64,000 nt of DNA from Candidatus Woesearchaeota archaeon (GTDB lineage Archaea; Nanobdellota; Nanobdellia; Woesearchaeales; JABMPP01), in contig JAGVYD010000016.1 of assembly GCA_018303405.1 (NCBI GenBank), forward strand, positions 1 to 64,000, written 5' to 3'. Shown here piece after piece: positions 1-64,000 of the stretch. The notes under the pieces are model-generated. The model did no database searches. It worked only from the letters and a program-made list of their open reading frames with translations, and was not told where the DNA came from. Each line of letters opens with the position of its first letter. The first letter of the stretch is position 1. The translations under genes were made by a program, and so were the position numbers.

Positions 1-43
1 ATGTAAGGTCAAGGCACATAAGAACGCAGGCAGCTGAGCTGTT

Positions 44-82
44 TTGTAGGCTGATAGCCTACAACATCGGCTATCGCCGATG
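44..82 (-). terminator. Two adjacent perfect hairpins at the FKBP 3' end
   Basis: TTGTAGGCT-gat-AGCCTACAA (44-64) is a perfect 9-bp stem with a 3-base loop. It is followed directly by CATCGGC-tatc-GCCGATG (65-82), a perfect 7-bp stem that contains the FKBP stop codon. They may end or stabilise the FKBP transcript. No T-run follows, so the terminator role is only a guess. Confidence 0.3.
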
Positions 83-535
83 GGATTTTCTACTAGGCCC
101 AATGCTAACTAGCTTGATTTTGAAGTTCAGGACTCTGCCAGCCAGGGGATGGTTAAGGTCGAGCGTTATTTTTTCAGTGTCTTTCTTGACAATTATGGCA
201 TTTATCATCTTGCCGTCTGGGTCTTTAAGGGTCAATAGCATCCCTTCCTGGAACTTTTCATGGTCCTTTAGCTGTGACAGGGGAATGTCCTGTACAAGCT
301 CCTTTATCTTAAGCCCATAGCCGTCCTCTGGCTTAATCTTGACGGTTTTTTCTTCGCCAACAGCCATGCCCGTTACCGCCTCATCAAATCCTTTTATGAT
401 ATGGCCCTGCCCAATCTGGAATTCCAGCGGTGCTTGGCCATCGGAGGTGTCGAAAACCTGGCCATCATCAAATGAGCCTGTATAATCCACCTTGACAGTA
501 TCTCCGCTTTTTGCCTTTTTCTTGTCATCCGCCAT
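71..535 (-). CDS. FKBP-type (SlyD-like) peptidyl-prolyl cis-trans isomerase
   Basis: A 154-residue protein folding helper that isomerises prolyl bonds and probably acts as a chaperone in the cytosol. After a short lysine-rich start (MADDKKKAKSG) comes the FKBP core DTVKVDYTGSFDDGQVFDTS, then the GHIIKGFDEAV and GYG segments. An inserted flap-like region of the SlyD kind (about residues 80-130) follows, then the closing strand LNFKIKLVSI. The open frame extends further upstream, but the ATG at 535 has a good site (AAAGGTGAT) just before it and fits the family N-terminus. There is no signal peptide. Confidence 0.88.
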   Translation of the reverse strand: MADDKKKAKSGDTVKVDYTGSFDDGQVFDTSDGQAPLEFQIGQGHIIKGFDEAVTGMAVGEEKTVKIKPEDGYGLKIKELVQDIPLSQLKDHEKFQEGMLLTLKDPDGKMINAIIVKKDTEKITLDLNHPLAGRVLNFKIKLVSIGPSRKSHRR

Positions 536-706
536 ATTATCACCTTTGGTAAATTGCAAATACCTTAAACCGCATATTGTAACTGCCAAAGTGATATTAT
601 TTAATAGTTTGCATTTATTTGATTGCATCTCAAATGCGTGCAATGCCCTGTTTCATGCACAAGTCTTTGCATTAAGTTTATTAAAGGACGGCATTTTTCA
701 TGGACA

Positions 707-1285
707 ATGGCAATCATAAGCGCGGCAGAACTGCTGGATATGCTGGTTATGACTTTGTTTGTCGGATTTATATTCAAGGATGCCTTCCACGCCCGGCCAA
801 AGAAGAGGGATGTTCTCGAATACTATACAGGCAAGAGAAGCAGGTATTGGGACGGGTTTTATTTTGCCATCTTGGCAACAGTGCCAGGCATAGTCTTGCA
901 TGAGCTTGGCCATAAGTTTGTGGCGCTTTCATTTGGCATGAACGCTGTGTTTCATGCTGCGTACCAGTGGCTCGGGCTGGGGCTGATTCTCAAGCTGCTG
1001 AATTTCGGGTTCATTTTCTTTGTGCCGGCTTTTGTTTCCATCTCAGGGATTGGGTCGCCAATGCAGTATGCAATAGTTGCCTTTGCAGGGCCTGGCATAA
1101 ACCTTGTATTGTGGCTTATTTCGTATATTGTTGTGAAGTTTGACCTTGTCGATAAGAAGTACATGGAAATAGCAGTGCTTTCAAGAAAAATCAATTTATT
1201 CCTGTTCTTCTTCAACCTGATTCCAATCAGGCCTTTTGATGGCTACGGGGTTTTCTCTAACCTTTACGCGGCATTTGTAGGATAG
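707..1285 (+). CDS. Site-2 protease-like (M50) membrane metallopeptidase
   Basis: A 192-residue integral membrane protein. It has the zinc-binding HELGH motif at about residues 65-69 in a hydrophobic helix, and the partner aspartate near the C-terminus in NLIPIRPFDGYG, the usual NPxxDG-type motif. This is the core of the site-2 protease family, which cuts substrates inside the membrane. No PDZ or CBS domain is attached, so it is a minimal version. The start was set at the ATG at 707, because the upstream in-frame part (from 623) is cysteine-rich and unlike the family. The substrate is unknown. Confidence 0.8.
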   Translation: MAIISAAELLDMLVMTLFVGFIFKDAFHARPKKRDVLEYYTGKRSRYWDGFYFAILATVPGIVLHELGHKFVALSFGMNAVFHAAYQWLGLGLILKLLNFGFIFFVPAFVSISGIGSPMQYAIVAFAGPGINLVLWLISYIVVKFDLVDKKYMEIAVLSRKINLFLFFFNLIPIRPFDGYGVFSNLYAAFVG

Positions 1286-1466
1286 TGCAGAGTTATAGAC
1301 GGGAAAATTTTGGCAATAATAATCTTTAAATATAACATGCCAACTACATTATTAGTGCGACCGACAAAATGTTTCAAAATTTTGCATACGATTTCTCGTT
1401 TTGAGGCAAAGCAGTCAATTCCGATTTTTGACATCCAATTCATAAGTGCAGGCGGGGTAATGTAAA

Positions 1467-3179
1467 ATGACAGCTGAAGAGCTATTGCGGAGCATTGCGA
1501 AAAAAACAGAGGAATCAGAATATTATACGCCTGTCCCTGACAATTACAGGCCAGGCAGGACAAAGTATATTGTGGTCACTGGCAGCGTGATGTCCGGCCT
1601 TGGAAAAGGCATCTTCTCGGCTTCGCTTGGAAAATTGCTGCAGGATTCCGGTTATGCGTGCTCGCCCATTAAATTTGACGGCTACCTGAATGTTGATGCC
1701 GGGACGCTTAACCCATACAGGCACGGCGAGGTTTTTGTGCTGGATGATGGCACAGAATCTGATATGGACCTTGGGACCTATGAAAGGTTCCTGGACAAGA
1801 ACATCTCAAAGGACAATTATCTCACCGGCGGCAAAATTTTCAGCTCTGTATTGAGCAAGGAAAGGGGCGGAAAATACCTGGGTAGGGATGTGCAGTTCAT
1901 CCCGCATGTCACAGGCGAGATTAAGGGTTTTCTCAGGGAATTGGCGCTTAAGACAAAGGCTGACATAATTTTGGTGGAAGTTGGAGGGACTGTCGGCGAC
2001 ATAGAGAACCAGTATTTCATTGAAGCCATGAGGCAGCTTGCCTATGAGGAGTCTCGGGAAAATGTCTGTTTTGTGAATGTCACTTATATCATAAAGCCGG
2101 AGTTTTTGGGAGAGCAGAAAAGCAAGCCGGCCCAAATGGGCATTAAGCAGTTGATGGAGCTTGGGATTCAGCCAGACATCATAGCCTGCAGGTCAACACA
2201 GCCTGTGACAACAAAGGTCAGGGAAAAAATAAGCGTGTATTCAAACGTGCCCTTAAGGAATGTCGTGAGCGTTCATGACAAGGACAGCATTTACACTGTC
2301 CCGAGCATGCTCAAAGAGGCGGAAATTGACAAGATTGTCTGTGAAAGGCTCGGCCTGAAGAATGGCAAAAAGCCAGAGAGCAAGGAATGGCAGGAATTTG
2401 TCAGGAATATAGTTGGCCCGAAGAAAACAATTGTAATAGGGATGACAGGGAAATACACGGGATTGAGGGATTCATATGCTTCCATCCTGCAATCATTGGA
2501 GCATGCCGGCGCAAAGCTAAAAACTGACATTAAGATAAAATGGATTGAGACAACTGATATTGAAAGCGGGAAACTGGATGTCAAGGATGCCATGGAAGGC
2601 GTGTCGGGGGTTATTGTGCCGGGCGGATTTGGCAAAAGAGGCACAGAAGGAAAGATAGCGTGCGTCAAATATCTGCGTGAAAATAAAATTCCTTACCTGG
2701 GCCTGTGTTTCGGATTCCAGATGGCACTTATAGAATTCGCAAGGGATGTGTGCGGGTTTAAGGATGCCAATTCAACAGAAATTGAGCCGGACTGCAGGCA
2801 CAAGGTTATAGATATCCTTCCTGAGCAGAAGAAGATTGAAGGCTTGGGGGGGAACATGAGGCTGGGTGGCCGTGTCATTGAGGTTAAGAAAGGCACAATG
2901 GCGCACAGGCTTTATGGCAGCCTCAAAGTTAGGGAAAGGTTCAGGCATAGGTATGAATGCAATCCTGAGTATATTGAAGCATTTGAAAAAAAGGGGATTG
3001 TCTTTTCTGGAAAGGCGCCTGATTACCCGATAATGCAGATCATGGAATTGCCAGGCCATCCGTTCTTTCTTGGGACCCAATTCCATCCTGAATTCACTTC
3101 GAGGCCGCTGAGGCCCAATCCTTTGTATGTTGGGTTTGTTGAGGCAGCAATTAAGAAGAGCCAGATGAACAAGAAGTGA
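1467..3179 (+). CDS. pyrG: CTP synthase
   Basis: Makes CTP from UTP, ATP and glutamine, the last step of pyrimidine nucleotide synthesis. It is 570 residues. The N-terminal synthetase domain has the P-loop GSVMSGLGKG (about 39-48). The C-terminal class I glutamine amidotransferase domain has the nucleophile cysteine in LGLCFGFQ and the catalytic His-Glu in TQFHPEF. About 32 extra residues precede the usual start (TKYIVVTG). They are in frame from the ATG at 1467, and no closer ATG fits, so this start was kept. A TATA-like TTAAATATA lies near 1325-1333, giving a leader of roughly 110 bases. Confidence 0.96.
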   Translation: MTAEELLRSIAKKTEESEYYTPVPDNYRPGRTKYIVVTGSVMSGLGKGIFSASLGKLLQDSGYACSPIKFDGYLNVDAGTLNPYRHGEVFVLDDGTESDMDLGTYERFLDKNISKDNYLTGGKIFSSVLSKERGGKYLGRDVQFIPHVTGEIKGFLRELALKTKADIILVEVGGTVGDIENQYFIEAMRQLAYEESRENVCFVNVTYIIKPEFLGEQKSKPAQMGIKQLMELGIQPDIIACRSTQPVTTKVREKISVYSNVPLRNVVSVHDKDSIYTVPSMLKEAEIDKIVCERLGLKNGKKPESKEWQEFVRNIVGPKKTIVIGMTGKYTGLRDSYASILQSLEHAGAKLKTDIKIKWIETTDIESGKLDVKDAMEGVSGVIVPGGFGKRGTEGKIACVKYLRENKIPYLGLCFGFQMALIEFARDVCGFKDANSTEIEPDCRHKVIDILPEQKKIEGLGGNMRLGGRVIEVKKGTMAHRLYGSLKVRERFRHRYECNPEYIEAFEKKGIVFSGKAPDYPIMQIMELPGHPFFLGTQFHPEFTSRPLRPNPLYVGFVEAAIKKSQMNKK

Positions 3180-3208
3180 AGGCAAGACCGGCCTGGAGAG
3201 ATATCAAT

Positions 3209-3928
3209 CTAAGCATAGGCAGGAATGGCTGATGGAATTGGATCATAGTTAGGCTGCTTTTTCTTCTGCGATTCGCCATGCACTTTGTATCTAAAAAAAC
3301 CTGCCAGGAAGGGCATCAGGAATTCTGGCTTCATAATTTGCAGCACGGAATTCGTAGCCAGTGGTGGATAGATAAAAGCATAGGCCTTTCCCAAAGAACG
3401 CGCATACCTACCCTTCAGCCTGTCATTATAATATTCAGAGAATATTCCCCTGCCATCCTGGCCAATTCTTTTAAAAAATGACTGAGGGGTATATTTTGCT
3501 GTAATGTAGTTGGTGAAATTTGCAGTGAGGTTGAACATAGGGAACAGCAAGGCTATGCGAAATGCCCGCTTTATCTTTCCATAAATGATGGTTACATCAA
3601 TGGAGTGAACAAAATTCTGGAAATAGAACCTGGCCAATGTGCCCACGGCCAATCCTGCATAGGCAACGGAGCGCAGTTTCTTGCCTGTTGTTTTTTCTTT
3701 GTTTTTGCGGAGCCTCAGAATTTCCCCCCCTGTCATGCCTATTGACATTAGAGGTGGAAATATACCAGCGAAATTTACAGCAAGGGCAAGGCTTCCTGCA
3801 TAAAGCAAGGTGCTTTTAGCAGCGTCAAGGAACCCCCTGACAATCCCTCCCACCAGCCTGTTCTCAAGAGGCCTAGTGATTTTGCCGTTCTCAGGGTCTG
3901 GCTCTGCCAGTTTATCATCAAGTGTCAT
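3209..3928 (-). CDS. Predicted multi-pass membrane protein, family not recognised
   Basis: 239 residues with several hydrophobic stretches (about 40-70, 85-105, 125-150) separated by basic loops and no motif I can name. It is divergent from the TrmB-type regulator at 4025. A perfect palindrome (3961-3987) lies in the shared promoter region, so it is probably the target of that regulator. TrmB relatives often control sugar or lipid transport and metabolism, but the sequence shows no transporter signature. The start ATG at 3928 follows an AGTGGT-like site. Confidence 0.6.
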   Translation of the reverse strand: MTLDDKLAEPDPENGKITRPLENRLVGGIVRGFLDAAKSTLLYAGSLALAVNFAGIFPPLMSIGMTGGEILRLRKNKEKTTGKKLRSVAYAGLAVGTLARFYFQNFVHSIDVTIIYGKIKRAFRIALLFPMFNLTANFTNYITAKYTPQSFFKRIGQDGRGIFSEYYNDRLKGRYARSLGKAYAFIYPPLATNSVLQIMKPEFLMPFLAGFFRYKVHGESQKKKQPNYDPIPSAIPAYA

Positions 3929-3960
3929 ATACCACTATGCAGTAATATAATATATAAAAT

Positions 3961-3987
3961 ATTGTCATAGTATTATAGTATGACAAT
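3961..3987. promoter_or_regulatory. Perfect 9-bp inverted repeat operator between divergent genes
   Basis: ATTGTCATA at 3961-3969 and its exact reverse complement TATGACAAT at 3979-3987 are separated by 9 bases. It sits 33 bases from the start of the membrane-protein gene and 37 bases from the ATG of the regulator, among AT-rich TATA-like sequence. An 18-base centre-to-centre dyad in this position is typical of an operator for a dimeric winged-helix protein. The neighbouring TrmB-like protein is the obvious candidate to bind it. Confidence 0.7.
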
Positions 3988-4024
3988 CATAATATTTTAA
4001 TACTTGAAAAAAGTCCGCAATGTC

Positions 4025-4765
4025 ATGGCAGAGATATCATTGCAGGAGTTTGGCCTGAGCAGAAATGAGGAAAAAGTCTACCTAAGGCTGTTGGAGCACG
4101 GGGTGATTCCTGCTGGCAGGCTGATCAAGATAACAGGCCTCCATCGTGCAGCTGTCTATGACAACATTGACCTGCTTTCCGAAAAAGGCCTTGTTTCATA
4201 TGTTATCAAGGCGAATAGAAAATACTTCTACGCTGAAAATCCCGCGCGCATGGCCGATATTGTGGAGAAGAAGAAAAAAGAGGCTGAGTCAATGGAATCC
4301 AGATTCAGGGAACTCTTGCCTGTTCTGGAGGCCAAGAGGCTGATTACAAAGTCCAAACAGGAGGCGACGATTTACGAGGGAAAAAAGGGGCTGAAATCAG
4401 TCTGCGAGGACCTGCTCAGGGCTGGAAAGGACATGCTGGTAATCGGGGCAACCGGCTTGTTTATTGGAATAATGGGCCCTTATGCCTGGAATTTCCACAG
4501 GAGAAGGGCAGAGGCAGGCATAAGGATGAAAATAATTTATAACGAGAAAGTTTTCGAGGAGAAAAAACTCCTGAAGATAAAAAATAGGGAAATGCGCTAT
4601 CTGCCGTTGAGATATGAAACACCTGCAACAACCTGGATATTTGGTGACAATATTGCAATCATACTCTGGTACGAAACCCCGATTGCGTTTGTGATGAGGA
4701 GCAAGGAAGTGGCCGATTCCTACCGCAAGTTCTTTACAATATTATGGGAAGGGGCAAAAAAATAA
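4025..4765 (+). CDS. TrmB-family transcriptional regulator
   Basis: About 246 residues. The N-terminal winged helix-turn-helix reads LQEFGLSRNEEKVYLRLLEHG...ITGLHRAAVYDNIDLLSEKGLVSYV, the TrmB pattern. A coiled linker (about 85-110) follows, then the C-terminal effector-like domain (TIYEGKKGLKSVCEDLL...IIYNEK...IAIILW...EVADSYRKFF). It probably senses a small molecule and represses or activates its own promoter and the divergent membrane protein. A TTG seven codons upstream is the alternative start. The ATG at 4025 was preferred. A clear paralogue lies on the mobile island at 52241. Confidence 0.85.
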   Translation: MAEISLQEFGLSRNEEKVYLRLLEHGVIPAGRLIKITGLHRAAVYDNIDLLSEKGLVSYVIKANRKYFYAENPARMADIVEKKKKEAESMESRFRELLPVLEAKRLITKSKQEATIYEGKKGLKSVCEDLLRAGKDMLVIGATGLFIGIMGPYAWNFHRRRAEAGIRMKIIYNEKVFEEKKLLKIKNREMRYLPLRYETPATTWIFGDNIAIILWYETPIAFVMRSKEVADSYRKFFTILWEGAKK

Positions 4766-4818
4766 TTGGATTGCTTGCTCTTTTTTGCATCAGCCGTCTG
4801 AGACTGCCCATAAGAAGC

Positions 4819-5238
4819 TCAATATGCATGCTGGCCTGCCATATACATCGTCTTGTATTCCTTGAGCTGCTCTGGTCCAAATTTAATGCCTGAGAGCAGT
4901 ATGGAAGCGATTTTTTCGCCGATATCATCGCTTGACTGGTGGCCTGATTCAACCTCAATGCCAGAGTCAATGCTGTTGGCTCCCTCGATGTAGCCGGGAG
5001 GCGCTGATTGCCCCAACTCCAAATGCGGGGATTTGGCCTTAAGTTCAACAGCATAATTGCCATTTGCTCCTGAAGGCAGTATGGTAGCCACATATTTTGT
5101 GGGGATTCCGAATTGGTGGAACTCGATTACGCCGGGCTGGGCGCTCACATTGTCTATTTCAATGAAATAGCCTGATTTTTCCCTTAATGCGTGGGCCACA
5201 ATCGATGTTATGCCTTTGTTATTCTGTGCTGTTGCCAT
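4819..5238 (-). CDS. Conserved-looking hypothetical protein
   Basis: 139 residues, soluble, with no signal peptide and no family I recognise. The first half alternates short beta-like stretches (SGYFIEIDNVSAQPGVIEFHQFG), and the C-terminal 50 residues look helical. Start ATG at 5238 is well supported by AAGGTGAT eight bases upstream. It is divergent from the ACT-domain gene and may share regulation through the repeats at 5314-5342. Confidence 0.65.
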   Translation of the reverse strand: MATAQNNKGITSIVAHALREKSGYFIEIDNVSAQPGVIEFHQFGIPTKYVATILPSGANGNYAVELKAKSPHLELGQSAPPGYIEGANSIDSGIEVESGHQSSDDIGEKIASILLSGIKFGPEQLKEYKTMYMAGQHAY

Positions 5239-5313
5239 TTAAATCACCTTAAAATTGGGATTGTGAAAGTGCTAATATATTCTTCGTCTGAAAATTAACA
5301 TAAAAGTTAACAT

Positions 5314-5351
5314 TTAGTTATAAATAAAACAAATTAGTTATATTTATAAAT
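5314..5351 (+). promoter_or_regulatory. TATA box with two TTAGTTATA direct repeats
   Basis: TTAGTTATA occurs at 5314-5322 and again at 5334-5342, exactly 20 bases apart (two helical turns). The second copy runs into the TATA box ATTTATAAAT (5342-5351), which is 27 bases from the ATG at 5373. Two TTAACAT copies lie just upstream (near 5295 and 5307). A repressor bound here would block TFB/TBP access. Confidence 0.5.
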
Positions 5352-5372
5352 AGCAAGGGATTTTCTGGTGCC

Positions 5373-6008
5373 ATGAACACAGCTGAATTGACCGAGCAGT
5401 ACATTGAAAGCCATAAATCAATAAAGGACTGCCTTAAGCATGGCATAATCAACTACTCATCCCTCTCAAGAAAAATATCCAGGGATTTGCGGATTGAGAA
5501 AAAATCCAGCAAGGATGCCATTCTCATTGCTGCCATCAGGTACACCAAAAAGGTTAAATCAGAGAAGATAAAGGAAGAGGAGATAAAATCCCTGCTGAGG
5601 GAAAGCGACCTTGAGATAAAGAACAGGATATCAGTATTTGTTCTTGAAAAAGGTGTTTACCTTGACAGTCTCATAGACCTTGAGAAAAAAGTCAGGAAAA
5701 ATGATGATGTTTTTTTCTCCGTTGAGGGAACAAAGTCCATCACATTGGTCATATCTGAAAAATACGGGGACGAAGCCTCAAGGCAGTTCGGTGACAAGAC
5801 CATAGCCCGCAGCTCAAGGAATGCAGTTGTCATAGTAAAAAGCCCGAAATCAATTGAAAAGGTAAGCGGTGTTTTGGGATATTTGGCCACCCTGTTCTCA
5901 GACAACAATGTCAATATCCTTGAGAGCCTCAGCTGCTGGACAGATACCCTGTTTATAGTAAGAGAGGACGATGTTGCCAAGGTTATGCAGTTTATGAAAT
6001 TTGATTGA
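5373..6008 (+). CDS. ACT-domain protein, putative regulator of amino acid metabolism
   Basis: 211 residues resembling the archaeal COG2150 group (predicted regulator with an ACT domain). An N-terminal helical part (SIKDCLKHGIINYSSLSRKISRDL) looks like a helix-turn-helix. A linker follows, then an ACT-like beta-alpha-beta region at the C-terminus (AVVIVKSPKSIEKVSGVLGYLATLFSDNNVNILESLSC). ACT domains bind amino acids, so a feedback sensor role is likely. The TATA box at 5342-5351 puts the transcript start at or near the ATG, so the message is probably leaderless. Confidence 0.72.
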   Translation: MNTAELTEQYIESHKSIKDCLKHGIINYSSLSRKISRDLRIEKKSSKDAILIAAIRYTKKVKSEKIKEEEIKSLLRESDLEIKNRISVFVLEKGVYLDSLIDLEKKVRKNDDVFFSVEGTKSITLVISEKYGDEASRQFGDKTIARSSRNAVVIVKSPKSIEKVSGVLGYLATLFSDNNVNILESLSCWTDTLFIVREDDVAKVMQFMKFD

Positions 6009-6010
6009 GC

Positions 6011-6310
6011 CTATGGTGCCCGCAGCTCTTTGTACCATGCCAGGGCATATTCTTGGGCTTGATGGAATTTCCCCTCGGTTAGCATAGACAGGTATTCATT
6101 AAATTTTAGGCCAGGATGCAGGTTGGTATGATATAACCCATCGATTTCCCATTGGCGGTACATCTTGGAATAATAGGGCATAATGATATCCTTCATGACT
6201 CCATGGCCGTGCTTGCGCTGGCTTTTTCTGGCCGACGAGACGAATAGAGGCAAGTCTATAAGACGATGCACAAATGATTCAAGGTCCTTCCTGGTTATTT
6301 TCTGCTCCAT
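6011..6310 (-). CDS. Small hypothetical protein
   Basis: 99 residues, rich in aromatic and basic residues, with predicted helices and no motif I can assign. It is convergent with the ACT-domain gene, with a 2-base gap, and upstream of nothing on its strand. The ATG at 6310 is the only sensible start. The 185 bases between it and secF hold a short GGACC/GGTCC dyad and the secF TATA box and nothing else that I can see. Confidence 0.5.
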   Translation of the reverse strand: MEQKITRKDLESFVHRLIDLPLFVSSARKSQRKHGHGVMKDIIMPYYSKMYRQWEIDGLYHTNLHPGLKFNEYLSMLTEGKFHQAQEYALAWYKELRAP

Positions 6311-6496
6311 TTGAAAACCTTAGGGGGTAATCTATGGGTTCTTAACTGGTCTGTTTGGTTTGGGACCCGGTCCTGGAAAATCGTTGTAAACTTGACATAC
6401 AATATATTTGCATACGAGAAATGGATGGATGGCAGGTAATTGCACGAAATATGTTTCCCAGCAACCTTTTTAAATGCATTACTTTTCTTTGGCGCT

Positions 6497-7540
6497 ATGT
6501 CAAAACGCTCAAGAAGGAAGAGATTGAAATTGATTGCCATGGCTGGAGCGCAGGAAGCCGGCATTGCCGCAGATTCAGATAACAACGCCAAGCACGATGC
6601 GCGCGGGGAAGCTGCGCCCCGGAAGCCGTCGTCTAATGCTCACCCGAAAATTGCCAATTGGTATTTCAAATATAACAAGCAATTGCTGGTAATCCCTGTC
6701 CTGCTCTTGTTGCTTTCCATTGTCCAGATTGGCATGCAGACAGCCACAACAGGGGATTTCATACAGAAAGGCATCTCACTGAAAGGGGGCATAACAATAA
6801 CAGTGCCGTCAGATATGGAAATTGACTTGGATTCTCTGCAAGGCAAAATAACTTCTGAGTTTCAAAATGTTGATCTTTCCATTCGCAGACTTGAATCTGC
6901 CAATAGCTTGGTAGGCTATGTGATAGATGCTGACCTGCAGGAAACTGAAGAGGTAGATAGGCTGGTGAACATTGTTGAGATGGAGACCAGAATAAAACGG
7001 GCAAATTACGGCCTTGAAACAGTGCAGCCGAGCCTTGGCGAGAGTTTCTTCAAGGAAGCAGGACGGGCAATACTTTTCGCATTCCTGCTGATGTCAATTG
7101 TAGTCTTCATTGCCTTCAGGACGATAATCCCGAGTTTTGCTGTCATAATTTCAGTGTTTGCAGACATGGTAATGACCCTTGCAGCTGTCAATTTGCTGGA
7201 AGTGAAGATTTCCACAGGTGGAATTGCTGCATTCCTTATGCTGATTGGCTATTCTGTTGACACTGATATCCTGCTTTCATCCAGGGTGCTCAGGAACCAG
7301 GAAACAAGCCTGATGGATAGGATAATGAGTTCCTTCAAGACTGGAATGACTATGGTGGCGACAACTGTCACAGCTGCCACAATTGCATTCCTTTTTTCCG
7401 AATCTGAAACAATCAGGCAGATTATGCTTATCATAATAATTGGCATGGTGGCAGATGTCTTCAACACATGGATAACGAATACAGCCATACTCAAATGGTA
7501 TGTTGAAAGAAAGGCGGCGAGGAAACATGGGCAAGGTTAA
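6497..7540 (+). CDS. secF: Protein translocase subunit SecF
   Basis: With SecD it uses the proton motive force to help pull secreted proteins through the Sec channel. It is 347 residues. A lysine-rich, disordered N-terminus is followed by TM1 (about 62-80), an extracytoplasmic domain carrying ISLKGGITITV, then five C-terminal TM helices with the family signature GYSVDTDILL. A TTTTTAAAT TATA box about 28 bases upstream favours the ATG at 6497 and a leaderless message. The longer frame from 6440 would overlap the promoter. First gene of a secF-secD-DMT-DMT operon. Confidence 0.93.
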   Translation: MSKRSRRKRLKLIAMAGAQEAGIAADSDNNAKHDARGEAAPRKPSSNAHPKIANWYFKYNKQLLVIPVLLLLLSIVQIGMQTATTGDFIQKGISLKGGITITVPSDMEIDLDSLQGKITSEFQNVDLSIRRLESANSLVGYVIDADLQETEEVDRLVNIVEMETRIKRANYGLETVQPSLGESFFKEAGRAILFAFLLMSIVVFIAFRTIIPSFAVIISVFADMVMTLAAVNLLEVKISTGGIAAFLMLIGYSVDTDILLSSRVLRNQETSLMDRIMSSFKTGMTMVATTVTAATIAFLFSESETIRQIMLIIIIGMVADVFNTWITNTAILKWYVERKAARKHGQG

Positions 7541-9149
7541 GGCCATCCTGACAAACTTCAGGGTCATTATCCTGATGATTTGCATTGTTCTTGCAGTCCT
7601 GGCAATCAGGCCAACCCCCTGGAATGAAGGGGTCATGATCAGGAGTGTGGCCCTTAATAGTTCAGCCAGCCTGGCAGGGATGGTTAGCCCCGTGGCAACG
7701 CAGAGCCTGATGAGCAGGGAGAGGATTATTGAAATTAATGGGGCGCCAATCAAGAATACTGGCGATTATTATTCTTTCATTGAAAAACTTCAGCCAAACA
7801 GGACTTATACCTTTAAAACCGACAAGGGGCTTTACAGGCTCTATTCAAAGACGGGCCTTGATGGGAATGCAGAGGACATTGGCTTGAGGGTTTCTGAAGC
7901 GCCGACCACCAACATCAGGAAAGGGCTTGACCTTCAGGGTGGCATAAGGGTGCTGCTCCAGCCTGAAAAGCCGGTAAGCGTAAGTGATATGGGCATCTTG
8001 CTTGAAAATATGGCGCAAAGGCTGAATGTTTATGGCCTCTCAGATATTGTTGTCAAGGAAGCCAAAGACCTTTCTGGAAACCAGTATGTTACTGTTGAGA
8101 TTGCAGGTGTTAATGAAGAGGAAGTCAAGGACCTCATAGCCAAGCAGGGAAAATTTGAGGCTTTTATCGGCAACACAACTGTTTTCAGGGGCGGAAAAAA
8201 TGATATAACTTATGTATGCAGGACTGCTGATTGCTCAGGCATTGACCCAAATGTTGGCTGCAGCGTCGCCCAGGACAACCTGTGGTATTGCAGGTTCAGG
8301 TTTTCCATTACACTTGCGCCCGAAGCTGCTGATAGGCAGGCGGCTGCAACAGGGGACCTCCAAGTTGTCCAGGGCCAGGGAGATGATAATTACCTCAGCG
8401 AGCCTTTGCTTCTCTACCTGGATAACAAAGAAGTTGACAGGCTGAACATAGGCGCTGAACTGAAAGGGCAGGCCGTGACAAGCGTGGCAGTGTCTGGCAG
8501 CGGCCTGGGAAAAACACAGGAAGAAGCTGTGGCGGACAGCCTGAAAAACATGAAAAAGCTTCAGACCGTGATGATTACCGGCAGCCTGCCTGTCCAGCTC
8601 AACATTGTCAAGACCGATTCAATTTCTCCTATTTTGGGAGAGCAGTTCATCAGGAATTCATGGATCATCGCTATTGCTTCAATGATTGCAGTTTCTCTTG
8701 TGATATTTATCAAGTACAGAAAATGGAAAATCAGCGTGCCCGTGATAATAACAATGCTGGCAGAGATTACCTGCCTGTTGGGGATAGCGGCGATAATTGG
8801 CTGGAATATAGACATAGCGGCCATCGCCGGAATCATAGTCACAATTGGAACAGGCGTAAATGACCAGATTGTCATAACGGACGAGACCTTGAGTGGGAGA
8901 AGGGAGCAGAAAGGCAGCTGGAAGAACATGATGAAACGGGCATTTTTCATTATTTTCGCGGCATTCTTCACAAATGTTGTGGCAATGCTGCCGCTTTGGT
9001 TTGCAGGCGCTGGCCTGCTCAAGGGATTTGCTGTCACAACAATCCTGGGCATTACGGTTGGCGTCTTGGTTACAAGGCCGGCTTATGCGCAGATTGTTGG
9101 GATGCTGGTGGAGAATGAGCCTGATTCAACACCCAGGAGATTCAAATGA
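7527..9149 (+). CDS. secD: Protein translocase subunit SecD with a PDZ-like insert
   Basis: Partner of SecF in the Sec accessory complex. It is 540 residues. TM1 (about 10-27) is followed by an extracytoplasmic stretch of about 70 residues resembling a PDZ domain (GVMIRSVALNSSASLAG...RIIEINGAPIKNTGDYYSFI). The classical SecD P1 start RKGLDLQGGIRVLL comes next, then five further TM helices with TIGTGVNDQIVITDE. The ATG at 7527 overlaps the end of secF by 14 bases and has GCGAGGAAAC before it. The frame opens at a TTG at 7500, but the ATG is better. Confidence 0.93.
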   Translation: MGKVKAILTNFRVIILMICIVLAVLAIRPTPWNEGVMIRSVALNSSASLAGMVSPVATQSLMSRERIIEINGAPIKNTGDYYSFIEKLQPNRTYTFKTDKGLYRLYSKTGLDGNAEDIGLRVSEAPTTNIRKGLDLQGGIRVLLQPEKPVSVSDMGILLENMAQRLNVYGLSDIVVKEAKDLSGNQYVTVEIAGVNEEEVKDLIAKQGKFEAFIGNTTVFRGGKNDITYVCRTADCSGIDPNVGCSVAQDNLWYCRFRFSITLAPEAADRQAAATGDLQVVQGQGDDNYLSEPLLLYLDNKEVDRLNIGAELKGQAVTSVAVSGSGLGKTQEEAVADSLKNMKKLQTVMITGSLPVQLNIVKTDSISPILGEQFIRNSWIIAIASMIAVSLVIFIKYRKWKISVPVIITMLAEITCLLGIAAIIGWNIDIAAIAGIIVTIGTGVNDQIVITDETLSGRREQKGSWKNMMKRAFFIIFAAFFTNVVAMLPLWFAGAGLLKGFAVTTILGITVGVLVTRPAYAQIVGMLVENEPDSTPRRFK

Positions 9150-9526
9150 AAACTCATTGGTGGGCAATTGCCCTCACTGTAATAACAACGCTTTTCACAT
9201 CCACAGCCCAGGTTTTTTACAAGTTCGGGGCAGAAAAGCTGGAATGGAATTTCTTTGCCCTTATTACGAACTATGAGCTCATCATAGGAGCGGCACTTTA
9301 CGCATTGGGCGCTGCCATATTGATTGTTGCGCTGAAGGGCGGAGAGGTGACTGTGGTATATCCAATTATTGCCACGAGCTATATCTGGGTGACTATTCTC
9401 TCCAACCGGATTTTTGATGAGACAATTAATATCTACAAATGGATAGGTGTTGGACTGATAATAGTGGGCATTACTGTTATCCAGTTCGGCAGCCGTGGGC
9501 ATGATAGCAATGGGGTGGAAGCTTGA
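9146..9526 (+). CDS. Small DMT/SMR-like membrane transporter, subunit 1
   Basis: 126 residues with four predicted TM helices and an EamA/SMR-like pattern (ALKGGEVTVVYPIIATSYIWVTILS...IYKWIGVGLIIVGI). It overlaps the secD stop by ATGA, so it is translationally coupled. Four-TM proteins of this superfamily work as dimers, and the next gene is a clear homologue, so the two probably form a heterodimer in opposite orientations. The substrate is unknown; polyamines, lipid carriers or cationic drugs are known for the superfamily. Confidence 0.8.
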   Translation: MKTHWWAIALTVITTLFTSTAQVFYKFGAEKLEWNFFALITNYELIIGAALYALGAAILIVALKGGEVTVVYPIIATSYIWVTILSNRIFDETINIYKWIGVGLIIVGITVIQFGSRGHDSNGVEA

Positions 9527-9885
9527 CCACAGAATTGGGCGCAATTGGCCTTGCCCTGTTCGGGATAGCTGTTGGCGCATGGGGGCCGATGTTCATGAAA
9601 AAAGCCTCGTCTGAAATACACAGGGATTTCAAGAGCATACTCAGGAGTAAAAACCTGCTCTATGGCGTCTTGATTTACGGCATTGCGACCCTGATATTCA
9701 TCCCGGCGCTGAAAGGCAGTGACCTGTCGGTTATTTATCCACTTGTTGCGACAAGCTACATATGGGTAAGCCTGATTTCAGTAAAATTTTTAGGGGAGAA
9801 GATGAACCTTTACAAGTGGCTTGGCATACTGGTGATTATTGCCGGCGTGGCTTTCATAGGTTATGGCAGCAGCTTGCCAAGTTAA
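9523..9885 (+). CDS. Small DMT/SMR-like membrane transporter, subunit 2
   Basis: 120 residues and four TM helices, homologous to the preceding gene (shared ALKG-x-VIYPLVATSYIWVSLIS and LYKWLGILVIIAGVAFIGYGS). The start is a TTG whose last two bases are the first two of the upstream TGA stop (TTGA overlap), with GGGGTGGA just upstream. This indicates coupled, near-equimolar synthesis of both halves. Last gene of the secF-secD operon. Confidence 0.8.
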   Translation: MTTELGAIGLALFGIAVGAWGPMFMKKASSEIHRDFKSILRSKNLLYGVLIYGIATLIFIPALKGSDLSVIYPLVATSYIWVSLISVKFLGEKMNLYKWLGILVIIAGVAFIGYGSSLPS

Positions 9886-9952
9886 ATAAGGGATAGATGA
9901 ATATAAGTATTGCAAAAATTGAACTTTGGAAAAGTTGAAGGTATTGCATAAA

Positions 9953-10639
9953 ATGGCAAAAAAAAGGACTATTGTGCTTTCATTGGGTGGATCCATCATA
10001 GCACCCGACGCAGTGCACGTCGAGTTCTTGAAAAAATTCAGGGGATTGATCTTGGATTTTGTAAAAAAAGGAAACCGCGCAATAATTGTCTGCGGCGGAG
10101 GCGGGACAAACCGCACATACAACCATGCTGTGCTTAAAATAACAAGGCCAAGCCATGCTGATTTGGACTGGCTTGGGATAGCTGCAACCAAGCTGAATGC
10201 TGAGCTTGTCAGGGTGATGTTCGGCCCGGCAGCCTTTGAGAAGGTAATTGATAATCCCACAGGCAAGATAGCCACAGCGAAAAAGATTATTGTGGCCTCA
10301 GGATGGAAGCCGGGATGGTCAAGCGATTATGATGCGGTTCTCATGGCTGTTAATTTCAAGTCACGCGAAGTAATCAATCTGACTAATATCGACCATGTGC
10401 ACAATAAGGACCCAAACAAATTCAGGGATGCTGTCAAGCTGGAAACCCTCACATGGGACCAGTATCTTGCGATAGTCGGCAAAAAATGGCAGCCACGAAT
10501 GTCCGTGCCTTTTGACCCAACAGCATCCAAGCTGGCAAAGAGTAAAAAAATTTCTGTTAGGATCGTAAACGGCACCAAGCTCCAGAACATCAAAAAACTT
10601 CTTGCTGATAAGAAAGTGATTGGGACCCTTATCAAATGA
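9953..10639 (+). CDS. pyrH: Uridylate kinase (archaeal UMP kinase)
   Basis: Phosphorylates UMP to UDP. 228 residues of the amino acid kinase fold: SLGGSIIAPD near the N-terminus, IIVCGGGGTNR, DWLGIAATKLNAEL, GWKPGWSSDYDAVLMA, and TNIDHVHNKDP in the nucleotide-binding half. The DLDWLGIAATKLNA segment is typical of archaeal UMP kinase and differs from acetylglutamate or aspartate kinases. Start set at the ATG at 9953; a TTG at 9926 is in frame but adds residues unlike the family. Confidence 0.85.
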   Translation: MAKKRTIVLSLGGSIIAPDAVHVEFLKKFRGLILDFVKKGNRAIIVCGGGGTNRTYNHAVLKITRPSHADLDWLGIAATKLNAELVRVMFGPAAFEKVIDNPTGKIATAKKIIVASGWKPGWSSDYDAVLMAVNFKSREVINLTNIDHVHNKDPNKFRDAVKLETLTWDQYLAIVGKKWQPRMSVPFDPTASKLAKSKKISVRIVNGTKLQNIKKLLADKKVIGTLIK

Positions 10640-10708
10640 TAAATTTTATTTGCAGGATGATTTTTTCTTAATTGTGCCCAGATATCAGTAATGAAACTAG
10701 ATATAATT

Positions 10709-11236
10709 CTAGATATAATCCTTTATCTCATGCCGCCACTGCTCATGCACAAGCCACAATATCAAGATGATTGCGTCTATGCCAGCAGCTACATCGCCTG
10801 GAAATGGAGCCGGGCAAAACCATAAAGGGACTGTGGGGATAATGTTAAGATAGCCATCTGCGCTTATAGAGCAGTCCAGCAGTATATGCATAAACCAGCC
10901 AAAAGCAACAGCCATGAAGAACATGACAATGGCGTTTTTTGGCACAATCCACCTGAATACCTTGTATTCCTGCTTTTTAATCATGAAAAAAGCAAGTCCG
11001 GCCAGGAAGATCAGGATAAACCAAAGCATTGAATGGGTGAATAGCCTATGGAAATTATAGCTTGTCCCAAATATGAAATTAAATGCCCAGCTTAGGGGTA
11101 TATCTGCATCCGGCAAAAGCCCGGCTATGCCGGCTATGAGCACATACCACATCGAGAACTTCTTTTTTGCAACATAGTCCCGGTACATGTCAGCTATTAT
11201 GATGGTAAGTATCACATGGGTTACGGCATATGGCAT
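10709..11236 (-). CDS. YdjM-like membrane-bound metal-dependent hydrolase
   Basis: 175 residues with four or five TM helices and the conserved polar set of the LexA-binding/YdjM family (PF04307): an early TH pair, GLLPDADIPLS, HRLFTHSM, and FMHILLDCS. The histidines and aspartates would bind a metal in the membrane. Catalytic function in the family is not settled. The ATG at 11236 is the first codon and fits family length. Confidence 0.78.
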   Translation of the reverse strand: MPYAVTHVILTIIIADMYRDYVAKKKFSMWYVLIAGIAGLLPDADIPLSWAFNFIFGTSYNFHRLFTHSMLWFILIFLAGLAFFMIKKQEYKVFRWIVPKNAIVMFFMAVAFGWFMHILLDCSISADGYLNIIPTVPLWFCPAPFPGDVAAGIDAIILILWLVHEQWRHEIKDYI

Positions 11237-11325
11237 GGCCTTATTTCGTGAGTTGACTTATATATAATTTTCTGTAATTTGCACCAATGGCAAATTTTAT
11301 ATAATTGTATACCGATGGCTATATT

Positions 11326-12990
11326 ATGCCCTTTGCTGATTTTGACAAGAAATTGAAGGACCTGAACAGGCTGAAGCAGATTCTCGAAGTGCTAATCAGG
11401 AACGAAATGGGGTATTTTGTGGAAATCCTCAGGCTCAAGAAATTCCTGCCCCTTAGCCGTACCATGGATGCCAAGAAATTCATTCGTACAGACACGCAGC
11501 CAATGAGGGTCGTCAGGATTGTGGAGCAGCTCGGGGGAGGATTCATCAAGCTCGGCCAGCTTTTGAGCATCCGGCCCGACCTTGTGCCCCTTGAATATGC
11601 CAATGCCTTCACAACGCTGCAGGACCATGTGCCTGCCTTTCCCTACACAAAAGTCAAGCAGATAGTCGAGACTGAGCTCCACGGCACCCTTAAGGAATTG
11701 TTCATGAGTTTTGACCCCATGCCTATAGCTGCTGCGTCCATTGGCCAGGTCCATCTTGCAAAGCTCAAGAATGGGAAGCGTGTTGCAGTTAAGGTTCAAA
11801 GGCCCGACATTGAGAGGATATTCAGGTCAGATATCGATATTATGTACCTGTTCGTGCACCTCATGCAAAAATACCATGACCAAAATGTCGTTGACCCCAA
11901 AGAGATTGTTGAGGAGTTTGAGGACTATACGCTCAAGGAGCTCAATTATGTCAATGAGGCCAAGAACATAGATGCATTCCATGTCAAGCTCAAGGATTCC
12001 ACTTCTGCAAAAGTGCCGAAAGTATACTGGGACATGACAACTGAGAAGGTCCTGACCATGGAATACCTTGAGGGAAGAAAGCTTTCCGAGCTTATCAAAT
12101 CCAAAAAAATGCTCAATAGGAAGCTTATAGCAAGAAATATTGTCGACTCCATACTAAACCAGGTTTTTGTGAATGGCGTTTTTCATGCTGACCCCCATCC
12201 CGGCAACATATTGGTGACGCCAAATTATACGATTGCCTGGCTTGACTTTGGGATTGTTGGCTATTTTGATGATGAATTGCGGGAAAAAGTCACAGACCTT
12301 TTCATCGCATCAATCCAAGGTGATACAGATGCATTGGCAACCAGCCTTCTGAGCCTTGGGGCGCTTGATGAAGGAGTGGATATGGAGATATTCAAGGCTG
12401 ACCTGAAAAAGAACATGGAAAGATTCTACAGCATACCTGTAAAGGAAATCAGGCTCGGGGACTTGTTCGAGGAGATAATTTCGCTCAGCAAAAAGCATGG
12501 CCTGAAGCTGCCAAAGAATTTTGTCCTTCTGGGCAAGACAATAATCACTACGCAGGGCGTGGCGGCAGAGCTTGACCCTGACTTTAACCTTGTCCTCAGC
12601 GCAAAGCCATTTGTTGAAAAACTGGTTAAGCAAAGGAACAGTCCAAGGCAGGTTTTTACCAGGCTCATAAAGTCTACAAGGCAGTTTAAGCAGTTCATTT
12701 CTGACGTGCCCAAGCAGACCAATGAGCTTTTGCTCAGGGTGCGGCAGGTTGAAAAAATGGGGGAGAAGATTGACACAGACCTTAAGACGCTTTCGTCAGA
12801 GATGGACAAGTCCAGCAACAGGGTGGCACTGGGCATACTTATTACAGCCTTCCTGATTTCAAGCAGCCTTATATTGAATTTTGAGCAGCCGGATTTTATG
12901 GGATTTCCGGTTTTTTCCTTGGCTGGCTACCTTATTGCATTTTTCCTGTTTTTTGTGCTCACTGTGTCAATTGCCAGAGAGCGCATTTAG
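11326..12990 (+). CDS. ABC1/UbiB-family atypical protein kinase
   Basis: 554 residues. Family hallmarks are the KxGQ motif (FIKLGQLLSIRPDLVP, about 73-88), the A-rich loop AAASIGQVH that replaces the P-loop glycines, VAVKVQRP with the catalytic lysine, HADPHPGNIL as catalytic loop, and LDFGIVG as the metal-binding DFG-type motif. Two C-terminal TM helices anchor it (about 500-550). ABC1 proteins support quinone and isoprenoid lipid homeostasis; no quinone genes are visible here, so the role is open. TATTTTATATAA-type TATA about 27 bases upstream makes the ATG at 11326 leaderless. Confidence 0.9.
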   Translation: MPFADFDKKLKDLNRLKQILEVLIRNEMGYFVEILRLKKFLPLSRTMDAKKFIRTDTQPMRVVRIVEQLGGGFIKLGQLLSIRPDLVPLEYANAFTTLQDHVPAFPYTKVKQIVETELHGTLKELFMSFDPMPIAAASIGQVHLAKLKNGKRVAVKVQRPDIERIFRSDIDIMYLFVHLMQKYHDQNVVDPKEIVEEFEDYTLKELNYVNEAKNIDAFHVKLKDSTSAKVPKVYWDMTTEKVLTMEYLEGRKLSELIKSKKMLNRKLIARNIVDSILNQVFVNGVFHADPHPGNILVTPNYTIAWLDFGIVGYFDDELREKVTDLFIASIQGDTDALATSLLSLGALDEGVDMEIFKADLKKNMERFYSIPVKEIRLGDLFEEIISLSKKHGLKLPKNFVLLGKTIITTQGVAAELDPDFNLVLSAKPFVEKLVKQRNSPRQVFTRLIKSTRQFKQFISDVPKQTNELLLRVRQVEKMGEKIDTDLKTLSSEMDKSSNRVALGILITAFLISSSLILNFEQPDFMGFPVFSLAGYLIAFFLFFVLTVSIARERI

Positions 12991-13106
12991 GATGCAAAAA
13001 GTTTCCAAGCGGCACCGGAAGCATTTGCATTGCCAAAAATAGCAAGAATTTTAAATGATGAACGTATGGAATTGTTGCTAAAAAAGCATTGGTTGAGGTG
13101 AGATGG

Positions 13107-13475
13107 ATGTTTGATGCATTGAGAAAAGGCATGCTTCTCGGCATAGGAGTGGCGACACTTACAGAAAAGGAGATCAGGCAGAGTGTGCAGGCCCTGGTCA
13201 AAAGGGGGTACATCAAAGGTGAGGAAGCCAGGAAAATGGCCAATCAGCTGCTCAGCGAAGCCAAAATGCACAAAACAAGGCTTCAGAAGCTGGCTGAGGA
13301 AGAGGCAAAAAAGCATTTCAGTAAGCTGGACAAGGCTTCCAGGGCCGAATTGGTTGCCATGAAAAAAAGGCTGGTGGCTTTGGAAGGAAAAGTAAGGCAA
13401 AAGGCCATTGGCGGCGCCAGGTATGCCGCGAAAAAATTCCTCCAGAAAACAGCGCCCAGGAAGAAAAAAAGCTGA
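13107..13475 (+). CDS. Phasin/PhaF-like coiled-coil protein
   Basis: 122 residues. The N-terminus FDALRKGMLLGIGVATLTEKEI...LVKRGYIKGEEARKMANQLL resembles the phasin/polyhydroxyalkanoate granule-associated family. The rest is a long charged helix ending in a lysine/arginine tail (APRKKKS). Related short proteins are common in DPANN genomes, and their role is unclear (membrane-surface or nucleoid binding are possible). The ATG at 13107 has a perfect GAGGTGA site six bases upstream, which decides the start over the TTG at 13089. Confidence 0.65.
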   Translation: MFDALRKGMLLGIGVATLTEKEIRQSVQALVKRGYIKGEEARKMANQLLSEAKMHKTRLQKLAEEEAKKHFSKLDKASRAELVAMKKRLVALEGKVRQKAIGGARYAAKKFLQKTAPRKKKS

Positions 13476-13544
13476 GAAGCGAGCACATAATAACGTGACA
13501 TAACAGAGGATATATTTATAAAAGAGATTTGTTTCTCAAATGCC

Positions 13545-14243
13545 ATGGACAAGGTGCCAAAACACATCGGAATAATAATGGATGGCAACAGGAGATTTGC
13601 CAAGAGGCTTATGCTCAAGCCTTGGATGGGGCATGAGTGGGGAGCCAAGAAAGTTGAAAAGCTGTTTTCCTGGTGCAAGGAATTGGGCATCAGGGAGGTA
13701 ACCCTTTATGCCTTTTCTATTGAGAATTTCAACCGGCCCAGGGATGAATTTGACTTTCTCATGAATGTTTTCAGGAAGGAGTTCAAAAGGCTGCTCGCTG
13801 ATGAGAATGTAATGCAAGAGGGGATTAGGGTCAATTTTGTGGGCAGGATAAGCATGTTCCCTTCAGATATAACACAATCCATGAAAGATATAATGGAAAA
13901 AACAAAAGACAATGCCAGCTACATTGTCAATTTTGCCATGGCCTATGGCGGCAGGGCTGAGGTTGTTGATGCTGCCAAAAGAATAGCCGAGCAGGTAGCT
14001 GAAGGCAGGCTGGACATTGCCCAGATAAATGAGGAAGTCTTCAGCAAAAACCTTTATTTTTCTGACGAGCCTGATTTGATCATCAGGACAGGCGGGGAGA
14101 AAAGGACCTCTAATTTCCTGCCCTTCCAGGGGGCCTATGCTGAGTGGATTTTCCTGGAAAAGACATGGCCCGAGTTTGAAAAAGAGGATTTGGCAGCGGC
14201 AATGGAAGAGTACAGGACAAGGGAAAGAAGGTTTGGCAAATGA
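13545..14243 (+). CDS. uppS: Polyprenyl (undecaprenyl-type) diphosphate synthase
   Basis: Cis-prenyltransferase that extends farnesyl or geranylgeranyl diphosphate with isopentenyl units to make the lipid carrier for glycan export and N-glycosylation. It is 232 residues. HIGIIMDGNRRFAKR has the catalytic Asp13. Also visible are YAFSIENFNRPRDEFDFLM and the C-terminal RTGGEKRTSNFLPFQ with the diphosphate-binding arginines. The TATA box ATTTATAAAA at 13514-13523 lies 27 bases before the ATG, so it is probably leaderless. It faces ispH, another isoprenoid gene. Confidence 0.92.
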   Translation: MDKVPKHIGIIMDGNRRFAKRLMLKPWMGHEWGAKKVEKLFSWCKELGIREVTLYAFSIENFNRPRDEFDFLMNVFRKEFKRLLADENVMQEGIRVNFVGRISMFPSDITQSMKDIMEKTKDNASYIVNFAMAYGGRAEVVDAAKRIAEQVAEGRLDIAQINEEVFSKNLYFSDEPDLIIRTGGEKRTSNFLPFQGAYAEWIFLEKTWPEFEKEDLAAAMEEYRTRERRFGK

Positions 14244-14278
14244 TGATGTTTAATTAGACTTTCTCGCGCTTTGATGTT

Positions 14279-15109
14279 TTAATCCATTGAGTTGATTCTC
14301 TCCACGACATCCTGTATGTCCTTGTCAGGCGTCGAGGCGCCTGCGGTTATTCCGATATTGTTCTTGCCGTGGAACCATTCCTGCTTAAGCTCGCCGGCCT
14401 TTTCTATCCAGTGTGACTCAGTGTATTTTTCGCATAACTCGTGAAGTTCTTTTGTGTTTGCGCTGATATAGCCCCCTATGACAACCATGACCTCGACCTT
14501 CTTGGCAAGCTCCTCTGCTGCAAGCTGCCTGTCCTTTGTTGGATAGCAGACAGTGTTTTGCACTTTGAGGTCATCTGCCTTGGTTTCCAGGAATTCAGCC
14601 ATCTCATTAAATCCCTTCAGGGATGAGGTTGTTTGGGAAATCAGGCCCAGTTTTCCAAAGTGCGGCAGCTTCCTTGCCTCTTCCAGGTTCTTGACTACAA
14701 TTGGGCTCTTCAGGTTGCCAGCTGTGCCCTTGACCTCGACATGGTTTGGGTCGCCAAATATGACAACCTGGTAGCCGTCTGCCTCAAGCTTCCTGCCAAG
14801 AATATGGACTGCCTTGACAAGCGGGCAGGTCGTGTCAATGACATTAAACTTGCTTTTCTTAAGGTCAGCCAGCACAGTGTCAGAAACCCCGTGTGCAGTA
14901 ATCACTACATTATTTGACTCCAATTTTTCACGCGCGCCAACTGGCACGCTTGTTATTCCTTTCTGCTTCAGCTCAGAAATGACGCCAGGGTTATGAACCA
15001 AGTTACCATAAATGACAGGCTTCAGCTCTGCATTTTGCTCTGCTATGTCTATTGCGCGCTTTACCCCAAAGCAAAATCCTGCTGAGCTGGCTATTGTCAC
15101 ATTTTTCAT
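14279..15109 (-). CDS. ispH: 4-hydroxy-3-methylbut-2-enyl diphosphate reductase
   Basis: Last enzyme of the MEP (non-mevalonate) isoprenoid route, an iron-sulfur protein that makes IPP and DMAPP. 276 residues. The three cluster cysteines are present (Cys13 in GFCFGVKRAI, Cys95 in DTTCPLVKAVH, Cys188 in NTVCYPTKDRQ). So are the substrate histidines (in LVHNPG, TAHGVS, PNHVEV) and the catalytic glutamate in HVEVKGT. The ATG at 15109 overlaps the cutA stop (ATGA), with GGTG six bases upstream. A GTG three codons earlier is less likely. The enzyme is rare in archaea, which normally use mevalonate. Confidence 0.92.
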   Translation of the reverse strand: MKNVTIASSAGFCFGVKRAIDIAEQNAELKPVIYGNLVHNPGVISELKQKGITSVPVGAREKLESNNVVITAHGVSDTVLADLKKSKFNVIDTTCPLVKAVHILGRKLEADGYQVVIFGDPNHVEVKGTAGNLKSPIVVKNLEEARKLPHFGKLGLISQTTSSLKGFNEMAEFLETKADDLKVQNTVCYPTKDRQLAAEELAKKVEVMVVIGGYISANTKELHELCEKYTESHWIEKAGELKQEWFHGKNNIGITAGASTPDKDIQDVVERINSMD

Positions 15110-15456
15110 TTCTTCCACCGGTTGCCTGTGGCTTCCCTGCCTTTTCCTGCACCTTTCAGCTCCCTGTCAAACCAGCTTGCATAATTGTGTTCCGCGTGGG
15201 CCACATCCCACCCCTCGATGCAGGGGATTTTGTATGAATTCAGCCTCTTGATTTCCCTTTCAACAGCAGAGAAATTCTTCCCTGATGTCTTGATGATAAT
15301 TGAATGCTCTTTTGCCTTTTCGATTTTTCCTTTCCAGAGATATGCGCTGGCAACCGGGAAAACATTGCAGCAGCCGGCAAGTTTTTTCCTGAGCAGGCTC
15401 ATGCTGATTTTTTCAGCTTCCTTTCTGCTTGAGCAGGTTGTATAGACAATTATCAT
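15106..15456 (-). CDS. cutA: CutA1-family trimeric protein
   Basis: 116 residues. The N-terminus MIIVYTTCSSRKEAEKISMSLLRKKLAGCCNVFPVASAYLWKGKIE is the CutA signature, followed by YKIPCIEGWDVAHAEHNYASWF. CutA proteins form very stable trimers of the PII-like fold; the link to divalent cation tolerance comes from E. coli, and the true role is unclear. The tail is basic and longer than usual. It is coupled to ispH by a 4-base overlap. Confidence 0.9.
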   Translation of the reverse strand: MIIVYTTCSSRKEAEKISMSLLRKKLAGCCNVFPVASAYLWKGKIEKAKEHSIIIKTSGKNFSAVEREIKRLNSYKIPCIEGWDVAHAEHNYASWFDRELKGAGKGREATGNRWKK

Positions 15457-15579
15457 GGATTTTTGAAAGTGGCATAATATAAAAAGCTATCCCGGTGCTG
15501 GCCTGGGAAAAGGTTTTCTTCTGAATCTTGATGCACTGCCAGGCAAATCTTTATAATAGCTGGTTATCTCTGTTCCTGT

Positions 15580-16491
15580 ATGCCAAAATACTTCCTGTTC
15601 ATGAACGTCACAGGCAGCTATGCCTTTGATGAAAAATTCAGGCTTGCTGAGAAAGGTGGCCTGAAGATGCTTTCTGAGAAATACGGCCATGAAAAAGCCA
15701 CTGACAGCCAGGCAAAGCAGGTCCTTCAGGCATTCAAGAGAAGCGAATATTATTCAGCTTTCAGGAAAGCGAACATTGGCGCGACCAAGCAAAAAATCAG
15801 GGATTATGTGAACAAGGACTTGCTGATTGTTCAGTCCATCAATGCAATTGATGATATTGACAGGTCTGCAAATTCCATTGCCAAAAGGCTGAGGGAATGG
15901 TACGAGCTTTACTGCCCTGAGATATCACGGGCAATTGACGGGCATGAAAAATTCGCAGAGATAATTGCCAAGAAGCCAAGGAAGCAGCTTCTGGCTGAGC
16001 TGCACATAGAGGAAGATGAATCCATGGGTGGCCACCTTGATAAGGGGGATATTGACGCCCTTTTGGACCTGGCAAAAAAAGTCAAGGAGCTCTTTATGTA
16101 CAAGGGAAGGATACAGGATTATCTTGAAAGCTCAATGAAGGGCTATTGCCCGAATCTTGGCGAAATTGCAGGGTTCCAGCTTGGGGCAAGGCTCCTGGCG
16201 CATGCAGGCACGCTGAAGAGGCTCGCTGCTATGCCATCATCAACAGTCCAGCTTCTTGGGGCTGAAAAAGCGCTATTCAGGCACATTAAGACAGGGGCAA
16301 GGAGCCCAAAGCACGGTATCATTGTAAATCATCCTGTGATTGCAAAGTCAAAGCCAAAGGACCATGGCAGGTTTGCAAGGATTATTGCTGACAAGATTTC
16401 AATGGCTGCAAGGATTGATTATTTCCATGGCAAAAAAGCCTCCACAGCGCTCAAGCAGGAGATAGTTGCAAAGACAGGGGTTGAATTCTGA
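15580..16491 (+). CDS. Nop5 (Nop56/58) C/D-box sRNP core protein
   Basis: Scaffold of archaeal C/D-box RNPs, joining L7Ae-bound guide RNA to fibrillarin for 2'-O-methylation of rRNA and tRNA. It is 303 residues. It has a short N-terminal fibrillarin-binding domain, a coiled-coil middle (LLIVQSINAIDDIDRSANSIAKRLREWYELYCPEI), and the Nop domain CPNLGEIAGFQLGARLLAHAGTLKRLAAMPSSTVQLLGAEKALF. At about 300 residues it is shorter than in many archaea. TATA CTTTATAATA about 27 bases before the ATG points to a leaderless message. It overlaps flpA. Confidence 0.93.
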   Translation: MPKYFLFMNVTGSYAFDEKFRLAEKGGLKMLSEKYGHEKATDSQAKQVLQAFKRSEYYSAFRKANIGATKQKIRDYVNKDLLIVQSINAIDDIDRSANSIAKRLREWYELYCPEISRAIDGHEKFAEIIAKKPRKQLLAELHIEEDESMGGHLDKGDIDALLDLAKKVKELFMYKGRIQDYLESSMKGYCPNLGEIAGFQLGARLLAHAGTLKRLAAMPSSTVQLLGAEKALFRHIKTGARSPKHGIIVNHPVIAKSKPKDHGRFARIIADKISMAARIDYFHGKKASTALKQEIVAKTGVEF

Positions 16492-17171
16492 TGGTCCAGA
16501 AAACAAGGTTTCCCAATATTTTCGAGTCCGGCGGCGAAAAGAAAAAAATCCTGCTGACAAAAAGCATTTCTCCGGGCATGAAAGTGTACGGTGAAAAAAT
16601 AATCAGGATTGGCAAGGATGAGTACAGGGAATGGGATGCCTGGAAAAGCAAGCTATGTGCAGCTATACTCAAAGGCGCGAGCCAGATTGGCCTGAAAGAA
16701 GGCAATGTTGTTTTGTACCTTGGCGCTTCAACTGGCACAACTGTCTCCCATGTCTCGGATATCGTGACAAATTCAGGCTTTGTATTTGCACTGGATTTTG
16801 CTCCAAGGGTGATGAGGGAATTGGTCTTCCTTGCAGAGGACAGGAAGAATATAGCGCCTGTATTGGCGGATGCTGCGCGCCCGGCCACATTCTGCGGCAG
16901 CGTGTCCCAGGCAGACTGGCTTTACCAGGACATTGCCCAGCGCGACCAGGCTGAGATCTTCCTCAGGAACTGCGACTGGTTTTTGAAGAAAGACGGCTTT
17001 GCCCTGCTCTGCGTCAAGGCCAGGAGCATCGACATTTCAAAAAGGCCAAGGGAAATTTTCCAGCAGACAAGGAAGATGCTCGAGGATTCAAGAATGGTGG
17101 AAGTGGTTGAATATCGCGAATTGGACCCATTCCAGAAGGATCATTGCATTTTCATCTGCAAAAAAAGATAA
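16491..17171 (+). CDS. flpA: Fibrillarin-like rRNA/tRNA 2'-O-methyltransferase
   Basis: Catalytic subunit of the C/D-box RNP. 226 residues with the Rossmann SAM-binding motif VVLYLGASTGTTVSHVSDIV, then VFALDFAPRVMRELV, DWLYQDIAQRDQAEIFLRN and LLCVKARSIDI, all typical of fibrillarin. The start codon overlaps the nop5 stop (TGATG), so the two partners are made together. There is no GAR domain, as usual in archaea. Confidence 0.95.
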   Translation: MVQKTRFPNIFESGGEKKKILLTKSISPGMKVYGEKIIRIGKDEYREWDAWKSKLCAAILKGASQIGLKEGNVVLYLGASTGTTVSHVSDIVTNSGFVFALDFAPRVMRELVFLAEDRKNIAPVLADAARPATFCGSVSQADWLYQDIAQRDQAEIFLRNCDWFLKKDGFALLCVKARSIDISKRPREIFQQTRKMLEDSRMVEVVEYRELDPFQKDHCIFICKKR

Positions 17172-17245
17172 AAGCCTGGCATGGATGGCCTGGCAATGGA
17201 CTGATGTGGGAAAAATATAAAAAACGCCATAACCAAGGGGTCAAT

Positions 17246-18640
17246 ATGTTTAAACTTTTCAATACGCTGACAAGAAGCATAGAAGATTTCAGGGCAATAA
17301 AGAAAGGCCAGGTCAGGATGTACACATGCGGCCCGACAGTGTATGACTTTGCGCACATTGGCAATTATAGGGCATACATTTGCAGTGATATTCTTAGGAG
17401 GTGGCTTGAATACAGCGGCTATGAAGTCCGCCAGGTCATGAACCTGACTGACATAGACGACAAAACAATAAGGGACAGCCAGAAGCACAACATGTCCCTG
17501 AAAGATTTCACGGCAAAGTACATCACTGCTTTTTTCGAGGATATTGATGCGCTGAATATTGAAAGGGCGAATGAGTATCCAAAGGCAACAGACTATATAG
17601 ATGAGATGGTCAGGCTGATAAAAACCCTGATGGAGAAGGGATTTGCATACAGGGGCGAGGATGGCAGCATTTACTTCAGCGTCAGGAAATTTCCAGATTA
17701 TGGCAAACTGTCCAGGGTAAAAATTTCTGAGTTGGAGCAGGGCGCAAGCGGCCGTGTCAAAAGCGATGAGTATGAGCGCGAACAGGCCAATGATTTTGCA
17801 TTGTGGAAGGCATGGGACAGGGATGACGGGAATGTCTTCTGGGAAACAGAGATAGGAAGGGGCAGGCCAGGATGGCATATAGAGTGCAGCGCAATGAGCA
17901 TGAGGCTGCTGGGCGGCCACTTTGATATACATGCAGGAGGAATAGACCTAATTTTCCCCCACCATGAAAATGAAATAGCGCAAAGCGAAGGCGCGTCCGG
18001 CGGAAAGTTTGCTGATTATTGGTTCCACAATGAGTACCTGATGGTCAATGGAAAAAAAATGTCCAAAAAGCTTGGCAATTTCTTCACCCTCAGGGATTTG
18101 CTGGAAAAAGGCTTCAGCCCCAAGGCAATCCGGTATCTTTTGATGAGCGCGCATTACAAGGTACCACTGAATTTTACAGAAACGGCCTTGCAGGGCGCAG
18201 AAGAGACAATTGCCAGGCTAAAGGAGTTTATATCCAAGCTTAAAGAGGCCAATGGAAGCCACACTGACATTTCCAGTCATTTGGAAGCCTGCAAAAAGCA
18301 GTTCGGGGCAAGCATGGATGATGACCTCAACATCAGTTCAGCCCTGGCTTCCGTATTTGATTTTATGCGCGAGATAAACAAGCTGATGGCGGATGGCACG
18401 CTTTCAGCCGAAAATGCGAAAGAGATTCTGGGGTTCATGAAAAAACTGGACAAAGTCCTTGGCCTTCTGGAGTTTGCTGAAGAAAAAATTCCTGATGAGA
18501 TTATGGCCCTTGTTAATAAAAGGCAGGAAGCAAGGAAGAATAGGGATTTTGCAATGTCTGACAAGCTGAGGGACGAAATAAGGAAAAAGGGCTGGCAGGT
18601 TGATGACACCAAGGATGGTGTAAAAGTGAAAAAAATCTGA
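17246..18640 (+). CDS. cysS: Cysteinyl-tRNA synthetase
   Basis: Charges tRNA-Cys. 464 residues, class Ia. YTCGPTVYDFAHIGNYRA holds the zinc Cys28 and the HIGN motif (37-40). The zinc ligands continue in GWHIECSAMS and HHENEIAQSE. The KMSKS loop is GKKMSKKLGN, and a C-terminal DALR-like helical region follows. The frame is open far upstream, but the ATG at 17246 is preceded by AAGGGGTC and gives the family N-terminus, so the upstream part inside flpA was left out. Confidence 0.95.
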   Translation: MFKLFNTLTRSIEDFRAIKKGQVRMYTCGPTVYDFAHIGNYRAYICSDILRRWLEYSGYEVRQVMNLTDIDDKTIRDSQKHNMSLKDFTAKYITAFFEDIDALNIERANEYPKATDYIDEMVRLIKTLMEKGFAYRGEDGSIYFSVRKFPDYGKLSRVKISELEQGASGRVKSDEYEREQANDFALWKAWDRDDGNVFWETEIGRGRPGWHIECSAMSMRLLGGHFDIHAGGIDLIFPHHENEIAQSEGASGGKFADYWFHNEYLMVNGKKMSKKLGNFFTLRDLLEKGFSPKAIRYLLMSAHYKVPLNFTETALQGAEETIARLKEFISKLKEANGSHTDISSHLEACKKQFGASMDDDLNISSALASVFDFMREINKLMADGTLSAENAKEILGFMKKLDKVLGLLEFAEEKIPDEIMALVNKRQEARKNRDFAMSDKLRDEIRKKGWQVDDTKDGVKVKKI

Positions 18641-18703
18641 AATTATTCTGCACTATGGAAATTGCCCTGGACAAAAAATCATCATCCTGAAGAATGCCCA
18701 TTT

Positions 18704-21133
18704 TCAGGCTTCTATGGAAATCTTGACTTTCTCATTGAGAGTTTCGCTGCCTTTCCCGGAAATGACTTCCTTGATCTTTCCAGTTGCCTTGATGTCAGGG
18801 ATGAATGGCCTCAGTTTTTCCATGTCTTCCCTACTGCATTCAATCACCAGTCTCGACAGCTCGATTTTTAGCGACATATTCTTCCCAGACTTGAATTTTC
18901 GGACAGCTGATATTATGTCTACTGCCATTTTTCCATAGGCCTCGGCATCCTGGTCAACCATCCCTTCCTCATAGCCAGGCCACTCGCAAAGGTGGACTGA
19001 TTTTTTGCCTTCATTTTTCCTGAAATATGCCTGGTAAATCTCCTCGGTGATGTGGGGGGTTATGGGTGCCATGAGCCTCAATATTGAATAAAGCACAGTG
19101 TAGAGGGTGTATTTGGCCGATTCTACTTCATCATTATCATAAGCAGCGGGATTATACAGCCTGTCCTTGGCCATTTCGAGGTAATTGTCGCAAAATACCT
19201 GCCAGAAGAATTTTTCAGTGTCAAGCTTTGTCCTTACATATTCGTAATTGTCAAACCATTCTGTGTTATTGGCTATTAGCCTGTTAAGCGTGGATAAAAT
19301 CCATTTGTCAGCTGGATAGAGGCTGCCTGGCATTTTCGGCTCGTATCCTGCAAGGTGCATCATTGAAAATTTGCTTGCATTCCACAGCTTTGTGACAAAC
19401 TTGTGCCCGGTTACAAGGTCCTTTTCAAGGAAAGGGAGGTCCTCGCCGAGCTTTGAGCCTGCTGCCCAAAACCTGAGCGCGTCAGCTGAATACTTGTCCA
19501 TCATGAGCTGCGGCTCAACAACATTGCCCTTGCTCTTGCTCATCTTCTTTCCATGGGGGTCAAGCGCAAACCCGCTGATTGCAATATTCTGCCAGGGATT
19601 TTTACCATTGTGGAATCTGCTTTTGACAAGCGTGTTGAATAGCCAAAAAGTGATTATGTCGTGCGCCTGCGGCCTCAATGACATGGGAAACAATTTTTTC
19701 CTGACTGATTCGTCTTCAACAAGCTCGATTGCAATTTGCGGGGTAAGTGAGGAAGTTGCCCAGGTGTCCATCACGTCCTTCTCAGGGATAAGGTCAGAGG
19801 CCTCGACTCCTTTTGGAACGTGAAGTGGCTTGTCAGCCAGAGGGTCAACTGGCAGCTGCTTTTCATCAGCCAGTATTACCTTTCCGTCTTTTGTGTACCA
19901 TAGGGGAAATGGGACGCCATAATACCTTTGCCTTGAGATGTTCCAATCCCACCTCAGGCCTTTTATCCAATTATCATATCTTGTCCTCATGAAATCCGGG
20001 TGCCATTTGATTTCCTTGCCTGCTTTCAGGTATTCATCCTTAAGGTCAAGGTACCTTATGTACCATTGCTCTGTTGCAATGTACTCGATGTCAGTATCGC
20101 ATCTCTCGTGTGTATTCACAATGTGCCTTATTTTTTCCAGCTTGGCAAGCGCGCCCTCCTTCTCAAGCTCTTCAATAACCAGTTTCCGCGCTTCCTCGCT
20201 CTTCATTCCCTTGAACTTGCCTGAATTGTCATTGAACTTTCCGTCAAGGCCCATTACATCTATTGCCTTGATTTGCGGATGCCTTTCCATCCAGTCTATG
20301 CACTCAACGCCGCCATATGTGCAGTAATAAACAACTCCGGAGCCGTATTCCATATCAGTAAATTCATCAGGGATAAGCTCAACTTCCTTCCCGGTTATGG
20401 GCATCCTGACTTTTTTGCCTATCAAATGCTTGTACCTTTTGTCATCGGGATGCACGGAAATCCCAACGCATCCATAAATCAGCTCTGGCCTTGTTGTTGC
20501 AAATACCAAGTGCTCGCTTGTGCCGTCAACATCAACCTTTATGTAAACCAAATGCGATTCCCTTTCAGCGTCCTTTAGTTCAACCTGTGCAATGGCTGTC
20601 TGGCATGTTGGGCAAAACATGATTGGTGATTTTTTTCTCTCAATCCTTCCCATTTTGTAGAGGTCCAGGAAGGATTTCTGGCTTATTCGCTGGCAGTGCT
20701 CGTTTATTGTGGTGTAAAAAAGGCTGAAATCGCATGAGATGCCAAGTTTCTTCCAGTCCGAGACATATTCCGGCCGGATTTCCTCAAGGGTTTCCAGGCA
20801 AAGCCTTACGAATTCCTTCCTTTCCATTGCCTTGCTCCTGACTTTCTTGGTTTTCTCAATCAGCCGTTCCGTGGCAAGCCCGTTGTCATCCGTGCCAAAC
20901 GGGTAAAATATGTTACGGCCCTGCATCCGCTTGAACCTGATTATGAAATCCTGCTGCGAATATGAGAATGAATGGCCAATGTGCATCTTGCCAGATACAG
21001 TTGGGGGAGGGGTGTCTACAGAGAATATTTCTGCCTTGGAATGTGGGTCAAACTTGTAAATGCCTTCGTCTTCCCAAAATTTCTGCCATTTTGGCTCGCT
21101 GGTTTTTGGTTCATATCTTTCCGGCAGTTCCAT
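18704..21133 (-). CDS. valS: Valyl-tRNA synthetase
   Basis: Charges tRNA-Val and edits misactivated threonine. It is 809 residues, compact for the family (usually 850-950). PPTVSGKMHIGHSFSY carries HIGH (51-54). The CP1 editing domain is present (ATTRPELIYGCVGISVHPDD). GKKMSKSKGNVVEP is the KMSKS loop, and WDWNISRQRYYGVPFPLWY matches ValRS. The anticodon-binding helical domain follows, and the C-terminal coiled coil looks shortened. It is convergent with cysS. Confidence 0.95.
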   Translation of the reverse strand: MELPERYEPKTSEPKWQKFWEDEGIYKFDPHSKAEIFSVDTPPPTVSGKMHIGHSFSYSQQDFIIRFKRMQGRNIFYPFGTDDNGLATERLIEKTKKVRSKAMERKEFVRLCLETLEEIRPEYVSDWKKLGISCDFSLFYTTINEHCQRISQKSFLDLYKMGRIERKKSPIMFCPTCQTAIAQVELKDAERESHLVYIKVDVDGTSEHLVFATTRPELIYGCVGISVHPDDKRYKHLIGKKVRMPITGKEVELIPDEFTDMEYGSGVVYYCTYGGVECIDWMERHPQIKAIDVMGLDGKFNDNSGKFKGMKSEEARKLVIEELEKEGALAKLEKIRHIVNTHERCDTDIEYIATEQWYIRYLDLKDEYLKAGKEIKWHPDFMRTRYDNWIKGLRWDWNISRQRYYGVPFPLWYTKDGKVILADEKQLPVDPLADKPLHVPKGVEASDLIPEKDVMDTWATSSLTPQIAIELVEDESVRKKLFPMSLRPQAHDIITFWLFNTLVKSRFHNGKNPWQNIAISGFALDPHGKKMSKSKGNVVEPQLMMDKYSADALRFWAAGSKLGEDLPFLEKDLVTGHKFVTKLWNASKFSMMHLAGYEPKMPGSLYPADKWILSTLNRLIANNTEWFDNYEYVRTKLDTEKFFWQVFCDNYLEMAKDRLYNPAAYDNDEVESAKYTLYTVLYSILRLMAPITPHITEEIYQAYFRKNEGKKSVHLCEWPGYEEGMVDQDAEAYGKMAVDIISAVRKFKSGKNMSLKIELSRLVIECSREDMEKLRPFIPDIKATGKIKEVISGKGSETLNEKVKISIEA

Positions 21134-21262
21134 AGCGTAAAAGAGAATGGATAGGGTATTTAAAGGTTAAGGCAAAAAAGCCCAGCCTGCAATCACGGCT
21201 GTGCGATAGCAGGGCAGCGCCAATTGACCAAGTTTTATATATCAGGAAGTATAGCAAGGCTC

Positions 21263-21682
21263 ATGATTCCCCAAGAGAAAATAACAGTTGATGTGGTTAT
21301 CAATGCGCCGATTGAAAAAGCATGGAAATTCTACACTGCCCCTGAGCATGTCATTCACTGGAACAATGCATCAGATGGATGGCATACGCCAAAAGCAGTG
21401 AATGACCTTAGGAAAGGCGGAAAATTCAGTTACCGCATGGAGGCAAAAGATGGCAGCGCCGGGTTTGACTTCAGCGGCATGTATGAGGAAGTAAGGCAGC
21501 ATGAGCTCATTGAATATTCACTCGGCGATGCCAGGAAGGTAAAGGTTATTTTTTCAAAAAGCGGCGCCAAGACAATGGTTGTCGTGACATTTGACGCTGA
21601 AACTGAGAACTCAGTTGAATTGCAGAGAAAAGGCTGGCAGGCCATCCTGAATAATTTCAAGAAATACACTGAGAGCAATTGA
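21263..21682 (+). CDS. AHSA1/SRPBCC-type START-fold protein
   Basis: 139 residues. KITVDVVINAPIEKAWKFYTAPEHVIHWNNASDGW is the entry to the AHSA1 (activator of Hsp90 ATPase-like) SRPBCC fold. A central GKFSYRMEAKDGSAGFDFSGMYEEV and a terminal long helix GWQAILNNFKKYTES follow. The fold binds hydrophobic ligands, and the function here is unknown. The TTTTATATAT box (about 21234-21243) lies 26 bases before the ATG at 21263, so the longer frame from 21224 is rejected. Confidence 0.82.
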   Translation: MIPQEKITVDVVINAPIEKAWKFYTAPEHVIHWNNASDGWHTPKAVNDLRKGGKFSYRMEAKDGSAGFDFSGMYEEVRQHELIEYSLGDARKVKVIFSKSGAKTMVVVTFDAETENSVELQRKGWQAILNNFKKYTESN

Positions 21683-21687
21683 ACAAG

Positions 21688-22392
21688 ATGTCTTCAATAA
21701 AAAAGGAAATGCTCGCCTTGGCAAGCAAGGAAAGAGCAAAGGCTTCTTCCTGGTTCTTCAAGACAGGAAAAGGCCAGTATGGCGAAGGAGATGTTTTCCT
21801 TGGGCTGACAGTGCCAGAGCAGCGTGCAATTGCAAAAAAATACCATGATCTGCCTTATTCTGGCATCAAAAAATTGCTGGAGAGCAAGTATCATGAGCAC
21901 AGGCTCACTGGCCTGCTCATTCTTGTTTTGAGATATCAGAAATCCAAAGATGTAAAGGAAAAGAAAAGCATAGCTGAATTCTATCTCAGGAACAGAAAGG
22001 GAATAAACAACTGGGACCTTGTTGACTTAAGCGCGCCAAGGATTCTGGGCAATTATTTTTTTGACAAGGACAAGGCAACATTATACAGATTTGCTGAGTC
22101 GCAGAATCTATGGGAGAGAAGGATTGCAGTTCTTGCGACTTTCTGGTTCATTTCAAAAGGCAAATTTGACCATTCATTAAGAATTGCAAAAATGCTCCTG
22201 AATGACAGGCATGACCTAATCCACAAGGCTGTTGGCTGGATGCTGAGGGAGATAGGGAAAAGGGACGAAAAAGCGCTTCTGAATTTCTTGGATAAACATT
22301 GCAGGAAAATGCCAAGGACAATGCTGAGGTACGCCATTGAAAGGCTGGATGGGAAGAAGAGAACACATTACATGGCCAGGCAGCCGGCATAA
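21688..22392 (+). CDS. AlkD-like DNA alkylation repair HEAT-repeat protein
   Basis: About 234 residues built of HEAT-like helical repeats. GLTVPEQRAIAKKY, the WDLVDLSAPRILGNYF block and the KAVGWMLREIGKRDEKALLNFLDKHCRKMPRTMLRYAIERL tail are the AlkD family pattern. AlkD is a DNA glycosylase that removes bulky or positively charged alkylated bases. A TTG at 21679 overlapping the preceding TGA is an alternative start; the ATG three codons later was chosen. Operon with the AHSA1-like gene. Confidence 0.85.
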   Translation: MSSIKKEMLALASKERAKASSWFFKTGKGQYGEGDVFLGLTVPEQRAIAKKYHDLPYSGIKKLLESKYHEHRLTGLLILVLRYQKSKDVKEKKSIAEFYLRNRKGINNWDLVDLSAPRILGNYFFDKDKATLYRFAESQNLWERRIAVLATFWFISKGKFDHSLRIAKMLLNDRHDLIHKAVGWMLREIGKRDEKALLNFLDKHCRKMPRTMLRYAIERLDGKKRTHYMARQPA

Positions 22393-22426
22393 GCTTTTTA
22401 TTCTACTATGATTTGGCAACGCAAGT

Positions 22427-23653
22427 ATGGATAAGGATAAATCTTCCCATCTTCCGTGGTTCCGCAAATATGCGCCTGCAAAATCAGCTGACATTCTCGG
22501 CCAGGAAAAGGCCATGTCTGAGATTAAGAAATTCCTCCAGGATTACAAGAAGCAGAAGAAAAAGGCAATTCTTCTGCACGGGCCGACTGGAACCGGCAAG
22601 ACAGCAAGCGTCTATGCAGTCGCATCTGAGCTTGACTGCGAGGTTGTGGAAGTGAATGCCTCTGATTTCAGGAATGAAGCCTCAATCAACAGCATTGTTG
22701 GGGCAGCTGTGGAGCAGCTTTCGCTTTTTGCCAAAACCAAGCTGATACTGGTTGACGAGATTGACGGCCTTTCCGGGACCCAGGACAGGGGCGGCATTCC
22801 AGCCCTGGCCAAGCTGATTGATAAAACAACATATCCGATATTCCTGACAACAAATGATGCATATAACCAGAAATTTAGGCCATTAAGGGCAAAATGCATT
22901 GACGTCGAGTTCCATGCATTGCAGGCTGCATCGATACAGAACATCATCAGGCCAATAGCAAAATCCGAGGGCATAGGCATTTCTGAAGAAAACATTAAGG
23001 CGCTGGCGAGAATGGCATCAGGGGATGCCCGCGCAGCAATCAATGACCTGCAAACCCTGGCTGGGTTTTCCAATGAAGTTAAGGAGCCGGAAGTGCTGGG
23101 TGAGAGGAACAGGCAGGATACAATAATCAATGCTTTGCTGAGGGTTATGAAATCAACGGATGTCAATGTTGCCAGGAATGCATTCGAAAATGTCAACGAA
23201 GACCTTGACCAGTGCATGCTGTGGCTGGATGAAAACCTGCCAAAAGAGTATACAAAGCCTGAGGACCTTGCAAAGGCATATGACATGATGTCCAGGGCAG
23301 ATGTTTTCAGGGGCAGGATCAGGAAATGGCAGCATTGGAGGTTCCTTGTTTATGTTAACGAGCTTATCACAGCAGGAATCGCGCTTTCAAAAAAGGAAAA
23401 GTACCACCAGTTTGTTGCCTACAAGCCAACTACAAAGCTGTTGAAGATATGGATGGCAAACCAGCGCTACCTGAAAAGAAAGGAAATAGCAGGGAAGATT
23501 GCTGAAAAGACCCACACTTCCACCAGGGTTGCCGTACAGAGCACAATCCCCTATCTTCAGCACATATTCAGGAAAAATAAGCAGCGGTCCCAGGAAATAG
23601 CAGAATTTCTCGGGCTGGAAAAAGAGCACATAGACTGGCTCAGGAATAAGTGA
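22427..23653 (+). CDS. rfcL: Replication factor C large subunit
   Basis: Part of the clamp loader that opens PCNA on DNA. 408 residues. Walker A LLHGPTGTGKTA (about 49-60), Walker B ILVDEIDGLSG, sensor 1 TTNDAYNQKFRPL and sensor 2 ASGDARAAINDLQ are all present. PWFRKYAPAKSADILGQEKA at the start is typical of RFC-L. The C-terminal collar is helical. It ends at EKEHIDWLRNK without the PCNA-binding QxxLxxFF-type box that many archaeal RFC-L proteins carry. The small subunit is not in this window. Confidence 0.93.
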   Translation: MDKDKSSHLPWFRKYAPAKSADILGQEKAMSEIKKFLQDYKKQKKKAILLHGPTGTGKTASVYAVASELDCEVVEVNASDFRNEASINSIVGAAVEQLSLFAKTKLILVDEIDGLSGTQDRGGIPALAKLIDKTTYPIFLTTNDAYNQKFRPLRAKCIDVEFHALQAASIQNIIRPIAKSEGIGISEENIKALARMASGDARAAINDLQTLAGFSNEVKEPEVLGERNRQDTIINALLRVMKSTDVNVARNAFENVNEDLDQCMLWLDENLPKEYTKPEDLAKAYDMMSRADVFRGRIRKWQHWRFLVYVNELITAGIALSKKEKYHQFVAYKPTTKLLKIWMANQRYLKRKEIAGKIAEKTHTSTRVAVQSTIPYLQHIFRKNKQRSQEIAEFLGLEKEHIDWLRNK

Positions 23654-23728
23654 AGCGTGAGCAGGGCTTTCTTGCATTTTCAGCCATCCTGCAGTAAATT
23701 TATATAATTGGAAGCGAATTTCTGGGCT

Positions 23729-24649
23729 ATGTTCCACTCCAAGCGCAATCTGAAGAACCATGCAGTGCTGTTTGGCTATTTGATTGGGATTGCCACTTTG
23801 GGCTTGCTTGCATTCTATTATTGGCAGCCGCTTGTGCAGATGTACACCAATCCCGACGAAATCCGAACTTTTATAGAGGGCTTTGGAATTTTTGGCCCAT
23901 TGGTCTTTATTTTCTTCCAGTTCCTGCAGGTGATAATATTCTTTGTGCCGGGCGCGGTATTTACAATTGCAGGAGGATATCTTTTTGGCACTTTTGTCGG
24001 AACTGTCTATTCAATAATCGGCACCATGATTGGCAGCATTTTGGTTTTTCTTGTGAGCCGGAAATACGGAAGGCCATTTGTCGAGAAGATTGTTCACAGG
24101 AAAGAGCTGCAGCATTTTGATGCCTTTTTCAAAAAAAGGGGGAAAATTTCGATTGTGATAACAAGGATGGTCCCGGTGATTTTCCCCAATGACGCCGTGT
24201 CAATGGCAGCTGGCATAACACCGATTAAGTTTAGGGATTATGTTCTGTATTCAATTATTGGTTTCATTCCCCACCTGTTTCTGCTGAACTATTTCGGCGT
24301 CGAATTAACCAAGGAATTCAATCCATCGACAGTGATTATATTGACGCTGGTTGGGTTATCTGGAATGGCATATATATTCAGGCATCCGATAAAGGTCTTC
24401 TTCATTAAGGAAATCAGGGAGCTGGAAGCTGACCTCAGGAAAGTGGAGGAAGTTTCTGTTAAGGAGGTCGCGGTTATTGAAGAGGCTGTTGAGAGGGAGT
24501 ATGATGAGGTTGTGGAAGAGATTAAAATAGTGGAGGAAGAAATTTTCCAGGAAGAGCCCAAAAAGGCAGCCATGCAGGAAAATGCAAAAAAAGAGATTCC
24601 TGAAAAGCCTGTGAGGAAAAAAACTAAAACAGTTTCCAAGAAAAAATGA
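23729..24649 (+). CDS. TVP38/TMEM64 (VTT/DedA-like) membrane protein
   Basis: 306 residues. About six hydrophobic segments make the VTT domain, with FFVPGAVFTIAGGYLFGTFVGTVYSIIGTMIGS and the VTRMVPVIFPNDAVSMAAGIT motif. A long acidic then lysine-rich cytoplasmic tail follows (about 225-306). VTT proteins are linked to lipid scrambling or transport across membranes. The TTTATATAA box (23699-23707) sits about 26 bases before the ATG at 23729, so it is probably leaderless. The charged tail is unusual for the family. Confidence 0.85.
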   Translation: MFHSKRNLKNHAVLFGYLIGIATLGLLAFYYWQPLVQMYTNPDEIRTFIEGFGIFGPLVFIFFQFLQVIIFFVPGAVFTIAGGYLFGTFVGTVYSIIGTMIGSILVFLVSRKYGRPFVEKIVHRKELQHFDAFFKKRGKISIVITRMVPVIFPNDAVSMAAGITPIKFRDYVLYSIIGFIPHLFLLNYFGVELTKEFNPSTVIILTLVGLSGMAYIFRHPIKVFFIKEIRELEADLRKVEEVSVKEVAVIEEAVEREYDEVVEEIKIVEEEIFQEEPKKAAMQENAKKEIPEKPVRKKTKTVSKKK

Positions 24650-24687
24650 TTATGGATGCCTGCGCAGCTATCGGCACCTGACTTTCA

Positions 24688-25791
24688 TCAAGGCAGGAAT
24701 TTCTCAGGATGCTCAAGTTTTTCAGGCAGGTAATTGCTTATGACAAAATTAAGGCCTTGTGCTGCAAGCGCCTGCTGCTCTGCCCTTTTCTTCATGGTAA
24801 TGAGAAGCTTCAGGGCCTTCTGCCATTCCGGGTAATGCTTGATAAAAGGGTCGTTCTTGAAAGCATCCTGTGTCCTTTTGATATCAATATCCTTTAGGGG
24901 ATGCGTTGGCAGCTTGTAGTCAATGATATCCTGGGGCGTGACCCCGAGGAATTTGGCTTTTGGGACGCAAAAATACTTGTTGATGTGTGCTGAATTTCCG
25001 CTCCCCACTTTCAATGTCCTGTAGATATTTGCAATCCCATAGGGATCGCAGTCAGTGAAGCCATAAACGGGTATTTTTTTCTCGTCGCTCAGCCTCCTGA
25101 GGAATCTTCTGCATGCCCTTGTTGGAACGCCTCCGAGGGAGACAAGTATGCACTTTGCCTTTTTCCAGTAAGCGTGCTTCACAAGCCTCTGGTACATACC
25201 TGCTGTTTCAATAGCCAGTATAAATTCTGCATCTGTGTCAAACTGGAGATGCTCGACGCTGCTCGGCACTGAATAAGCCCCTGAGCCAAATTTGGTGCAG
25301 TCAATCTCAATCTCCTTGCCTGTTTCAGGGTCAACATCAATCACAACAAGCTTTCCTGACACATCGCCTCCCTTTTCTTCCGGAATAAATCCAATTTGCT
25401 CCCTGTTGACCATCAGCATTGATTCAATGTCATCCATGACCATGTCAGATTCGGGCTGCTCATTGAACCTTGCATCGCCCCAGTTCTTTGAAACATAATA
25501 CGCTTCTCTTTTAGTCGCAATATCATCAGTCCTGACAAGCTCCTTTGAAAGCGCCATCATCTTCAGTGTCTGGGCAAAGGTCTTGACTGTGGATGCTGTG
25601 AGGGTCCTTTCCTTGAATTTCCCCAAAAGCTCAAAGTAGCCCAATTTAGGGTCATATGTGACATTCTGGAGGCTGCGAAGCGGCATGGACAGCTGCGGCT
25701 GCATCTTGTCAAGGATTTTCCTGTATACATCAGTGGCCACTCCATCAATTTCCTTGAGCACTTTTTGGTCAGCCTGCTTGCCCTTACTCAT
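24688..25791 (-). CDS. top6A: DNA topoisomerase VI subunit A
   Basis: DNA-cleaving subunit of type IIB topoisomerase, related to Spo11. 367 residues. A winged-helix (CAP) domain carries the catalytic tyrosine in KREAYYVSKNWG (about 98-99). The TOPRIM domain has ETAGMYQRL and GFTDCDPYGIANIYRTLK. The ATG at 25791 overlaps the end of top6B by 8 bases; the frame upstream of it lies inside top6B and is not used. Last gene of the rio1-KH-top6B-top6A operon. Confidence 0.95.
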   Translation of the reverse strand: MSKGKQADQKVLKEIDGVATDVYRKILDKMQPQLSMPLRSLQNVTYDPKLGYFELLGKFKERTLTASTVKTFAQTLKMMALSKELVRTDDIATKREAYYVSKNWGDARFNEQPESDMVMDDIESMLMVNREQIGFIPEEKGGDVSGKLVVIDVDPETGKEIEIDCTKFGSGAYSVPSSVEHLQFDTDAEFILAIETAGMYQRLVKHAYWKKAKCILVSLGGVPTRACRRFLRRLSDEKKIPVYGFTDCDPYGIANIYRTLKVGSGNSAHINKYFCVPKAKFLGVTPQDIIDYKLPTHPLKDIDIKRTQDAFKNDPFIKHYPEWQKALKLLITMKKRAEQQALAAQGLNFVISNYLPEKLEHPEKFLP

Positions 25792-27475
25792 TTTCTTCAG
25801 CCTCGTCCATTTCATCTGTTTTCTTTCCTTTTCCTATGCTTGCGAATTCTTCATCATACTCAAGGTTTTCTTCTGCAACTTCCTCAATCTTGCCCCTGTG
25901 CTTTTCCAGCATCTCCTTGAGCATTGATTCAACTTTTCTTTCCTCGAAGTCCTTTAGTGCGAGAATTTCCTTGAGCGCCTGGGCGACATGCGGGATGTAT
26001 TTCTCGATGTAGCTTCTCTTTTTCAGCTCATCGCCGACTCTCCTTTTCTTTGATACATAGCCTGACAGTTTCCTGCCGACCTCCTGAAGCGCCAGCTTGA
26101 CTTCCTTGATGATTTCAGGGTAATGCGCCACAGCCTCCTTGCTTTCCGATGTGAATGGCACCCAGACTGAAGCAATATGGACTGCGATTGTGATCGGCCC
26201 GACTGGCAGGGCGCCCTGGCTTTGGTTCAGGCCATATGACCTCCACATTGTCTGCATTATGGATTTTGTTATTGAGCACGCCCCCTGCTCGTAAAGCAGC
26301 GGCACCCTGTTGGCAAATCTTAGGACATTGGCTGGCTGGTCCGCGCCCTGTGCACCGCCATATGCAATGCCAACTTCCACCGTGAATGGGTTCCCCCTGT
26401 ATACTGATGGTGGCCGCGTTACTGCTGCAAAAAATTCAGCGTTAATCTCTTTTTTCAGGCCTCTTTCCAAAAGCTCTGAGCCGATTGGCGAAATGCAGTC
26501 AGTGGGAGGTGCGATGATTTTGGTTTTCTTTATGCCGTTGATAAGATGCTCCACCTGCTCCCTGCCCATATCCCGGGGCTTGTTGTTTGGCATAAGGCTG
26601 GAATTCTGGCAGATTTCCTTTGCAGTGTTTGGGCCAACCCTGGAGAATTCGCTGGTCAGGAAAGCCTGGAGTGTGCGTGTCTCTGTATTTTTCAGCATTT
26701 GCATGAGAATCCCGAGCTCAACTCCGTAAGGGTGCGGTTTGATTTCCTTGGGCTTGTCAGGAAGCGCATCTGTTACACGAGTGAATATCACTTGCTCTGC
26801 TTTTGGATTGGTATAGATTAGGGTGACATGCGGATTTACAATTGCAGTTTCCTTCATGTACTGGTCAACGCTTTGGTCGCCTTTTTGATAGCTTGCCTCG
26901 ATGTCAAGCTCGACCTTGACCCCGTGCTCGCTTGCCCACTCAACCACGGATTCCTGCAATATCTTGGGCTCATTTTTTTGGGTGTCTATGTGCAGCTCAT
27001 AATAATGGGCATCAGTTTTGGGCCCGATGCGGGATGTGATTTTTGCAGGCCTTCCCGTGGTCAGCTGTGCATACATAACTGCTGCTGAGATTCCGATTCC
27101 CTGCTGGCCCCTGCTCTGGGAAAGCTTGTGGAATTTGCTTCCATAAAGCAGCTTTGCAAAAACATGGGGGATCTGTTTTTTTACAATCCCGGGCCCATTG
27201 TCCTCAACAATTATCCTGAAATGGTCTTCGCTAATCTCAATGATTTCCACGGAAATTTCAGGCAATATTCCCGCCTCCTCGCAGGCGTCCAGGCTGTTGT
27301 CAACTGCTTCCTTGACTGTTGTCAGGAGCGCCTTCCTTTTGTTGTCAAATCCAAGGAGATGGCGGTTTTTTGCAAAGAACTCAGAAATGGAAATCTCGCG
27401 CCTTTTTGAAGCCATTTCCTGTGCTATGTCGGCAGTGGACTGTCCTGTGTCAGTTGCATTACTTTTGCTCGCCAT
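25784..27475 (-). CDS. top6B: DNA topoisomerase VI subunit B
   Basis: ATPase subunit of topoisomerase VI. 563 residues. The GHKL ATP-binding motifs are KEAVDNSLDACEEAG, DNGPGI and SRGQQGIGISA, followed by an H2TH-like and a transducer domain. The C-terminus is acidic (DEMDEAEENE). The start overlaps the KH-protein gene by 17 bases, which shows tight coupling of the operon. Confidence 0.96.
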   Translation of the reverse strand: MASKSNATDTGQSTADIAQEMASKRREISISEFFAKNRHLLGFDNKRKALLTTVKEAVDNSLDACEEAGILPEISVEIIEISEDHFRIIVEDNGPGIVKKQIPHVFAKLLYGSKFHKLSQSRGQQGIGISAAVMYAQLTTGRPAKITSRIGPKTDAHYYELHIDTQKNEPKILQESVVEWASEHGVKVELDIEASYQKGDQSVDQYMKETAIVNPHVTLIYTNPKAEQVIFTRVTDALPDKPKEIKPHPYGVELGILMQMLKNTETRTLQAFLTSEFSRVGPNTAKEICQNSSLMPNNKPRDMGREQVEHLINGIKKTKIIAPPTDCISPIGSELLERGLKKEINAEFFAAVTRPPSVYRGNPFTVEVGIAYGGAQGADQPANVLRFANRVPLLYEQGACSITKSIMQTMWRSYGLNQSQGALPVGPITIAVHIASVWVPFTSESKEAVAHYPEIIKEVKLALQEVGRKLSGYVSKKRRVGDELKKRSYIEKYIPHVAQALKEILALKDFEERKVESMLKEMLEKHRGKIEEVAEENLEYDEEFASIGKGKKTDEMDEAEENE

Positions 27476-28043
27476 TTGGTGTTTCCCTCTTTTGTGCCTG
27501 CATCATCATGTCGCTGTGCTTTAAGTCCCTTCTTTTGCCCTCAAGCCACTTATAGACGTTTGCGTGCGGGCTGCCCTCCAAAAGCGAATCCACAGCGCGC
27601 CTCGCAAGGGCCAAATTCTCAACAGGGCCGATTATGCTGATGGTTTTTCCATAGACAGATATATATGTTTCTGTCAGCTCCTCAATTGTCCGCCTGGATT
27701 TGCCCTCTGAGCCGATGACCCTGCCTTTAAGCCTGAGAAAATGGTTTCTGCCCGACGCATACTCTTGCAGGTCGAGGATTTCAAGCCCATAATCCGAATG
27801 CAGGAGCAGAGTTGCTATGTCCGGGTTAAAGCCCCTTCCAATTGCGCGAATAATTTCGCGCAGGGTAAAAAGAGAGAGGGCATCCTCGCCATAAACAAAC
27901 ACATCGCCTTCAGCTGAATCCACCTGTATGCGGGTCTTTGTCTGCTCTTCAAGGTATTTTTTTATCTCGCCATTCTTGCCTATTAGCACCGCGACCCTTT
28001 CCTTCGGTATTTTCAGTTCGTAAGAATACTCTGTCATAGTCAT
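27459..28043 (-). CDS. Dim2/Pno1-like KH-domain RNA-binding protein
   Basis: 194 residues with two KH domains: KIPKERVAVLIGKNGEIKKYLEEQTKTRIQVDS and LKGRVIGSEGKSRRTIEELTETYISVYGKTISIIG. Archaeal relatives (COG1094) act in 16S rRNA maturation and interact with RIO1, which is encoded just upstream here. The C-terminus is hydrophilic and overlaps top6B. The first of two close ATGs was used; the second, two codons on, is equally possible. Confidence 0.88.
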   Translation of the reverse strand: MTMTEYSYELKIPKERVAVLIGKNGEIKKYLEEQTKTRIQVDSAEGDVFVYGEDALSLFTLREIIRAIGRGFNPDIATLLLHSDYGLEILDLQEYASGRNHFLRLKGRVIGSEGKSRRTIEELTETYISVYGKTISIIGPVENLALARRAVDSLLEGSPHANVYKWLEGKRRDLKHSDMMMQAQKRETPNGEQK

Positions 28044-28141
28044 CTGGGAAAAAATGTTGTTTTTAAACTTGTCTGTTAAATGTGCAAATATCCTTCGATT
28101 GGCTGCTTATTGCTTTTGCAGTTTCGCCAAGGTCGTCGGTA

Positions 28142-28861
28142 TTACCCCGTCTTCCCTGTAATTTTCCCGAGCATTTTTTTCTCATCGACGTTTGCGCCAA
28201 GCTTGGAAAAGTATTTTGCTATGTTCCTCACGTCCCGCTCCAGCAGTTCCATTGCATTGGGGCTGTTCATGGAAATTCCCTGGGAAAAATCAATGAAAAC
28301 AGGATATTCATCCACGCTAAGTATGTTGTATTCGCTCAGATCGCCGTGCACAATCCCTGCGTCATGGAGTTTTTTCATGTTTGCAAGCACATGCCCAAAA
28401 AATTCCTCCGGGTCAGCAGGGATAAGCTGCTTAAGCTTCATTGCTGCATGGCCCGACTCTGCATCGCCGATCAGCTCCTCAACCATTACATTGTTCATCC
28501 GTGTAATAGGCTTTGGCACGCTGACTCCGCCCTCCCTTGCCAAAAGGGTATTCCTGTATTCCCGCTGGGTCCAGGCAAAAACGATGTTTCTTTTTCCCCT
28601 TTTTATGGAAGGGTAGCGGACATCGAATTTCAGGTAGTCATACATCCTGTTGAAGTCGCAGCTTTCCAGGCGATAAATCTTCACAGCCACAAAGCCTTTG
28701 GCAGTTTTGCCTGAGAAGATATTGGCCTCTTTTCCTATTGAAAGGGGGCTTGCCAGCCCAAGAAAATGCCCCTGGTCTATGAGCTTTTGCAGTGTGGTGA
28801 CTGTGAAATTGTCGAATACATTGCCGTAAGTCTTGAACTTTTCTTTTGCTTTGTTTGGCAT
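28142..28861 (-). CDS. rio1: RIO1-type serine/threonine kinase
   Basis: Atypical kinase/ATPase of small-subunit ribosome maturation. 239 residues. PLSIGKEANIFSG is the nucleotide loop and FVAVKIYRLESCDF carries the lysine. RYPSIKRGKRNIVFAWTQREYRNTLLA is the RIO1-specific block. HDAGIVHGDLSEYNIL and VFIDFSQG are the catalytic and metal motifs. The start is the ATG at 28861 with GGTG upstream; residues encoded before it (from 28891) come from inserted repeat-region DNA. A second, diverged copy of its first 13-14 codons lies at 29098-29137. Confidence 0.93.
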   Translation of the reverse strand: MPNKAKEKFKTYGNVFDNFTVTTLQKLIDQGHFLGLASPLSIGKEANIFSGKTAKGFVAVKIYRLESCDFNRMYDYLKFDVRYPSIKRGKRNIVFAWTQREYRNTLLAREGGVSVPKPITRMNNVMVEELIGDAESGHAAMKLKQLIPADPEEFFGHVLANMKKLHDAGIVHGDLSEYNILSVDEYPVFIDFSQGISMNSPNAMELLERDVRNIAKYFSKLGANVDEKKMLGKITGKTG

Positions 28862-28900
28862 AGTGTCACACCGTGCCTGGAATTTTAGCACTTAATTGCT

Positions 28901-28959
28901 GCAGTTCGGGAGACTTGCGAAGCAACGTCTCCCTACCTTCCGTGCGAGCTGAGGCCAGC
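28901..28959. repeat. 59-bp direct repeat, copy 1, hairpin-forming
   Basis: Identical over 59 bases to 29036-29094. It contains the dyad GGGAGAC...GTCTCCC with an inner TTGC-gaa-GCAA, and ends CCGTGCGAGCTGAGGCCAGC. Downstream of this copy, CTGGAGCCTCGC...CACGG (to 28982) pairs imperfectly with CCGTGCGAG...CCAG, giving a long hairpin. It looks like a short dispersed non-coding element. Confidence 0.9.
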
Positions 28960-29035
28960 AACTGGAGCCTCGCTTGGCACGGCACTAGTATGATGGGATT
29001 AACCTTCGGTCAATCCCATGACTCCGTTCTGTAAC

Positions 29036-29094
29036 GCAGTTCGGGAGACTTGCGAAGCAACGTCTCCCTACCTTCCGTGCGAGCTGAGGCCAGC
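29036..29094. repeat. 59-bp direct repeat, copy 2
   Basis: Perfect second copy of 28901-28959, 135 bases away. It directly abuts the orphan rio1 5' fragment (29098). Between the two copies lies another dyad, ATGGGATT-N11-AATCCCAT, at about 28993-29019. A shorter third relative lies beside the tRNA-Phe gene at 40048. Confidence 0.9.
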
Positions 29095-29097
29095 TCT

Positions 29098-29137
29098 TGC
29101 CGTAGGTCTTGAATTTTTCTTTTGCCTTGTTTGGCAT
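29098..29137 (-). pseudogene. Orphan 5' fragment of rio1 with its own promoter
   Basis: Reads MPNKAKEKFKTYG like the start of rio1 (28861) but breaks off into the 59-bp repeat. Within about 40 bases it differs from the intact copy at three positions, all synonymous, so it is a diverged and not a recent duplicate. A TATA-like TTTTATATG on the same strand lies about 30 bases upstream, suggesting this is the original rio1 promoter, now cut off from the gene. Confidence 0.75.
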
Positions 29138-29263
29138 TATATTGTCCATAATGTGAGCCACATATAAAAAGAGAGCGGAATTCGTAACTTCGATGCTGCC
29201 ATAGAGGGAGATTCTTGCTCTTTGGCAAAGCTTTTTATATAACTGTTCCTTGTAAAATCCCAT

Positions 29264-29415
29264 TACGCAGTGTGTAAATGGGTCCTTAATGAGCTCCGCG
29301 CGACGCGGATGCTGTGAAATTAAGACACTCTTACACACCACAGCCCGACACGAGAGTACTCGTGGGAGCTCACGACAAAGTCAAGCGATGAACCCGGGAG
29401 TTAGTGAAGGGCAAC
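29264..29415 (+). ncRNA. Candidate structured non-coding RNA
   Basis: A plus-strand TATA box TTTTTATATAAC (29232-29243) predicts transcription from about 29264. Directly after it is a nested hairpin: GTGTGTAA/TTACACAC (29270-29277 with 29331-29338), CTTAAT/ATTAAG (29285-29290 with 29319-29324) and CCGCG-cga-CGCGG (29296-29308). A second hairpin follows, CACGAG-agta-CTCGTG (29349-29364). The stretch is GC-rich against AT-rich flanks and has no credible reading frame. Two hairpins with internal loops and an ACA downstream recall H/ACA guide RNAs, but this is not proven. The 3' end is a guess. Confidence 0.45.
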
Positions 29416-29456
29416 ACATTATTTTCATATTCGCAAATAATAAAATAACATATAAG

Positions 29457-29560
29457 ACAAGCTAACAGGTCGTATCATTACCATTCACTTATTCAATATG
29501 GGAGAAATGAGTAAAGGATATTAAAAATAATCACAGGTTAGGATTATTATGTTAGCTTGT
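29457..29560. repeat. Perfect 11-bp inverted repeat enclosing about 82 bases
   Basis: ACAAGCTAACA (29457-29467) and TGTTAGCTTGT (29550-29560) are exact reverse complements. The inside is AT-rich with no reading frame. It could close a small RNA or be a remnant of an inserted element. It lies between the candidate RNA and the dnaG promoter (TTTATATGA near 29641). I see nothing else in 29415-29640. Confidence 0.5.
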
Positions 29561-29693
29561 TCTTGAGGAGGCATCACATGTTCATTAGTTCATCATGCTC
29601 ATTGGGTATGAAGCTGATAGAGTTAGATGTGTGCTTCTTCTTTATATGATTTACAGAATTGCGAAGTAACAACGCGAAGCGGAGGTTATAGCA

Positions 29694-31004
29694 ATGGGAA
29701 AAATAAGCCCGGTATCAGCAAAATATATAGTGCACTCTACAATAGAAATTGAAGGCATCGTCGACAAGCCAGATGTCATCGGTGCAATCTTCGGGCAAAC
29801 CGAAGGGCTTCTTGGGGCAGACCTTGAATTAAGGGAGCTGCAAAGGAGCGGCAGGATTGGGAGGATTGAGGTTAACTCAGACACAAGAGGGGGGAAAACA
29901 CAGGGAGCAATAATCATCCCTTCAAGCCTTGACAAGGCAGAAACAGCAATTGTGGCTGCAGCCCTGGAAATTATCCAGCGCATTGGCCCCTGCAATGCCA
30001 AGATAAAGGTTGACAAAATTGAGGATGTCAGGGTAAGCAAGAGAAAATTTGTCATAGACAGGGCAAAAGAGCTTCTGAAAAACCTGATGGATACATCATT
30101 GCCTGATTCGCAGGAATTGGCTGATGAAGTTTCATATTCGGTCAGGGTTATGGAAGCCACGGAATATGGCAAGGACAGGCTCCCGGCGGGCCCAATGGTC
30201 GATGATTCTGACGAGATAATTGTGGTTGAAGGCAGGGCAGATGTCCTTAACCTGCTCAAGCATGGGTTCAAGAATGTGATTGCTATCAATGGCACCAGCA
30301 TTCCCGAGACCATAATTGAGCTGAGCTCCAAGAAAACTATCACAGCTTTTGTTGATGGTGACAGGGGCGGGGACCTTATCCTAAAGGAACTGGTCACTGT
30401 TGCTGAAATAGACTTTGTCACAAAGGCCATGGATGGCAAGGAAGTTGAGGAAATCACAAAGAAGGAAATTCACAAGGCATTGAGGAGCAGGATTGCTGTT
30501 GAACAGATTAAGATGGAGCTGGCAAAGGAACAGCCAAGGATTATGCAGCAGGCCAACCAAAGCCGTGACTCGCAGGACCAGGGCTTCAGGAGAGGCAACC
30601 TAAGGGACAACAGGGACAGGCGGGGACCGATGATGAGGCAGGGTGTTTCAGCCAGGCCGGCAGGCCCGCCGCCGCAATACGCAGCCCAGCGAAAGCCCCA
30701 GAAAATGCACCCGGATGCCAAAAAAACACTCAAGGAAATGTCTGAGGACCTGATTGGCACAAGAGGAGCATATATCCTGGACGAAAAGCTCAATATTTTG
30801 GGCAAGGTGCCTTTCACTGAGTTAAGCTCAACGCTCAAAAGCCTTAACACAGGCGTCTATGCCATTGTATTTGATGGCTCTATAGACAAGCAGCTTGTGC
30901 TGATTGCGGAGAGGCTGAATGTCAGCTTCCTGATTGGCATGGAAAATGCTGTAAGGCCACAGGAAACAAAGATTGAGCTTATGACACTGAGTGACCTTGA
31001 GTAA
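29694..31004 (+). CDS. dnaG: Archaeal DnaG-type primase
   Basis: 436 residues. The TOPRIM core has [28 protein letters not shown] and [17 protein letters not shown]. The N-terminal [31 protein letters not shown] is specific to archaeal DnaG, which is found with the exosome and aids RNA degradation and has primase activity. A proline/arginine-rich linker (about 285-340) joins a C-terminal domain. The ATG at 29694 has GGAGGT seven bases before it. A TATA box near 29641 gives a short leader. Confidence 0.94.
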
Positions 31005-31130
31005 ACTTATAATTTTATTTTTTTTATAATTTTTTTAATTCTTCATTTCTTTCAGATGGCTGGACAAAATAATGCTATCCAATAAAAAGGGCCAAAATAA
31101 GAATGTAATGCAAGAATATAACAAGATGGC

Positions 31131-32231
31131 CTAGCAGTCGGATAATGCCTTGAGCTGCTCCAGTGTCTGCATTCCCTTATATGATTTGCCGTCGATTGAC
31201 CAGGTTGGATAAAGGTCAATGCCAAGGGCAGCGCATTCCCCGCTTATGTAGCCATCGGCATCATTGCACTCAAAGAAATTGATTTTGCCTGCCTCCTCCC
31301 CGAACAATGCAATTTGCTCTGTTGTGAATGTGCATTTTTCTGAGCCATAAAGAATGGCTTTTTTCTCCTTCAGGCAGTCTGCCAGGCTTATTGGCACAGC
31401 AGACGCTTCAGTGGCTTCTTCAGCTGAGCCTGGCGTTTCCTGCCCTTCTGTGGATGCGGCAGCGGCCTCTTCTTCCTCAGGAGCAGTTTCTTCGTCTTCC
31501 TGTGCTGGTGCGGTCTCTGAGGTTTCCGCAGCTGCTGTCTCAGTTTCTGCTTCTCCGCCAATTAAAATGACAATCTCAGAGCTTGCCCTGGTCTGGTTGA
31601 TAAACCTGGAATATGCATCCTTCTGCTTCTGTAGAAGCAGGAACCTTTCAATCTGCTGCCTTGTTTCATTTGTAAGCTCAATGCCCTCAAAGGACTCCTT
31701 GGCAAAATTATCGATTTCCTGGGCTGTAATCCCGATATTCAGGAAAACTTTCTCCTCGAGGAATTTGGACAGCAGGAGCTGCTGCTGGATTTCAACCTTG
31801 ACATCATCAAGGGCGAGGCTGTCTTCTGTCAGGGCTTCTTCAAGGGTTTTCCCCTCCGGCAAATCCCTGGAAATCTCATCAATAACAGCCTGGATTTCAT
31901 CCTCAGTCACAGAAATGCCTGCCTTGGCAGCCTCCTGGAATACAAGGACCCTGTCAATTATCTGGTCAAGAAGGACCTGCTTTGTATAGCTTGCCCTGAG
32001 CTGCTCAGGCACCTTTTCGTACTGGGCATCAAGATATTCAGAATAAATTTTTTCTCCGTTGACTGTGGCAGCAACAGCTTCCTCATCCTTAGGCGGATTC
32101 AGGTCGCTGGTTAGCGTCACAACTATTGCAACAACCAAAAAAAGTATGATTAGGCCTAAAATGAAATTCCTGGTTGAATTGCGCTTTCCATTCTTCTTGG
32201 ATTTTCTGGATTTGGCCATTTTATTTACCAT
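31131..32231 (-). CDS. Membrane-anchored SurA-like chaperone fused to a thioredoxin-like domain
   Basis: 366 residues. A basic start, one TM helix (about 22-41), then a SurA N-terminal-like domain: VAATVNGEKIYSEYLDAQYE...ITEDEIQAVIDEI-type helices. An alanine/glutamate-rich linker (about 235-290) follows. The C-terminal domain (ILYGSEKCTFTTEQIALFGEEAGKINFFEC...YPTWSIDGKSYKGMQTLEQLKALSDC) matches VKOR-associated thioredoxins, but the expected CxxC is CTFT, so the redox pair is incomplete. It probably acts outside the membrane as a folding factor. A second ATG four codons in is an alternative start. Confidence 0.78.
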   Translation of the reverse strand: MVNKMAKSRKSKKNGKRNSTRNFILGLIILFLVVAIVVTLTSDLNPPKDEEAVAATVNGEKIYSEYLDAQYEKVPEQLRASYTKQVLLDQIIDRVLVFQEAAKAGISVTEDEIQAVIDEISRDLPEGKTLEEALTEDSLALDDVKVEIQQQLLLSKFLEEKVFLNIGITAQEIDNFAKESFEGIELTNETRQQIERFLLLQKQKDAYSRFINQTRASSEIVILIGGEAETETAAAETSETAPAQEDEETAPEEEEAAAASTEGQETPGSAEEATEASAVPISLADCLKEKKAILYGSEKCTFTTEQIALFGEEAGKINFFECNDADGYISGECAALGIDLYPTWSIDGKSYKGMQTLEQLKALSDC

Positions 32232-32376
32232 TATAAAATGATACTAGTTATTATCTTTTTACTAGTAAATAAACTGTGCCATTAATAAAGTTTGCGGAAA
32301 TTTTCTGCATTTCAGCAGGGCAGGGCGCGGCCGTCGATTGGGAAAATATATATACCATCCCGCACAAGGAAGCTGT

Positions 32377-33690
32377 ATGTATGATGTCATATTGGGCAGG
32401 AGCGAGGAAGACAGGCACATATTCGGTGACAAGGGTGCAGTTTTCCTGGGGAAGCACTATGTCAAAATGGGGCAGACCACCTCGCTTTCCAACAGTATAT
32501 ATCTTGATGTGGCAAGGAGCCATGTTGTTTTTGTCTGCGGCAAGCGAGGGGGCGGAAAGTCATATACAATGGGGATAATTGCTGAAGAAATGGCCAGGCT
32601 GCCGCCTGAGGTGAACAAGAACCTCAGTATTATCATGCTTGACACCATGGGCGTTTATTGGACCATGCGATACCCCAACCAAAAGGAAAAGCCGCTTCTG
32701 GATGAATGGAAACTAAAGCCAATGGGGATGAATGTCCAGATATTTACGCCAGTGGGATACTACAGGCAATATAAGGAAGAGGGCATCCCGACTGATTTTC
32801 CTTTCGCTATCAGGCCCAAGGAGCTGGACCCGGATGACTGGTGCACCACTTTTGAAATAAAGCTGACCGAGCCGATAGGTGTAGTTATAGAAAAAGCCAT
32901 CACCAGCCTCCGCGAAAAAAATTTGGAATATACAATGGAGGACATTAAGGCCGAAATCGAGAAGGATGATACAGCAAACAGGGAAGTTAAGGAGGCCGCT
33001 GTAAACCGTTTCATTTCTGCTGAATCATGGGGGGTTTTTGATGAAAAGGGGACGCAGATCAAGGATCTTGCCATTGGCGGAAAAGTGACTGTGCTTGATG
33101 TCAGCTGCTATGCAACAATGGCATCAGGCTGGAAAATCAAGGCATTGGTCATTGGCCTTGTCGCGCAAAAGCTTTTTGTGGAGCGCATGAAGCAGAGAAA
33201 AGAGGAGGAATTCCAGGACGTGAAAGACAGCCAAAGCTATTTTTCCAGCGCCCCTGAAAAGCAAAAAGTCCCGCTCGTCTGGCTTGTGGTTGACGAAGCG
33301 CATGAATTCCTGCCTTTGGAAGGCGATACTGTTGCCTCTTTCCCGCTGATAACCATACTCAGGGAAGGGCGGCAGCCGGGCATCTCATTGGTGCTGGCCA
33401 GCCAGCAGCCTGGAAAAATCCACACAGATGTCATGACTCAAAGCGATGTTGTGATAGCGCACAGGATAACTGCAAAAATTGACGTTGAGGCCCTGGGAGC
33501 CTTGATGCAGAGCTACATGCGTGAGGGCCTGTCCCTCCAGCTTGACAATCTTCCAAGGACCAAGGGGTCTGCGCTGATTTTCGATGATGTGAATGAAAGG
33601 ATGTACCCGATGAGAATGCGGCCAAGGCTGACCTGGCACGGAGGCGGGAGCCCCAGCGCCCTGAGCGAGCAAAAGAAGTTTGAGTTCTGA
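32377..33690 (+). CDS. HerA-like hexameric ATPase (DUF87)
   Basis: 437 residues. Walker A is VCGKRGGGKSYTM (about 53-65), Walker B is WLVVDEAHEFLP, and the arginine-finger/sensor region is PLITILREGRQPGISLVLASQQPGKI, the usual HerA/FtsK-like order. HerA pumps DNA for end resection with NurA, Mre11 and Rad50, none of which is nearby. The AAAATATATATA box (32341-32352) lies about 29 bases before the ATG at 32377 and sets the start. Confidence 0.87.
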   Translation: MYDVILGRSEEDRHIFGDKGAVFLGKHYVKMGQTTSLSNSIYLDVARSHVVFVCGKRGGGKSYTMGIIAEEMARLPPEVNKNLSIIMLDTMGVYWTMRYPNQKEKPLLDEWKLKPMGMNVQIFTPVGYYRQYKEEGIPTDFPFAIRPKELDPDDWCTTFEIKLTEPIGVVIEKAITSLREKNLEYTMEDIKAEIEKDDTANREVKEAAVNRFISAESWGVFDEKGTQIKDLAIGGKVTVLDVSCYATMASGWKIKALVIGLVAQKLFVERMKQRKEEEFQDVKDSQSYFSSAPEKQKVPLVWLVVDEAHEFLPLEGDTVASFPLITILREGRQPGISLVLASQQPGKIHTDVMTQSDVVIAHRITAKIDVEALGALMQSYMREGLSLQLDNLPRTKGSALIFDDVNERMYPMRMRPRLTWHGGGSPSALSEQKKFEF

Positions 33691-33704
33691 CAGTGATTTC
33701 AGGA

Positions 33705-35063
33705 TTATTTTCTGACTTTTTTTTCAATTGTGATGGGATCGGTTTTTCCGAATCTGTCCATGTTCCAGTTTTCTATCAGGCTTCTTGCAGAGCTGAATGA
33801 TTTCTTTGGAGGCATTGTTCCATCTGAAAAAGCTGTCTGGTTATGGAGCAAATTGCGGATAAGTGTTTCTACATCCATGCCATCCCTGAAAAATATGTCA
33901 TGAGTCGCAGGAATCAAGCCCATGGTGTCAAGTTCCGGCTCTATATCGATTAGGGCCTTCAGTATGGGCAGCTGATTGAATCCTTCAATGCTTCTTCCGC
34001 TCTGGTTCTTGATTTCCTCAACTGGCATTCCCTGGGCTCTTTTAAGCCCTGCTTTGTAATTGGCGCTGTCAGGTCCCTGTGCTGTATACCTGATGTCATC
34101 ACCTATTGCCTGGAATTTTGGGTCGAATATGAATTTTGGATTGCCGCCAAACTTTGCAATGAAGTGGTGCAGGCTGTCCAAGTATGCATTGATTAAGGCT
34201 CCTTTTGCGCCTTCGCTTTCGTAGATTCGCCTGCCATTTTTTTCTACTCCTGCCAAGTAGCCTGTCGATAACGCAATTGTTGGTTTGATTAATCCGGAAA
34301 GAAGCACGGTTCTCAGACCTTTCGAACCCGCCGGGATTACGCCATAATCTTCCCTGCTTAAAACATGGCTAAGATACTTAAGCCATTCGTGCCTGGATTT
34401 TTCACCTGCTTTCACATCGCTTCCCATCCCTGTCCAAAGCATGGACAATGTCAGTTGGCCATTCAGGAGATTGGTGTACATCATATAACCAGAATGATAA
34501 AATTTAGGTATGCCCAAGCCAGCGAGTTCTTCCCTCATAATGTGATATGGGTCTGTGATTGTTATTTTACTCCCTTGGTCATTCATCTCCCAGCCTTTTG
34601 CGTAATTGACAACCGGAACGCCGGGCTTCAAATATGGCACCAATTTTTGTAGGACAGGCCTAACTGCGTCTGAGGTAACTGCTAGTGGCACCACATCTGC
34701 CTCGTGAAGCGCCAATTGTATAGAATCATCCAGGCTTCCAGTAACCTCAGGGGCAGCGATTACTAAAGTTCCTTCTCCTGCCTCGCGTTTTCCAGTGTCG
34801 TAATATACCCCCTTGGCTAAGTGGTCATACGCTGAGTGTGCGTGCAATTCCCTAAAATCATATTTGCCATCTTGAACTTCCTTGAGCACCCGAGAGGGGC
34901 TAGGATAAAAGTTCAATAGTGTGACTTTATACTCAAGATTCCGCCCAGGAATCGCCCTTTCTTTGTCCAGATATACACTGGCAAGCGCCTGGCCCAGCGC
35001 CCCTGAGCCAACTATTGCAATGTTAATTTGGTTATCTGGCTTTGAGGCTATTATCCCGGTCAT
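33705..35063 (-). CDS. Glycerol-3-phosphate dehydrogenase (GpsA-like)
   Basis: 452 residues, longer than bacterial GpsA (about 330-350). The N-terminal Rossmann NAD(P) motif is NIAIVGSGALGQALASVYL. VVPLAVTSDAVRPVLQKLVPYLKPGVPVVNYAKGWE corresponds to the GpsA VPS...KG region with the catalytic-type lysine. The C-terminal half has GSKGLRTVLLSGLIKPTIALSTGYLAG and GDDIRYTAQGPDSANYKAGL, matching the GpsA helical domain (KN...GD...SRN...G). It would make sn-glycerol 3-phosphate from dihydroxyacetone phosphate. It lies 10 bases downstream of a PlsB-like acyltransferase gene. Confidence 0.72.
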   Translation of the reverse strand: MTGIIASKPDNQINIAIVGSGALGQALASVYLDKERAIPGRNLEYKVTLLNFYPSPSRVLKEVQDGKYDFRELHAHSAYDHLAKGVYYDTGKREAGEGTLVIAAPEVTGSLDDSIQLALHEADVVPLAVTSDAVRPVLQKLVPYLKPGVPVVNYAKGWEMNDQGSKITITDPYHIMREELAGLGIPKFYHSGYMMYTNLLNGQLTLSMLWTGMGSDVKAGEKSRHEWLKYLSHVLSREDYGVIPAGSKGLRTVLLSGLIKPTIALSTGYLAGVEKNGRRIYESEGAKGALINAYLDSLHHFIAKFGGNPKFIFDPKFQAIGDDIRYTAQGPDSANYKAGLKRAQGMPVEEIKNQSGRSIEGFNQLPILKALIDIEPELDTMGLIPATHDIFFRDGMDVETLIRNLLHNQTAFSDGTMPPKKSFSSARSLIENWNMDRFGKTDPITIEKKVRK

Positions 35064-35073
35064 TTTGATCAGC

Positions 35074-36378
35074 TCACGTTCTGGAAGGTTTCATTTTATG
35101 GTAATTTATAATTTGGTTGGCCACACTTGCATACATTAAAAATGCAGCCTCGGTCCCGTCATGCGTCTGCCCCGGCACCAATATCCCATTTTCATTGAAT
35201 ATGACTCTTTTTTTGGATTGGTTGAAAAGTTTTAGTGCCCTCTCAGCAATAGTTTCTGCTGTCTGCCCTTCGATATTTTTGGCCAGGGGGATGTGATATT
35301 CTTTTGCTGTTTGAAGTACATTTGCAATTGCCCTGTATATCTCCTGCTTCGGGATATCATGCCTGCCTGAAAGAATTTCACTGTGAACCTGGCCTGTGTC
35401 AAATTTATCACTGCTTGATTCAGGGAGAAGGGAAAACAAGTGGTCATAATGCTGTGCCTGGCTGCCTTTGAAGATTAAATCCAGCAGTGCGTAAGCCAAG
35501 ATGTTTGTGCTTTGAAGCGGAAAATTGCCCATTACCCTGCCCCAAGCCATCTCCTGGACCATGCCTCTTAAATTTCTCAGTTCCTTGTCGGTTGCCCCTG
35601 GATATTCAGAAAGCAATTTTTTCATGCTAATCGGGGCGCCGTAATATGTTGTCAAATCCCCCTTGAAGCCGGACTTTGCGTGGTCAAAAATTAAGCCCCA
35701 TCTTGCTGAATCTGCATCCTTTTCCCTTAGGGATTTATCCCCGTAGAAGGTATAATCAGGGATTACTTCCGGCACTGAGAGAGTAGGCACAACTGCAATG
35801 TCTTTCCCCAGCCCATGCTTATCTGATATTCTCTGGGCAGCCAGGGAGGGCGCAATAAGCATTGCTTCAAAGGGCTTGATTCCGTTTATGGACAATCCTG
35901 CTGAATACATGAGAAGGTCGTCATCGTCCAAATGAAGATGCGTCAGGTATTTTTGCAGGGTGGCAATATTTCTGTGGGACTCTTCATTTGGGAATTTAAC
36001 GAGAAAATGCCCCATTGCAGGCGCAATAATTCTGTCTTTTCGGGAGGGGGATGTCTTCATTTTCTCGAGAAGCCGTTCCCTTCCGAGTATCTTGGGGATT
36101 GGAAGCCCCAAATCATGGATTAGCGTGCCCTGTAGCACATAATCCCCATGGGACATATGCGTTGACACATAATTCCTTGAGTCGAAAGACGCCATGTGTT
36201 CCGCATCAGATTCTGTGTTGTTATAGATGGCATCATATAAGGAAAGAATCTTTGGCTTCAATAAGCGTGTGGCTATGAATCCCCTTACAGGGCTTTTCTC
36301 AATAGCCATCCTATCCCATATTTCCTGCTGTTCAGGGGGCAGCCCTGACCTTAGATTTGGGACTTTGGGATTTCGCAT
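35074..36378 (-). CDS. PlsB-like glycerol-3-phosphate acyltransferase (predicted)
   Basis: 434 residues. The acyltransferase HX4D motif appears as STHMSHGDYVLQG (HMSHGD, 74-79), close to the PlsB form HxSHxDY, followed by GLPIPKILGRERLLEK. Further on, LLMYSAGLSINGIKPF sits where FPEGTRS is expected, and IAVVPTLSVPEVIPDY plus TTYYGAPISMKKLL match the later PlsB-type blocks. So the fold is well supported but the substrate-binding motif is divergent. The ATG at 36378 fits a TATA box (GATTTAAAAAG) about 26 bases upstream. Partner of the GpsA-like gene. Confidence 0.6.
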   Translation of the reverse strand: MRNPKVPNLRSGLPPEQQEIWDRMAIEKSPVRGFIATRLLKPKILSLYDAIYNNTESDAEHMASFDSRNYVSTHMSHGDYVLQGTLIHDLGLPIPKILGRERLLEKMKTSPSRKDRIIAPAMGHFLVKFPNEESHRNIATLQKYLTHLHLDDDDLLMYSAGLSINGIKPFEAMLIAPSLAAQRISDKHGLGKDIAVVPTLSVPEVIPDYTFYGDKSLREKDADSARWGLIFDHAKSGFKGDLTTYYGAPISMKKLLSEYPGATDKELRNLRGMVQEMAWGRVMGNFPLQSTNILAYALLDLIFKGSQAQHYDHLFSLLPESSSDKFDTGQVHSEILSGRHDIPKQEIYRAIANVLQTAKEYHIPLAKNIEGQTAETIAERALKLFNQSKKRVIFNENGILVPGQTHDGTEAAFLMYASVANQIINYHKMKPSRT

Positions 36379-36453
36379 GCATATGGCCAAGAAACTTCGC
36401 TTTTTAAATCTTTGCCATGTTTAGCATTGAAAAGTAGTGAAAACTCAAAGAAA

Positions 36454-36678
36454 TTATTTTCTTTTGTAGTGCTTCCTCATGCTGTCAAGAATCAGCGACT
36501 CTTTTTCAGGGGCATAAGTCATGGATATGACGCTTGCGATGAACATCATTATGAAAACAAGAGCAAATGCAAACCCGAAGCTGTGCGAGATTGGGAAAAC
36601 AAGGAGCACAGACCCAAGATAGCCAACCATGCTCATCAGCATGAAGCTTGCCGGCAATGGTGCAACGTCAATTGGCAA
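36454..36678 (-). CDS. Small two-helix membrane protein
   Basis: 74 residues with two TM helices (SFMLMSMVGYLGSVLLVFPIS and FGFAFALVFIMMFIASVISM) and a basic C-terminal tail. No ATG fits. A TTG at 36678 follows a good GAGGTGG site by a few bases, and a TTTATAT box lies about 50 bases upstream, so this start was chosen over the TTG at 36696. No family recognised. Confidence 0.55.
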   Translation of the reverse strand: MPIDVAPLPASFMLMSMVGYLGSVLLVFPISHSFGFAFALVFIMMFIASVISMTYAPEKESLILDSMRKHYKRK

Positions 36679-36784
36679 AATACCACCTCTTTTCAATTAT
36701 TTTGTCATTACACACTATTCAGATATAAACTTTTCTTTTCAGTGGGGCGCAAATCTTAAAACACGAATAGTTGGACAAATTCTT

Positions 36785-37912
36785 TCAGTCTCGCAGTATG
36801 AACCGGTCAAGCTGCTTTCTTGCCAGTTCTCTCTTTCTCTGGTGTTCCTTCAGGAATGAGTTTATCTTGTCTATCGCAATCTGCTTGATTTCCCCTGTAA
36901 GCATTTTGCCGCTTTTGTAATCATCATGGATCTGCTTCAGCTTCCCGTCATCCTCCTCAAGATAGCTGAGCCATTGGTAGGGGATATCTATCTCAGGGTT
37001 GCCGCCTTTCTTCCTGTGTTCCTCAATCGTTGGCTGCCCGCCTGAAAACGCATACTTGTTGATTTTTTTCTTGACAGTTGCTTCGTCATCTGTTGTATAG
37101 ATTGTTGTGTTCTCCTCAGAAGCTGACATTTTCGAGTCTGCTGTCAGGCCTGGCAGGAATTTGCAGTGTATGGATGCTGGCTTGTAATACCCCATTCTTG
37201 GCAATATGTCCCTGCTGATCCTGAAATGAGGGTCTTGGTCAATGGCATGCGGGATAAGGCATGGTATGTTCTTCCCGGCCCTGATTGAGGGCAGGAATGC
37301 CGGCACACTCTGCATGGATGTGAAAAATATTTGCCCCACATTTGTTTCGTTCTGGAAGCCGAACACTGCCTTTGTTGTTGAAAAAGTCAGCTTCTTTGCA
37401 ACTTTTATCGCTTCGCGGTAAAGTGTTTTTGCATAATCAATGTCTGAAAATATGAAAGTTTTCTTAGGGTCAAATCCTAATGCAATAATGTCTAATGCGT
37501 TCTCATAACCAAGCTTGTTTGCGTCGTCCAGCTCAAGCCCCTGCTTAAACAAGAATTTCTCATCATCCGTCAGCTGGAAATACAGCTCAGCATGGAATTT
37601 GTCCTGCAGCCACTTGGTGAACATCCACGGGATTAAATGGCCAATATGTGTGTTGCCGGATGGCCCCCTTCCTGTATAGAGGAAAAACTTGTTGCCTTTG
37701 TCATACTCATCCAAGAGCCAATTCATGTCACGATGGCTGAAAAAAAGCTTTCTTCTCAGGAAATGGTGCAATTCCCCTGTATGTTTTTTTATCCTTGCCA
37801 GTAGTTTTTCATCTATGGCTTCTGTTCCAAACTCCTTCACAAGCTTGCCGTAGTCAATTTCCCCCCTGACTTCCCAGGGCGTGACGATGAACTTTTCATG
37901 CTTGTCTGTCAT
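36785..37912 (-). CDS. trpS: Tryptophanyl-tRNA synthetase
   Basis: Charges tRNA-Trp. 375 residues of the archaeal/eukaryotic type: an N-terminal extension KFIVTPWEVRGEIDYGKLVKEFG, the HIGH motif in TGRGPSGNTHIGHL, YFQLTDDEKF, IPHAIDQDPHFRISRDIL and the KMSAS loop ADSKMSASEENTTIYTTDD. Complete and typical. Confidence 0.96.
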   Translation of the reverse strand: MTDKHEKFIVTPWEVRGEIDYGKLVKEFGTEAIDEKLLARIKKHTGELHHFLRRKLFFSHRDMNWLLDEYDKGNKFFLYTGRGPSGNTHIGHLIPWMFTKWLQDKFHAELYFQLTDDEKFLFKQGLELDDANKLGYENALDIIALGFDPKKTFIFSDIDYAKTLYREAIKVAKKLTFSTTKAVFGFQNETNVGQIFFTSMQSVPAFLPSIRAGKNIPCLIPHAIDQDPHFRISRDILPRMGYYKPASIHCKFLPGLTADSKMSASEENTTIYTTDDEATVKKKINKYAFSGGQPTIEEHRKKGGNPEIDIPYQWLSYLEEDDGKLKQIHDDYKSGKMLTGEIKQIAIDKINSFLKEHQRKRELARKQLDRFILRD

Positions 37913-37947
37913 GCTGCTTCAACCCATTCCACATTTAAATAATTTAC

Positions 37948-38634
37948 CTACATGAAAGCTCCTGAAGGGGCATTAGATCGGCTTGTTGGGGAGCTGCCAT
38001 CATAAACATTCGCCATTTTCATGACCAGCTGGTATAAATCATTGTTATCAGCCCTGCGGACAACAAAATTTCTGGTGACCTTGCGAATCCCTTCAACAGC
38101 ATGCCGCATCTCTCGTTCATAGGCGCTAACCACCAAATCCAGAGCCCCGTTTTTGTCCCTGTTGTATGCTAAGAATCCCGATCCATGTATGGAATAGAGG
38201 CCAAAATTCGTCTCGGTTTCGGGAACCTTTCCATTACCTTGGCTCTCTGCCATGTGTGCCCTGATCTTTTGAAGCACATTCTTTCCGGCCTTGCCATGGA
38301 CAATGACTCTCAGATAGACCCTGCCATCCTTGCCCCCCATCTCTGAAATTGCCTGTCCTGGATTGTCTTCCAATCCCTCGTAATAATCTCTCGTCGAAGG
38401 CTCAAAATGTGTCATTTCAAGCCCGATGTCCTGCATCAGGCCTGCCATCTTGGCTTCCAGATTATGGTCATGCAAGTCATGGATGCTTACATGCAATTCC
38501 GGAATAACGAGCCCTGGATATCCAGTATCATGGATATGCTCATTGATGCCTGCGCGATGGCCCGGTATACCATTTGACTTAAGCAGCTCCGCTACAATGC
38601 CCCTCAGCTCTGTGTCTCCCTTAAATGTCATCAT
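37948..38634 (-). CDS. Hypothetical protein
   Basis: About 228 residues, rich in histidine near the N-terminus (INEHIHDTGYPG, LHVSIHDLHDHN), soluble, with no recognised domain. Two ATGs (38634, 38643) follow a GGAGG; 38634 gives better spacing. A minus-strand TATA-like TTTAAATATAA near 38835 suggests a long leader. Between 38635 and 38879 I see only this and the SSB promoter. Confidence 0.5.
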   Translation of the reverse strand: MMTFKGDTELRGIVAELLKSNGIPGHRAGINEHIHDTGYPGLVIPELHVSIHDLHDHNLEAKMAGLMQDIGLEMTHFEPSTRDYYEGLEDNPGQAISEMGGKDGRVYLRVIVHGKAGKNVLQKIRAHMAESQGNGKVPETETNFGLYSIHGSGFLAYNRDKNGALDLVVSAYEREMRHAVEGIRKVTRNFVVRRADNNDLYQLVMKMANVYDGSSPTSRSNAPSGAFM

Positions 38635-38879
38635 CTTAATCATTCCTCCGTTGTTTTTGTATATCCTGTGAAAAATGAAAAATTGTTGGCCAAGAATCCA
38701 GGACGGCAATGTATCAAGCCATCAAAAACATCGGGAATTCATGGCAAAAGCTAACAATGAGAAGTTCTAGCGCCAATACCAATAATCAACTTTGAAATTT
38801 ACCATAGTCCTGTGAAAATGCATGTTATATTTAAACTTTCTGCATAAGATTTATAAATTAACTTGGGTTTTCAGGCATC

Positions 38880-39296
38880 ATGGCACTCAAAGACTTACAG
38901 GTTAGGCAGGGAAAAGTAGATGTGGTCGTCGACGTTATTGAAAAGGGCGATGTCCGGACTTTCAACAAGTTTGGCAATTCTGGCAGGGTTGCCAATGCAA
39001 AAGTCAAGGATGAATCAGGCGAGATGACCCTGACTTTGTGGAACGATGACATAGACAAGGTCAATGTTGGCGACAAGATCCAGATCAAGAATGGCTATGT
39101 CGGCGAATGGCAGGGCGAGCCACAGCTTTCAACAGGCAAGTTTGGAAGCATGGAAGTGGTTGGGAAGGCGTCGGCTTCTGCCCCAGGAGCATCCGCCAAG
39201 GAAGCAACTCCTGCAACAGATGATAATTTCGAGGATGAGAGTGGCGACGTGCAGGAAGAAAGCATTGATGACCTTTACGACGAAGAGGAAAATTGA
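38880..39296 (+). CDS. Single-stranded DNA-binding OB-fold protein (SSB/RPA-like)
   Basis: 138 residues. One OB fold (LQVRQGKVDVVVDVIEKGDVRTFNKFG...VANAKVKDESGEMTLTLWNDDIDKVNVGDKIQIKNGYVGEWQGEPQLSTG) is followed by an alanine-rich linker and a strongly acidic tail (DDLYDEEEN). This is the layout of archaeal SSBs related to hSSB/SOSS-B. The acidic tail would recruit partners. TATA GATTTATAAA (about 38847-38856) lies 28 bases before the ATG. Confidence 0.88.
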   Translation: MALKDLQVRQGKVDVVVDVIEKGDVRTFNKFGNSGRVANAKVKDESGEMTLTLWNDDIDKVNVGDKIQIKNGYVGEWQGEPQLSTGKFGSMEVVGKASASAPGASAKEATPATDDNFEDESGDVQEESIDDLYDEEEN

Positions 39297-39366
39297 TTAT
39301 TTCTTTATTTTACTGTTCAGTAGTCAAATTGCAAAGCTTTTTAATTTCTCGCAGATTTTTAAATTC

Positions 39367-39915
39367 ATGGGAGTATCGGACTTGGCAAGCAATGGAAAAG
39401 TTATGGATTTGGGCAATTATGTTGGCCATCTTGCAGAGCTTGGATTTGCTCCATATGACAGGGATGACTGCCGCACCGTATTTAGAAAAGATGATTCCCG
39501 TGGCAGGGGGCTTTATGTCAGCGTAAGAACTGCAACTGAGGCCGGAAAAAATGATTTGGGATCAGTTGAAATCATGCTCGGCCATAAAAACATGGGCCAT
39601 AATGAGAATGCCGAGGCGGTCCTTGCTGAAAACCTTTTCTGGATGGTGCTCAGGAATGTCGGCTATGAGGCAGTCAAGACCAGGCTTCCTGGAAAAAAAC
39701 AGGAAGACCCGGGCCAGGGGGAGCGCCCATGGCTGCACAGGATAGCACGGCCAAAAAGCCTTGGGAGCTCAATGAAGCTGGGCAGGAACAGCCTGGATGA
39801 CATCAAGAATGATGTCACTTTTGTGGCTGCTGTGTTTGAGAATGCAAGCAATCTGGCTGCCTCCTCATACAGCGGGATGCCTGCGTCCATGAGGTTTACT
39901 CCCCAGTATTATTAG
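39367..39915 (+). CDS. Hypothetical protein
   Basis: 182 residues, alpha/beta-looking, no recognised family. A TATA-like CTTTTTAATTT lies 27 bases before the ATG at 39367, so it is probably leaderless; the longer frame from 39064 runs through the SSB gene and is not used. Last host gene before the tRNA-Phe island. Confidence 0.55.
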   Translation: MGVSDLASNGKVMDLGNYVGHLAELGFAPYDRDDCRTVFRKDDSRGRGLYVSVRTATEAGKNDLGSVEIMLGHKNMGHNENAEAVLAENLFWMVLRNVGYEAVKTRLPGKKQEDPGQGERPWLHRIARPKSLGSSMKLGRNSLDDIKNDVTFVAAVFENASNLAASSYSGMPASMRFTPQYY

Positions 39916-40047
39916 CAGCCTTTTTTTCTGCAGCAGTTTTTCCGAAAAGGTTTTAAAGCATGTTGGGATACTTTTGAAGCATGTTGTTGGCTGCAAAGCA
40001 AGCATTGAGTTTATGGGATTGAGCAACGCGAAATCCCGTTAATACGA

Positions 40048-40071
40048 TTCCGTGCGAGCTGAGGCCAGCTC
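40048..40071. repeat. Third copy of the dispersed hairpin element
   Basis: TTCCGTGCGAGCTGAGGCCAGCTC-like sequence shared with the ends of the 59-bp repeats near rio1. Here GAGCTG-aggc-CAGCTC makes a perfect 6-bp hairpin ending two bases before the tRNA. Upstream lies GGGATT...AATCCC (about 40016-40037), similar in layout to the dyads at 28993. Confidence 0.7.
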
Positions 40072-40072
40072 T

Positions 40073-40168
40073 GGGACGATAGCTCAGCTTGGGAGAGCAC
40101 ACGGCTGAAGAATCTTGCAAAAGATGTTTGAAACCGTGGTGTCCTGGGTTCAAATCCCAGTCGTCCCA
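40073..40168 (+). tRNA. tRNA-Phe (GAA) with a 22-base intron
   Basis: Acceptor GGGACGA pairs with TCGTCCC (40161-40167), discriminator A at 40168. The D arm is GCTC...GAGC, the anticodon stem CACGG/CCGTG, and the T arm CTGGG-TTCAAAT-CCCAG. The loop reads CTGAAG then an insert of 22 bases (about 40112-40133) and a final A, so the intron is at the canonical 37/38 position, with an internal ATCTT-gcaa-AAGAT hairpin. The 3' half (from 40136) doubles as the attachment site. Confidence 0.95.
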
Positions 40169-40187
40169 TCTATTAATTCTGTTGATA
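40136..40187. repeat. Attachment site att-A (left end of element)
   Basis: 52 bases identical to 49127-49178, from GTGGTGTCC through the tRNA 3' end (TCAAATCCCAGTCGTCCCAT) to TGTTGATA. The last 18 bases beyond the tRNA come from the element. It begins 3' of the tRNA intron, so the intron stays with the chromosome. Confidence 0.95.
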
Positions 40188-41014
40188 GGATTGAGTTGTT
40201 AGTTAGTAGTTTGACGAAACATAAGCTGGAAAGGTTAAGTAAAACCTTGCATAAAATATACAAGGAAAAGTATAGGGCAAAGGATAAGAAACGCAAGTAT
40301 GGCAACATAAACAAGGGCTTCACAGAAGAGGAATTGCAGCGCTTTTTATCGTCAGTGAAGAACCCTAAGGCTTATTTGGCATTTCTACTGCAAAGCCATC
40401 TTGGTTTAAGGGTTACTGAAGTTGTAAATATGAAGTTGGATGACATTGATTTCCGCAGCAACAAGGTCAGGATTTCAACATTAAAAGCCAAGACTGGAGA
40501 CTTTATGTTTATGCCTTCCAGGGTTCGAAAATTCTTGTTAACCTGGGTTCAGAAACACCAAAATAAAATTGAGGAAAAAGGTGGTTTTGTTTTATTTTCT
40601 GATAATCCCTGGCAGAAAAGAGACCATATTAGCCAACATTGGTTACGAAATGAGTTTAGGGAATGTTGTCTTTTGACTAACTTGGATGAATGGTATGACT
40701 ATGCTGATGACCAAAAGAATCCAAGGCAAAAAGGACCCAGGAAATTACATAGATTGACTACCCATAGCCTTAGGCATTATTTCATAACCAAGGTCTATAA
40801 CCACTGCAAGAACCCTATTTTAACTCAGAAGTTAGCCAGACATACAGACCTACAAAGCACTCAGACCTACATTAACATCAATCTGGAAAAGCTTGGGACT
40901 ATTGTAGATGAAGTCTTTGAGCCAGAGAATATGCAAGAAAAGGACAATTTAATGGAGTTTATGCAGATGTACGCTAGGTATAAGCAAATGAAGGTTAATG
41001 CTAACAAGAATTAA
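40136..41014 (+). CDS. Integrase, C-terminal part (tyrosine recombinase, split gene)
   Basis: 292 codons from the att core to the stop, holding the full catalytic domain: Arg in SHLGLRVTEVVNM, His-x-x-Arg in THSLRHYF, His in LARHTD and the nucleophile Tyr in STQTYININ. In the chromosome the frame runs back into the tRNA gene (to an ATG at 40124 and TTG at 40115), so a product may still be made from there. In the circular form it joins in frame to the 23 codons at 49058-49126, giving a 315-residue protein. Confidence 0.92.
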   Translation: MVSWVQIPVVPSINSVDRIELLVSSLTKHKLERLSKTLHKIYKEKYRAKDKKRKYGNINKGFTEEELQRFLSSVKNPKAYLAFLLQSHLGLRVTEVVNMKLDDIDFRSNKVRISTLKAKTGDFMFMPSRVRKFLLTWVQKHQNKIEEKGGFVLFSDNPWQKRDHISQHWLRNEFRECCLLTNLDEWYDYADDQKNPRQKGPRKLHRLTTHSLRHYFITKVYNHCKNPILTQKLARHTDLQSTQTYININLEKLGTIVDEVFEPENMQEKDNLMEFMQMYARYKQMKVNANKN

Positions 41015-41076
41015 TCGCAGCATAAAATCCTCCGAAATGTGCCAATCTATTTATACTATGTATAGTACACTTTTTT

Positions 41077-41793
41077 ATGGCTTGTTTAGGAACAACAAAA
41101 GATGGGCAACCTTGCCAAAGGAATCCTGAAGTTGGTGAGCAATATTGTTGGCAACATACAAATGGTTTTTTAAAAAAATCAACTTTGTTTATTGCATCAA
41201 TTCTTGGAGTAAAAAGAAGATTTCTGATTTGGCTTATAATATTTTCAATTGGGGTATTTCTACTGCAAACATATGCCTCAAATAAAATTAATTACAGGTT
41301 AGACCAACTTGAATTCAAACCGAATATTGAGATGGAGGTATCCCCTTATCTTAAACAGGACAAATTTGGGGAGTATCTACCTTTAATTATTTACAATACG
41401 GGGGATTTTACTTTCAAGGACATTTACTTTGCAATAACTTCCTGTGGGATGGATAACCTCTACGACCAATATCATCTTCCAATTTTGCCTGCCCATTCTC
41501 AAAAAGAGATTCCTTTTGGAAATAAACATGTTATTGATATATTTAAATCGTTAGAGTGCTATCCATTTTCTCGTTTAACTAATGTTGGATATAGTTTTGA
41601 TTTTAGTATGAGTGATATACAAACGGGGAAAAAGGTGAGTGGTGTTTCAATAGGCTGTGGTTGGTGTTATTTCAAGGTTTTACTGGTTGCGCAGTATTCA
41701 AAAGATGGAAAGAACGAATCATTTAGTAAAAATATAACGGGGATGTATAGAGCACCAGTTCAACTTATTTATACAATCTCTCAACATCAATAG
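41077..41793 (+). CDS. Zinc-finger membrane protein of the element
   Basis: 238 residues. The N-terminus has a small cysteine/histidine finger, CLGTTKDGQPCQRNPEVGEQYCWQH. One TM helix follows (RFLIWLIIFSIGVFLLQTYA, about 48-67), then a beta-rich domain of about 165 residues, probably outside the cell. A TATA box near 41047 places the start at the ATG. Function unknown; a surface or entry-exclusion role is possible. Confidence 0.65.
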   Translation: MACLGTTKDGQPCQRNPEVGEQYCWQHTNGFLKKSTLFIASILGVKRRFLIWLIIFSIGVFLLQTYASNKINYRLDQLEFKPNIEMEVSPYLKQDKFGEYLPLIIYNTGDFTFKDIYFAITSCGMDNLYDQYHLPILPAHSQKEIPFGNKHVIDIFKSLECYPFSRLTNVGYSFDFSMSDIQTGKKVSGVSIGCGWCYFKVLLVAQYSKDGKNESFSKNITGMYRAPVQLIYTISQHQ

Positions 41794-41811
41794 CCAATTT
41801 GCGGTTCCCTT

Positions 41812-42327
41812 TCAAACTCTCCAAAAATATAGGTCTAAATAACATCTATCACAAGTATATTGCTCCTTAGCTAATTTCCTTGCAAATATTTGGATGCTAT
41901 CACTATTTTCCCTTTGCAAATTGTTAATGTTACTCCAATTTAATTTTATGCCTTCTTCTTTAGCTTTGTTCATCAACTTTTTTGCATTTGGGTTATCCAA
42001 TGTCAATTCCAGATAAGGAATCAAATTTCTTAAATTATTTTTATCTGAAAGGAAAATGTCGTGAACAACTTGAAATAGAAAAATATTAAGTGATTTTCTT
42101 GCCATACCCCAACTTTTTGAGGGTAAGAGTTCCATAAGTGAATGAGTTTTTGAATCAAGCCAAGAAATAAATTCCACTTCACTTTTAATATTTGTCAGCT
42201 CTTGCAAATTCATATTTTGAAGAAAATCAATGGCTATCTTGACACTACCTTTTGGTTGCCCACGTAAAGTTGATGGACTTATAGATATATTTGCAATTCT
42301 ATTTTGCATCAATGCTAATGGCACCAT
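41812..42327 (-). CDS. Hypothetical partner of the four-helix membrane protein
   Basis: 171 residues, soluble. MVPLALMQNRIANISISPSTLRGQPKG...SWLDSKT...SWGMARKSLNIFLFQVVHDIFLSD resembles a widespread uncharacterised bacterial family that I can recall only by its pattern. CDRCYLDLYFWR at the C-terminus has a CxxC. The ATG at 42327 follows GGTGACAAT, which beats the TTG at 42354. Gene follows the membrane protein by 14 bases. A two-gene defence-like unit is possible. Confidence 0.55.
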   Translation of the reverse strand: MVPLALMQNRIANISISPSTLRGQPKGSVKIAIDFLQNMNLQELTNIKSEVEFISWLDSKTHSLMELLPSKSWGMARKSLNIFLFQVVHDIFLSDKNNLRNLIPYLELTLDNPNAKKLMNKAKEEGIKLNWSNINNLQRENSDSIQIFARKLAKEQYTCDRCYLDLYFWRV

Positions 42328-42341
42328 ATTGTCACCAGTCG

Positions 42342-42944
42342 CTATTTCAACCAACCCTCAATAAAAGTATTATTTTTCTTGATTTCTTCTTTTTTAACGT
42401 ACTCCTTTTTCCAAGAGATAGCGTTTAGGTACCATAGTAATCCAAATCCAATAAGCAATACCAATAAGAGATAGTAGTATCTGTCCGAGCAATATATATG
42501 AATAAAAACGATACAAAGTAGTCCAAGATATAATGAATTGAGAAGTAGTATGATTATCCGTCTTTTAAAATCTCTATATGCTTTAAGATGAGGGATAACC
42601 CCCATTATGTCTCTAACAAATGTTTCGTAGATGTTGCCATTGCCGTCATATGTTTTTTTTATGTTTATAAGCTCAACAAAATGTAGGTATAAATTTTGTG
42701 GCAAGAAATTCTTAAAAAAGATTATGATTGGGATTAAGAATAGAAAAATAATTGGGATTAAATAGATTGAAACTTGTGAGATATTTATATTGTATATTTG
42801 TAAATATACAAGTAGTATTAGGCTGTTCAAGGCCATTAGATAATTTATAGTATCATCAAGTTTTTGCCTCTGCTGAACAAGAAATTGATATTGATTCCAG
42901 AGAAGAGGATACAATTCTTTAAAATTTAGCTTATTCTTCTTCAA
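42342..42944 (-). CDS. Four-TM membrane protein, SLATT/effector-like layout
   Basis: 200 residues with two pairs of TM helices (about 38-58, 62-82, 130-150, 155-175) and charged cytosolic stretches before, between and after. This layout recalls SLATT-type and other pore-forming effectors of antiviral systems, but there is no clear sequence signature. The start is a TTG at 42944 after GGGGTTAAAA. Two-gene operon with 41812. Confidence 0.55.
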   Translation of the reverse strand: MKKNKLNFKELYPLLWNQYQFLVQQRQKLDDTINYLMALNSLILLVYLQIYNINISQVSIYLIPIIFLFLIPIIIFFKNFLPQNLYLHFVELINIKKTYDGNGNIYETFVRDIMGVIPHLKAYRDFKRRIIILLLNSLYLGLLCIVFIHIYCSDRYYYLLLVLLIGFGLLWYLNAISWKKEYVKKEEIKKNNTFIEGWLK

Positions 42945-43111
42945 CCTTTTAACCCCTAATTTGGAATTATTATATCTAGATATTTAAAGATTAGTTTATT
43001 TGTCAATTCTTTTCAAGATAATATTAATTCTATATTTAATATCTTCTCCAGATTCGTATTAATGTCTTTTTTTCTTTGGTTTAGAATACCTAACAAAAAG
43101 AGTATCATAAC

Positions 43112-43663
43112 CTAGGACAAATTGGCATTGCCAACAGATACGTTAGATTCTTTATTTGCTGGCACATTTCTATATTTTCTCATCAAAGCAGCTATATCAG
43201 CATGGCTTATCTCGCTTCGAAAATTCATCCTGAGTGATTTTTCACCATACAAATTTTTGTGGATGCTGTCTAGAATCTCCTTATACAGAGTCATCCATCT
43301 TCTTAAGGAATCTGATAGCTGACCTGTTTTTGATTCTTCATCCATCTGTCTTGTTATCCATAAGGATAACTTTGCGGCCATCTCTTTTTGTTGTTGTACT
43401 GGCTTATCAAAAAGAGGCATGAAATTATCCACTTCTTGTTTTGAGAAGTCAATTTGTACTATTTGGTTCGATGTTTCGGCAGGCAGAATTTCTATATTAT
43501 GTAATTTTGATGAATTGAAAATTTCTAAGCTGCCTGGCCTATTGCTCCTGATTATTACTTCTTCCCCCTTACTTAATCCAGCCTTGTCCAATTCCTCTTT
43601 TGGCAAATAGGCAGAATAAGCTAAGGTTCCATTCGAGCGTTTGATACATTGAATCTTGGCCAT
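43112..43663 (-). CDS. AbrB-like DNA-binding protein
   Basis: 183 residues. The N-terminal 50 residues look like a swapped-hairpin AbrB domain (LAYSAYLPKEELDKAGLSKGEEVIIRSNRPGSLEIF). The rest is helical and charged. Likely a regulator of element genes. The 165 bases upstream of the 4-TM gene and the 125 bases below the RHH gene hold no further frames. Confidence 0.6.
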   Translation of the reverse strand: MAKIQCIKRSNGTLAYSAYLPKEELDKAGLSKGEEVIIRSNRPGSLEIFNSSKLHNIEILPAETSNQIVQIDFSKQEVDNFMPLFDKPVQQQKEMAAKLSLWITRQMDEESKTGQLSDSLRRWMTLYKEILDSIHKNLYGEKSLRMNFRSEISHADIAALMRKYRNVPANKESNVSVGNANLS

Positions 43664-43788
43664 GTTTCATATACTTTTTGGTATATGATTATTTCCTGGC
43701 TTTAATCATATACTCTTGAAAATCCAGGCTAAAGTTAGCTTTAGGGTATCCTAGAGAGCATTGCCATGAAATGTCACTACCACCCCGT

Positions 43789-43923
43789 CTAGCTCCTCTT
43801 TAAATCAGCTCTAACGAGGCTCTCTATGTAATCTGATATGTCTATCTCCTTGTCAATGCAATGTTTCTTAACAGATTTCCAAAGCTCTGAGTCAATCTTC
43901 AGGCTTGTGGTCTTTCTTGGCAT
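43789..43923 (-). CDS. Ribbon-helix-helix protein (44 aa)
   Basis: Short protein MPRKTTSLKIDSELWKSVKK...ISDYIESLVRADLKRS: a basic beta strand followed by two helices, the CopG/Arc fold. Such proteins bind DNA as dimers. It is divergent from 44026 across a promoter region that holds a dyad of AGTATTA half-sites, so autoregulation is likely. Confidence 0.75.
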   Translation of the reverse strand: MPRKTTSLKIDSELWKSVKKHCIDKEIDISDYIESLVRADLKRS

Positions 43924-43987
43924 AGTGTTCCATCGGTATTACTAATTTATATATTTATTGATTTACAAAAAGAAAGATTTATATATA

Positions 43988-44011
43988 AGTATTACATACT
44001 ACTATAATACT
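43988..44011. promoter_or_regulatory. AGTATTA dyad in a divergent promoter
   Basis: AGTATTA (43988-43994) and TAATACT (44005-44011) form an inverted repeat with a 10-base spacer. A further GTATTACTA lies near 43937. It sits next to the TATA box TTTATATATAAG of the 44026 gene. The nearby RHH protein is the probable binder. Confidence 0.5.
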
Positions 44012-44025
44012 AATGAGGTGCTATC

Positions 44026-44139
44026 ATGACAGAAGAAACCCCCGAGGAAAAAAGGAAAAGGCTTGAAGCTATCTTGGAGAAGGCAGGCCTCAAAGGTATT
44101 GTGAAAATAAAAAACAAAGAGGAGCATATTGAATGTTGA
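44026..44139 (+). CDS. Very small charged protein (37 aa)
   Basis: MTEETPEEKRKRLEAILEKAGLKG... is a highly charged helix. GAGGTG five bases upstream of the ATG and a strong TATA box (TTTATATATAAG near 43978) make expression likely in spite of the size. Function unknown. Confidence 0.5.
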   Translation: MTEETPEEKRKRLEAILEKAGLKGIVKIKNKEEHIEC

Positions 44140-44214
44140 AAATCTTTGAAGCTTCCTCCAACGCTCAACTAAAATTCGCTTATGGTCTGCTCTTGCTGTT
44201 GTGTTGCCAATTTA

Positions 44215-44388
44215 TCATGCCCTCCCAAGCAATGTTATTATCATTGCAAAGAAGCCAAAAGCCAACAGTACGAGTAGCGAAAAAAAAATAAAACCTATAC
44301 CCATTTTAAAGCCTGTTTCATAGGGATAGGCTACTAGAACCCTGATTGTGGGTTGTGGTGATATTTCATCCTTCGTTGTTTTCCCCAT
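44215..44388 (-). CDS. Single-TM small membrane protein (57 aa)
   Basis: MGKTTKDEISPQPTIRVLVA... followed by one TM helix (IGFIFFSLLVLLAFGFFAMIITLL). The ATG at 44388 follows GAGGGGGTAT. It lies 13 bases downstream of the two-TM gene at 44402 and is probably in one operon. Confidence 0.6.
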   Translation of the reverse strand: MGKTTKDEISPQPTIRVLVAYPYETGFKMGIGFIFFSLLVLLAFGFFAMIITLLGRA

Positions 44389-44401
44389 GTGTATACCCCC
44401 T

Positions 44402-44827
44402 CTATTTCCTATATGCCTGATTGAAAGTTGCTTTTTGCATTTGAATAATACCAATTATGCCTCCTGTGAAAAAAATATACATGAATATTGCATAAAATAT
44501 TTTGAATCCGTTTGATACAGGCATATTGAATATCTTAAGGAAAGGAAAAAGAAATTTCTCACCCACAAAATAATAGAAAAGTGCAGTAACTATAGCACCA
44601 AGCAAAAATGCCCTTTTGTTATCCTCCTGGATGGCTCTTATGTCAAATCCTCCACTAGATTCCTCAATTTTTTCTTTTTTAAAATCCTTTAGAAGTTCTT
44701 CTGCTATCTCTTCATCAGCTCCTTTCTTGATTAATTTACTTTTTATCTGGTCTCGACTTAATCCTTCAGTTTGGTACTTATGGATAAGATTCCAAACTTT
44801 CCTTAGTTCATCATTATTTTCCGTCAT
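44402..44827 (-). CDS. Two-TM membrane protein with a UBA/SHOCT-like N-terminus
   Basis: 141 residues. ELRKVWNLIHKYQTEGLSRDQIKSKLIKKGADEEIAEELLKDF is a compact helical domain like those that precede membrane parts in many archaeal small proteins. Two TM helices follow (about 75-95, 105-130). Function unknown. Confidence 0.6.
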   Translation of the reverse strand: MTENNDELRKVWNLIHKYQTEGLSRDQIKSKLIKKGADEEIAEELLKDFKKEKIEESSGGFDIRAIQEDNKRAFLLGAIVTALFYYFVGEKFLFPFLKIFNMPVSNGFKIFYAIFMYIFFTGGIIGIIQMQKATFNQAYRK

Positions 44828-44917
44828 TCATAAGGTTATTAGGGATGTATATTTATAAAGATTTCCTACGCTGAACCTACTCTCAAATAAATAGGAAAAA
44901 CTACGCTATTCCTACCC

Positions 44918-45172
44918 ATGACTTGGGAAGAAGTTTCATGGGTGCTGAGAGGAAGACTAAGAAGTAAGGTATTGGCAGCCTTAGATAAACCCAAAACAGC
45001 TACCATGCTATCAAAAGAATTGCAGACCCACAGGAGCACGATAAGCGAAATACTAATAGAGCTAGCAAGAAGGAAACTTGCAGTCTGTCTTGACCCAAAA
45101 GAGCCTTACAATCGATTTTATAAAAAAACAGAGCTGGGAAATAAGATAAATAAAAAGGCCACTGAATTATAA
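44918..45172 (+). CDS. Winged-helix DNA-binding protein
   Basis: 84 residues: RLRSKVLAALDKPKTATMLSKELQTHRSTISEILIELARRKLAVCLDP, an ArsR/MarR-like winged helix that would bind DNA as a dimer. Probably an element regulator. A TATA-like AAATAAATAGG lies about 30 bases upstream. Confidence 0.75.
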   Translation: MTWEEVSWVLRGRLRSKVLAALDKPKTATMLSKELQTHRSTISEILIELARRKLAVCLDPKEPYNRFYKKTELGNKINKKATEL

Positions 45173-45414
45173 AATGGATTGTAACCTAGATAAAATATTA
45201 ATAGGCATCACATTAAACATATATCATGAAACTTAATAAAGAAGAATTTTTAGCTTTAGTCGAAAAAGGTATAGAACTTCATCTTAAGGATAAAGCTGGG
45301 AAAGCTGATATCGAATTTGTCAGAAAAAAAGCCCCGCAAATCTTTAGTCTCATGGTTGAAATAAATGCCAATCGAAAATTGAAACTTCCCTCTACTGAAA
45401 ATTCCTCAGAACGT

Positions 45415-46030
45415 GACCTCCTCCCCGCACTAAAGTGCGGGGCTTCCGGCAAAGGCATGTAACCTCAGTTGATGCACATCTTCTTGATGCCTCACATAAT
45501 TATCGACCACGTCGATTGTGTTGTATCCGACGCTGTTTGCCAGTCCTCCCGGGCTGAAGAAATGCCCTTTTGGATAGCGAAGCCTGAAATGCTCATTGGA
45601 ACGGAAAAGTTTGTAGCTCAAATTTCCTTTCAAAAGCTGCAATGCCTTGCTCTGCGACATGCTCGGCAGCGTCTCAACGCTGATGTGGATATGCTCTGGC
45701 ATGACGCTAAGAACCCTTATGGCCATCTTATGCCTTGCCGCTGTCTCTCTGAGGATTTCTTCCGCAAGAATTTTATACTTCTCCTGCTTGAACATCCTGT
45801 AGCGGTACTTTGTGCACCATTCAAGATGGTGCACGTTTACGCCAACCTTATGCGCATGGTGCCTTAACTCAAGTGTTGCCATTTTTGCTCGTCCTCCGAC
45901 GAGCAAAGCTCACGCTAACTTTGGAAGGTTAGTGCGTGACGCTGCTTACGCTCGTCACGCATTTTTATTTTTTCTTGCAGAAAAAATTAGCCATTCATCT
46001 CACGCAGTAAACTGCGGAGATTTCTGGCTA
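45415..46030 (-). mobile_element. IS200/IS605-family insertion sequence
   Basis: Carries a single tnpA on the minus strand. Hairpins mark the two ends: CCCCGCAC-taaa-GTGCGGGG (45423-45442) and CGCAG-taaa-CTGCG (46003-46016), as in this family, which lacks terminal inverted repeats and moves as single-stranded DNA. An inner dyad TGCGTGACG...CGTCACGCA lies at about 45931-45960. No tnpB is present. End coordinates are approximate. Confidence 0.85.
45430..45882 (-). CDS. tnpA: IS200-type transposase TnpA
   Basis: 150 residues, HUH/Y1 transposase. HHLEWCTKYRYRMF is the family entry, the HUH motif is MPEHIHISVE, and the nucleophile tyrosine is expected in NTIDVVDNYVRHQ. KGHFFSPGGLANSVGYNT is also typical. 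The ATG at 45882 gives the usual N-terminus. The stop lies in the loop of the end hairpin. It looks intact. Confidence 0.92.
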   Translation of the reverse strand: MATLELRHHAHKVGVNVHHLEWCTKYRYRMFKQEKYKILAEEILRETAARHKMAIRVLSVMPEHIHISVETLPSMSQSKALQLLKGNLSYKLFRSNEHFRLRYPKGHFFSPGGLANSVGYNTIDVVDNYVRHQEDVHQLRLHAFAGSPAL

Positions 46031-46339
46031 AGTGAGATTAAAAAACTTAAAGAACAAATTAAAGTAGCTAACTTGGACTTTTTTGATAATTTTGATACCG
46101 ACGTTAGAAATGCTTTTTTCCATATTTCCTATGAATTTCGAGGAAAAAATATCGTTATTCACAAAATTGATAATACAGAAAAAGAAATTTCATTAAAAGA
46201 TTTATTAATTTTGAATATGCATGCTGACAGAAGTGCATATGTTGTTATGCACATCTGTACATATTTGACAAAACAATAAGGCTTCATTTTCTAAGGATTC
46301 AATACTATACTGAAGATATATGTCTTAAACCTTGAGCAA

Positions 46340-47308
46340 TTAGGATAAAATTCCTTTTTCCTTATATTTATGGATGACTTTGTAAGGGTAGTTTGAGGAA
46401 TAGCCAAGATTCTTACATATCTCATCAACAGACACTCCTTGTTTATATTGTATGATTATGCTTATATCTCTGCTATCCATATCACTGCAAAACGGAAGAA
46501 ATTCACTGCAAAATTTTATTTCGTTATCTGTTATTTGAGATTGACCATTTATTACACACAGGCCTCCCAAGATAGCCTTTATTTTTTCCATTGCACGAGG
46601 TAATGAAGGACTAAGTGATATGCATTGGTATTTGACCGACATATTTATCATTGCTTCATTAAATTCTATGTAATTGTTTACAATAGTACCTTTGAGTGTT
46701 ATTTTGGAATCAGGTGCTATGGCTTTTTTCTGTTCAATATTTTTTACAAAGGCTAATTGTTGTTCATCGGTGAGAGAATAAAAGAAAGGGACTAGTCTTT
46801 CAATGAAAGTGTTATCCAGGAAGTTTTTCTTATTTTGGACATAGCTATTCTTAGTTATATTAGCGATGATATTAATTCGAGCTTTAAAATACAAATCTGA
46901 TTTATTCCTTTCTCCATATTGGTATATTCCTTCAGATAGGACTTCTGCCATAGCATTCACCAACCTTTCTTTGGTTCTTTGTGTCTTGGAGGAAAGAAGA
47001 AGTGTCAAATCGTTGATACTTAACGTTTTATTTTGGCATTTTTTACCACTATCAAACCTGTCTATCAAACTGTGTATAGTAAAATCAGAACCTAAGTCAA
47101 TTATTGATTTGTTACTGAATATATTTGTTAGCTCTATTGTGGTTCTACTTTTAAATTGGCCACTTGGAGCTATACATAATATCGAGAGAGGGATTACATC
47201 TCTATTTTTGATGAACATACTAGCCATCGCTGTTGCTTTAAACAATCCTAGATAGCCCAGGCTATACTTATTCTCAAAATAGTCATATATCTGCTTGGTA
47301 TTGGTCAT
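46340..47308 (-). CDS. AAA/MCM-like replication ATPase with C-terminal HTH
   Basis: 322 residues. A P-loop-like APSGQFKSRTT (about 47-57), SINDLTLLLSS with possible Walker B position, and ARINIIANIT as a sensor-like strand recall MCM/AAA+ helicases, though weakly. The C-terminal VDEICKNLGYSSNYPYKVIHKYKEKGIL is a helix-turn-helix. Together with the ERCC4 nuclease this could start or drive element replication. The ATG at 47308 has GAGTGAT upstream; a GTG at 47317 is less likely. Confidence 0.6.
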   Translation of the reverse strand: MTNTKQIYDYFENKYSLGYLGLFKATAMASMFIKNRDVIPLSILCIAPSGQFKSRTTIELTNIFSNKSIIDLGSDFTIHSLIDRFDSGKKCQNKTLSINDLTLLLSSKTQRTKERLVNAMAEVLSEGIYQYGERNKSDLYFKARINIIANITKNSYVQNKKNFLDNTFIERLVPFFYSLTDEQQLAFVKNIEQKKAIAPDSKITLKGTIVNNYIEFNEAMINMSVKYQCISLSPSLPRAMEKIKAILGGLCVINGQSQITDNEIKFCSEFLPFCSDMDSRDISIIIQYKQGVSVDEICKNLGYSSNYPYKVIHKYKEKGILS

Positions 47309-47738
47309 TGTTATCACTCTGGTATTTTAGATATGCTTTGCTCATTTCTATTACTGCCAAGGCTCCTCCTGTTCTACTTTCGACAAAGAGAAATGGAATT
47401 TTGTATTTGATATTCCAATGAAAAATGGTAGATAAAACAGAATGTGGGTGTATTTTAGACCTATATCTCCTATTTTCGATATCATAAATAGTACACTCAA
47501 TAATGACCGCAAAATATTCTAGTTTCTGAGCCTTTAATAGTTCTTTTTCAAATCTCTCTCTATCTACGGTAATAGAATGAATAAAATCGTTTAATTCTTT
47601 TCTTTCTATTGCAAAACCAGGATACCCCCTAATTGAATAATCACCAACCTTGAGATTTTCCAACTCATGTTTGTATTTCAATTTTTCAAAGTATTCTGAA
47701 TAAGGCTTCTGCTCTCGACTGTCGACAATTAGAATCAT
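47283..47738 (-). CDS. ERCC4/XPF-type nuclease
   Basis: 151 residues, the nuclease domain only. DSREQKPY (6-13), LKVGDYSI and FAIERKELNDFIHSI (ERKxxxD, 45-51) are the catalytic set of XPF/Mus81 nucleases. There is no helicase domain or HhH pair. It would cut branched DNA during replication or recombination of the element. Overlaps the ATPase gene by 26 bases. Confidence 0.87.
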   Translation of the reverse strand: MILIVDSREQKPYSEYFEKLKYKHELENLKVGDYSIRGYPGFAIERKELNDFIHSITVDRERFEKELLKAQKLEYFAVIIECTIYDIENRRYRSKIHPHSVLSTIFHWNIKYKIPFLFVESRTGGALAVIEMSKAYLKYQSDNNDQYQADI

Positions 47739-47757
47739 ATTGAGTAAGTAAGGAGGA

Positions 47758-48081
47758 TTAAACCTCCTTTACTCTGTACTGAGTATTCATACCCGTTCCA
47801 GATTTGAATACTCTGACCGTAACTGTCTTTCTCCCTTCCTTTTCTGCCATTTCAATGAAAGGTCTTAAGGCAGTAATGAATCTCCGAGATGTAGATAACA
47901 ATTCTTTTCTTGTCTCTCTCCCATTCTCTACAACCACCATTGCCTTAATCCCTGTGGCTTCCTTTCCTTGGAATTCTCGAGTTATTTGACACCAATCTTT
48001 AAAAGTAATATCTGTTGGCGTATCGGTCACTTTGAAATATGGTGACTCGAAAATATTCCAATCAATTTTTTGTTCGTCCAT
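47758..48081 (-). CDS. Hypothetical protein of the replication operon
   Basis: 107 residues, basic C-terminus, beta-rich pattern (TGIKAMVVVENGRETRKELLSTSRRFITALRPFIEMAEKEGRKTVTVRVFKSGTGMNTQYRVKEV). Single-stranded DNA binding is possible, by position next to the nuclease and ATPase, but I see no firm OB motif. AGGAGG precedes the ATG. Confidence 0.5.
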   Translation of the reverse strand: MDEQKIDWNIFESPYFKVTDTPTDITFKDWCQITREFQGKEATGIKAMVVVENGRETRKELLSTSRRFITALRPFIEMAEKEGRKTVTVRVFKSGTGMNTQYRVKEV

Positions 48082-48160
48082 TCTTCTCAGTCCTCCTCGC
48101 TATGATAAATTCCTCGAACTCTATGTCGGCCAGGAACTCATCCATAAAATCAGTTTCCAT
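48062..48160 (-). CDS. Tiny acidic leader protein (32 aa) of the replication operon
   Basis: METDFMDEFLADIEFEEFII..., overlapping the next gene by 20 bases. GGAGATGGTATAG precedes the ATG and a TATA box GTATAAATAAG lies about 60 bases upstream, so this is the first frame of the operon. It may be a small partner protein or only serve coupling. Confidence 0.45.
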   Translation of the reverse strand: METDFMDEFLADIEFEEFIIARRTEKNGRTKN

Positions 48161-48237
48161 CTATACCATCTCCTTGTAGCTATCGCTAATTCTATTGTGT
48201 GAATCCAAAAAACAACACTTATTTATACTTCAAATCC

Positions 48238-48480
48238 TCAGAAGTTCTTGCTCGAAACTTCATTATCTTCTTTTTTATTTTCATTTATCACCTCTTTTGT
48301 ACTTATTCTAAGAATTTCAGAAAATTGAACAGATGTTTGTTGGTAATCTCCGCTAACCATTAAAGTTTGGTCGAAAATTGAAATTATTCCCTTCAGAGCT
48401 TTTTCCCCTGAAGACGTTCTAATAACAACTTTACAAAATTTTCCATCAAATTCTCCGTATGGTTTTGTTTTGTTTTCCAT
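48238..48480 (-). CDS. Sm-like (LSm) domain protein, putative
   Basis: 80 residues. GKFCKVVIRTSSGEKALKGIISIFDQTLMVSGDYQQTSVQFSEILRIST has the order of the Sm fold: bent strands around a G-x-I-x-x-x-D turn and a final hydrophobic strand. The usual RNA-contact residues (Sm2 KG/RG) are not obvious. If right, an RNA-binding ring encoded by a mobile element would be unusual. Confidence 0.4.
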   Translation of the reverse strand: MENKTKPYGEFDGKFCKVVIRTSSGEKALKGIISIFDQTLMVSGDYQQTSVQFSEILRISTKEVINENKKEDNEVSSKNF

Positions 48481-48594
48481 AATTATTTTAAAGGAGTTTC
48501 ATACCTATTTAATAATTACTTTTAATATATGGAGTCGAAAATAGTCGAATTTAGAAAAATTTAAATATCACTTAATTCTATATCTCAAATAACC

Positions 48595-49056
48595 ATGCAA
48601 AACAATGAAACAAAGCTATGCTTAATATGCAATGCACCGATTGAAAGAGTTAAGGGTTCTGGTATTTTGCGAGTGGATAATAGAAAATATTGTAAAATCG
48701 AATGTGCCAAGAAAGTGAAATTAAAACAAGATAGTGAAAGAATGAAAAAGCTGCGAATAGCGCAAAAGCTAATTAAACAAATCAAAGAGGCATTATCACA
48801 CTCTAGGGATGCTAAAGATTTTATAAATCAACTAATGAATAAAATAGAGGTGACTTCTAAAGAGCCATGGTTCAGTGATAAAGATGCTTATGAATCTCAG
48901 TTTAGTGACCCTGAAACTGGACATTTTGATAGAATGGAATTTGAAGAGCCAATCAGAGAGATTGTTAGAGACGAATTAATAAAGCATCTAACTCTAATGA
49001 AAGAAGAAATATTAAGTAACCATAAAAAATTAAATAAATTAACGGAGGCAAAGTAA
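48595..49056 (+). CDS. Zinc-finger protein upstream of the integrase start
   Basis: 153 residues. Four cysteines (CLICNAPIE...YCKIECAKK) make a treble-clef-like finger at the N-terminus. The rest is charged and helical, with an acidic middle. It ends one base before the integrase start at 49058, so in the circular element it forms an operon with the integrase and may help or control recombination. A TTTAAATATC box lies about 35 bases upstream. Confidence 0.65.
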   Translation: MQNNETKLCLICNAPIERVKGSGILRVDNRKYCKIECAKKVKLKQDSERMKKLRIAQKLIKQIKEALSHSRDAKDFINQLMNKIEVTSKEPWFSDKDAYESQFSDPETGHFDRMEFEEPIREIVRDELIKHLTLMKEEILSNHKKLNKLTEAK

Positions 49057-49057
49057 A

Positions 49058-49186
49058 ATGGATTCAAAAACACCAAAAACTGAAGAAAAAACAAAAGAAA
49101 CTAACCTCCTACCGACGGAAAATAAGGTGGTGTCCTGGGTTCAAATCCCAGTCGTCCCATCTATTAATTCTGTTGATAATTATTAA
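49058..49186 (+). CDS. Integrase, N-terminal part (split gene)
   Basis: ATG at 49058 after GGAGG with 9-base spacing. It reads MDSKTPKTEEKTKETNLLPTENK and then VVSWVQIPVVPSINSVD through the att core, in the same frame as the C-terminal part at 40136, before ending at TAA (49184-49186) in foreign flank. So this is the int(N) fragment left at the right end by integration. It cannot be catalytic alone. Confidence 0.9.
   Translation: MDSKTPKTEEKTKETNLLPTENKVVSWVQIPVVPSINSVDNY
49127..49178. repeat. Attachment site att-B (right end of element)
   Basis: Perfect 52-bp copy of 40136-40187, including the tRNA-Phe 3' end and the element-specific CTATTAATTCTGTTGATA. The flanks differ on both sides, as expected for attL and attR. 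Confidence 0.95.
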
Positions 49187-49197
49187 ATAGTTCCCAC

Positions 49198-49428
49198 TTA
49201 TTTATCATATACAAATTCTAATAAAACCCTCGCACCTGCAAAATGTCCTGCCAAATAAAGCATTTGTTGTTCTTTAAAACCTGCTTTTTTGCCAGCTTCC
49301 TTAATAGCTTCTTCATTAAATTCCATATAAATAGTTCCACCAATATCTAAGTCTACAACCGGGGCAACTCCTTTCCCTTTACTTGGATTATTTCCTATGA
49401 CTTTTCCTTTAAGTTTTAACGTAGGCAT
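49198..49428 (-). CDS. Small hypothetical protein of module 2
   Basis: 76 residues: MPTLKLKGKVIGNNPSKGKG then VVDLDIGGTIYMEFNEEAIKEAGKKAG, beta strands then helices. The ATG at 49428 follows GGAGG with 8-base spacing. The fold may be a small barrel. No family recognised. Confidence 0.55.
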   Translation of the reverse strand: MPTLKLKGKVIGNNPSKGKGVAPVVDLDIGGTIYMEFNEEAIKEAGKKAGFKEQQMLYLAGHFAGARVLLEFVYDK

Positions 49429-49540
49429 ACTACATCCCTCCATAGATTATTATATATACCCGATTCAGATTGAGATTTATATATTTATTGCATATTTTGC
49501 CTCTTTCAAGCGGCTACCAAACCTTTTATACTCACTTAAC

Positions 49541-49573
49541 TACTCAGTTGAGTATTAATCTTACACTAAGTGT
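49541..49573 (+). promoter_or_regulatory. Two dyads upstream of the module-2 RHH gene
   Basis: TACTCA-gt-TGAGTA (49541-49554) and ACACT-a-AGTGT (49563-49573) lie between the TATA box CTTTTATAC (near 49525) and the ATG at 49582. They are candidate operators for the RHH protein itself. Confidence 0.45.
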
Positions 49574-49581
49574 GTGTATAA

Positions 49582-49791
49582 ATGAAGCAGCGAGTCAACT
49601 TGAGCTTAACTAAGAATTTGTTTAAGTTTGTTAGAAGAAGCCATAAAAACGTTAGTTTCTATGTCGAGAAACTGATTGTGAACGATTTAATCTCAAAGCA
49701 AAACTCAGTTCAAACTCAATTTCAATCTAGCAATTTCTCAAATCCCAGTCGTCCCATAAGATATTCTATCAATGGTAAATTGTATTCTTAA
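49582..49791 (+). CDS. Ribbon-helix-helix protein whose 3' end runs through an att copy
   Basis: 69 residues. MKQRVNLSLTKNLFKFVRRSHKNVSFYVEKLIVNDLIS is a CopG-like RHH, paralogous to 53598 (MKQRINLSLEKELCKLL...ISKYVDKLITNDLLS). The last 17 codons are encoded by the att copy at 49738 and what lies beyond, so the natural C-terminus was probably lost and replaced. The DNA 85 bases upstream also resembles that of the paralogue (TTTGCCT...GGCTACCAA). Confidence 0.7.
   Translation: MKQRVNLSLTKNLFKFVRRSHKNVSFYVEKLIVNDLISKQNSVQTQFQSSNFSNPSRPIRYSINGKLYS
49738..49757. repeat. att-C, tRNA-Phe 3'-end repeat
   Basis: TCAAATCCCAGTCGTCCCAT, identical to 40149-40168 plus the next base, then AAGATATT. It closes module 2 (49179-49737). 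Confidence 0.9.
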
Positions 49792-49850
49792 ATTAAGGTA
49801 AAGATCTACCTAAAAACAAAAAATAACTCTGTATCAGTTGGATCAGGAAG

Positions 49851-50471
49851 TTAAATATCTATTGTTGGAGGATAATGTTTTTCTCTGTATTCAACTAAAG
49901 ATATGTTTAAAAATTCCCATTCTCCCAATTTAACATCATATTTTATACCACTGAGAATTAAATAGTTAGAGTTGCTAATGTAATCAATTCCATTATTCTT
50001 TTCATCCTCGGTTGGCTCACTAGACCATCTTCTGAGCTCAAGATTACTTATGCCACCACAAACCCAACCATATTGACTATTTGGGTCATTGCACCCATTT
50101 TCACTGCTTCTTGGAATTCCGTCTGGATGCCAAAAACCAATCTTTTCTTCATTAGCCCCATGAACAATAAATGCGTATGCCAAAAATCCGCCCCCTGTAT
50201 TGCTTATTATAGTGAAATTCTTAACTATAACAGCACTACTTATACCATATCTTCCAAAATTTATCTGTTTCGGCAATGCATTGTCTGGAGTAATTATCCA
50301 GCTGTAAATTATTTTGAAATGAGATATTTTAGGTGAATAAAGTTGGTAGTTCGTTGTTATGGATATTTTATCAAGGTTACTTTCAATTTTATCTGTGGGA
50401 TTTGTTGCACAAGCAGTCAAATAAAGCATAAGAATGAGTAATATCAAAATAATGCATTTTTTAACTGGCAT
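49851..50471 (-). CDS. Predicted lipoprotein of module 3
   Basis: 206 residues. A basic start and hydrophobic stretch (KKCIILILLILMLYLTAC) end in a lipobox-like LTAC. The rest is a beta-rich extracellular domain with four further cysteines possible for disulfides (ENGCNDPNSQYGWVCGG). No known family. The ATG at 50471 lies just after GGTG. Confidence 0.55.
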   Translation of the reverse strand: MPVKKCIILILLILMLYLTACATNPTDKIESNLDKISITTNYQLYSPKISHFKIIYSWIITPDNALPKQINFGRYGISSAVIVKNFTIISNTGGGFLAYAFIVHGANEEKIGFWHPDGIPRSSENGCNDPNSQYGWVCGGISNLELRRWSSEPTEDEKNNGIDYISNSNYLILSGIKYDVKLGEWEFLNISLVEYREKHYPPTIDI

Positions 50472-50603
50472 AAGCACCACTAAATAGATTATAGAAATTA
50501 CAATATAAATAGTTTTCCACTCTCAAATCCATTCATTTGATTCCTCATAAATCCACAACATTTTTATATGTAATGTCCTATTAATGGGACAAGTGGACAC
50601 AAA

Positions 50604-51116
50604 ATGGGACAAGATAAGGTAAAAGAATTGTTTTTTGAGAATCCTTCAAAACAGTTTTACCTAAGGCAGATTGCAAAGCTGACAAAGGTTCCAAAATCAA
50701 CAGTTGCAAGAATATTGAATCAATTGCTAAGTGATAGCATAATTGTACGAGAAAAATCAGAGCCATTTGACAAATACAGGGCAAACACTGAAGATTCACT
50801 GTACAAATTCCATAAGAAGCAATTCATGCTCGAAAAGATATACCAGTCTGGATTGATTGATTACATAGTTGAACATGCTCACCCAAAAACAGTTATACTC
50901 TTCGGGAGTTGTGCCAAAGGGGAATATGATGAAAAAAGTGATATAGATATTTTTATTGAATCTTCTGAAACAGGTATGAATTTTGACAAATTTAAGTTGA
51001 AGCACGCTATCAATCCTTACTTTGCAAAAAATATTATGGAAATATCGAAAGAATTAAGGCAAAACATTATTAATGGAAGCATACTGCACGGAATGTTAAA
51101 AATATGGCAGAAATAA
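50604..51116 (+). CDS. MNT-type nucleotidyltransferase antitoxin with winged helix
   Basis: 170 residues. An N-terminal winged helix (FYLRQIAKLTKVPKSTVARILNQLLSDSIIVRE) is followed by a minimal nucleotidyltransferase domain with VILFGSCAKGEYDEKSDIDIFI (GSxxxGxxxxxSDxD). In HEPN-MNT systems this enzyme modifies and silences the HEPN toxin. The next gene is that toxin. Confidence 0.87.
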   Translation: MGQDKVKELFFENPSKQFYLRQIAKLTKVPKSTVARILNQLLSDSIIVREKSEPFDKYRANTEDSLYKFHKKQFMLEKIYQSGLIDYIVEHAHPKTVILFGSCAKGEYDEKSDIDIFIESSETGMNFDKFKLKHAINPYFAKNIMEISKELRQNIINGSILHGMLKIWQK

Positions 51117-51532
51117 TGGATTTTGAGAAATGTAAAAGAGAGCATTTCAAAAAGGTTGAGCCTGATTTTGATAAAATAAAGTCCATCATAAAAGTAGCAG
51201 AAATCAGACTGAAAGCAATCATGCAAATACAAAAGGATGATGAAACTACATCCATTATTGTTGAAGGATATTATGAGATAATCAAAGAATTGTTGGTGGC
51301 CTTGCTTTTGAAAAATAGTTTGAAGTCAGACAATCATGAGTGCCTTATCTCTTATTTCAAGCATAATCACAAGAATTATGAGTATGAATGCATGATTATT
51401 CACCAGCTGAAAAACATAAGGAACAGGATAAATTATGAGGGTATTTTAGTCAAGATGCCTTATCTTACGGCAAATGAACCAGAATTTAATCACATAATCA
51501 ATGTTTTGAAGGACTTAATTAAAGTATATTAA
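51116..51532 (+). CDS. HEPN-domain toxin partner
   Basis: 138 residues, all helical. KIKSIIKVAEIRLKAI...SIIVEGYYEIIKELLVALLLKNSL...IHQLKNIRNRINYEG is a HEPN pattern. The usual Rx4-6H RNase motif reads RNRINY, with tyrosine in place of histidine. TAATG overlap with the MNT gene shows coupling; an ATG at 51104 is the alternative. Ends 12 bases before an att copy. Confidence 0.8.
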   Translation: MDFEKCKREHFKKVEPDFDKIKSIIKVAEIRLKAIMQIQKDDETTSIIVEGYYEIIKELLVALLLKNSLKSDNHECLISYFKHNHKNYEYECMIIHQLKNIRNRINYEGILVKMPYLTANEPEFNHIINVLKDLIKVY

Positions 51533-51544
51533 GCAATGTAATAG

Positions 51545-51562
51545 AAATCCCAGTCGTCCCAT
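51545..51562. repeat. att-D, tRNA-Phe 3'-end repeat
   Basis: AAATCCCAGTCGTCCCAT, followed by AAACTTTT. Closes module 3 (49758-51544). Confidence 0.88.
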
Positions 51563-51612
51563 AAACTTTTCTTATTGATTTTATAGACTCATACCATTGA
51601 TGTCCAATTTAT

Positions 51613-52113
51613 TCATCTAATGAATTGTTCCAAGTCAATATTACCCCAAGTGTTATTACATCCCACGAATCCATTATAACTAGATTGTGGAAAGTGTTGT
51701 TCAACAAATTGTTTAAGCTTTGGAGACATTATATCAACTGAACTTGCATATTCATCGTTTGGTCCAAATGAATTTATTTGAATCTCTTTACGTGCAATAT
51801 CATAAGAAATTGTGTGCATTCGATACGGCAGCCCAACTTTAGCTCTAATACTAATTGAACCTAAGTGCACATCAGACTTAATACAGTCTTCAGCTCCGTG
51901 ATACAGACTAAAGCCTTTAATGCTACTTAATCTAGGAGCATTCGAAAAATGCTCTATTAATTTATCTTCTAGAATCTTAATGACCTCCCTTACTCTTGGT
52001 ACTTTTTGCCAGACACTATCAGCTCTAACCCTGACATAAACCCCAGTATTGGATTCTGGTTCGTGATTCACAACAATAAATTGAGCAATATTTTTAGCAG
52101 TTATCTTTTCCAT
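51613..52113 (-). CDS. Hypothetical protein of module 4
   Basis: 166 residues, mixed alpha/beta, soluble, no family recognised. Contains DSVWQKVPRVREVIKILEDKLIEHF and a C-terminal NGFVGCNNTWGNIDLEQFI. It is divergent from the TrmB-like gene. Confidence 0.5.
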   Translation of the reverse strand: MEKITAKNIAQFIVVNHEPESNTGVYVRVRADSVWQKVPRVREVIKILEDKLIEHFSNAPRLSSIKGFSLYHGAEDCIKSDVHLGSISIRAKVGLPYRMHTISYDIARKEIQINSFGPNDEYASSVDIMSPKLKQFVEQHFPQSSYNGFVGCNNTWGNIDLEQFIR

Positions 52114-52240
52114 TTAAACCACTCCATATTAATCAGTTTCAACTTAACAGAAATAAACATTATTATATTTAAGTTATGGCTCTCCTTTTTAGGAGGAACA
52201 AAACAAAAGACTTTAAATACTACAATAAATTGATGAGCAT

Positions 52241-52963
52241 ATGGACACGGTGGATTTGGAAAAAATTGGATTAACAAAAAACCAATCTACAATATATCTT
52301 TCACTTGTGAAAATAGGCATGAGCACTGCCCATCATATAATGAAGGATACTGGTTTGCATAGCTCTCGAATCTATGAAGGATTGGAAAAGCTCCAACAGT
52401 TAGGATTAGTGAGTTTTGTTGTTAAAGATTACAAGAGATATTTTCAAGCAGCTGGTCCAGAAAAATTATTACAATACTTGGATGAAAAAAAGCAAATAGT
52501 GATGCGATTATTGCCTGAATTAAAAAAACTTGAGTCTACTAAAAAAGAGGATTTTAATGCATTTATATATAAGGGTAAAGACGGATTGAAGACCATACAT
52601 AGTCAAATGTTGAAAGAAGGAAAAGATGTTTATTTAATTGGAGCCAAAGGAATCATATTTTCGCAACTTCCTTATTTTATGCCAAATTTTGAAAAAGAGA
52701 GAATAAAGAAAAAAATAAAATTTCATTTAATATATGATAATATGAAAGTAAAAAAATACGAAGAACAAGTAATCAAAAGAAAATATTTCTCTGGGAAGTC
52801 CTTTCCTTTAGGATTCGTATCGAATACTGTAGTAAACATATTTGGCAATAAGATAGCTATTGTTTTATGGAAACAAGGATATCCAATAGGTTTTATGATA
52901 GAAAATAGAGATGTGGCTGATTCTTTTAGAAAGTGGTTCGACTTTATTTATGCAAAAATATGA
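52241..52963 (+). CDS. TrmB-family regulator on the island
   Basis: 240 residues. Winged helix (LEKIGLTKNQSTIYLSLVKIGMSTAHHIMKDTGLHSSRIYEGLEKLQQLGLVSFV) and TrmB-like C-terminal domain (FIYKGKDGLKTIHSQMLKEGKDVYLIGAKG...IAIVLWKQGYPIGFMIENRDVADSFRKWF). Clearly paralogous to the host gene at 4025. The TTTAAATAC box lies about 30 bases upstream. No copy of the 4025 operator palindrome is visible here. Confidence 0.82.
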   Translation: MDTVDLEKIGLTKNQSTIYLSLVKIGMSTAHHIMKDTGLHSSRIYEGLEKLQQLGLVSFVVKDYKRYFQAAGPEKLLQYLDEKKQIVMRLLPELKKLESTKKEDFNAFIYKGKDGLKTIHSQMLKEGKDVYLIGAKGIIFSQLPYFMPNFEKERIKKKIKFHLIYDNMKVKKYEEQVIKRKYFSGKSFPLGFVSNTVVNIFGNKIAIVLWKQGYPIGFMIENRDVADSFRKWFDFIYAKI

Positions 52964-53044
52964 ACTGACTAAACAGCGAAATTGTTTATCCTCCATAAAT
53001 TTATCAGGGAAACATTTAAATATCAAGCTATCTAAGAGATTAGT

Positions 53045-53239
53045 ATGTCAGGAACAGCAGCTGTAAATGAAATATCAGAACTCAAAGAAATTGTCCTTGG
53101 AATGAAGCACGACTTAGATTTCATCAAAGACCACTTTGAAGACAGATATTTATCAGAAAAAGACAAAAAAGCGCTTGATGAAACGCTCAAAGCTGAAAAA
53201 TCTGGAAAGCTAAAATCAATGAAAGATGTCTTTGACTAA
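53045..53239 (+). CDS. Antitoxin of a RelE/ParE-type pair
   Basis: 64 residues, helical and charged: NEISELKEIVLGMKHDLDFIKDHFEDRYLSEKDKKALDETLKAEKSGKLKSMKDVF. It precedes the toxin gene with a one-base gap. No clear DNA-binding domain, so regulation may be indirect. Confidence 0.75.
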   Translation: MSGTAAVNEISELKEIVLGMKHDLDFIKDHFEDRYLSEKDKKALDETLKAEKSGKLKSMKDVFD

Positions 53240-53240
53240 A

Positions 53241-53510
53241 ATGGCTTTTTCTATCAGTTTCGGACCGCAAGCAGACAAATTTATTGCAAAACTTGATAAT
53301 CAAACAAAAGAAAGAATTAGAGATAAAATAGAGAAGCTTCAGGAAGACCCATTTCCAACTGAAGTTGAAAGAGTGGAAAGCTATAAGAAAGAGAAAGTCT
53401 TCAGGGTTAGAGTGGGAGATTATCGCATTCTTTACGTTGTAAGGTTTGAGACAAAAATGATTCTTATTGCCAGAATTGATAAGAGAGAAAGGGCTTATAA
53501 TAAGAATTAG
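53241..53510 (+). CDS. RelE/ParE-family toxin
   Basis: 89 residues: FSISFGPQADKFIAKLDNQTKERIRDKIEKLQEDPFPTEVERVESYKKEKVFRVRVGDYRILYVVRFETKMILIARIDKRERAY, the RelE fold with the RVRVGDYRILY core and terminal RxxxY. It would cut mRNA in the ribosome or poison gyrase; RelE is more likely in an archaeon. An ATG at 53226 in the same frame is possible. Confidence 0.85.
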   Translation: MAFSISFGPQADKFIAKLDNQTKERIRDKIEKLQEDPFPTEVERVESYKKEKVFRVRVGDYRILYVVRFETKMILIARIDKRERAYNKN

Positions 53511-53597
53511 TTTGCCTTTTCATAGAGGCTACCAATTCTTTTATATTACTTCATCATAATCGTGCGTAGATTTAACTCAAGATTTATGCGCATGACT

Positions 53598-53747
53598 ATG
53601 AAACAACGAATTAACTTAAGCTTAGAAAAAGAACTGTGTAAGCTGCTCAAAAGGAAGCAAATAAACATCAGTAAATACGTCGATAAACTAATAACAAATG
53701 ACTTACTTAGTAGAGCTTCAGTTGGACTTCAGTTGAGTCTAAGTTAA
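53598..53747 (+). CDS. Ribbon-helix-helix protein, paralogue of 49582
   Basis: 49 residues: MKQRINLSLEKELCKLLKRKQINISKYVDKLITNDLLSRASVGLQLSLS. CopG-like fold. Start chosen by match with 49582; the frame opens earlier, at a GTG at 53562. It ends eight bases before att-E, the same place relative to att as its paralogue. Confidence 0.72.
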   Translation: MKQRINLSLEKELCKLLKRKQINISKYVDKLITNDLLSRASVGLQLSLS

Positions 53748-53755
53748 GTTCTTTT

Positions 53756-53775
53756 TCAAATCCCAGTCGCCCCAT
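53756..53775. repeat. att-E, tRNA-Phe 3'-end repeat
   Basis: TCAAATCCCAGTCGCCCCAT: one T-to-C change against the tRNA. Followed by AAGTTTTT, similar to att-C. Closes module 4 (51563-53755). Confidence 0.85.
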
Positions 53776-53854
53776 AAGTTTTTTTCTGCCTACTTGAGTT
53801 AATAAACCAAAACATTTAAATATTAGTAAGATTAATCTTACTTAGGTGATAATA

Positions 53855-54121
53855 ATGGACATAGCAATAACCAGAATGAGCTCAAAGGGGCAGATAGTCA
53901 TACCTTCTGAAATGAGGGGGGATTTGAAAGAGGGAGATAAAATAGCAGTAATACAGGAAGGAGACAACATAATCCTCAAGAAAGCCAATAAACTGGCTAA
54001 GAATTTTGATGAGGATCTCGAATTTGCACGAAGGACTGAAAAAGCCTGGAAAAAATATGAAAAGGGTGAGTTTGTCAAAATGAGTTTTGATGATTTCCTA
54101 AGCAAAGCAAAAAAATGGTGA
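53855..54121 (+). CDS. AbrB/MazE-like antitoxin
   Basis: 88 residues: MDIAITRMSSKGQIVIPSEMRGDLKEGDKIAVIQEGDNIILKKA is a classic swapped-hairpin AbrB domain. A helical tail then probably wraps the toxin. ATG at 53855 follows GGTGATAAT. A TTTAAATATTAG box lies about 40 bases upstream. Confidence 0.87.
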   Translation: MDIAITRMSSKGQIVIPSEMRGDLKEGDKIAVIQEGDNIILKKANKLAKNFDEDLEFARRTEKAWKKYEKGEFVKMSFDDFLSKAKKW

Positions 54122-54363
54122 ATGTCAAATTTCATCCTCAATTTAAGAAGCTGTTTGAAAATATCAAAGATAAAAATTTGAAACTTAAAATAATAAAACA
54201 TTTCATTAAGATCAAGGAAAATCCTGAAATCGGAAAGCCGATGAGATACTCAAGAAAAGGAACCAGGGAAGTTTATATTGCACCCTTTAGGTTGTCTTAC
54301 GCTTATGTTAAATCAGAAGACACAATCTTATTACTGGATTTATACCATAAGGATGAGCAATAA
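54115..54363 (+). CDS. RelE-like toxin
   Basis: 82 residues: VKFHPQFKKLFENIKDKNLKLKIIKHFIKIKENPEIGKPMRYSRKGTREVYIAPFRLSYAYVKSEDTILLLDLYHKDEQ. RelE fold with REVYIAPFRLSY and a final LDLYHKDEQ. It overlaps the AbrB gene by 7 bases. Confidence 0.83.
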   Translation: MVNVKFHPQFKKLFENIKDKNLKLKIIKHFIKIKENPEIGKPMRYSRKGTREVYIAPFRLSYAYVKSEDTILLLDLYHKDEQ

Positions 54364-54365
54364 AA

Positions 54366-54384
54366 TCAAATCCCAGTCGTCCAT
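54366..54384. repeat. att-F, right edge of the island
   Basis: TCAAATCCCAGTCGTCCAT: one C shorter than the tRNA 3' end, followed by CTCACATTTTTTC. It is the last copy before the host pilus operon (gene stop at 54398), so it is probably the remnant of the first integration. Confidence 0.8.
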
Positions 54385-54397
54385 CTCACATTTTTTC

Positions 54398-56464
54398 TCA
54401 GAACGCATTGCCGATTGGCGCAATCTTCGCTGCTATTATGTTGAATATTAGCATCACAATCAAGGCAATGGCAGAATAAAGTATGCCGGCCCGCATCATG
54501 TTCGAGCCAACTGTGTATTGCTCGTTCAGTTTGTCAGAGCCGTTCTCAATCCCATTCACCATGAAAGAGAGTATATAGATGATTTGCACAACGTATACGC
54601 CAACTATGATCTGGAAGTAATAGACAGGTATCCCGTTTCCGAAAAACCCTGAAAGCGATTGCACCCCCTGCTCCCCTGCCACTCCTGCGCTGGAGCTTAT
54701 GCTTTCCATCTTGTCGCCCAGGCTGCCGAGGATGGAAGTGACCATCGAGGTTATCCCGATGACAATACCTGCAATCACCGGGGAAAGGAATGAAATTTGC
54801 GTTTTCATCGAGCTGATTGTCTCGGACATCAGGTCCGTCAGCCTTTCATTGACCCTGTGGATTTCCTTGATATATTCAGAGACATTGATGATTGCCTTGG
54901 CGGCTATCTTCGGGCCTTTCTTGGAGGCTTCAGTCAGGACTTTCATGCTGCTGTTGATGACCTTTGACGGGAATTGCTGGATTGCGCCGACCCTTTCATC
55001 GAAAATGGCCTGCTCAACTGACATGCCAAGCTTCCTTATGTTATTGGAAACAAGCTTGAAGAAATCCCCTGACCTTGTGCCCTGCATTGTGTCCGCAACC
55101 TTGTCAAATGCAATTTCAGATGGAAGGCCGTCCGCCAGCCTGTTGCCCAGCTGGAACAGGGCAGATGCAAACTCTTCCTCCAGCTGCTTGGTTCGTTTTC
55201 TTATCTCATAGACATTCTTTGAAGTGCTCTTGTAGTATATCCCTATGCCGACTGCCAGGCCGAGCGTGACAAAAATGCTCAGGAAGCCCGCTATAAGCCC
55301 GTAAGGGCCGATGAACTTTTCTGGATTGTTTGTATCCTCCTTATAGTTCATGAGCTTGAACACCCCTGATTCCCCAATCTCAAGCTCAAATTCAGGGTTT
55401 AGCATGTGCAGTATCACGGGGGACAGGCCAATGAACATCAGCAGGCCGCCAATCAGGCACGCGACCAGCAAAGGCGGGATGAAAATTTTTGTAAAGCCGA
55501 GGTCAATTACAATATTCTTGTATTTCTTCAGCTCAGGCCTTCCTTCCGAAATGTCAGAATCGCCGTACCCGGTTGGCCTGCTTGAGAGAATCTGCTTGCC
55601 GAGATAATAGACACCGGCGGGCATCAGTATGTCATAAATCGCCATGATGTGGTACCACTTCACCTCTTCCATAAATGAAACAATCAGCGGAAGGATGACC
55701 AATCCCAAAATGGGCAATACAATGCCAAGCATGTGCAGCATGGTAATTGGCGACTTCAGGTTCTGCGCATAATGCAGCATCTTCTCATAGGTTTCATCCA
55801 GCATCACTTCCAGCGCCTTTTCAAGAAGCGAAAGCCTCCTGTCTTCACTGCCTTCGTAAAGTGATGATTCTATCAGGTGGAATGACTCAATGTATTCAAT
55901 GTTCCATTTTCTCCATGACTCAAGATAGGCATCCAGCGATTCCTTGACCGAGGAATATTTCTCAGTTTCGGCGTCCCAAAGCACTTTCTTGAAGTCCAGT
56001 GCCAATGGCCCTGTCAAATGCTCAGCGGCAAATTGAAGTGCATTCTCCAGGTTGCTGGTGTGCCTCATGTGCATTACAACATAAAACACTGAGATGACCA
56101 TCTGGTTGCTTGCGGCCAGCCGCCAGTTGTTGGCAAAATATGTGGGCAGCTTTCCAAAAACAAAAATCAGGGAAATCCCGGCCACGATGAAAAAAAGCAG
56201 GAAAAAGGATGAGTTCAGCATGACGAGGCTGAAGGCGCTGCCGAGGATAATGAAAAGTATCGGGACAATGAGGGCAAAGCTTGCTGCTCCTTCGGGCGTG
56301 ATGTTGAGATGCGTTATCTCAATCGCATCCCTGAGCTCTTCCTCGCGTTTCTTGTCAGGCCTGATCCTGATTATGCTTTCCGTCCAATTGCACAGTTTCT
56401 CGTAGATGCCAAGGTGCTTTGGCATGATCTCCAGCTTGAAGTCATTGTATTCCTTGCTGGTCAC
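54398..56464 (-). CDS. TadC/FlaJ-like type IV pilus membrane protein (double T2SSF)
   Basis: At least 688 residues with two type II secretion F domains in tandem, each with a helical cytosolic part followed by TM helices (about 230-280 and 560-640). It is the platform of an archaeal type IV pilus or archaellum-like machine, working with the ATPase encoded upstream. The first standard start is the GTG at 56464, which has no good ribosome site. The frame stays open to a CTG at 56572, six bases after GAGGTG and 24 bases after the ATPase stop, so the real start may be there, adding 36 residues. Confidence 0.87.
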   Translation of the reverse strand: MTSKEYNDFKLEIMPKHLGIYEKLCNWTESIIRIRPDKKREEELRDAIEITHLNITPEGAASFALIVPILFIILGSAFSLVMLNSSFFLLFFIVAGISLIFVFGKLPTYFANNWRLAASNQMVISVFYVVMHMRHTSNLENALQFAAEHLTGPLALDFKKVLWDAETEKYSSVKESLDAYLESWRKWNIEYIESFHLIESSLYEGSEDRRLSLLEKALEVMLDETYEKMLHYAQNLKSPITMLHMLGIVLPILGLVILPLIVSFMEEVKWYHIMAIYDILMPAGVYYLGKQILSSRPTGYGDSDISEGRPELKKYKNIVIDLGFTKIFIPPLLVACLIGGLLMFIGLSPVILHMLNPEFELEIGESGVFKLMNYKEDTNNPEKFIGPYGLIAGFLSIFVTLGLAVGIGIYYKSTSKNVYEIRKRTKQLEEEFASALFQLGNRLADGLPSEIAFDKVADTMQGTRSGDFFKLVSNNIRKLGMSVEQAIFDERVGAIQQFPSKVINSSMKVLTEASKKGPKIAAKAIINVSEYIKEIHRVNERLTDLMSETISSMKTQISFLSPVIAGIVIGITSMVTSILGSLGDKMESISSSAGVAGEQGVQSLSGFFGNGIPVYYFQIIVGVYVVQIIYILSFMVNGIENGSDKLNEQYTVGSNMMRAGILYSAIALIVMLIFNIIAAKIAPIGNAF

Positions 56465-56596
56465 CGGAGTTGCAACTACGGTCCCCTTGTCTCCCAGCTC
56501 AGTTTTCAGCTTCTCCTTGTATTTGTGCAGGATGGAGTCAATCTTGGCCCCGTCCGGCCCTGCCTCAGCCAGAAATCCTCACCTCTTTTCCGCGCT

Positions 56597-58900
56597 TCAT
56601 GCAAATTGCTCTTCTTCTGAATCCGCAAATGATTTTTTCCTGATCTCCCGCTTGAGCCAGTTTTCCCATTCAGAGTAAATCCTTTGCGGGTCCAGGCCGC
56701 CTGTGTTCTGCTTTATTCTTTCTGAAATCCTGTGGAACATGTCGTTGCTTTTGACAACAAATGGCGCTTCAAGCATGTCAGCATTGCCAATCTCCTCTGC
56801 CGTTGAAACAAGCTTTTCTTTTACCTTGCCCCTTAATACAATGTTGTCCCACACGGCATCCCAGTTGCCGGCAAAATCCTTGATATTGGCAGCAATTGAT
56901 TTCAAGGTGTCAGAATCGCCATTCAGGAGGTCCGAAGTCGGAAGCAGCTGGTCTGTTGTCACATCATATTTCATGAGGTCTACAAACGCCCCCTCTGTCA
57001 ATGGGTCATTCTCCCATTTCTTCCTGACCTCAGTTATTTGCAATACCCTTCTCATCCTGTGTATTCCATCAGGGCTCTTGATTGGATTGACAATGACAAT
57101 GATGTCTGTGGCCTTGAAGGAAGTTTTGGGGACGCCGATATCATTGACAACCCTGTCGTAAATGCCATAGGGGCTGTCGCCATGGATTGTGCCTGCAACT
57201 ACATTTGCAGCAGCGCCAACCCGCATTGCCTCATAGAGTGCCTTTGCTTCCTTGCTTCTGACTTCGCCTACAATAAGCGCGGAATCCCCAAGCCTGAGAG
57301 TTGCCCTGATTCCATCTTCAGCGCTGACCTCGCTCCCTTCCTTTGCAAGAGCGCTGGCGACCTTCATTGCCTGGATATTGTAGCCAAGGCTCCGGAGAGA
57401 GTTTGTGGGCAATTCCAGCGTATCCTCAATTGTGATTATCCTGTAGCGCCTCATTATCTCAACCATAAGGCTTGACAGCAGGCTGCTTTTGCCGCTGCTT
57501 CTTGTTCCTGCAATAAGCAATGCGCGCGAGCCGTCAATTAGGAAGCTAAGAAGGCCGGCAGCAAGCGGGTCCAGCATTTTTGCCTTGATAAACAATGGAA
57601 GGGTCCATGGCTTGTCCCTGTGCCTCCTGAATGAAAAGGCAAGGCCCGATGGATCCAGGGGTGCTGTGATCACAGCTACCCTCGCGGATGCGTATGGCAG
57701 CTCAAGCTCTGTGTCAAGTATAGGGTCGGCCTCATCCAATGGCCTCCCCGAAATCAGCCTGAGCTTTGAAGCCCATGATTCTGCCTCGGCTGCAATCGGG
57801 ATAATATTTGTGGAGCAGTCATCATAATCCTGGTGGACAATGAACATAGGGGTTTTTCCCATTGGGCTGTTGATAGAAATATCCTGTATCTTTTCATCCT
57901 GCAGCAGGACTTCAATCAATCCAAATCCTATTGTGTACCTGACAAGAATTTCAGTAAGCTGGTCAAGCTCCTTGTTTCTCAGCCGTATTTTCCTGTAATC
58001 AGCCAATTCTTCAAGCAGGTCCCTGCCGATGTTGTAGAAAACCTGCCTCACGCTTCTCGGGTCGGTGAATTCACTCTTTGTTGGCTTGTGCTCTGCAAGG
58101 ATCTTTCTTGCCATGTCAAGGAGCTCGTACTTGTCTTCATCAAGCCTGAATTCCGGCGGGATTATGTGGTACAGGTATTGGACACTGCCTGGCACTGAGA
58201 AGATTGTGACTTCTGTATCCGCGACATTGTAATTGTCCAGCTCTTCGCCATCGGTCGGGTAAGTGGCCATCAGCTTTGTGTACATGAAATCAGGCTTTAT
58301 TGACGGGATGAAGAATCTGCGATACACAGTCCTGTCCCCTTTTTTGAATCCCGCAAGGTATGGCATTGCAAGGGCAATAATCCTGGTTTTTTCGAGCTCC
58401 CGCACAAGGTAGGCGAGCATCTGGAAATATCTCTGCCCTGCCCTTTGCTCGCCGGGCGGAAGCCTGTCCATCGTTATTTGCTCTTCCCTGAGAATGCGCT
58501 TGAGTTCAACATAAGTTCCAAAAGGGTCGCTTTTGAAGCTGCTGTTCATCATTGTCTGGATTTTTGAGTATTTTTCCGCATATTGCGCAGCAAACCCCTG
58601 GCCTGCAAGGCTCTGGTACATCATCATGCCGCGATGCACAACCCGGGCGTAATATTCTGCCAGCTCTGCCAGGAACCTTGTCTGCGCGAAGTCGTATTCA
58701 TAGTCCCTGCGCTGGGTGTAGATTATCTTTGACGCCTGTTTTACCTCAAGAAGTATGTCAAATGTCTTGGACATGGTCACGGGGTCGTCCTCAAGTGATG
58801 GCAGCCGCGGATAGTCCTCGCAGTCAATCCTCAGGGTCCTGCCTTCCCCATCACGCACGACTTCATAGTCCCACTGCGTGCTCTGCTGAATTTTCTCCAT
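56597..58900 (-). CDS. TadA/FlaI-like type IV pilus assembly ATPase
   Basis: 767 residues. The secretion ATPase core has Walker A LLIAGTRSSGKSSLLSSL, the Asp box IITIEDTLELP, Walker B-like DSALIVGEVRSKEAKALYEAM and the His box VVAGTIHGDS. About 220 residues before the usual N-terminal domain make it longer than typical FlaI (about 500-550); part of that region is helical. It would power assembly of the pilus platform encoded next. The start directly follows the RHH stop (TAAATG). Confidence 0.92.
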   Translation of the reverse strand: MEKIQQSTQWDYEVVRDGEGRTLRIDCEDYPRLPSLEDDPVTMSKTFDILLEVKQASKIIYTQRRDYEYDFAQTRFLAELAEYYARVVHRGMMMYQSLAGQGFAAQYAEKYSKIQTMMNSSFKSDPFGTYVELKRILREEQITMDRLPPGEQRAGQRYFQMLAYLVRELEKTRIIALAMPYLAGFKKGDRTVYRRFFIPSIKPDFMYTKLMATYPTDGEELDNYNVADTEVTIFSVPGSVQYLYHIIPPEFRLDEDKYELLDMARKILAEHKPTKSEFTDPRSVRQVFYNIGRDLLEELADYRKIRLRNKELDQLTEILVRYTIGFGLIEVLLQDEKIQDISINSPMGKTPMFIVHQDYDDCSTNIIPIAAEAESWASKLRLISGRPLDEADPILDTELELPYASARVAVITAPLDPSGLAFSFRRHRDKPWTLPLFIKAKMLDPLAAGLLSFLIDGSRALLIAGTRSSGKSSLLSSLMVEIMRRYRIITIEDTLELPTNSLRSLGYNIQAMKVASALAKEGSEVSAEDGIRATLRLGDSALIVGEVRSKEAKALYEAMRVGAAANVVAGTIHGDSPYGIYDRVVNDIGVPKTSFKATDIIVIVNPIKSPDGIHRMRRVLQITEVRKKWENDPLTEGAFVDLMKYDVTTDQLLPTSDLLNGDSDTLKSIAANIKDFAGNWDAVWDNIVLRGKVKEKLVSTAEEIGNADMLEAPFVVKSNDMFHRISERIKQNTGGLDPQRIYSEWENWLKREIRKKSFADSEEEQFA

Positions 58901-59056
58901 TTACCTCTTTTCCTCTTTTTTTTCCTGCTTCCGCAGCAGGTCAATTGCAATCTCAATAAGGTGAGAACGGTTCCTGTATTTGTTCCTGGCCGAGATTTCC
59001 CTGTCAACCCAGCTGATAAGGTCTTCCTCAATAGTTGCGCTGATCGGCTTTTTCAT
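58901..59056 (-). CDS. Ribbon-helix-helix regulator of the pilus operon (51 aa)
   Basis: MKKPISATIEEDLISWVDREI...YRNRSHLIEIAIDLLRKQEKKEEKR is a CopG-like RHH with a lysine-rich tail. It is the first gene of the pilus operon, and its TAA touches the ATPase ATG. Repeats upstream (59084-59144) look like its binding sites. Confidence 0.8.
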   Translation of the reverse strand: MKKPISATIEEDLISWVDREISARNKYRNRSHLIEIAIDLLRKQEKKEEKR

Positions 59057-59083
59057 TAATCCACGCCTTGCAGTTCCTGCGTA

Positions 59084-59144
59084 TATATGATAAAATGTAT
59101 ATTATATTATAAAATAAATATCATAGCTCGATATATGATAAAAT
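59084..59144. promoter_or_regulatory. TATATGATAAAAT repeats upstream of the pilus operon
   Basis: TATATGATAAAAT occurs at 59084-59096 and 59132-59144, 48 bases apart. A TATCATA near 59119 faces the second copy as an inverted repeat. The region between the divergent genes (59057-59250) is very AT-rich and holds both promoters. Likely RHH operator cluster. Confidence 0.55.
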
Positions 59145-59250
59145 AATATATTCATTATATAAAGTTTTTGATGGTTCGGCCAGGCCGAAACTTATACTAC
59201 TTGGGTATACTCACGTAAAATTTATTATAGGGTAAGCCCAATTACAGCAT

Positions 59251-59751
59251 ATGGCAGACAATATCCCCCCTTCATTGCAAAGCATGCAGGCAGCGCCTGT
59301 TGCCATGCCGCAATCCCAGGCTCCTGAATCAGGCGGCCTTTTCAAGCACGGGGGCACAGTTGACCTCGGCCCGGTTTATGGTGAAATGAACAATATCAGC
59401 GTCAGGCTGAGGATTGCTGAGGAAAGGTACACTAACCTCAGGAAAAAAACCCAGCTTATCGAGCAGAATATGCTGGCTGGCCACCGGAATGCCAACCTGG
59501 AAATCAAGACTACAAACGCAGACCTGAACGAGATTAAGAGGGAATTGGCCGACATTAAAAGCAAGCTCAACCTGATGGCGGGGGAATTCCGGACATTTGC
59601 CAAAAGGGATGATGTTAAGGTGGTTGAGAGGTATGTGAACCTGTGGAGCCCGCTCAACTTTGTTACGGCTGCCGAGGTTGAAAAGATTGTCAGGAGATTG
59701 CTGGACAAGGACCTTTCAGCTGAAAATGCAGATGATGCAAAAAAGAGATAG
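59251..59751 (+). CDS. Coiled-coil protein next to the pilus operon
   Basis: 166 residues. A disordered proline/glutamine-rich start is followed by a long coiled coil (GEMNNISVRLRIAEERYTNLRKKTQLIEQN...LNEIKRELADIKSKLNLMAGEFRTFAK). The C-terminal WSPLNFVTAAEVEKIVRRLLDKD resembles the motif found at the ends of archaellum accessory proteins FlaC/FlaD. The position supports a role in the same machine, but this is an inference. Confidence 0.6.
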   Translation: MADNIPPSLQSMQAAPVAMPQSQAPESGGLFKHGGTVDLGPVYGEMNNISVRLRIAEERYTNLRKKTQLIEQNMLAGHRNANLEIKTTNADLNEIKRELADIKSKLNLMAGEFRTFAKRDDVKVVERYVNLWSPLNFVTAAEVEKIVRRLLDKDLSAENADDAKKR

Positions 59752-59781
59752 TTAAATTTAGGAGATTAGTTCTTGCGACAA

Positions 59782-60237
59782 TCAGCTGCTGGCAAGCAGG
59801 GCCTGTATCACTTTTTTTGCCGCGTTTTTTGTGCGGGGGTATGCAGCAACCCTCAGCGTGATATGGTAGCAGTTGCCCTCGTCTGTCACCTGAAGGCTGT
59901 TTTCCTTGATTAGGGATTCCTTGTCAAGCCGCAAAAAAAAGTTCATGCCTTCATCAATCCTGGATTCAAGCTGGCCGTGTATCATTTCCTTCTGCCGTGC
60001 CGTGAATCTTGCAAAAAGCTTCCTGATGAATGAATTGATGTGCCTGTCCTTGGCCAGCACAACTTTGAATATTGTGATTTTTTTCCTGTTGAAGCCCTCG
60101 GCGGCCTGTTCTTCCAGCCCGATTTTCTCAGTTTCAATGTCAAAAGGCAGCAGCCTCGCCAGCCCTTTCTTCACTTCAGAAATGTCATCATCTTCCTTCA
60201 GAAAAACGCGGATTTCCACCCTCGTGCCCACTTTCAT
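59782..60237 (-). CDS. Exosome-associated RNA-binding protein (COG1325-like)
   Basis: 151 residues: EIRVFLKEDDDISEVKKGLARLLPFDIETEKIGLEEQAAEGFNRKKITIFKVVL, then INSFIRKLFARFTARQKEMIHGQLESRIDEGMNFFLRLDKESLI and CYHITLRVAAYPRTKNAAKKVI. This is the RNA-binding family annotated as a predicted exosome subunit in archaea. The RIDEGMNFFLRLDK block is its clearest mark. Confidence 0.8.
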   Translation of the reverse strand: MKVGTRVEIRVFLKEDDDISEVKKGLARLLPFDIETEKIGLEEQAAEGFNRKKITIFKVVLAKDRHINSFIRKLFARFTARQKEMIHGQLESRIDEGMNFFLRLDKESLIKENSLQVTDEGNCYHITLRVAAYPRTKNAAKKVIQALLASS

Positions 60238-60291
60238 TTCTCAGATTTTCAAATGATTAAGTTTATATAACTTCTCAATTTTTGGGATGGC

Positions 60292-61221
60292 ATGAAGCAT
60301 ACATGGCAGGCGACCCTGCTTCTCATGGCCCTATTCCTGGCAACAGAGGCTGTAGGATTGGTGATACTTCTGAGTTATGTTGATGTTGACAGGACAGCTG
60401 AGACAGGCATAACGGCATTTGAAAGCCTTCCTTTTGACATGGAACGGCCTGACATAGACGAGTCGCTTTCCTACCTGTACATAGCTGCTGCGATAATAAT
60501 CGGGACGATTATTTTGCTGGTGCTCATAAAATTCAGGAGGGTTGGGCTCTGGAAATTCTGGTTTTTGATTGCAATTGCCTTTACCCTGACCTTTGCCATT
60601 GGCGCATTTGTTGATGAGATGATTGCTGTTGTCATTGCCATTTTCCTGGCGCTTTGGAAAATTTACAGGCCAAACATCTATGTGCATAACCTGACGGAAA
60701 TTTTGATTTATGGGGGCCTGGCAGCAATCTTTGTCCCGATAATCAACATGTTTTCAGCGTTCATGCTCCTGATTTTGATATCAATTTATGATATATATGC
60801 GGTTTGGAGGTCAGAGCATATGATTGAGATGGCTAAATTCCAGACTCAAAACAGATTGTTTGCAGGCCTTTTCATCCCCTATGGCAAAAAGTTTCCACAG
60901 GATGAAAAAAAGCCGGAACAGGAAGAAAAAATTGATGAGAAGGAAGTTGGGAAATATTCCATTGAGAAAAGGCGCACGGCAATCCTCGGGGGAGGAGACC
61001 TCGGCTTCCCGCTTATATTTGCAGGGGTGGTAATGAAAACCCTGATAAATGGCCAGGTGCCTGTGCTGGATGCGTTTACGCAGTCATTTATCATAATACT
61101 TTTTGCCGGCATTGGTCTGTTTCTACTGCTATACAAGTCAGAGAAAGGCAAATTTTACCCGGCAATGCCCTTCATTAGCCTTGGCTGTTTTCTGGGCTAT
61201 GCCCTTGTGTATTTTCTGTGA
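60292..61221 (+). CDS. Presenilin/signal peptide peptidase-type intramembrane aspartyl protease
   Basis: 309 residues and nine TM helices predicted. The two catalytic aspartates are in SIYDIYAVW (TM6) and GGGDLGFPL (TM7). The PAL-like motif is YPAMPF near the C-terminus. A charged cytosolic loop separates TM6 and TM7 (KKFPQDEKKPEQEEKIDEKE). It would cut membrane peptides. AGTTTATATAAC (about 60260-60271) lies 26 bases before the ATG, so the message is probably leaderless. Confidence 0.92.
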   Translation: MKHTWQATLLLMALFLATEAVGLVILLSYVDVDRTAETGITAFESLPFDMERPDIDESLSYLYIAAAIIIGTIILLVLIKFRRVGLWKFWFLIAIAFTLTFAIGAFVDEMIAVVIAIFLALWKIYRPNIYVHNLTEILIYGGLAAIFVPIINMFSAFMLLILISIYDIYAVWRSEHMIEMAKFQTQNRLFAGLFIPYGKKFPQDEKKPEQEEKIDEKEVGKYSIEKRRTAILGGGDLGFPLIFAGVVMKTLINGQVPVLDAFTQSFIIILFAGIGLFLLLYKSEKGKFYPAMPFISLGCFLGYALVYFL

Positions 61222-61247
61222 AACCCCTTCCGGCAGTTTACCAAAGC

Positions 61248-61256
61248 CTTTTAAAT
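61248..61256 (+). promoter_or_regulatory. TATA box of the SRP RNA gene
   Basis: CTTTTAAAT centred about 26 bases before GCGAGC at 61278, the predicted 5' end of the RNA. Confidence 0.6.
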
Positions 61257-61276
61257 CCATATTCCCTGCTGTTTCC

Positions 61277-61549
61277 TGCGAGCTAGACCGGGAGGACAGC
61301 CGTCTCTTGTAACCATAAACCGGCTTCATGATGGGGTCGAAGCCTTGGGAAAGGTAAAGGCTGTCGTGGCAGTCTTGGCAAGTACTATGAGACTTTGTCC
61401 CACAGGATTTTTGCTCGCGGGAAACGTGTCAGGCCAGGAATGGAGCAGCACTAACTGCATGCAGGAATGCTTGAGGGGTAGCGGAGTTGAGGAGGTGTCA
61501 GGGTTAACTGGCGCGGTGGTTATTTATCGATTCCTCGGCGCGCTCGCGC
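61277..61549 (+). ncRNA. ffs: 7S SRP RNA
   Basis: RNA of the signal recognition particle, about 270 bases. The helix 8 / SRP54-binding core reads CGTGTCAGGCCAGGAATGG then AGCAGCACTAAC (61425-61455). The 5' Alu-like domain is GACCGGGAGGAC...TGTAACCATAAACCGGC. The ends pair: GCGAGC (61278-61283) with GCTCGC (61542-61547), forming the archaeal helix 1. The end points are estimates from that pairing and the TATA position. Frames read through here are not genes. Confidence 0.92.
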
Positions 61550-61619
61550 TTATATTTTGTATATGCTGATACTGCATATATTCTAAAAGAGGCTGAAGGC
61601 CATTTATAGCGGTGACAAC

Positions 61620-62603
61620 ATGGATTCATTAGTGAGTTTGACAGCCAAAGCATTGAAAGAAAAGCAGGAACAGGGAAGGCATTACAGCGCACTGTCCAGT
61701 GAAGAGAGGAAAGTCCTGGGCTGGCCGGTGGGAGTAAGGCCAATCCGGCAATCTGGCAGCAATGGCCAGGCACATTCCTTTGAACAGATTGTCGAGGGGG
61801 GGAAAGTTCTTTTCCTGTATCGCAATATCTTTGGCTTTGATTTTTCAACCTCTAGCCCAATAACTGTTTCCGATTCTGATTGGTTGGAAAAAGGGGATTC
61901 TTCAATGTATAGGGGGTGGGCATTGGTTGGCAATACGTTTGTAAGGCCCTTGACGATGAAAACACCGGTAGAGTACATTGATACCGTGATTGACAGCCTT
62001 GAAGAATTAAAGGAGAATGGATTAATCCATCCATCCAATGAGATAATTGTCACCCCATACCGGCATGACCCTGACTATTACACTGTTTGGAACACCTCGG
62101 ATTATGTCACGCCTGTGGCATCCTTGGGAAATGTTCTGTACAAGCTAAGCTATGGAAAGCAGCAGAATAATGGCAGGGCAGAATTAGAGAGGTATAAGGA
62201 AGAATTTTCCAAAATTCTCGGCTATGTCATGGATTTTATGATAAAGGCTGACAGGCGCTTCCCTGATGTCCATGGGGAAAATGTAGGGCACAGTGATAAT
62301 AAAATATATTTCCTGGACCAGCACGGCTTTTATCGGCCTGGCAAAAGGGATGAAGTCCCGATGGGCAAAAAAATCACTGATTGTATTTTTGATGTCATGA
62401 CCATGAGCAGGGAAGCATATATGGATAGGGAGAAGATTGCCCCAGGAAGCAGTGATGAGATGGTTTTGCGACACATAGCAAAATCCATCATCCGCAATCT
62501 GGGCCGTGAAAAGGCTCGGGGCTTCAGGGTCCAGAGGGTTGGCCTCCATACGGGCAGCGTGATCCCAAAGGTGGAAAACCATATAAAAAAATTGTTAAAG
62601 TGA
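61620..62603 (+). CDS. Orphan protein with a kinase-like catalytic segment
   Basis: 327 residues, soluble. RRFPDVHGENVGHSDNKIYFLDQHGFYRPG resembles the D-x-H-x-x-N ... D-x-x-G catalytic and metal segments of the aminoglycoside-kinase-like fold. The glycine loop and lysine are not clear; KVLFLYRN may hold the latter. A small-molecule or protein kinase role is a guess. The ATG at 61620 is preceded by TGACAAC. Confidence 0.45.
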   Translation: MDSLVSLTAKALKEKQEQGRHYSALSSEERKVLGWPVGVRPIRQSGSNGQAHSFEQIVEGGKVLFLYRNIFGFDFSTSSPITVSDSDWLEKGDSSMYRGWALVGNTFVRPLTMKTPVEYIDTVIDSLEELKENGLIHPSNEIIVTPYRHDPDYYTVWNTSDYVTPVASLGNVLYKLSYGKQQNNGRAELERYKEEFSKILGYVMDFMIKADRRFPDVHGENVGHSDNKIYFLDQHGFYRPGKRDEVPMGKKITDCIFDVMTMSREAYMDREKIAPGSSDEMVLRHIAKSIIRNLGREKARGFRVQRVGLHTGSVIPKVENHIKKLLK

Positions 62604-62613
62604 TTGCCTCACG

Positions 62614-63417
62614 TTACCTCACAACATGAAGGAAATTATGCGAGAGCTTAATCCTTATTGTCTTGCCATAGCCAAACTTGTATTCCCTTGGCACAGAATC
62701 AATGACAACAATTCCCTTTCTCATGTCAGAGGTGACTTCAAGGGTTTTCCCCGACGCTAGCACCTTGTTGGTTATTTTTTGCTTGTTTAGCGTCCTGAAA
62801 TACGGCTCGCGGGAATGGATTTGGTATTCATACTTGTTTATCTGCATTGCCCTGCCGCCGGCTGACTTTATCCAGGCATGGCTGCCCTGGGGGGTCGAGA
62901 CAAGAAGGCCTGATGACCTCTGGAATTCGGAGTAATTGCCGATTTTAAGCTCATAGTATGACATCCTGTAAGGCTTAATGTCGCCGATGAACACTTCATT
63001 TAGGGCCAACGGAAGCTTTTGTGCCCCAAGATAACTCTCAAGCCTTGGCATGCTGAGGCTCCTGAATTTTCCGCTGGCGACTGAAGCCAGCTTTTTCTTG
63101 AAATCCTTTTTAGTGCAGCACATGAAGAAGCCTTCCTTGTGCCTGGGATTTGAATTTACCCCCAGCAATAGCTGATGGCCTGTTACATGCTGCGCAGTGC
63201 GCAAAAATGTGCCATCCCCTCCCACAACCACAGCCAGGTCAGCCCCTGAAAAAATCTTTTTCGAAAGTTTTTTTCTCAGGATGTAGATTGCATTGTAGTT
63301 GCCCAGGCATTTCCTGACCTGCGCCATGGTCTGCCCGTGCTCATGCGAAGGGTCTTTCATGTAAACAACAACGACCTTCCTGATTTGCATTCTCCTGTAT
63401 TTCTCTTTTTTTGCCAT
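62614..63417 (-). CDS. nadK: NAD kinase
   Basis: Phosphorylates NAD to NADP. 267 residues. GGDGT motif (66-70) in LAVVVGGDGTFLRTAQ, substrate motif LALNEVFIGD (NE), and the GLLVSTPQGSHAWIKSAGG loop, where family members have TPTGSTAY-like sequence. DPSHEHGQT and a basic N-terminus are lineage features. The short C-terminal half is complete. Confidence 0.88.
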   Translation of the reverse strand: MAKKEKYRRMQIRKVVVVYMKDPSHEHGQTMAQVRKCLGNYNAIYILRKKLSKKIFSGADLAVVVGGDGTFLRTAQHVTGHQLLLGVNSNPRHKEGFFMCCTKKDFKKKLASVASGKFRSLSMPRLESYLGAQKLPLALNEVFIGDIKPYRMSYYELKIGNYSEFQRSSGLLVSTPQGSHAWIKSAGGRAMQINKYEYQIHSREPYFRTLNKQKITNKVLASGKTLEVTSDMRKGIVVIDSVPREYKFGYGKTIRIKLSHNFLHVVR

Positions 63418-63474
63418 GATTAGCTGTGCCTCATGCCATTATGAGGGGGACATTTTATTATATTTTAGCAAAAT

Positions 63475-64000
63475 CTACTTCACAAGAATTGCCGGCTTGC
63501 CGGGCATTGCCTGCCTGGCCTTGCTGTCCTTTGAGTCCTTTTCATGCTCAACAATAAAATCGCACTTGAATTCCCTTTTCAGCATTGCTGCTGCCTCATT
63601 AAGGGCTGCCTTTTCTTCATTCGGGGCCAGGACCACAGATGGCAGCCGCGAAGGGTCGGCAACAAGCCTTGGAACCAGTTTTGTGATGTCCTGTGCATGT
63701 TTCTTCAGGCCAGTGGACATGATGTACTTCATTATATCACCCACATTTCGGGTTTCATTTAATTTTTCCTTGAGTGCCTTTACAAACTCAGCCTTCCATG
63801 ATTCTGCCACAATTAAGGTAATGGATTTGGGGGCACCTATTTGTGTGAGCTTCAAAACTGAGAGGATATCCAGCCTTACGGTGTCGACAAGCTCATAAGC
63901 CCGCTCAACCTTGAGGTCAATATGCTCCTCCTGCATTGCCGGCCACTGGGAAGTGGAAATGAAATTCTTGTGGCCGATTGTTCTCCATAGCTCCTCGCAT
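63475..64000 (-). CDS. leuS: Leucyl-tRNA synthetase, C-terminal part (cut by the window end)
   Basis: The frame is open to the window edge, so the 5' end lies beyond 64000. The visible 174 residues start CEELWRTIGHKNFISTSQWPAMQEEHIDLKVERAYELVDTV, the end of the class I anticodon-binding domain, and go on to the archaeal LeuRS C-terminal domain (ITLIVAESWKAEFVKALKE...GKPAILVK). The ATG at 63936 is internal. No catalytic motif is inside the window. IleRS or ValRS is less likely (ValRS is at 18704). Confidence 0.8.
   Translation of the reverse strand, partial: CEELWRTIGHKNFISTSQWPAMQEEHIDLKVERAYELVDTVRLDILSVLKLTQIGAPKSITLIVAESWKAEFVKALKEKLNETRNVGDIMKYIMSTGLKKHAQDITKLVPRLVADPSRLPSVVLAPNEEKAALNEAAAMLKREFKCDFIVEHEKDSKDSKARQAMPGKPAILVK

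What the first reader, a model, noticed from the sequence alone, without database searches (positions are those of the whole stretch)
33705..36378. GpsA-like and PlsB-like gene pair in an archaeon: possible bacterial-type lipid backbone
Seen: a protein with an HMSHGDY (HX4D) motif and further PlsB-like blocks is followed after 10 bases by a GpsA-like dehydrogenase. Known: PlsB acylates sn-glycerol 3-phosphate made by GpsA, while archaeal lipids are built on sn-glycerol 1-phosphate ethers. Inference: this organism may make or remodel ester lipids with the bacterial stereochemistry, perhaps using host fatty acids. The missing FPEGTRS-like motif means substrate use may differ.
Basis: partly seen in the sequence, partly recalled or inferred. 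Interest (0 to 1): 0.72.

Follow-up and report, generated by a model that had tools for sequence, protein, structure and literature searches.

The report
Bacterial-type lipid gene pair in Woesearchaeota
A tiny uncultured archaeon carries, side by side, relatives of the two enzymes that bacteria and eukaryotes use to make the glycerol-phosphate ester core of their membrane lipids, and its genome shows no sign of the two enzymes that start normal archaeal lipids, so its membrane may be built the bacterial way.

Summary
P0002 (35077-36378) is a divergent PlsB/GPAT1-type acyltransferase: a profile of relatives built without it finds it at 3.4e-10 (2000 shuffles reach at most 8.7 bits against 38.4), that family hits solved PlsB at 1.7e-33 and GPAT1 at 1.1e-27, and its model's only significant PDB match is human GPAT1 (2.4e-11). 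P0001 (33708-35063) is GpsA-family by Pfam. The acyltransferase-then-GpsA order recurs in other Woesearchaeota; in J072 and J091 it sits beside herA as here, and J072 shares the whole dnaG-herA-gpsA-AT-trpS block and has canonical motifs. The 95%-complete genome has no detectable G1P dehydrogenase or GGGP synthase, but encodes FabF, FabD, a PlsC-like acyltransferase and a CDP-alcohol phosphatidyltransferase. Best reading: a bacterial-type G3P-ester route, with partial self-made fatty-acid machinery. Caution: P0002 lacks the motif-III G3P-binding arginine and P0001 the arginine of 'SRN', so substrate use by this particular pair is uncertain; no cytidylyltransferase was found; stereochemistry is inferred. 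A 2019 survey reported no PlsB in Archaea. New variant of a known kind.

The parts
35074..36378 (-). PlsB/GPAT1-family acyltransferase (P0002, 434 aa), HX4D at H74-D79, motif IV VP at 197-198, degenerate motif III (158-166)
33705..35063 (-). Divergent GpsA-family dehydrogenase (P0001, 452 aa), GxGxxG, K156, K260, D322, T327, N335 kept; SRN->SAN
35064..35073 (-). 10-base spacer between the two genes; implies one transcript
   Evidence: inference
36403..36408 (-). TTTAAA, TATA-box-like, 25-30 bases upstream of the acyltransferase ATG (leaderless-type promoter, inferred)
   Evidence: sequence; inference
36454..36696 (-). 80-aa ORF of unknown function, conserved beside trpS at the same position in relatives
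36785..37912 (-). Class I aminoacyl-tRNA synthetase (W/Y type), syntenic flank
32338..33690 (+). HerA-like ATPase, syntenic flank, up to 66% identical to Woesearchaeota homologues
29694..31004 (+). Archaeal DnaG-like Toprim protein, syntenic flank

Best explanation
A two-gene operon for the first committed steps of a bacterial/eukaryotic-type glycerophospholipid route in a Woesearchaeota (DPANN) archaeon. Step 1 (inferred from family): the GpsA-like dehydrogenase reduces dihydroxyacetone phosphate to sn-glycerol 3-phosphate with NAD(P)H. Step 2 (inferred from family): the PlsB/GPAT1-type acyltransferase transfers an acyl chain from acyl-ACP or acyl-CoA to it through the HX4D dyad, giving lysophosphatidic acid. 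Step 3 (inferred): the genome's separate PlsC-like protein adds the second chain. Fatty acids can be at least partly home-made (FabF and FabD are encoded). Shown here: homology, fold, gene coupling, syntenic position in relatives, absence of detectable G1PDH and GGGPS. Inferred: activities, stereochemistry, membrane composition. The pair in this genome is fast-evolving and has changed residues that normally hold the substrate phosphate, so it may bind G3P differently from E. coli PlsB.
For: Profile without P0002 finds P0002 at 3.4e-10; family profile hits PlsB 9vuq 1.7e-33, GPAT1 8e4y 1.1e-27, PlsC 5kym 2e-13; model (pLDDT 73, pTM 0.79) matches GPAT1 at 2.4e-11, next squash GPAT. AT-then-GpsA on one strand in G000, G007, G089, G129, G065/J072 and J091, and AT-AT-GpsA in G201, G205, G014, G094. 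Identical block dnaG-herA-gpsA-AT-s80-trpS in J072 with canonical motifs and PF01553 + PF19277 over cut-off. Own genome: no PF13685, no PF01884, no TIGR01768; FabF PF00109 7.0e-53, FabD PF00698 1e-18 next to PlsC-like PF01553 1.6e-6, both in archaeal gene contexts (deoxyhypusine synthase; Pth2-like and class I LysRS-like by reading), CDP-OH_P_transf 1.0e-10.
Against: P0002 lost the conserved motif II Arg (F129) and the motif III Arg (L162) and Glu; in GPAT1 the motif III arginines hold the G3P phosphate (PMC11011501). P0001 lost the Arg of SRN, the GPN motif and the Asn after the active-site-type Lys. No CTP_transf_1 (PF01148) found in this genome; CarS (PF01864), PlsY, UbiA and the rest of FAS not searched. 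PF01884/TIGR01768 may detect divergent GGGPS poorly in this order, and the genome is 95% complete. GpsA can serve redox or glycerol metabolism. The models used alignments that include canonical relatives, so the fold match is not fully independent of the homology.
Confidence: 0.62

Rival explanations
1. Neofunctionalised pair: it descends from a GpsA-PlsB pair but now works on another acceptor. The dehydrogenase reduces a related ketone and the acyltransferase acylates a product that is not G3P, because both proteins lost arginines that normally hold the substrate phosphate.
For: Parallel loss of phosphate-site arginines in both partners; very long branch of P0001, 3.1 changes per site; most relatives keep those arginines.
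Against: Human GPAT4 also lacks the motif III arginine and still acylates G3P (PMC11011501); HX4D, motif IV and the GpsA lysines are kept; the acyltransferase is only 20-34% identical between any two of these syntenic relatives, so fast change is normal for the locus.
Confidence: 0.2
2. Remodelling or salvage only: membrane lipids come from a host, and the pair re-acylates or adjusts imported lysolipids or uses GpsA for redox balance.
For: DPANN are predicted or shown to take lipids from hosts (PMC11035636; PMC11868695); no CTP_transf_1 in this genome.
Against: Coupling to GpsA points to de novo backbone supply; FabF, FabD, a PlsC-like protein and a CDP-alcohol phosphatidyltransferase are encoded.
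Confidence: 0.12
3. Relict pair losing function, with frames still open.
For: Motif losses; no homologue of P0002 found by direct search in 117 relatives.
Against: Two long intact frames with coding-type GC by codon position like their neighbours, intact order with a 10-base gap, and a kept C-terminal PlsB-like tail.
Confidence: 0.05
4. Bacterial contamination or misassembly of the window.
For: Genes are of bacterial type.
Against: Same gene block in independently assembled Woesearchaeota MAGs; flanks are archaeal.
Confidence: 0.01

Closest known systems
PlsB / GPAT1 (glycerol-3-phosphate 1-O-acyltransferase; PDB 9vuq, 8e4y)
   Same: Fold over the whole length, HX4D, motif IV proline, C-terminal helical region ending in a (Y)AN-x-I-type tail
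   Different: 434 aa instead of about 800; motif II Arg and motif III Glu/Arg replaced; encoded directly before gpsA; in an archaeon
GpsA (NAD(P)-dependent glycerol-3-phosphate dehydrogenase)
   Same: Rossmann GxGxxG, both active-site-type lysines, GD...T...N segment; Pfam N and C domains over cut-off
   Different: 452 aa with insertions; SRN->SAN, GPN->GYM, LKN->IKP; far below NCBIfam equivalog cut-offs
PlsC-PlsC-GpsA gene sets in other Woesearchaeota (G201, G205, G014, G094)
   Same: Acyltransferase genes immediately before gpsA
   Different: Short PlsC-type acyltransferases, canonical GpsA
Woesearchaeota bacterial fatty-acid and G3PDH genes reported by Castelle et al. 2021 (PMC8204110)
   Same: Same lineage; bacterial-type fatty-acid synthesis and G3PDH
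   Different: The passages found in that paper do not describe a PlsB-type acyltransferase or its pairing with gpsA

Membership tests
PlsB/GPAT1 family | Significant sequence relationship to PlsB/GPAT1 | tested here: met
   Leave-out profile finds P0002 at 3.4e-10; the family profile hits PlsB 1.7e-33 and GPAT1 1.1e-27; indirect, since P0002 alone gives no relevant Pfam or PDB hit
PlsB/GPAT1 family | Motif I HX4D catalytic dyad | tested here: met
   H74, D79
PlsB/GPAT1 family | Motif III (EG-x-RS) with G3P-binding arginine | tested here: not met
   MYSAGLSING in P0002; met in the syntenic orthologue J072 (FPEGTRSRSG). So P0002 is filed as a divergent relative of the family, not as a canonical PlsB
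PlsB/GPAT1 family | Motif IV proline | tested here: met
   V197-P198
PlsB/GPAT1 family | GPAT_C-type C-terminal region | tested here: inconclusive
   Foldseek alignment of 458 columns with GPAT1 and kept tail; PF19277 over cut-off only in the J072 orthologue
PlsB/GPAT1 family | G3P acyltransferase activity | not testable with these tools
   Needs purified protein
PlsC (short 1-acyl-G3P acyltransferase) | About 200-250 aa single acyltransferase domain, closest to PlsC | tested here: not met
   434 aa; family profile scores PlsB/GPAT1 well above PlsC
GpsA | NAD_Gly3P_dh N and C domains over curated cut-off | tested here: met
   PF01210 33.5 bits (cut-off 23.1), PF07479 40.1 bits (cut-off 25)
GpsA | Active-site lysines, Asp, Thr, Asn | tested here: met
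   K156, K260, D322, T327, N335 invariant in alignment A3
GpsA | Arg of SRN (Arg269 of human GPD1 by my reading) | tested here: not met
   SAN in P0001; correspondence to GPD1 numbering from own knowledge
Archaeal ether-lipid pathway (organism level) | G1P dehydrogenase | tested here: not met
   PF13685 absent in G000, genome 95% complete
Archaeal ether-lipid pathway (organism level) | GGGP synthase | tested here: not met
   PF01884 and TIGR01768 absent in G000; models may be weak for divergent members
Archaeal ether-lipid pathway (organism level) | DGGGP synthase (UbiA) and CarS | not tested

The most novel reading that the evidence does not exclude
A lineage of Archaea makes its membrane from self-made fatty acids esterified to sn-glycerol 3-phosphate through a PlsB-GpsA operon, having lost the G1P ether pathway: an archaeon with a bacterial-type membrane.
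Probability: 0.3. Interest if true: 0.9.

Novelty: new variant of a known kind. Interest (0 to 1): 0.62.

Why it matters
The lipid divide is a main argument in debates on the last common ancestor and on eukaryote origins. A 2019 survey found no PlsB in Archaea (PMC6431249), and a 2025 paper still states that Woesearchaeota lack the capacity to make lipid building blocks (PMC11868695). E. coli PlsB uses essentially only G3P whereas PlsY and PlsC accept both enantiomers (PMC13400652), so a PlsB-type enzyme is the most telling marker for backbone chirality. Expressing the canonical J072 pair and the divergent window pair makes the question directly testable without culturing the organism.

Tried and rejected
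Direct searches with P0002 in genome contigs, viral contigs, phages and plasmids found nothing; the way in was the GpsA partner, which found G089. Contamination was considered and rejected by synteny. A GpsA tree was built but long branches make the position of P0001 uninterpretable. J072's GpsA groups with canonical GpsAs (100/100), so co-inheritance of the whole pair cannot be claimed; replacement of gpsA at the locus is possible. A conserved-peptide scan with alignment A2 was not possible. The BFVD search gave only giant-virus acyltransferases as its best hits, which adds nothing beyond the fold.

Full report
Observation. The two ORFs lie at the given coordinates on the minus strand with a 10-base gap. 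P0001 has both GpsA domains over Pfam's cut-offs but scores far below NCBIfam equivalog cut-offs. P0002 has no relevant direct family or PDB sequence hit.

Way in through the partner. Searching 117 relatives with P0001 found one genome of another family, G089, with a GpsA-like gene directly preceded by an acyltransferase, P0003, with HREHSD and a FPEG-like block. P0003 has PF01553 at 1.5e-6 and matches annotated bacterial PlsB at 2e-6 by tblastn. P0002 aligns to P0003 at 2e-6 in a two-sequence comparison, P0001 to P0004 at 3e-15.

Family membership. A profile of eight relatives built without P0002 finds P0002 at 3.4e-10 (38.4 bits, database size set to 10000), while the best of 2000 shuffles of P0002 reaches 8.7 bits. 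hhalign gives 5.7e-11. The nine-member profile without P0002 hits the PDB chains of a 901-aa glycerol-3-phosphate acyltransferase (9vuq, 1.7e-33), human GPAT1 (8e4y, 1.1e-27) and a PlsC (5kym, 2e-13): the family is of PlsB/GPAT1 type. AlphaFold2 with 9 and 22 sequences gave pLDDT 62 and 73, pTM 0.67 and 0.79. In both cases the only PDB match under 0.001 is GPAT1 (1.1e-9 and 2.4e-11); squash GPAT and PatA appear next among the relevant hits. The alignments contain canonical relatives, so this is corroboration, not independent proof.

Active-site state. In P0002 H74 and D79 and the motif IV proline are kept; the motif II arginine is F129 (preceded by K128); motif III reads YSAGLSING, without the Glu and Arg. 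In GPAT1 the motif III arginines hold the G3P phosphate, yet GPAT4 has none and is a GPAT (PMC11011501). In P0001 GxGxxG, K156, K260, D322, T327 and N335 are kept, while SRN is SAN, GPN is GYM and LKN is IKP. So both partners have altered substrate pockets. Most relatives show canonical motifs; in J091 the GpsA-like protein has a canonical substrate site but an altered nucleotide-binding loop.

Gene coupling and synteny. Acyltransferase followed at once by gpsA on the same strand occurs in G000, G007, G089, G129, G065 and J091; two short PlsC-type genes followed by gpsA occur in G201, G205, G014 and G094. In the phylum sample 78 of 371 genomes match the acyltransferase profile, which also catches PlsC. 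G063, G110 and G076 have the AT without gpsA in that place, and J091 has herA, gpsA, AT up to the contig end. Of 80 herA-anchored loci only three keep a detectable AT near herA (many are cut short), so the locus is patchy. The best herA relatives are nearly all named Woesearchaeota, Nanoarchaeota or DPANN archaea.

Genome context. In this 95%-complete genome no match to G1PDH (PF13685) or GGGPS (PF01884; TIGR01768) was found. GGGPS is also undetected over cut-off in nearly all sampled relatives, so this is typical of the order, not special to this genome; PF13685 was found in 11 of 39. The genome has a ketoacyl synthase (7.0e-53), a FabD-like protein (1e-18) next to a PlsC-like acyltransferase (1.6e-6), beside deoxyhypusine synthase, and a CDP-alcohol phosphatidyltransferase-family protein (its motif is not fully canonical by eye). 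No PF01148 was found.

Literature. Coleman et al. 2019 report no archaeal PlsB or PlsX (PMC6431249). Yokobori et al. 2016 report GpsA in Woesearchaeota and no G1PDH in DPANN (PMC5059525). Castelle et al. 2021 report bacterial fatty-acid synthesis genes and G3PDH in some Woesearchaeota (PMC8204110). A 2025 Black Sea paper suggests DPANN could make bacterial-like lipids, with building blocks from a host (PMC11868695). E. coli PlsB is G3P-specific (PMC13400652). Only open-licence papers were searched, so prior reports may be missed.

Verdict. The pair is real, belongs to the PlsB/GPAT1 and GpsA families as divergent relatives, and is best explained as the entry to a bacterial-type phosphatidic acid route in an archaeon. 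Activity, chirality and membrane composition remain inferred, and this genome's copies are among the most altered of those seen.

Noticed in passing
window 36785-37912: The trpS-like gene is only 33-37% identical to the trpS at the same place in four relatives that are 60-69% identical to each other; possible replacement.
   Followed up: partly
window 31131-32231: SurA_N-like (PF13624 3.9e-14) peptidyl-prolyl isomerase-type protein in an archaeon, syntenic in G065 and G063.
   Followed up: no
L026:4672-5556: Acyl carrier protein domain fused to a PlsC-type acyltransferase in G300 (PF00550 5.8e-12, PF01553 1.5e-22).
   Followed up: partly
one search list, e.g. G082:C3, G062:C7, G178:C11: Many relatives have 790-870 aa frames with a PlsC-like segment, perhaps acyl-ACP synthetase/acyltransferase fusions.
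   Followed up: no
L027:5102-7375, L029:120-2408: PlsC-PlsC-GpsA gene sets with canonical motifs in G201 and G205.
   Followed up: partly
L100: Contig named Candidatus Aminicenantes bacterium carries the Woesearchaeota RIO-DnaG-HerA-trpS block; probably a mislabelled or mixed MAG.
   Followed up: no
L093:4265-5635: J091 GpsA-like protein with canonical substrate site but lost GxGxxG (PEGVWG), the reverse of P0001.
   Followed up: partly
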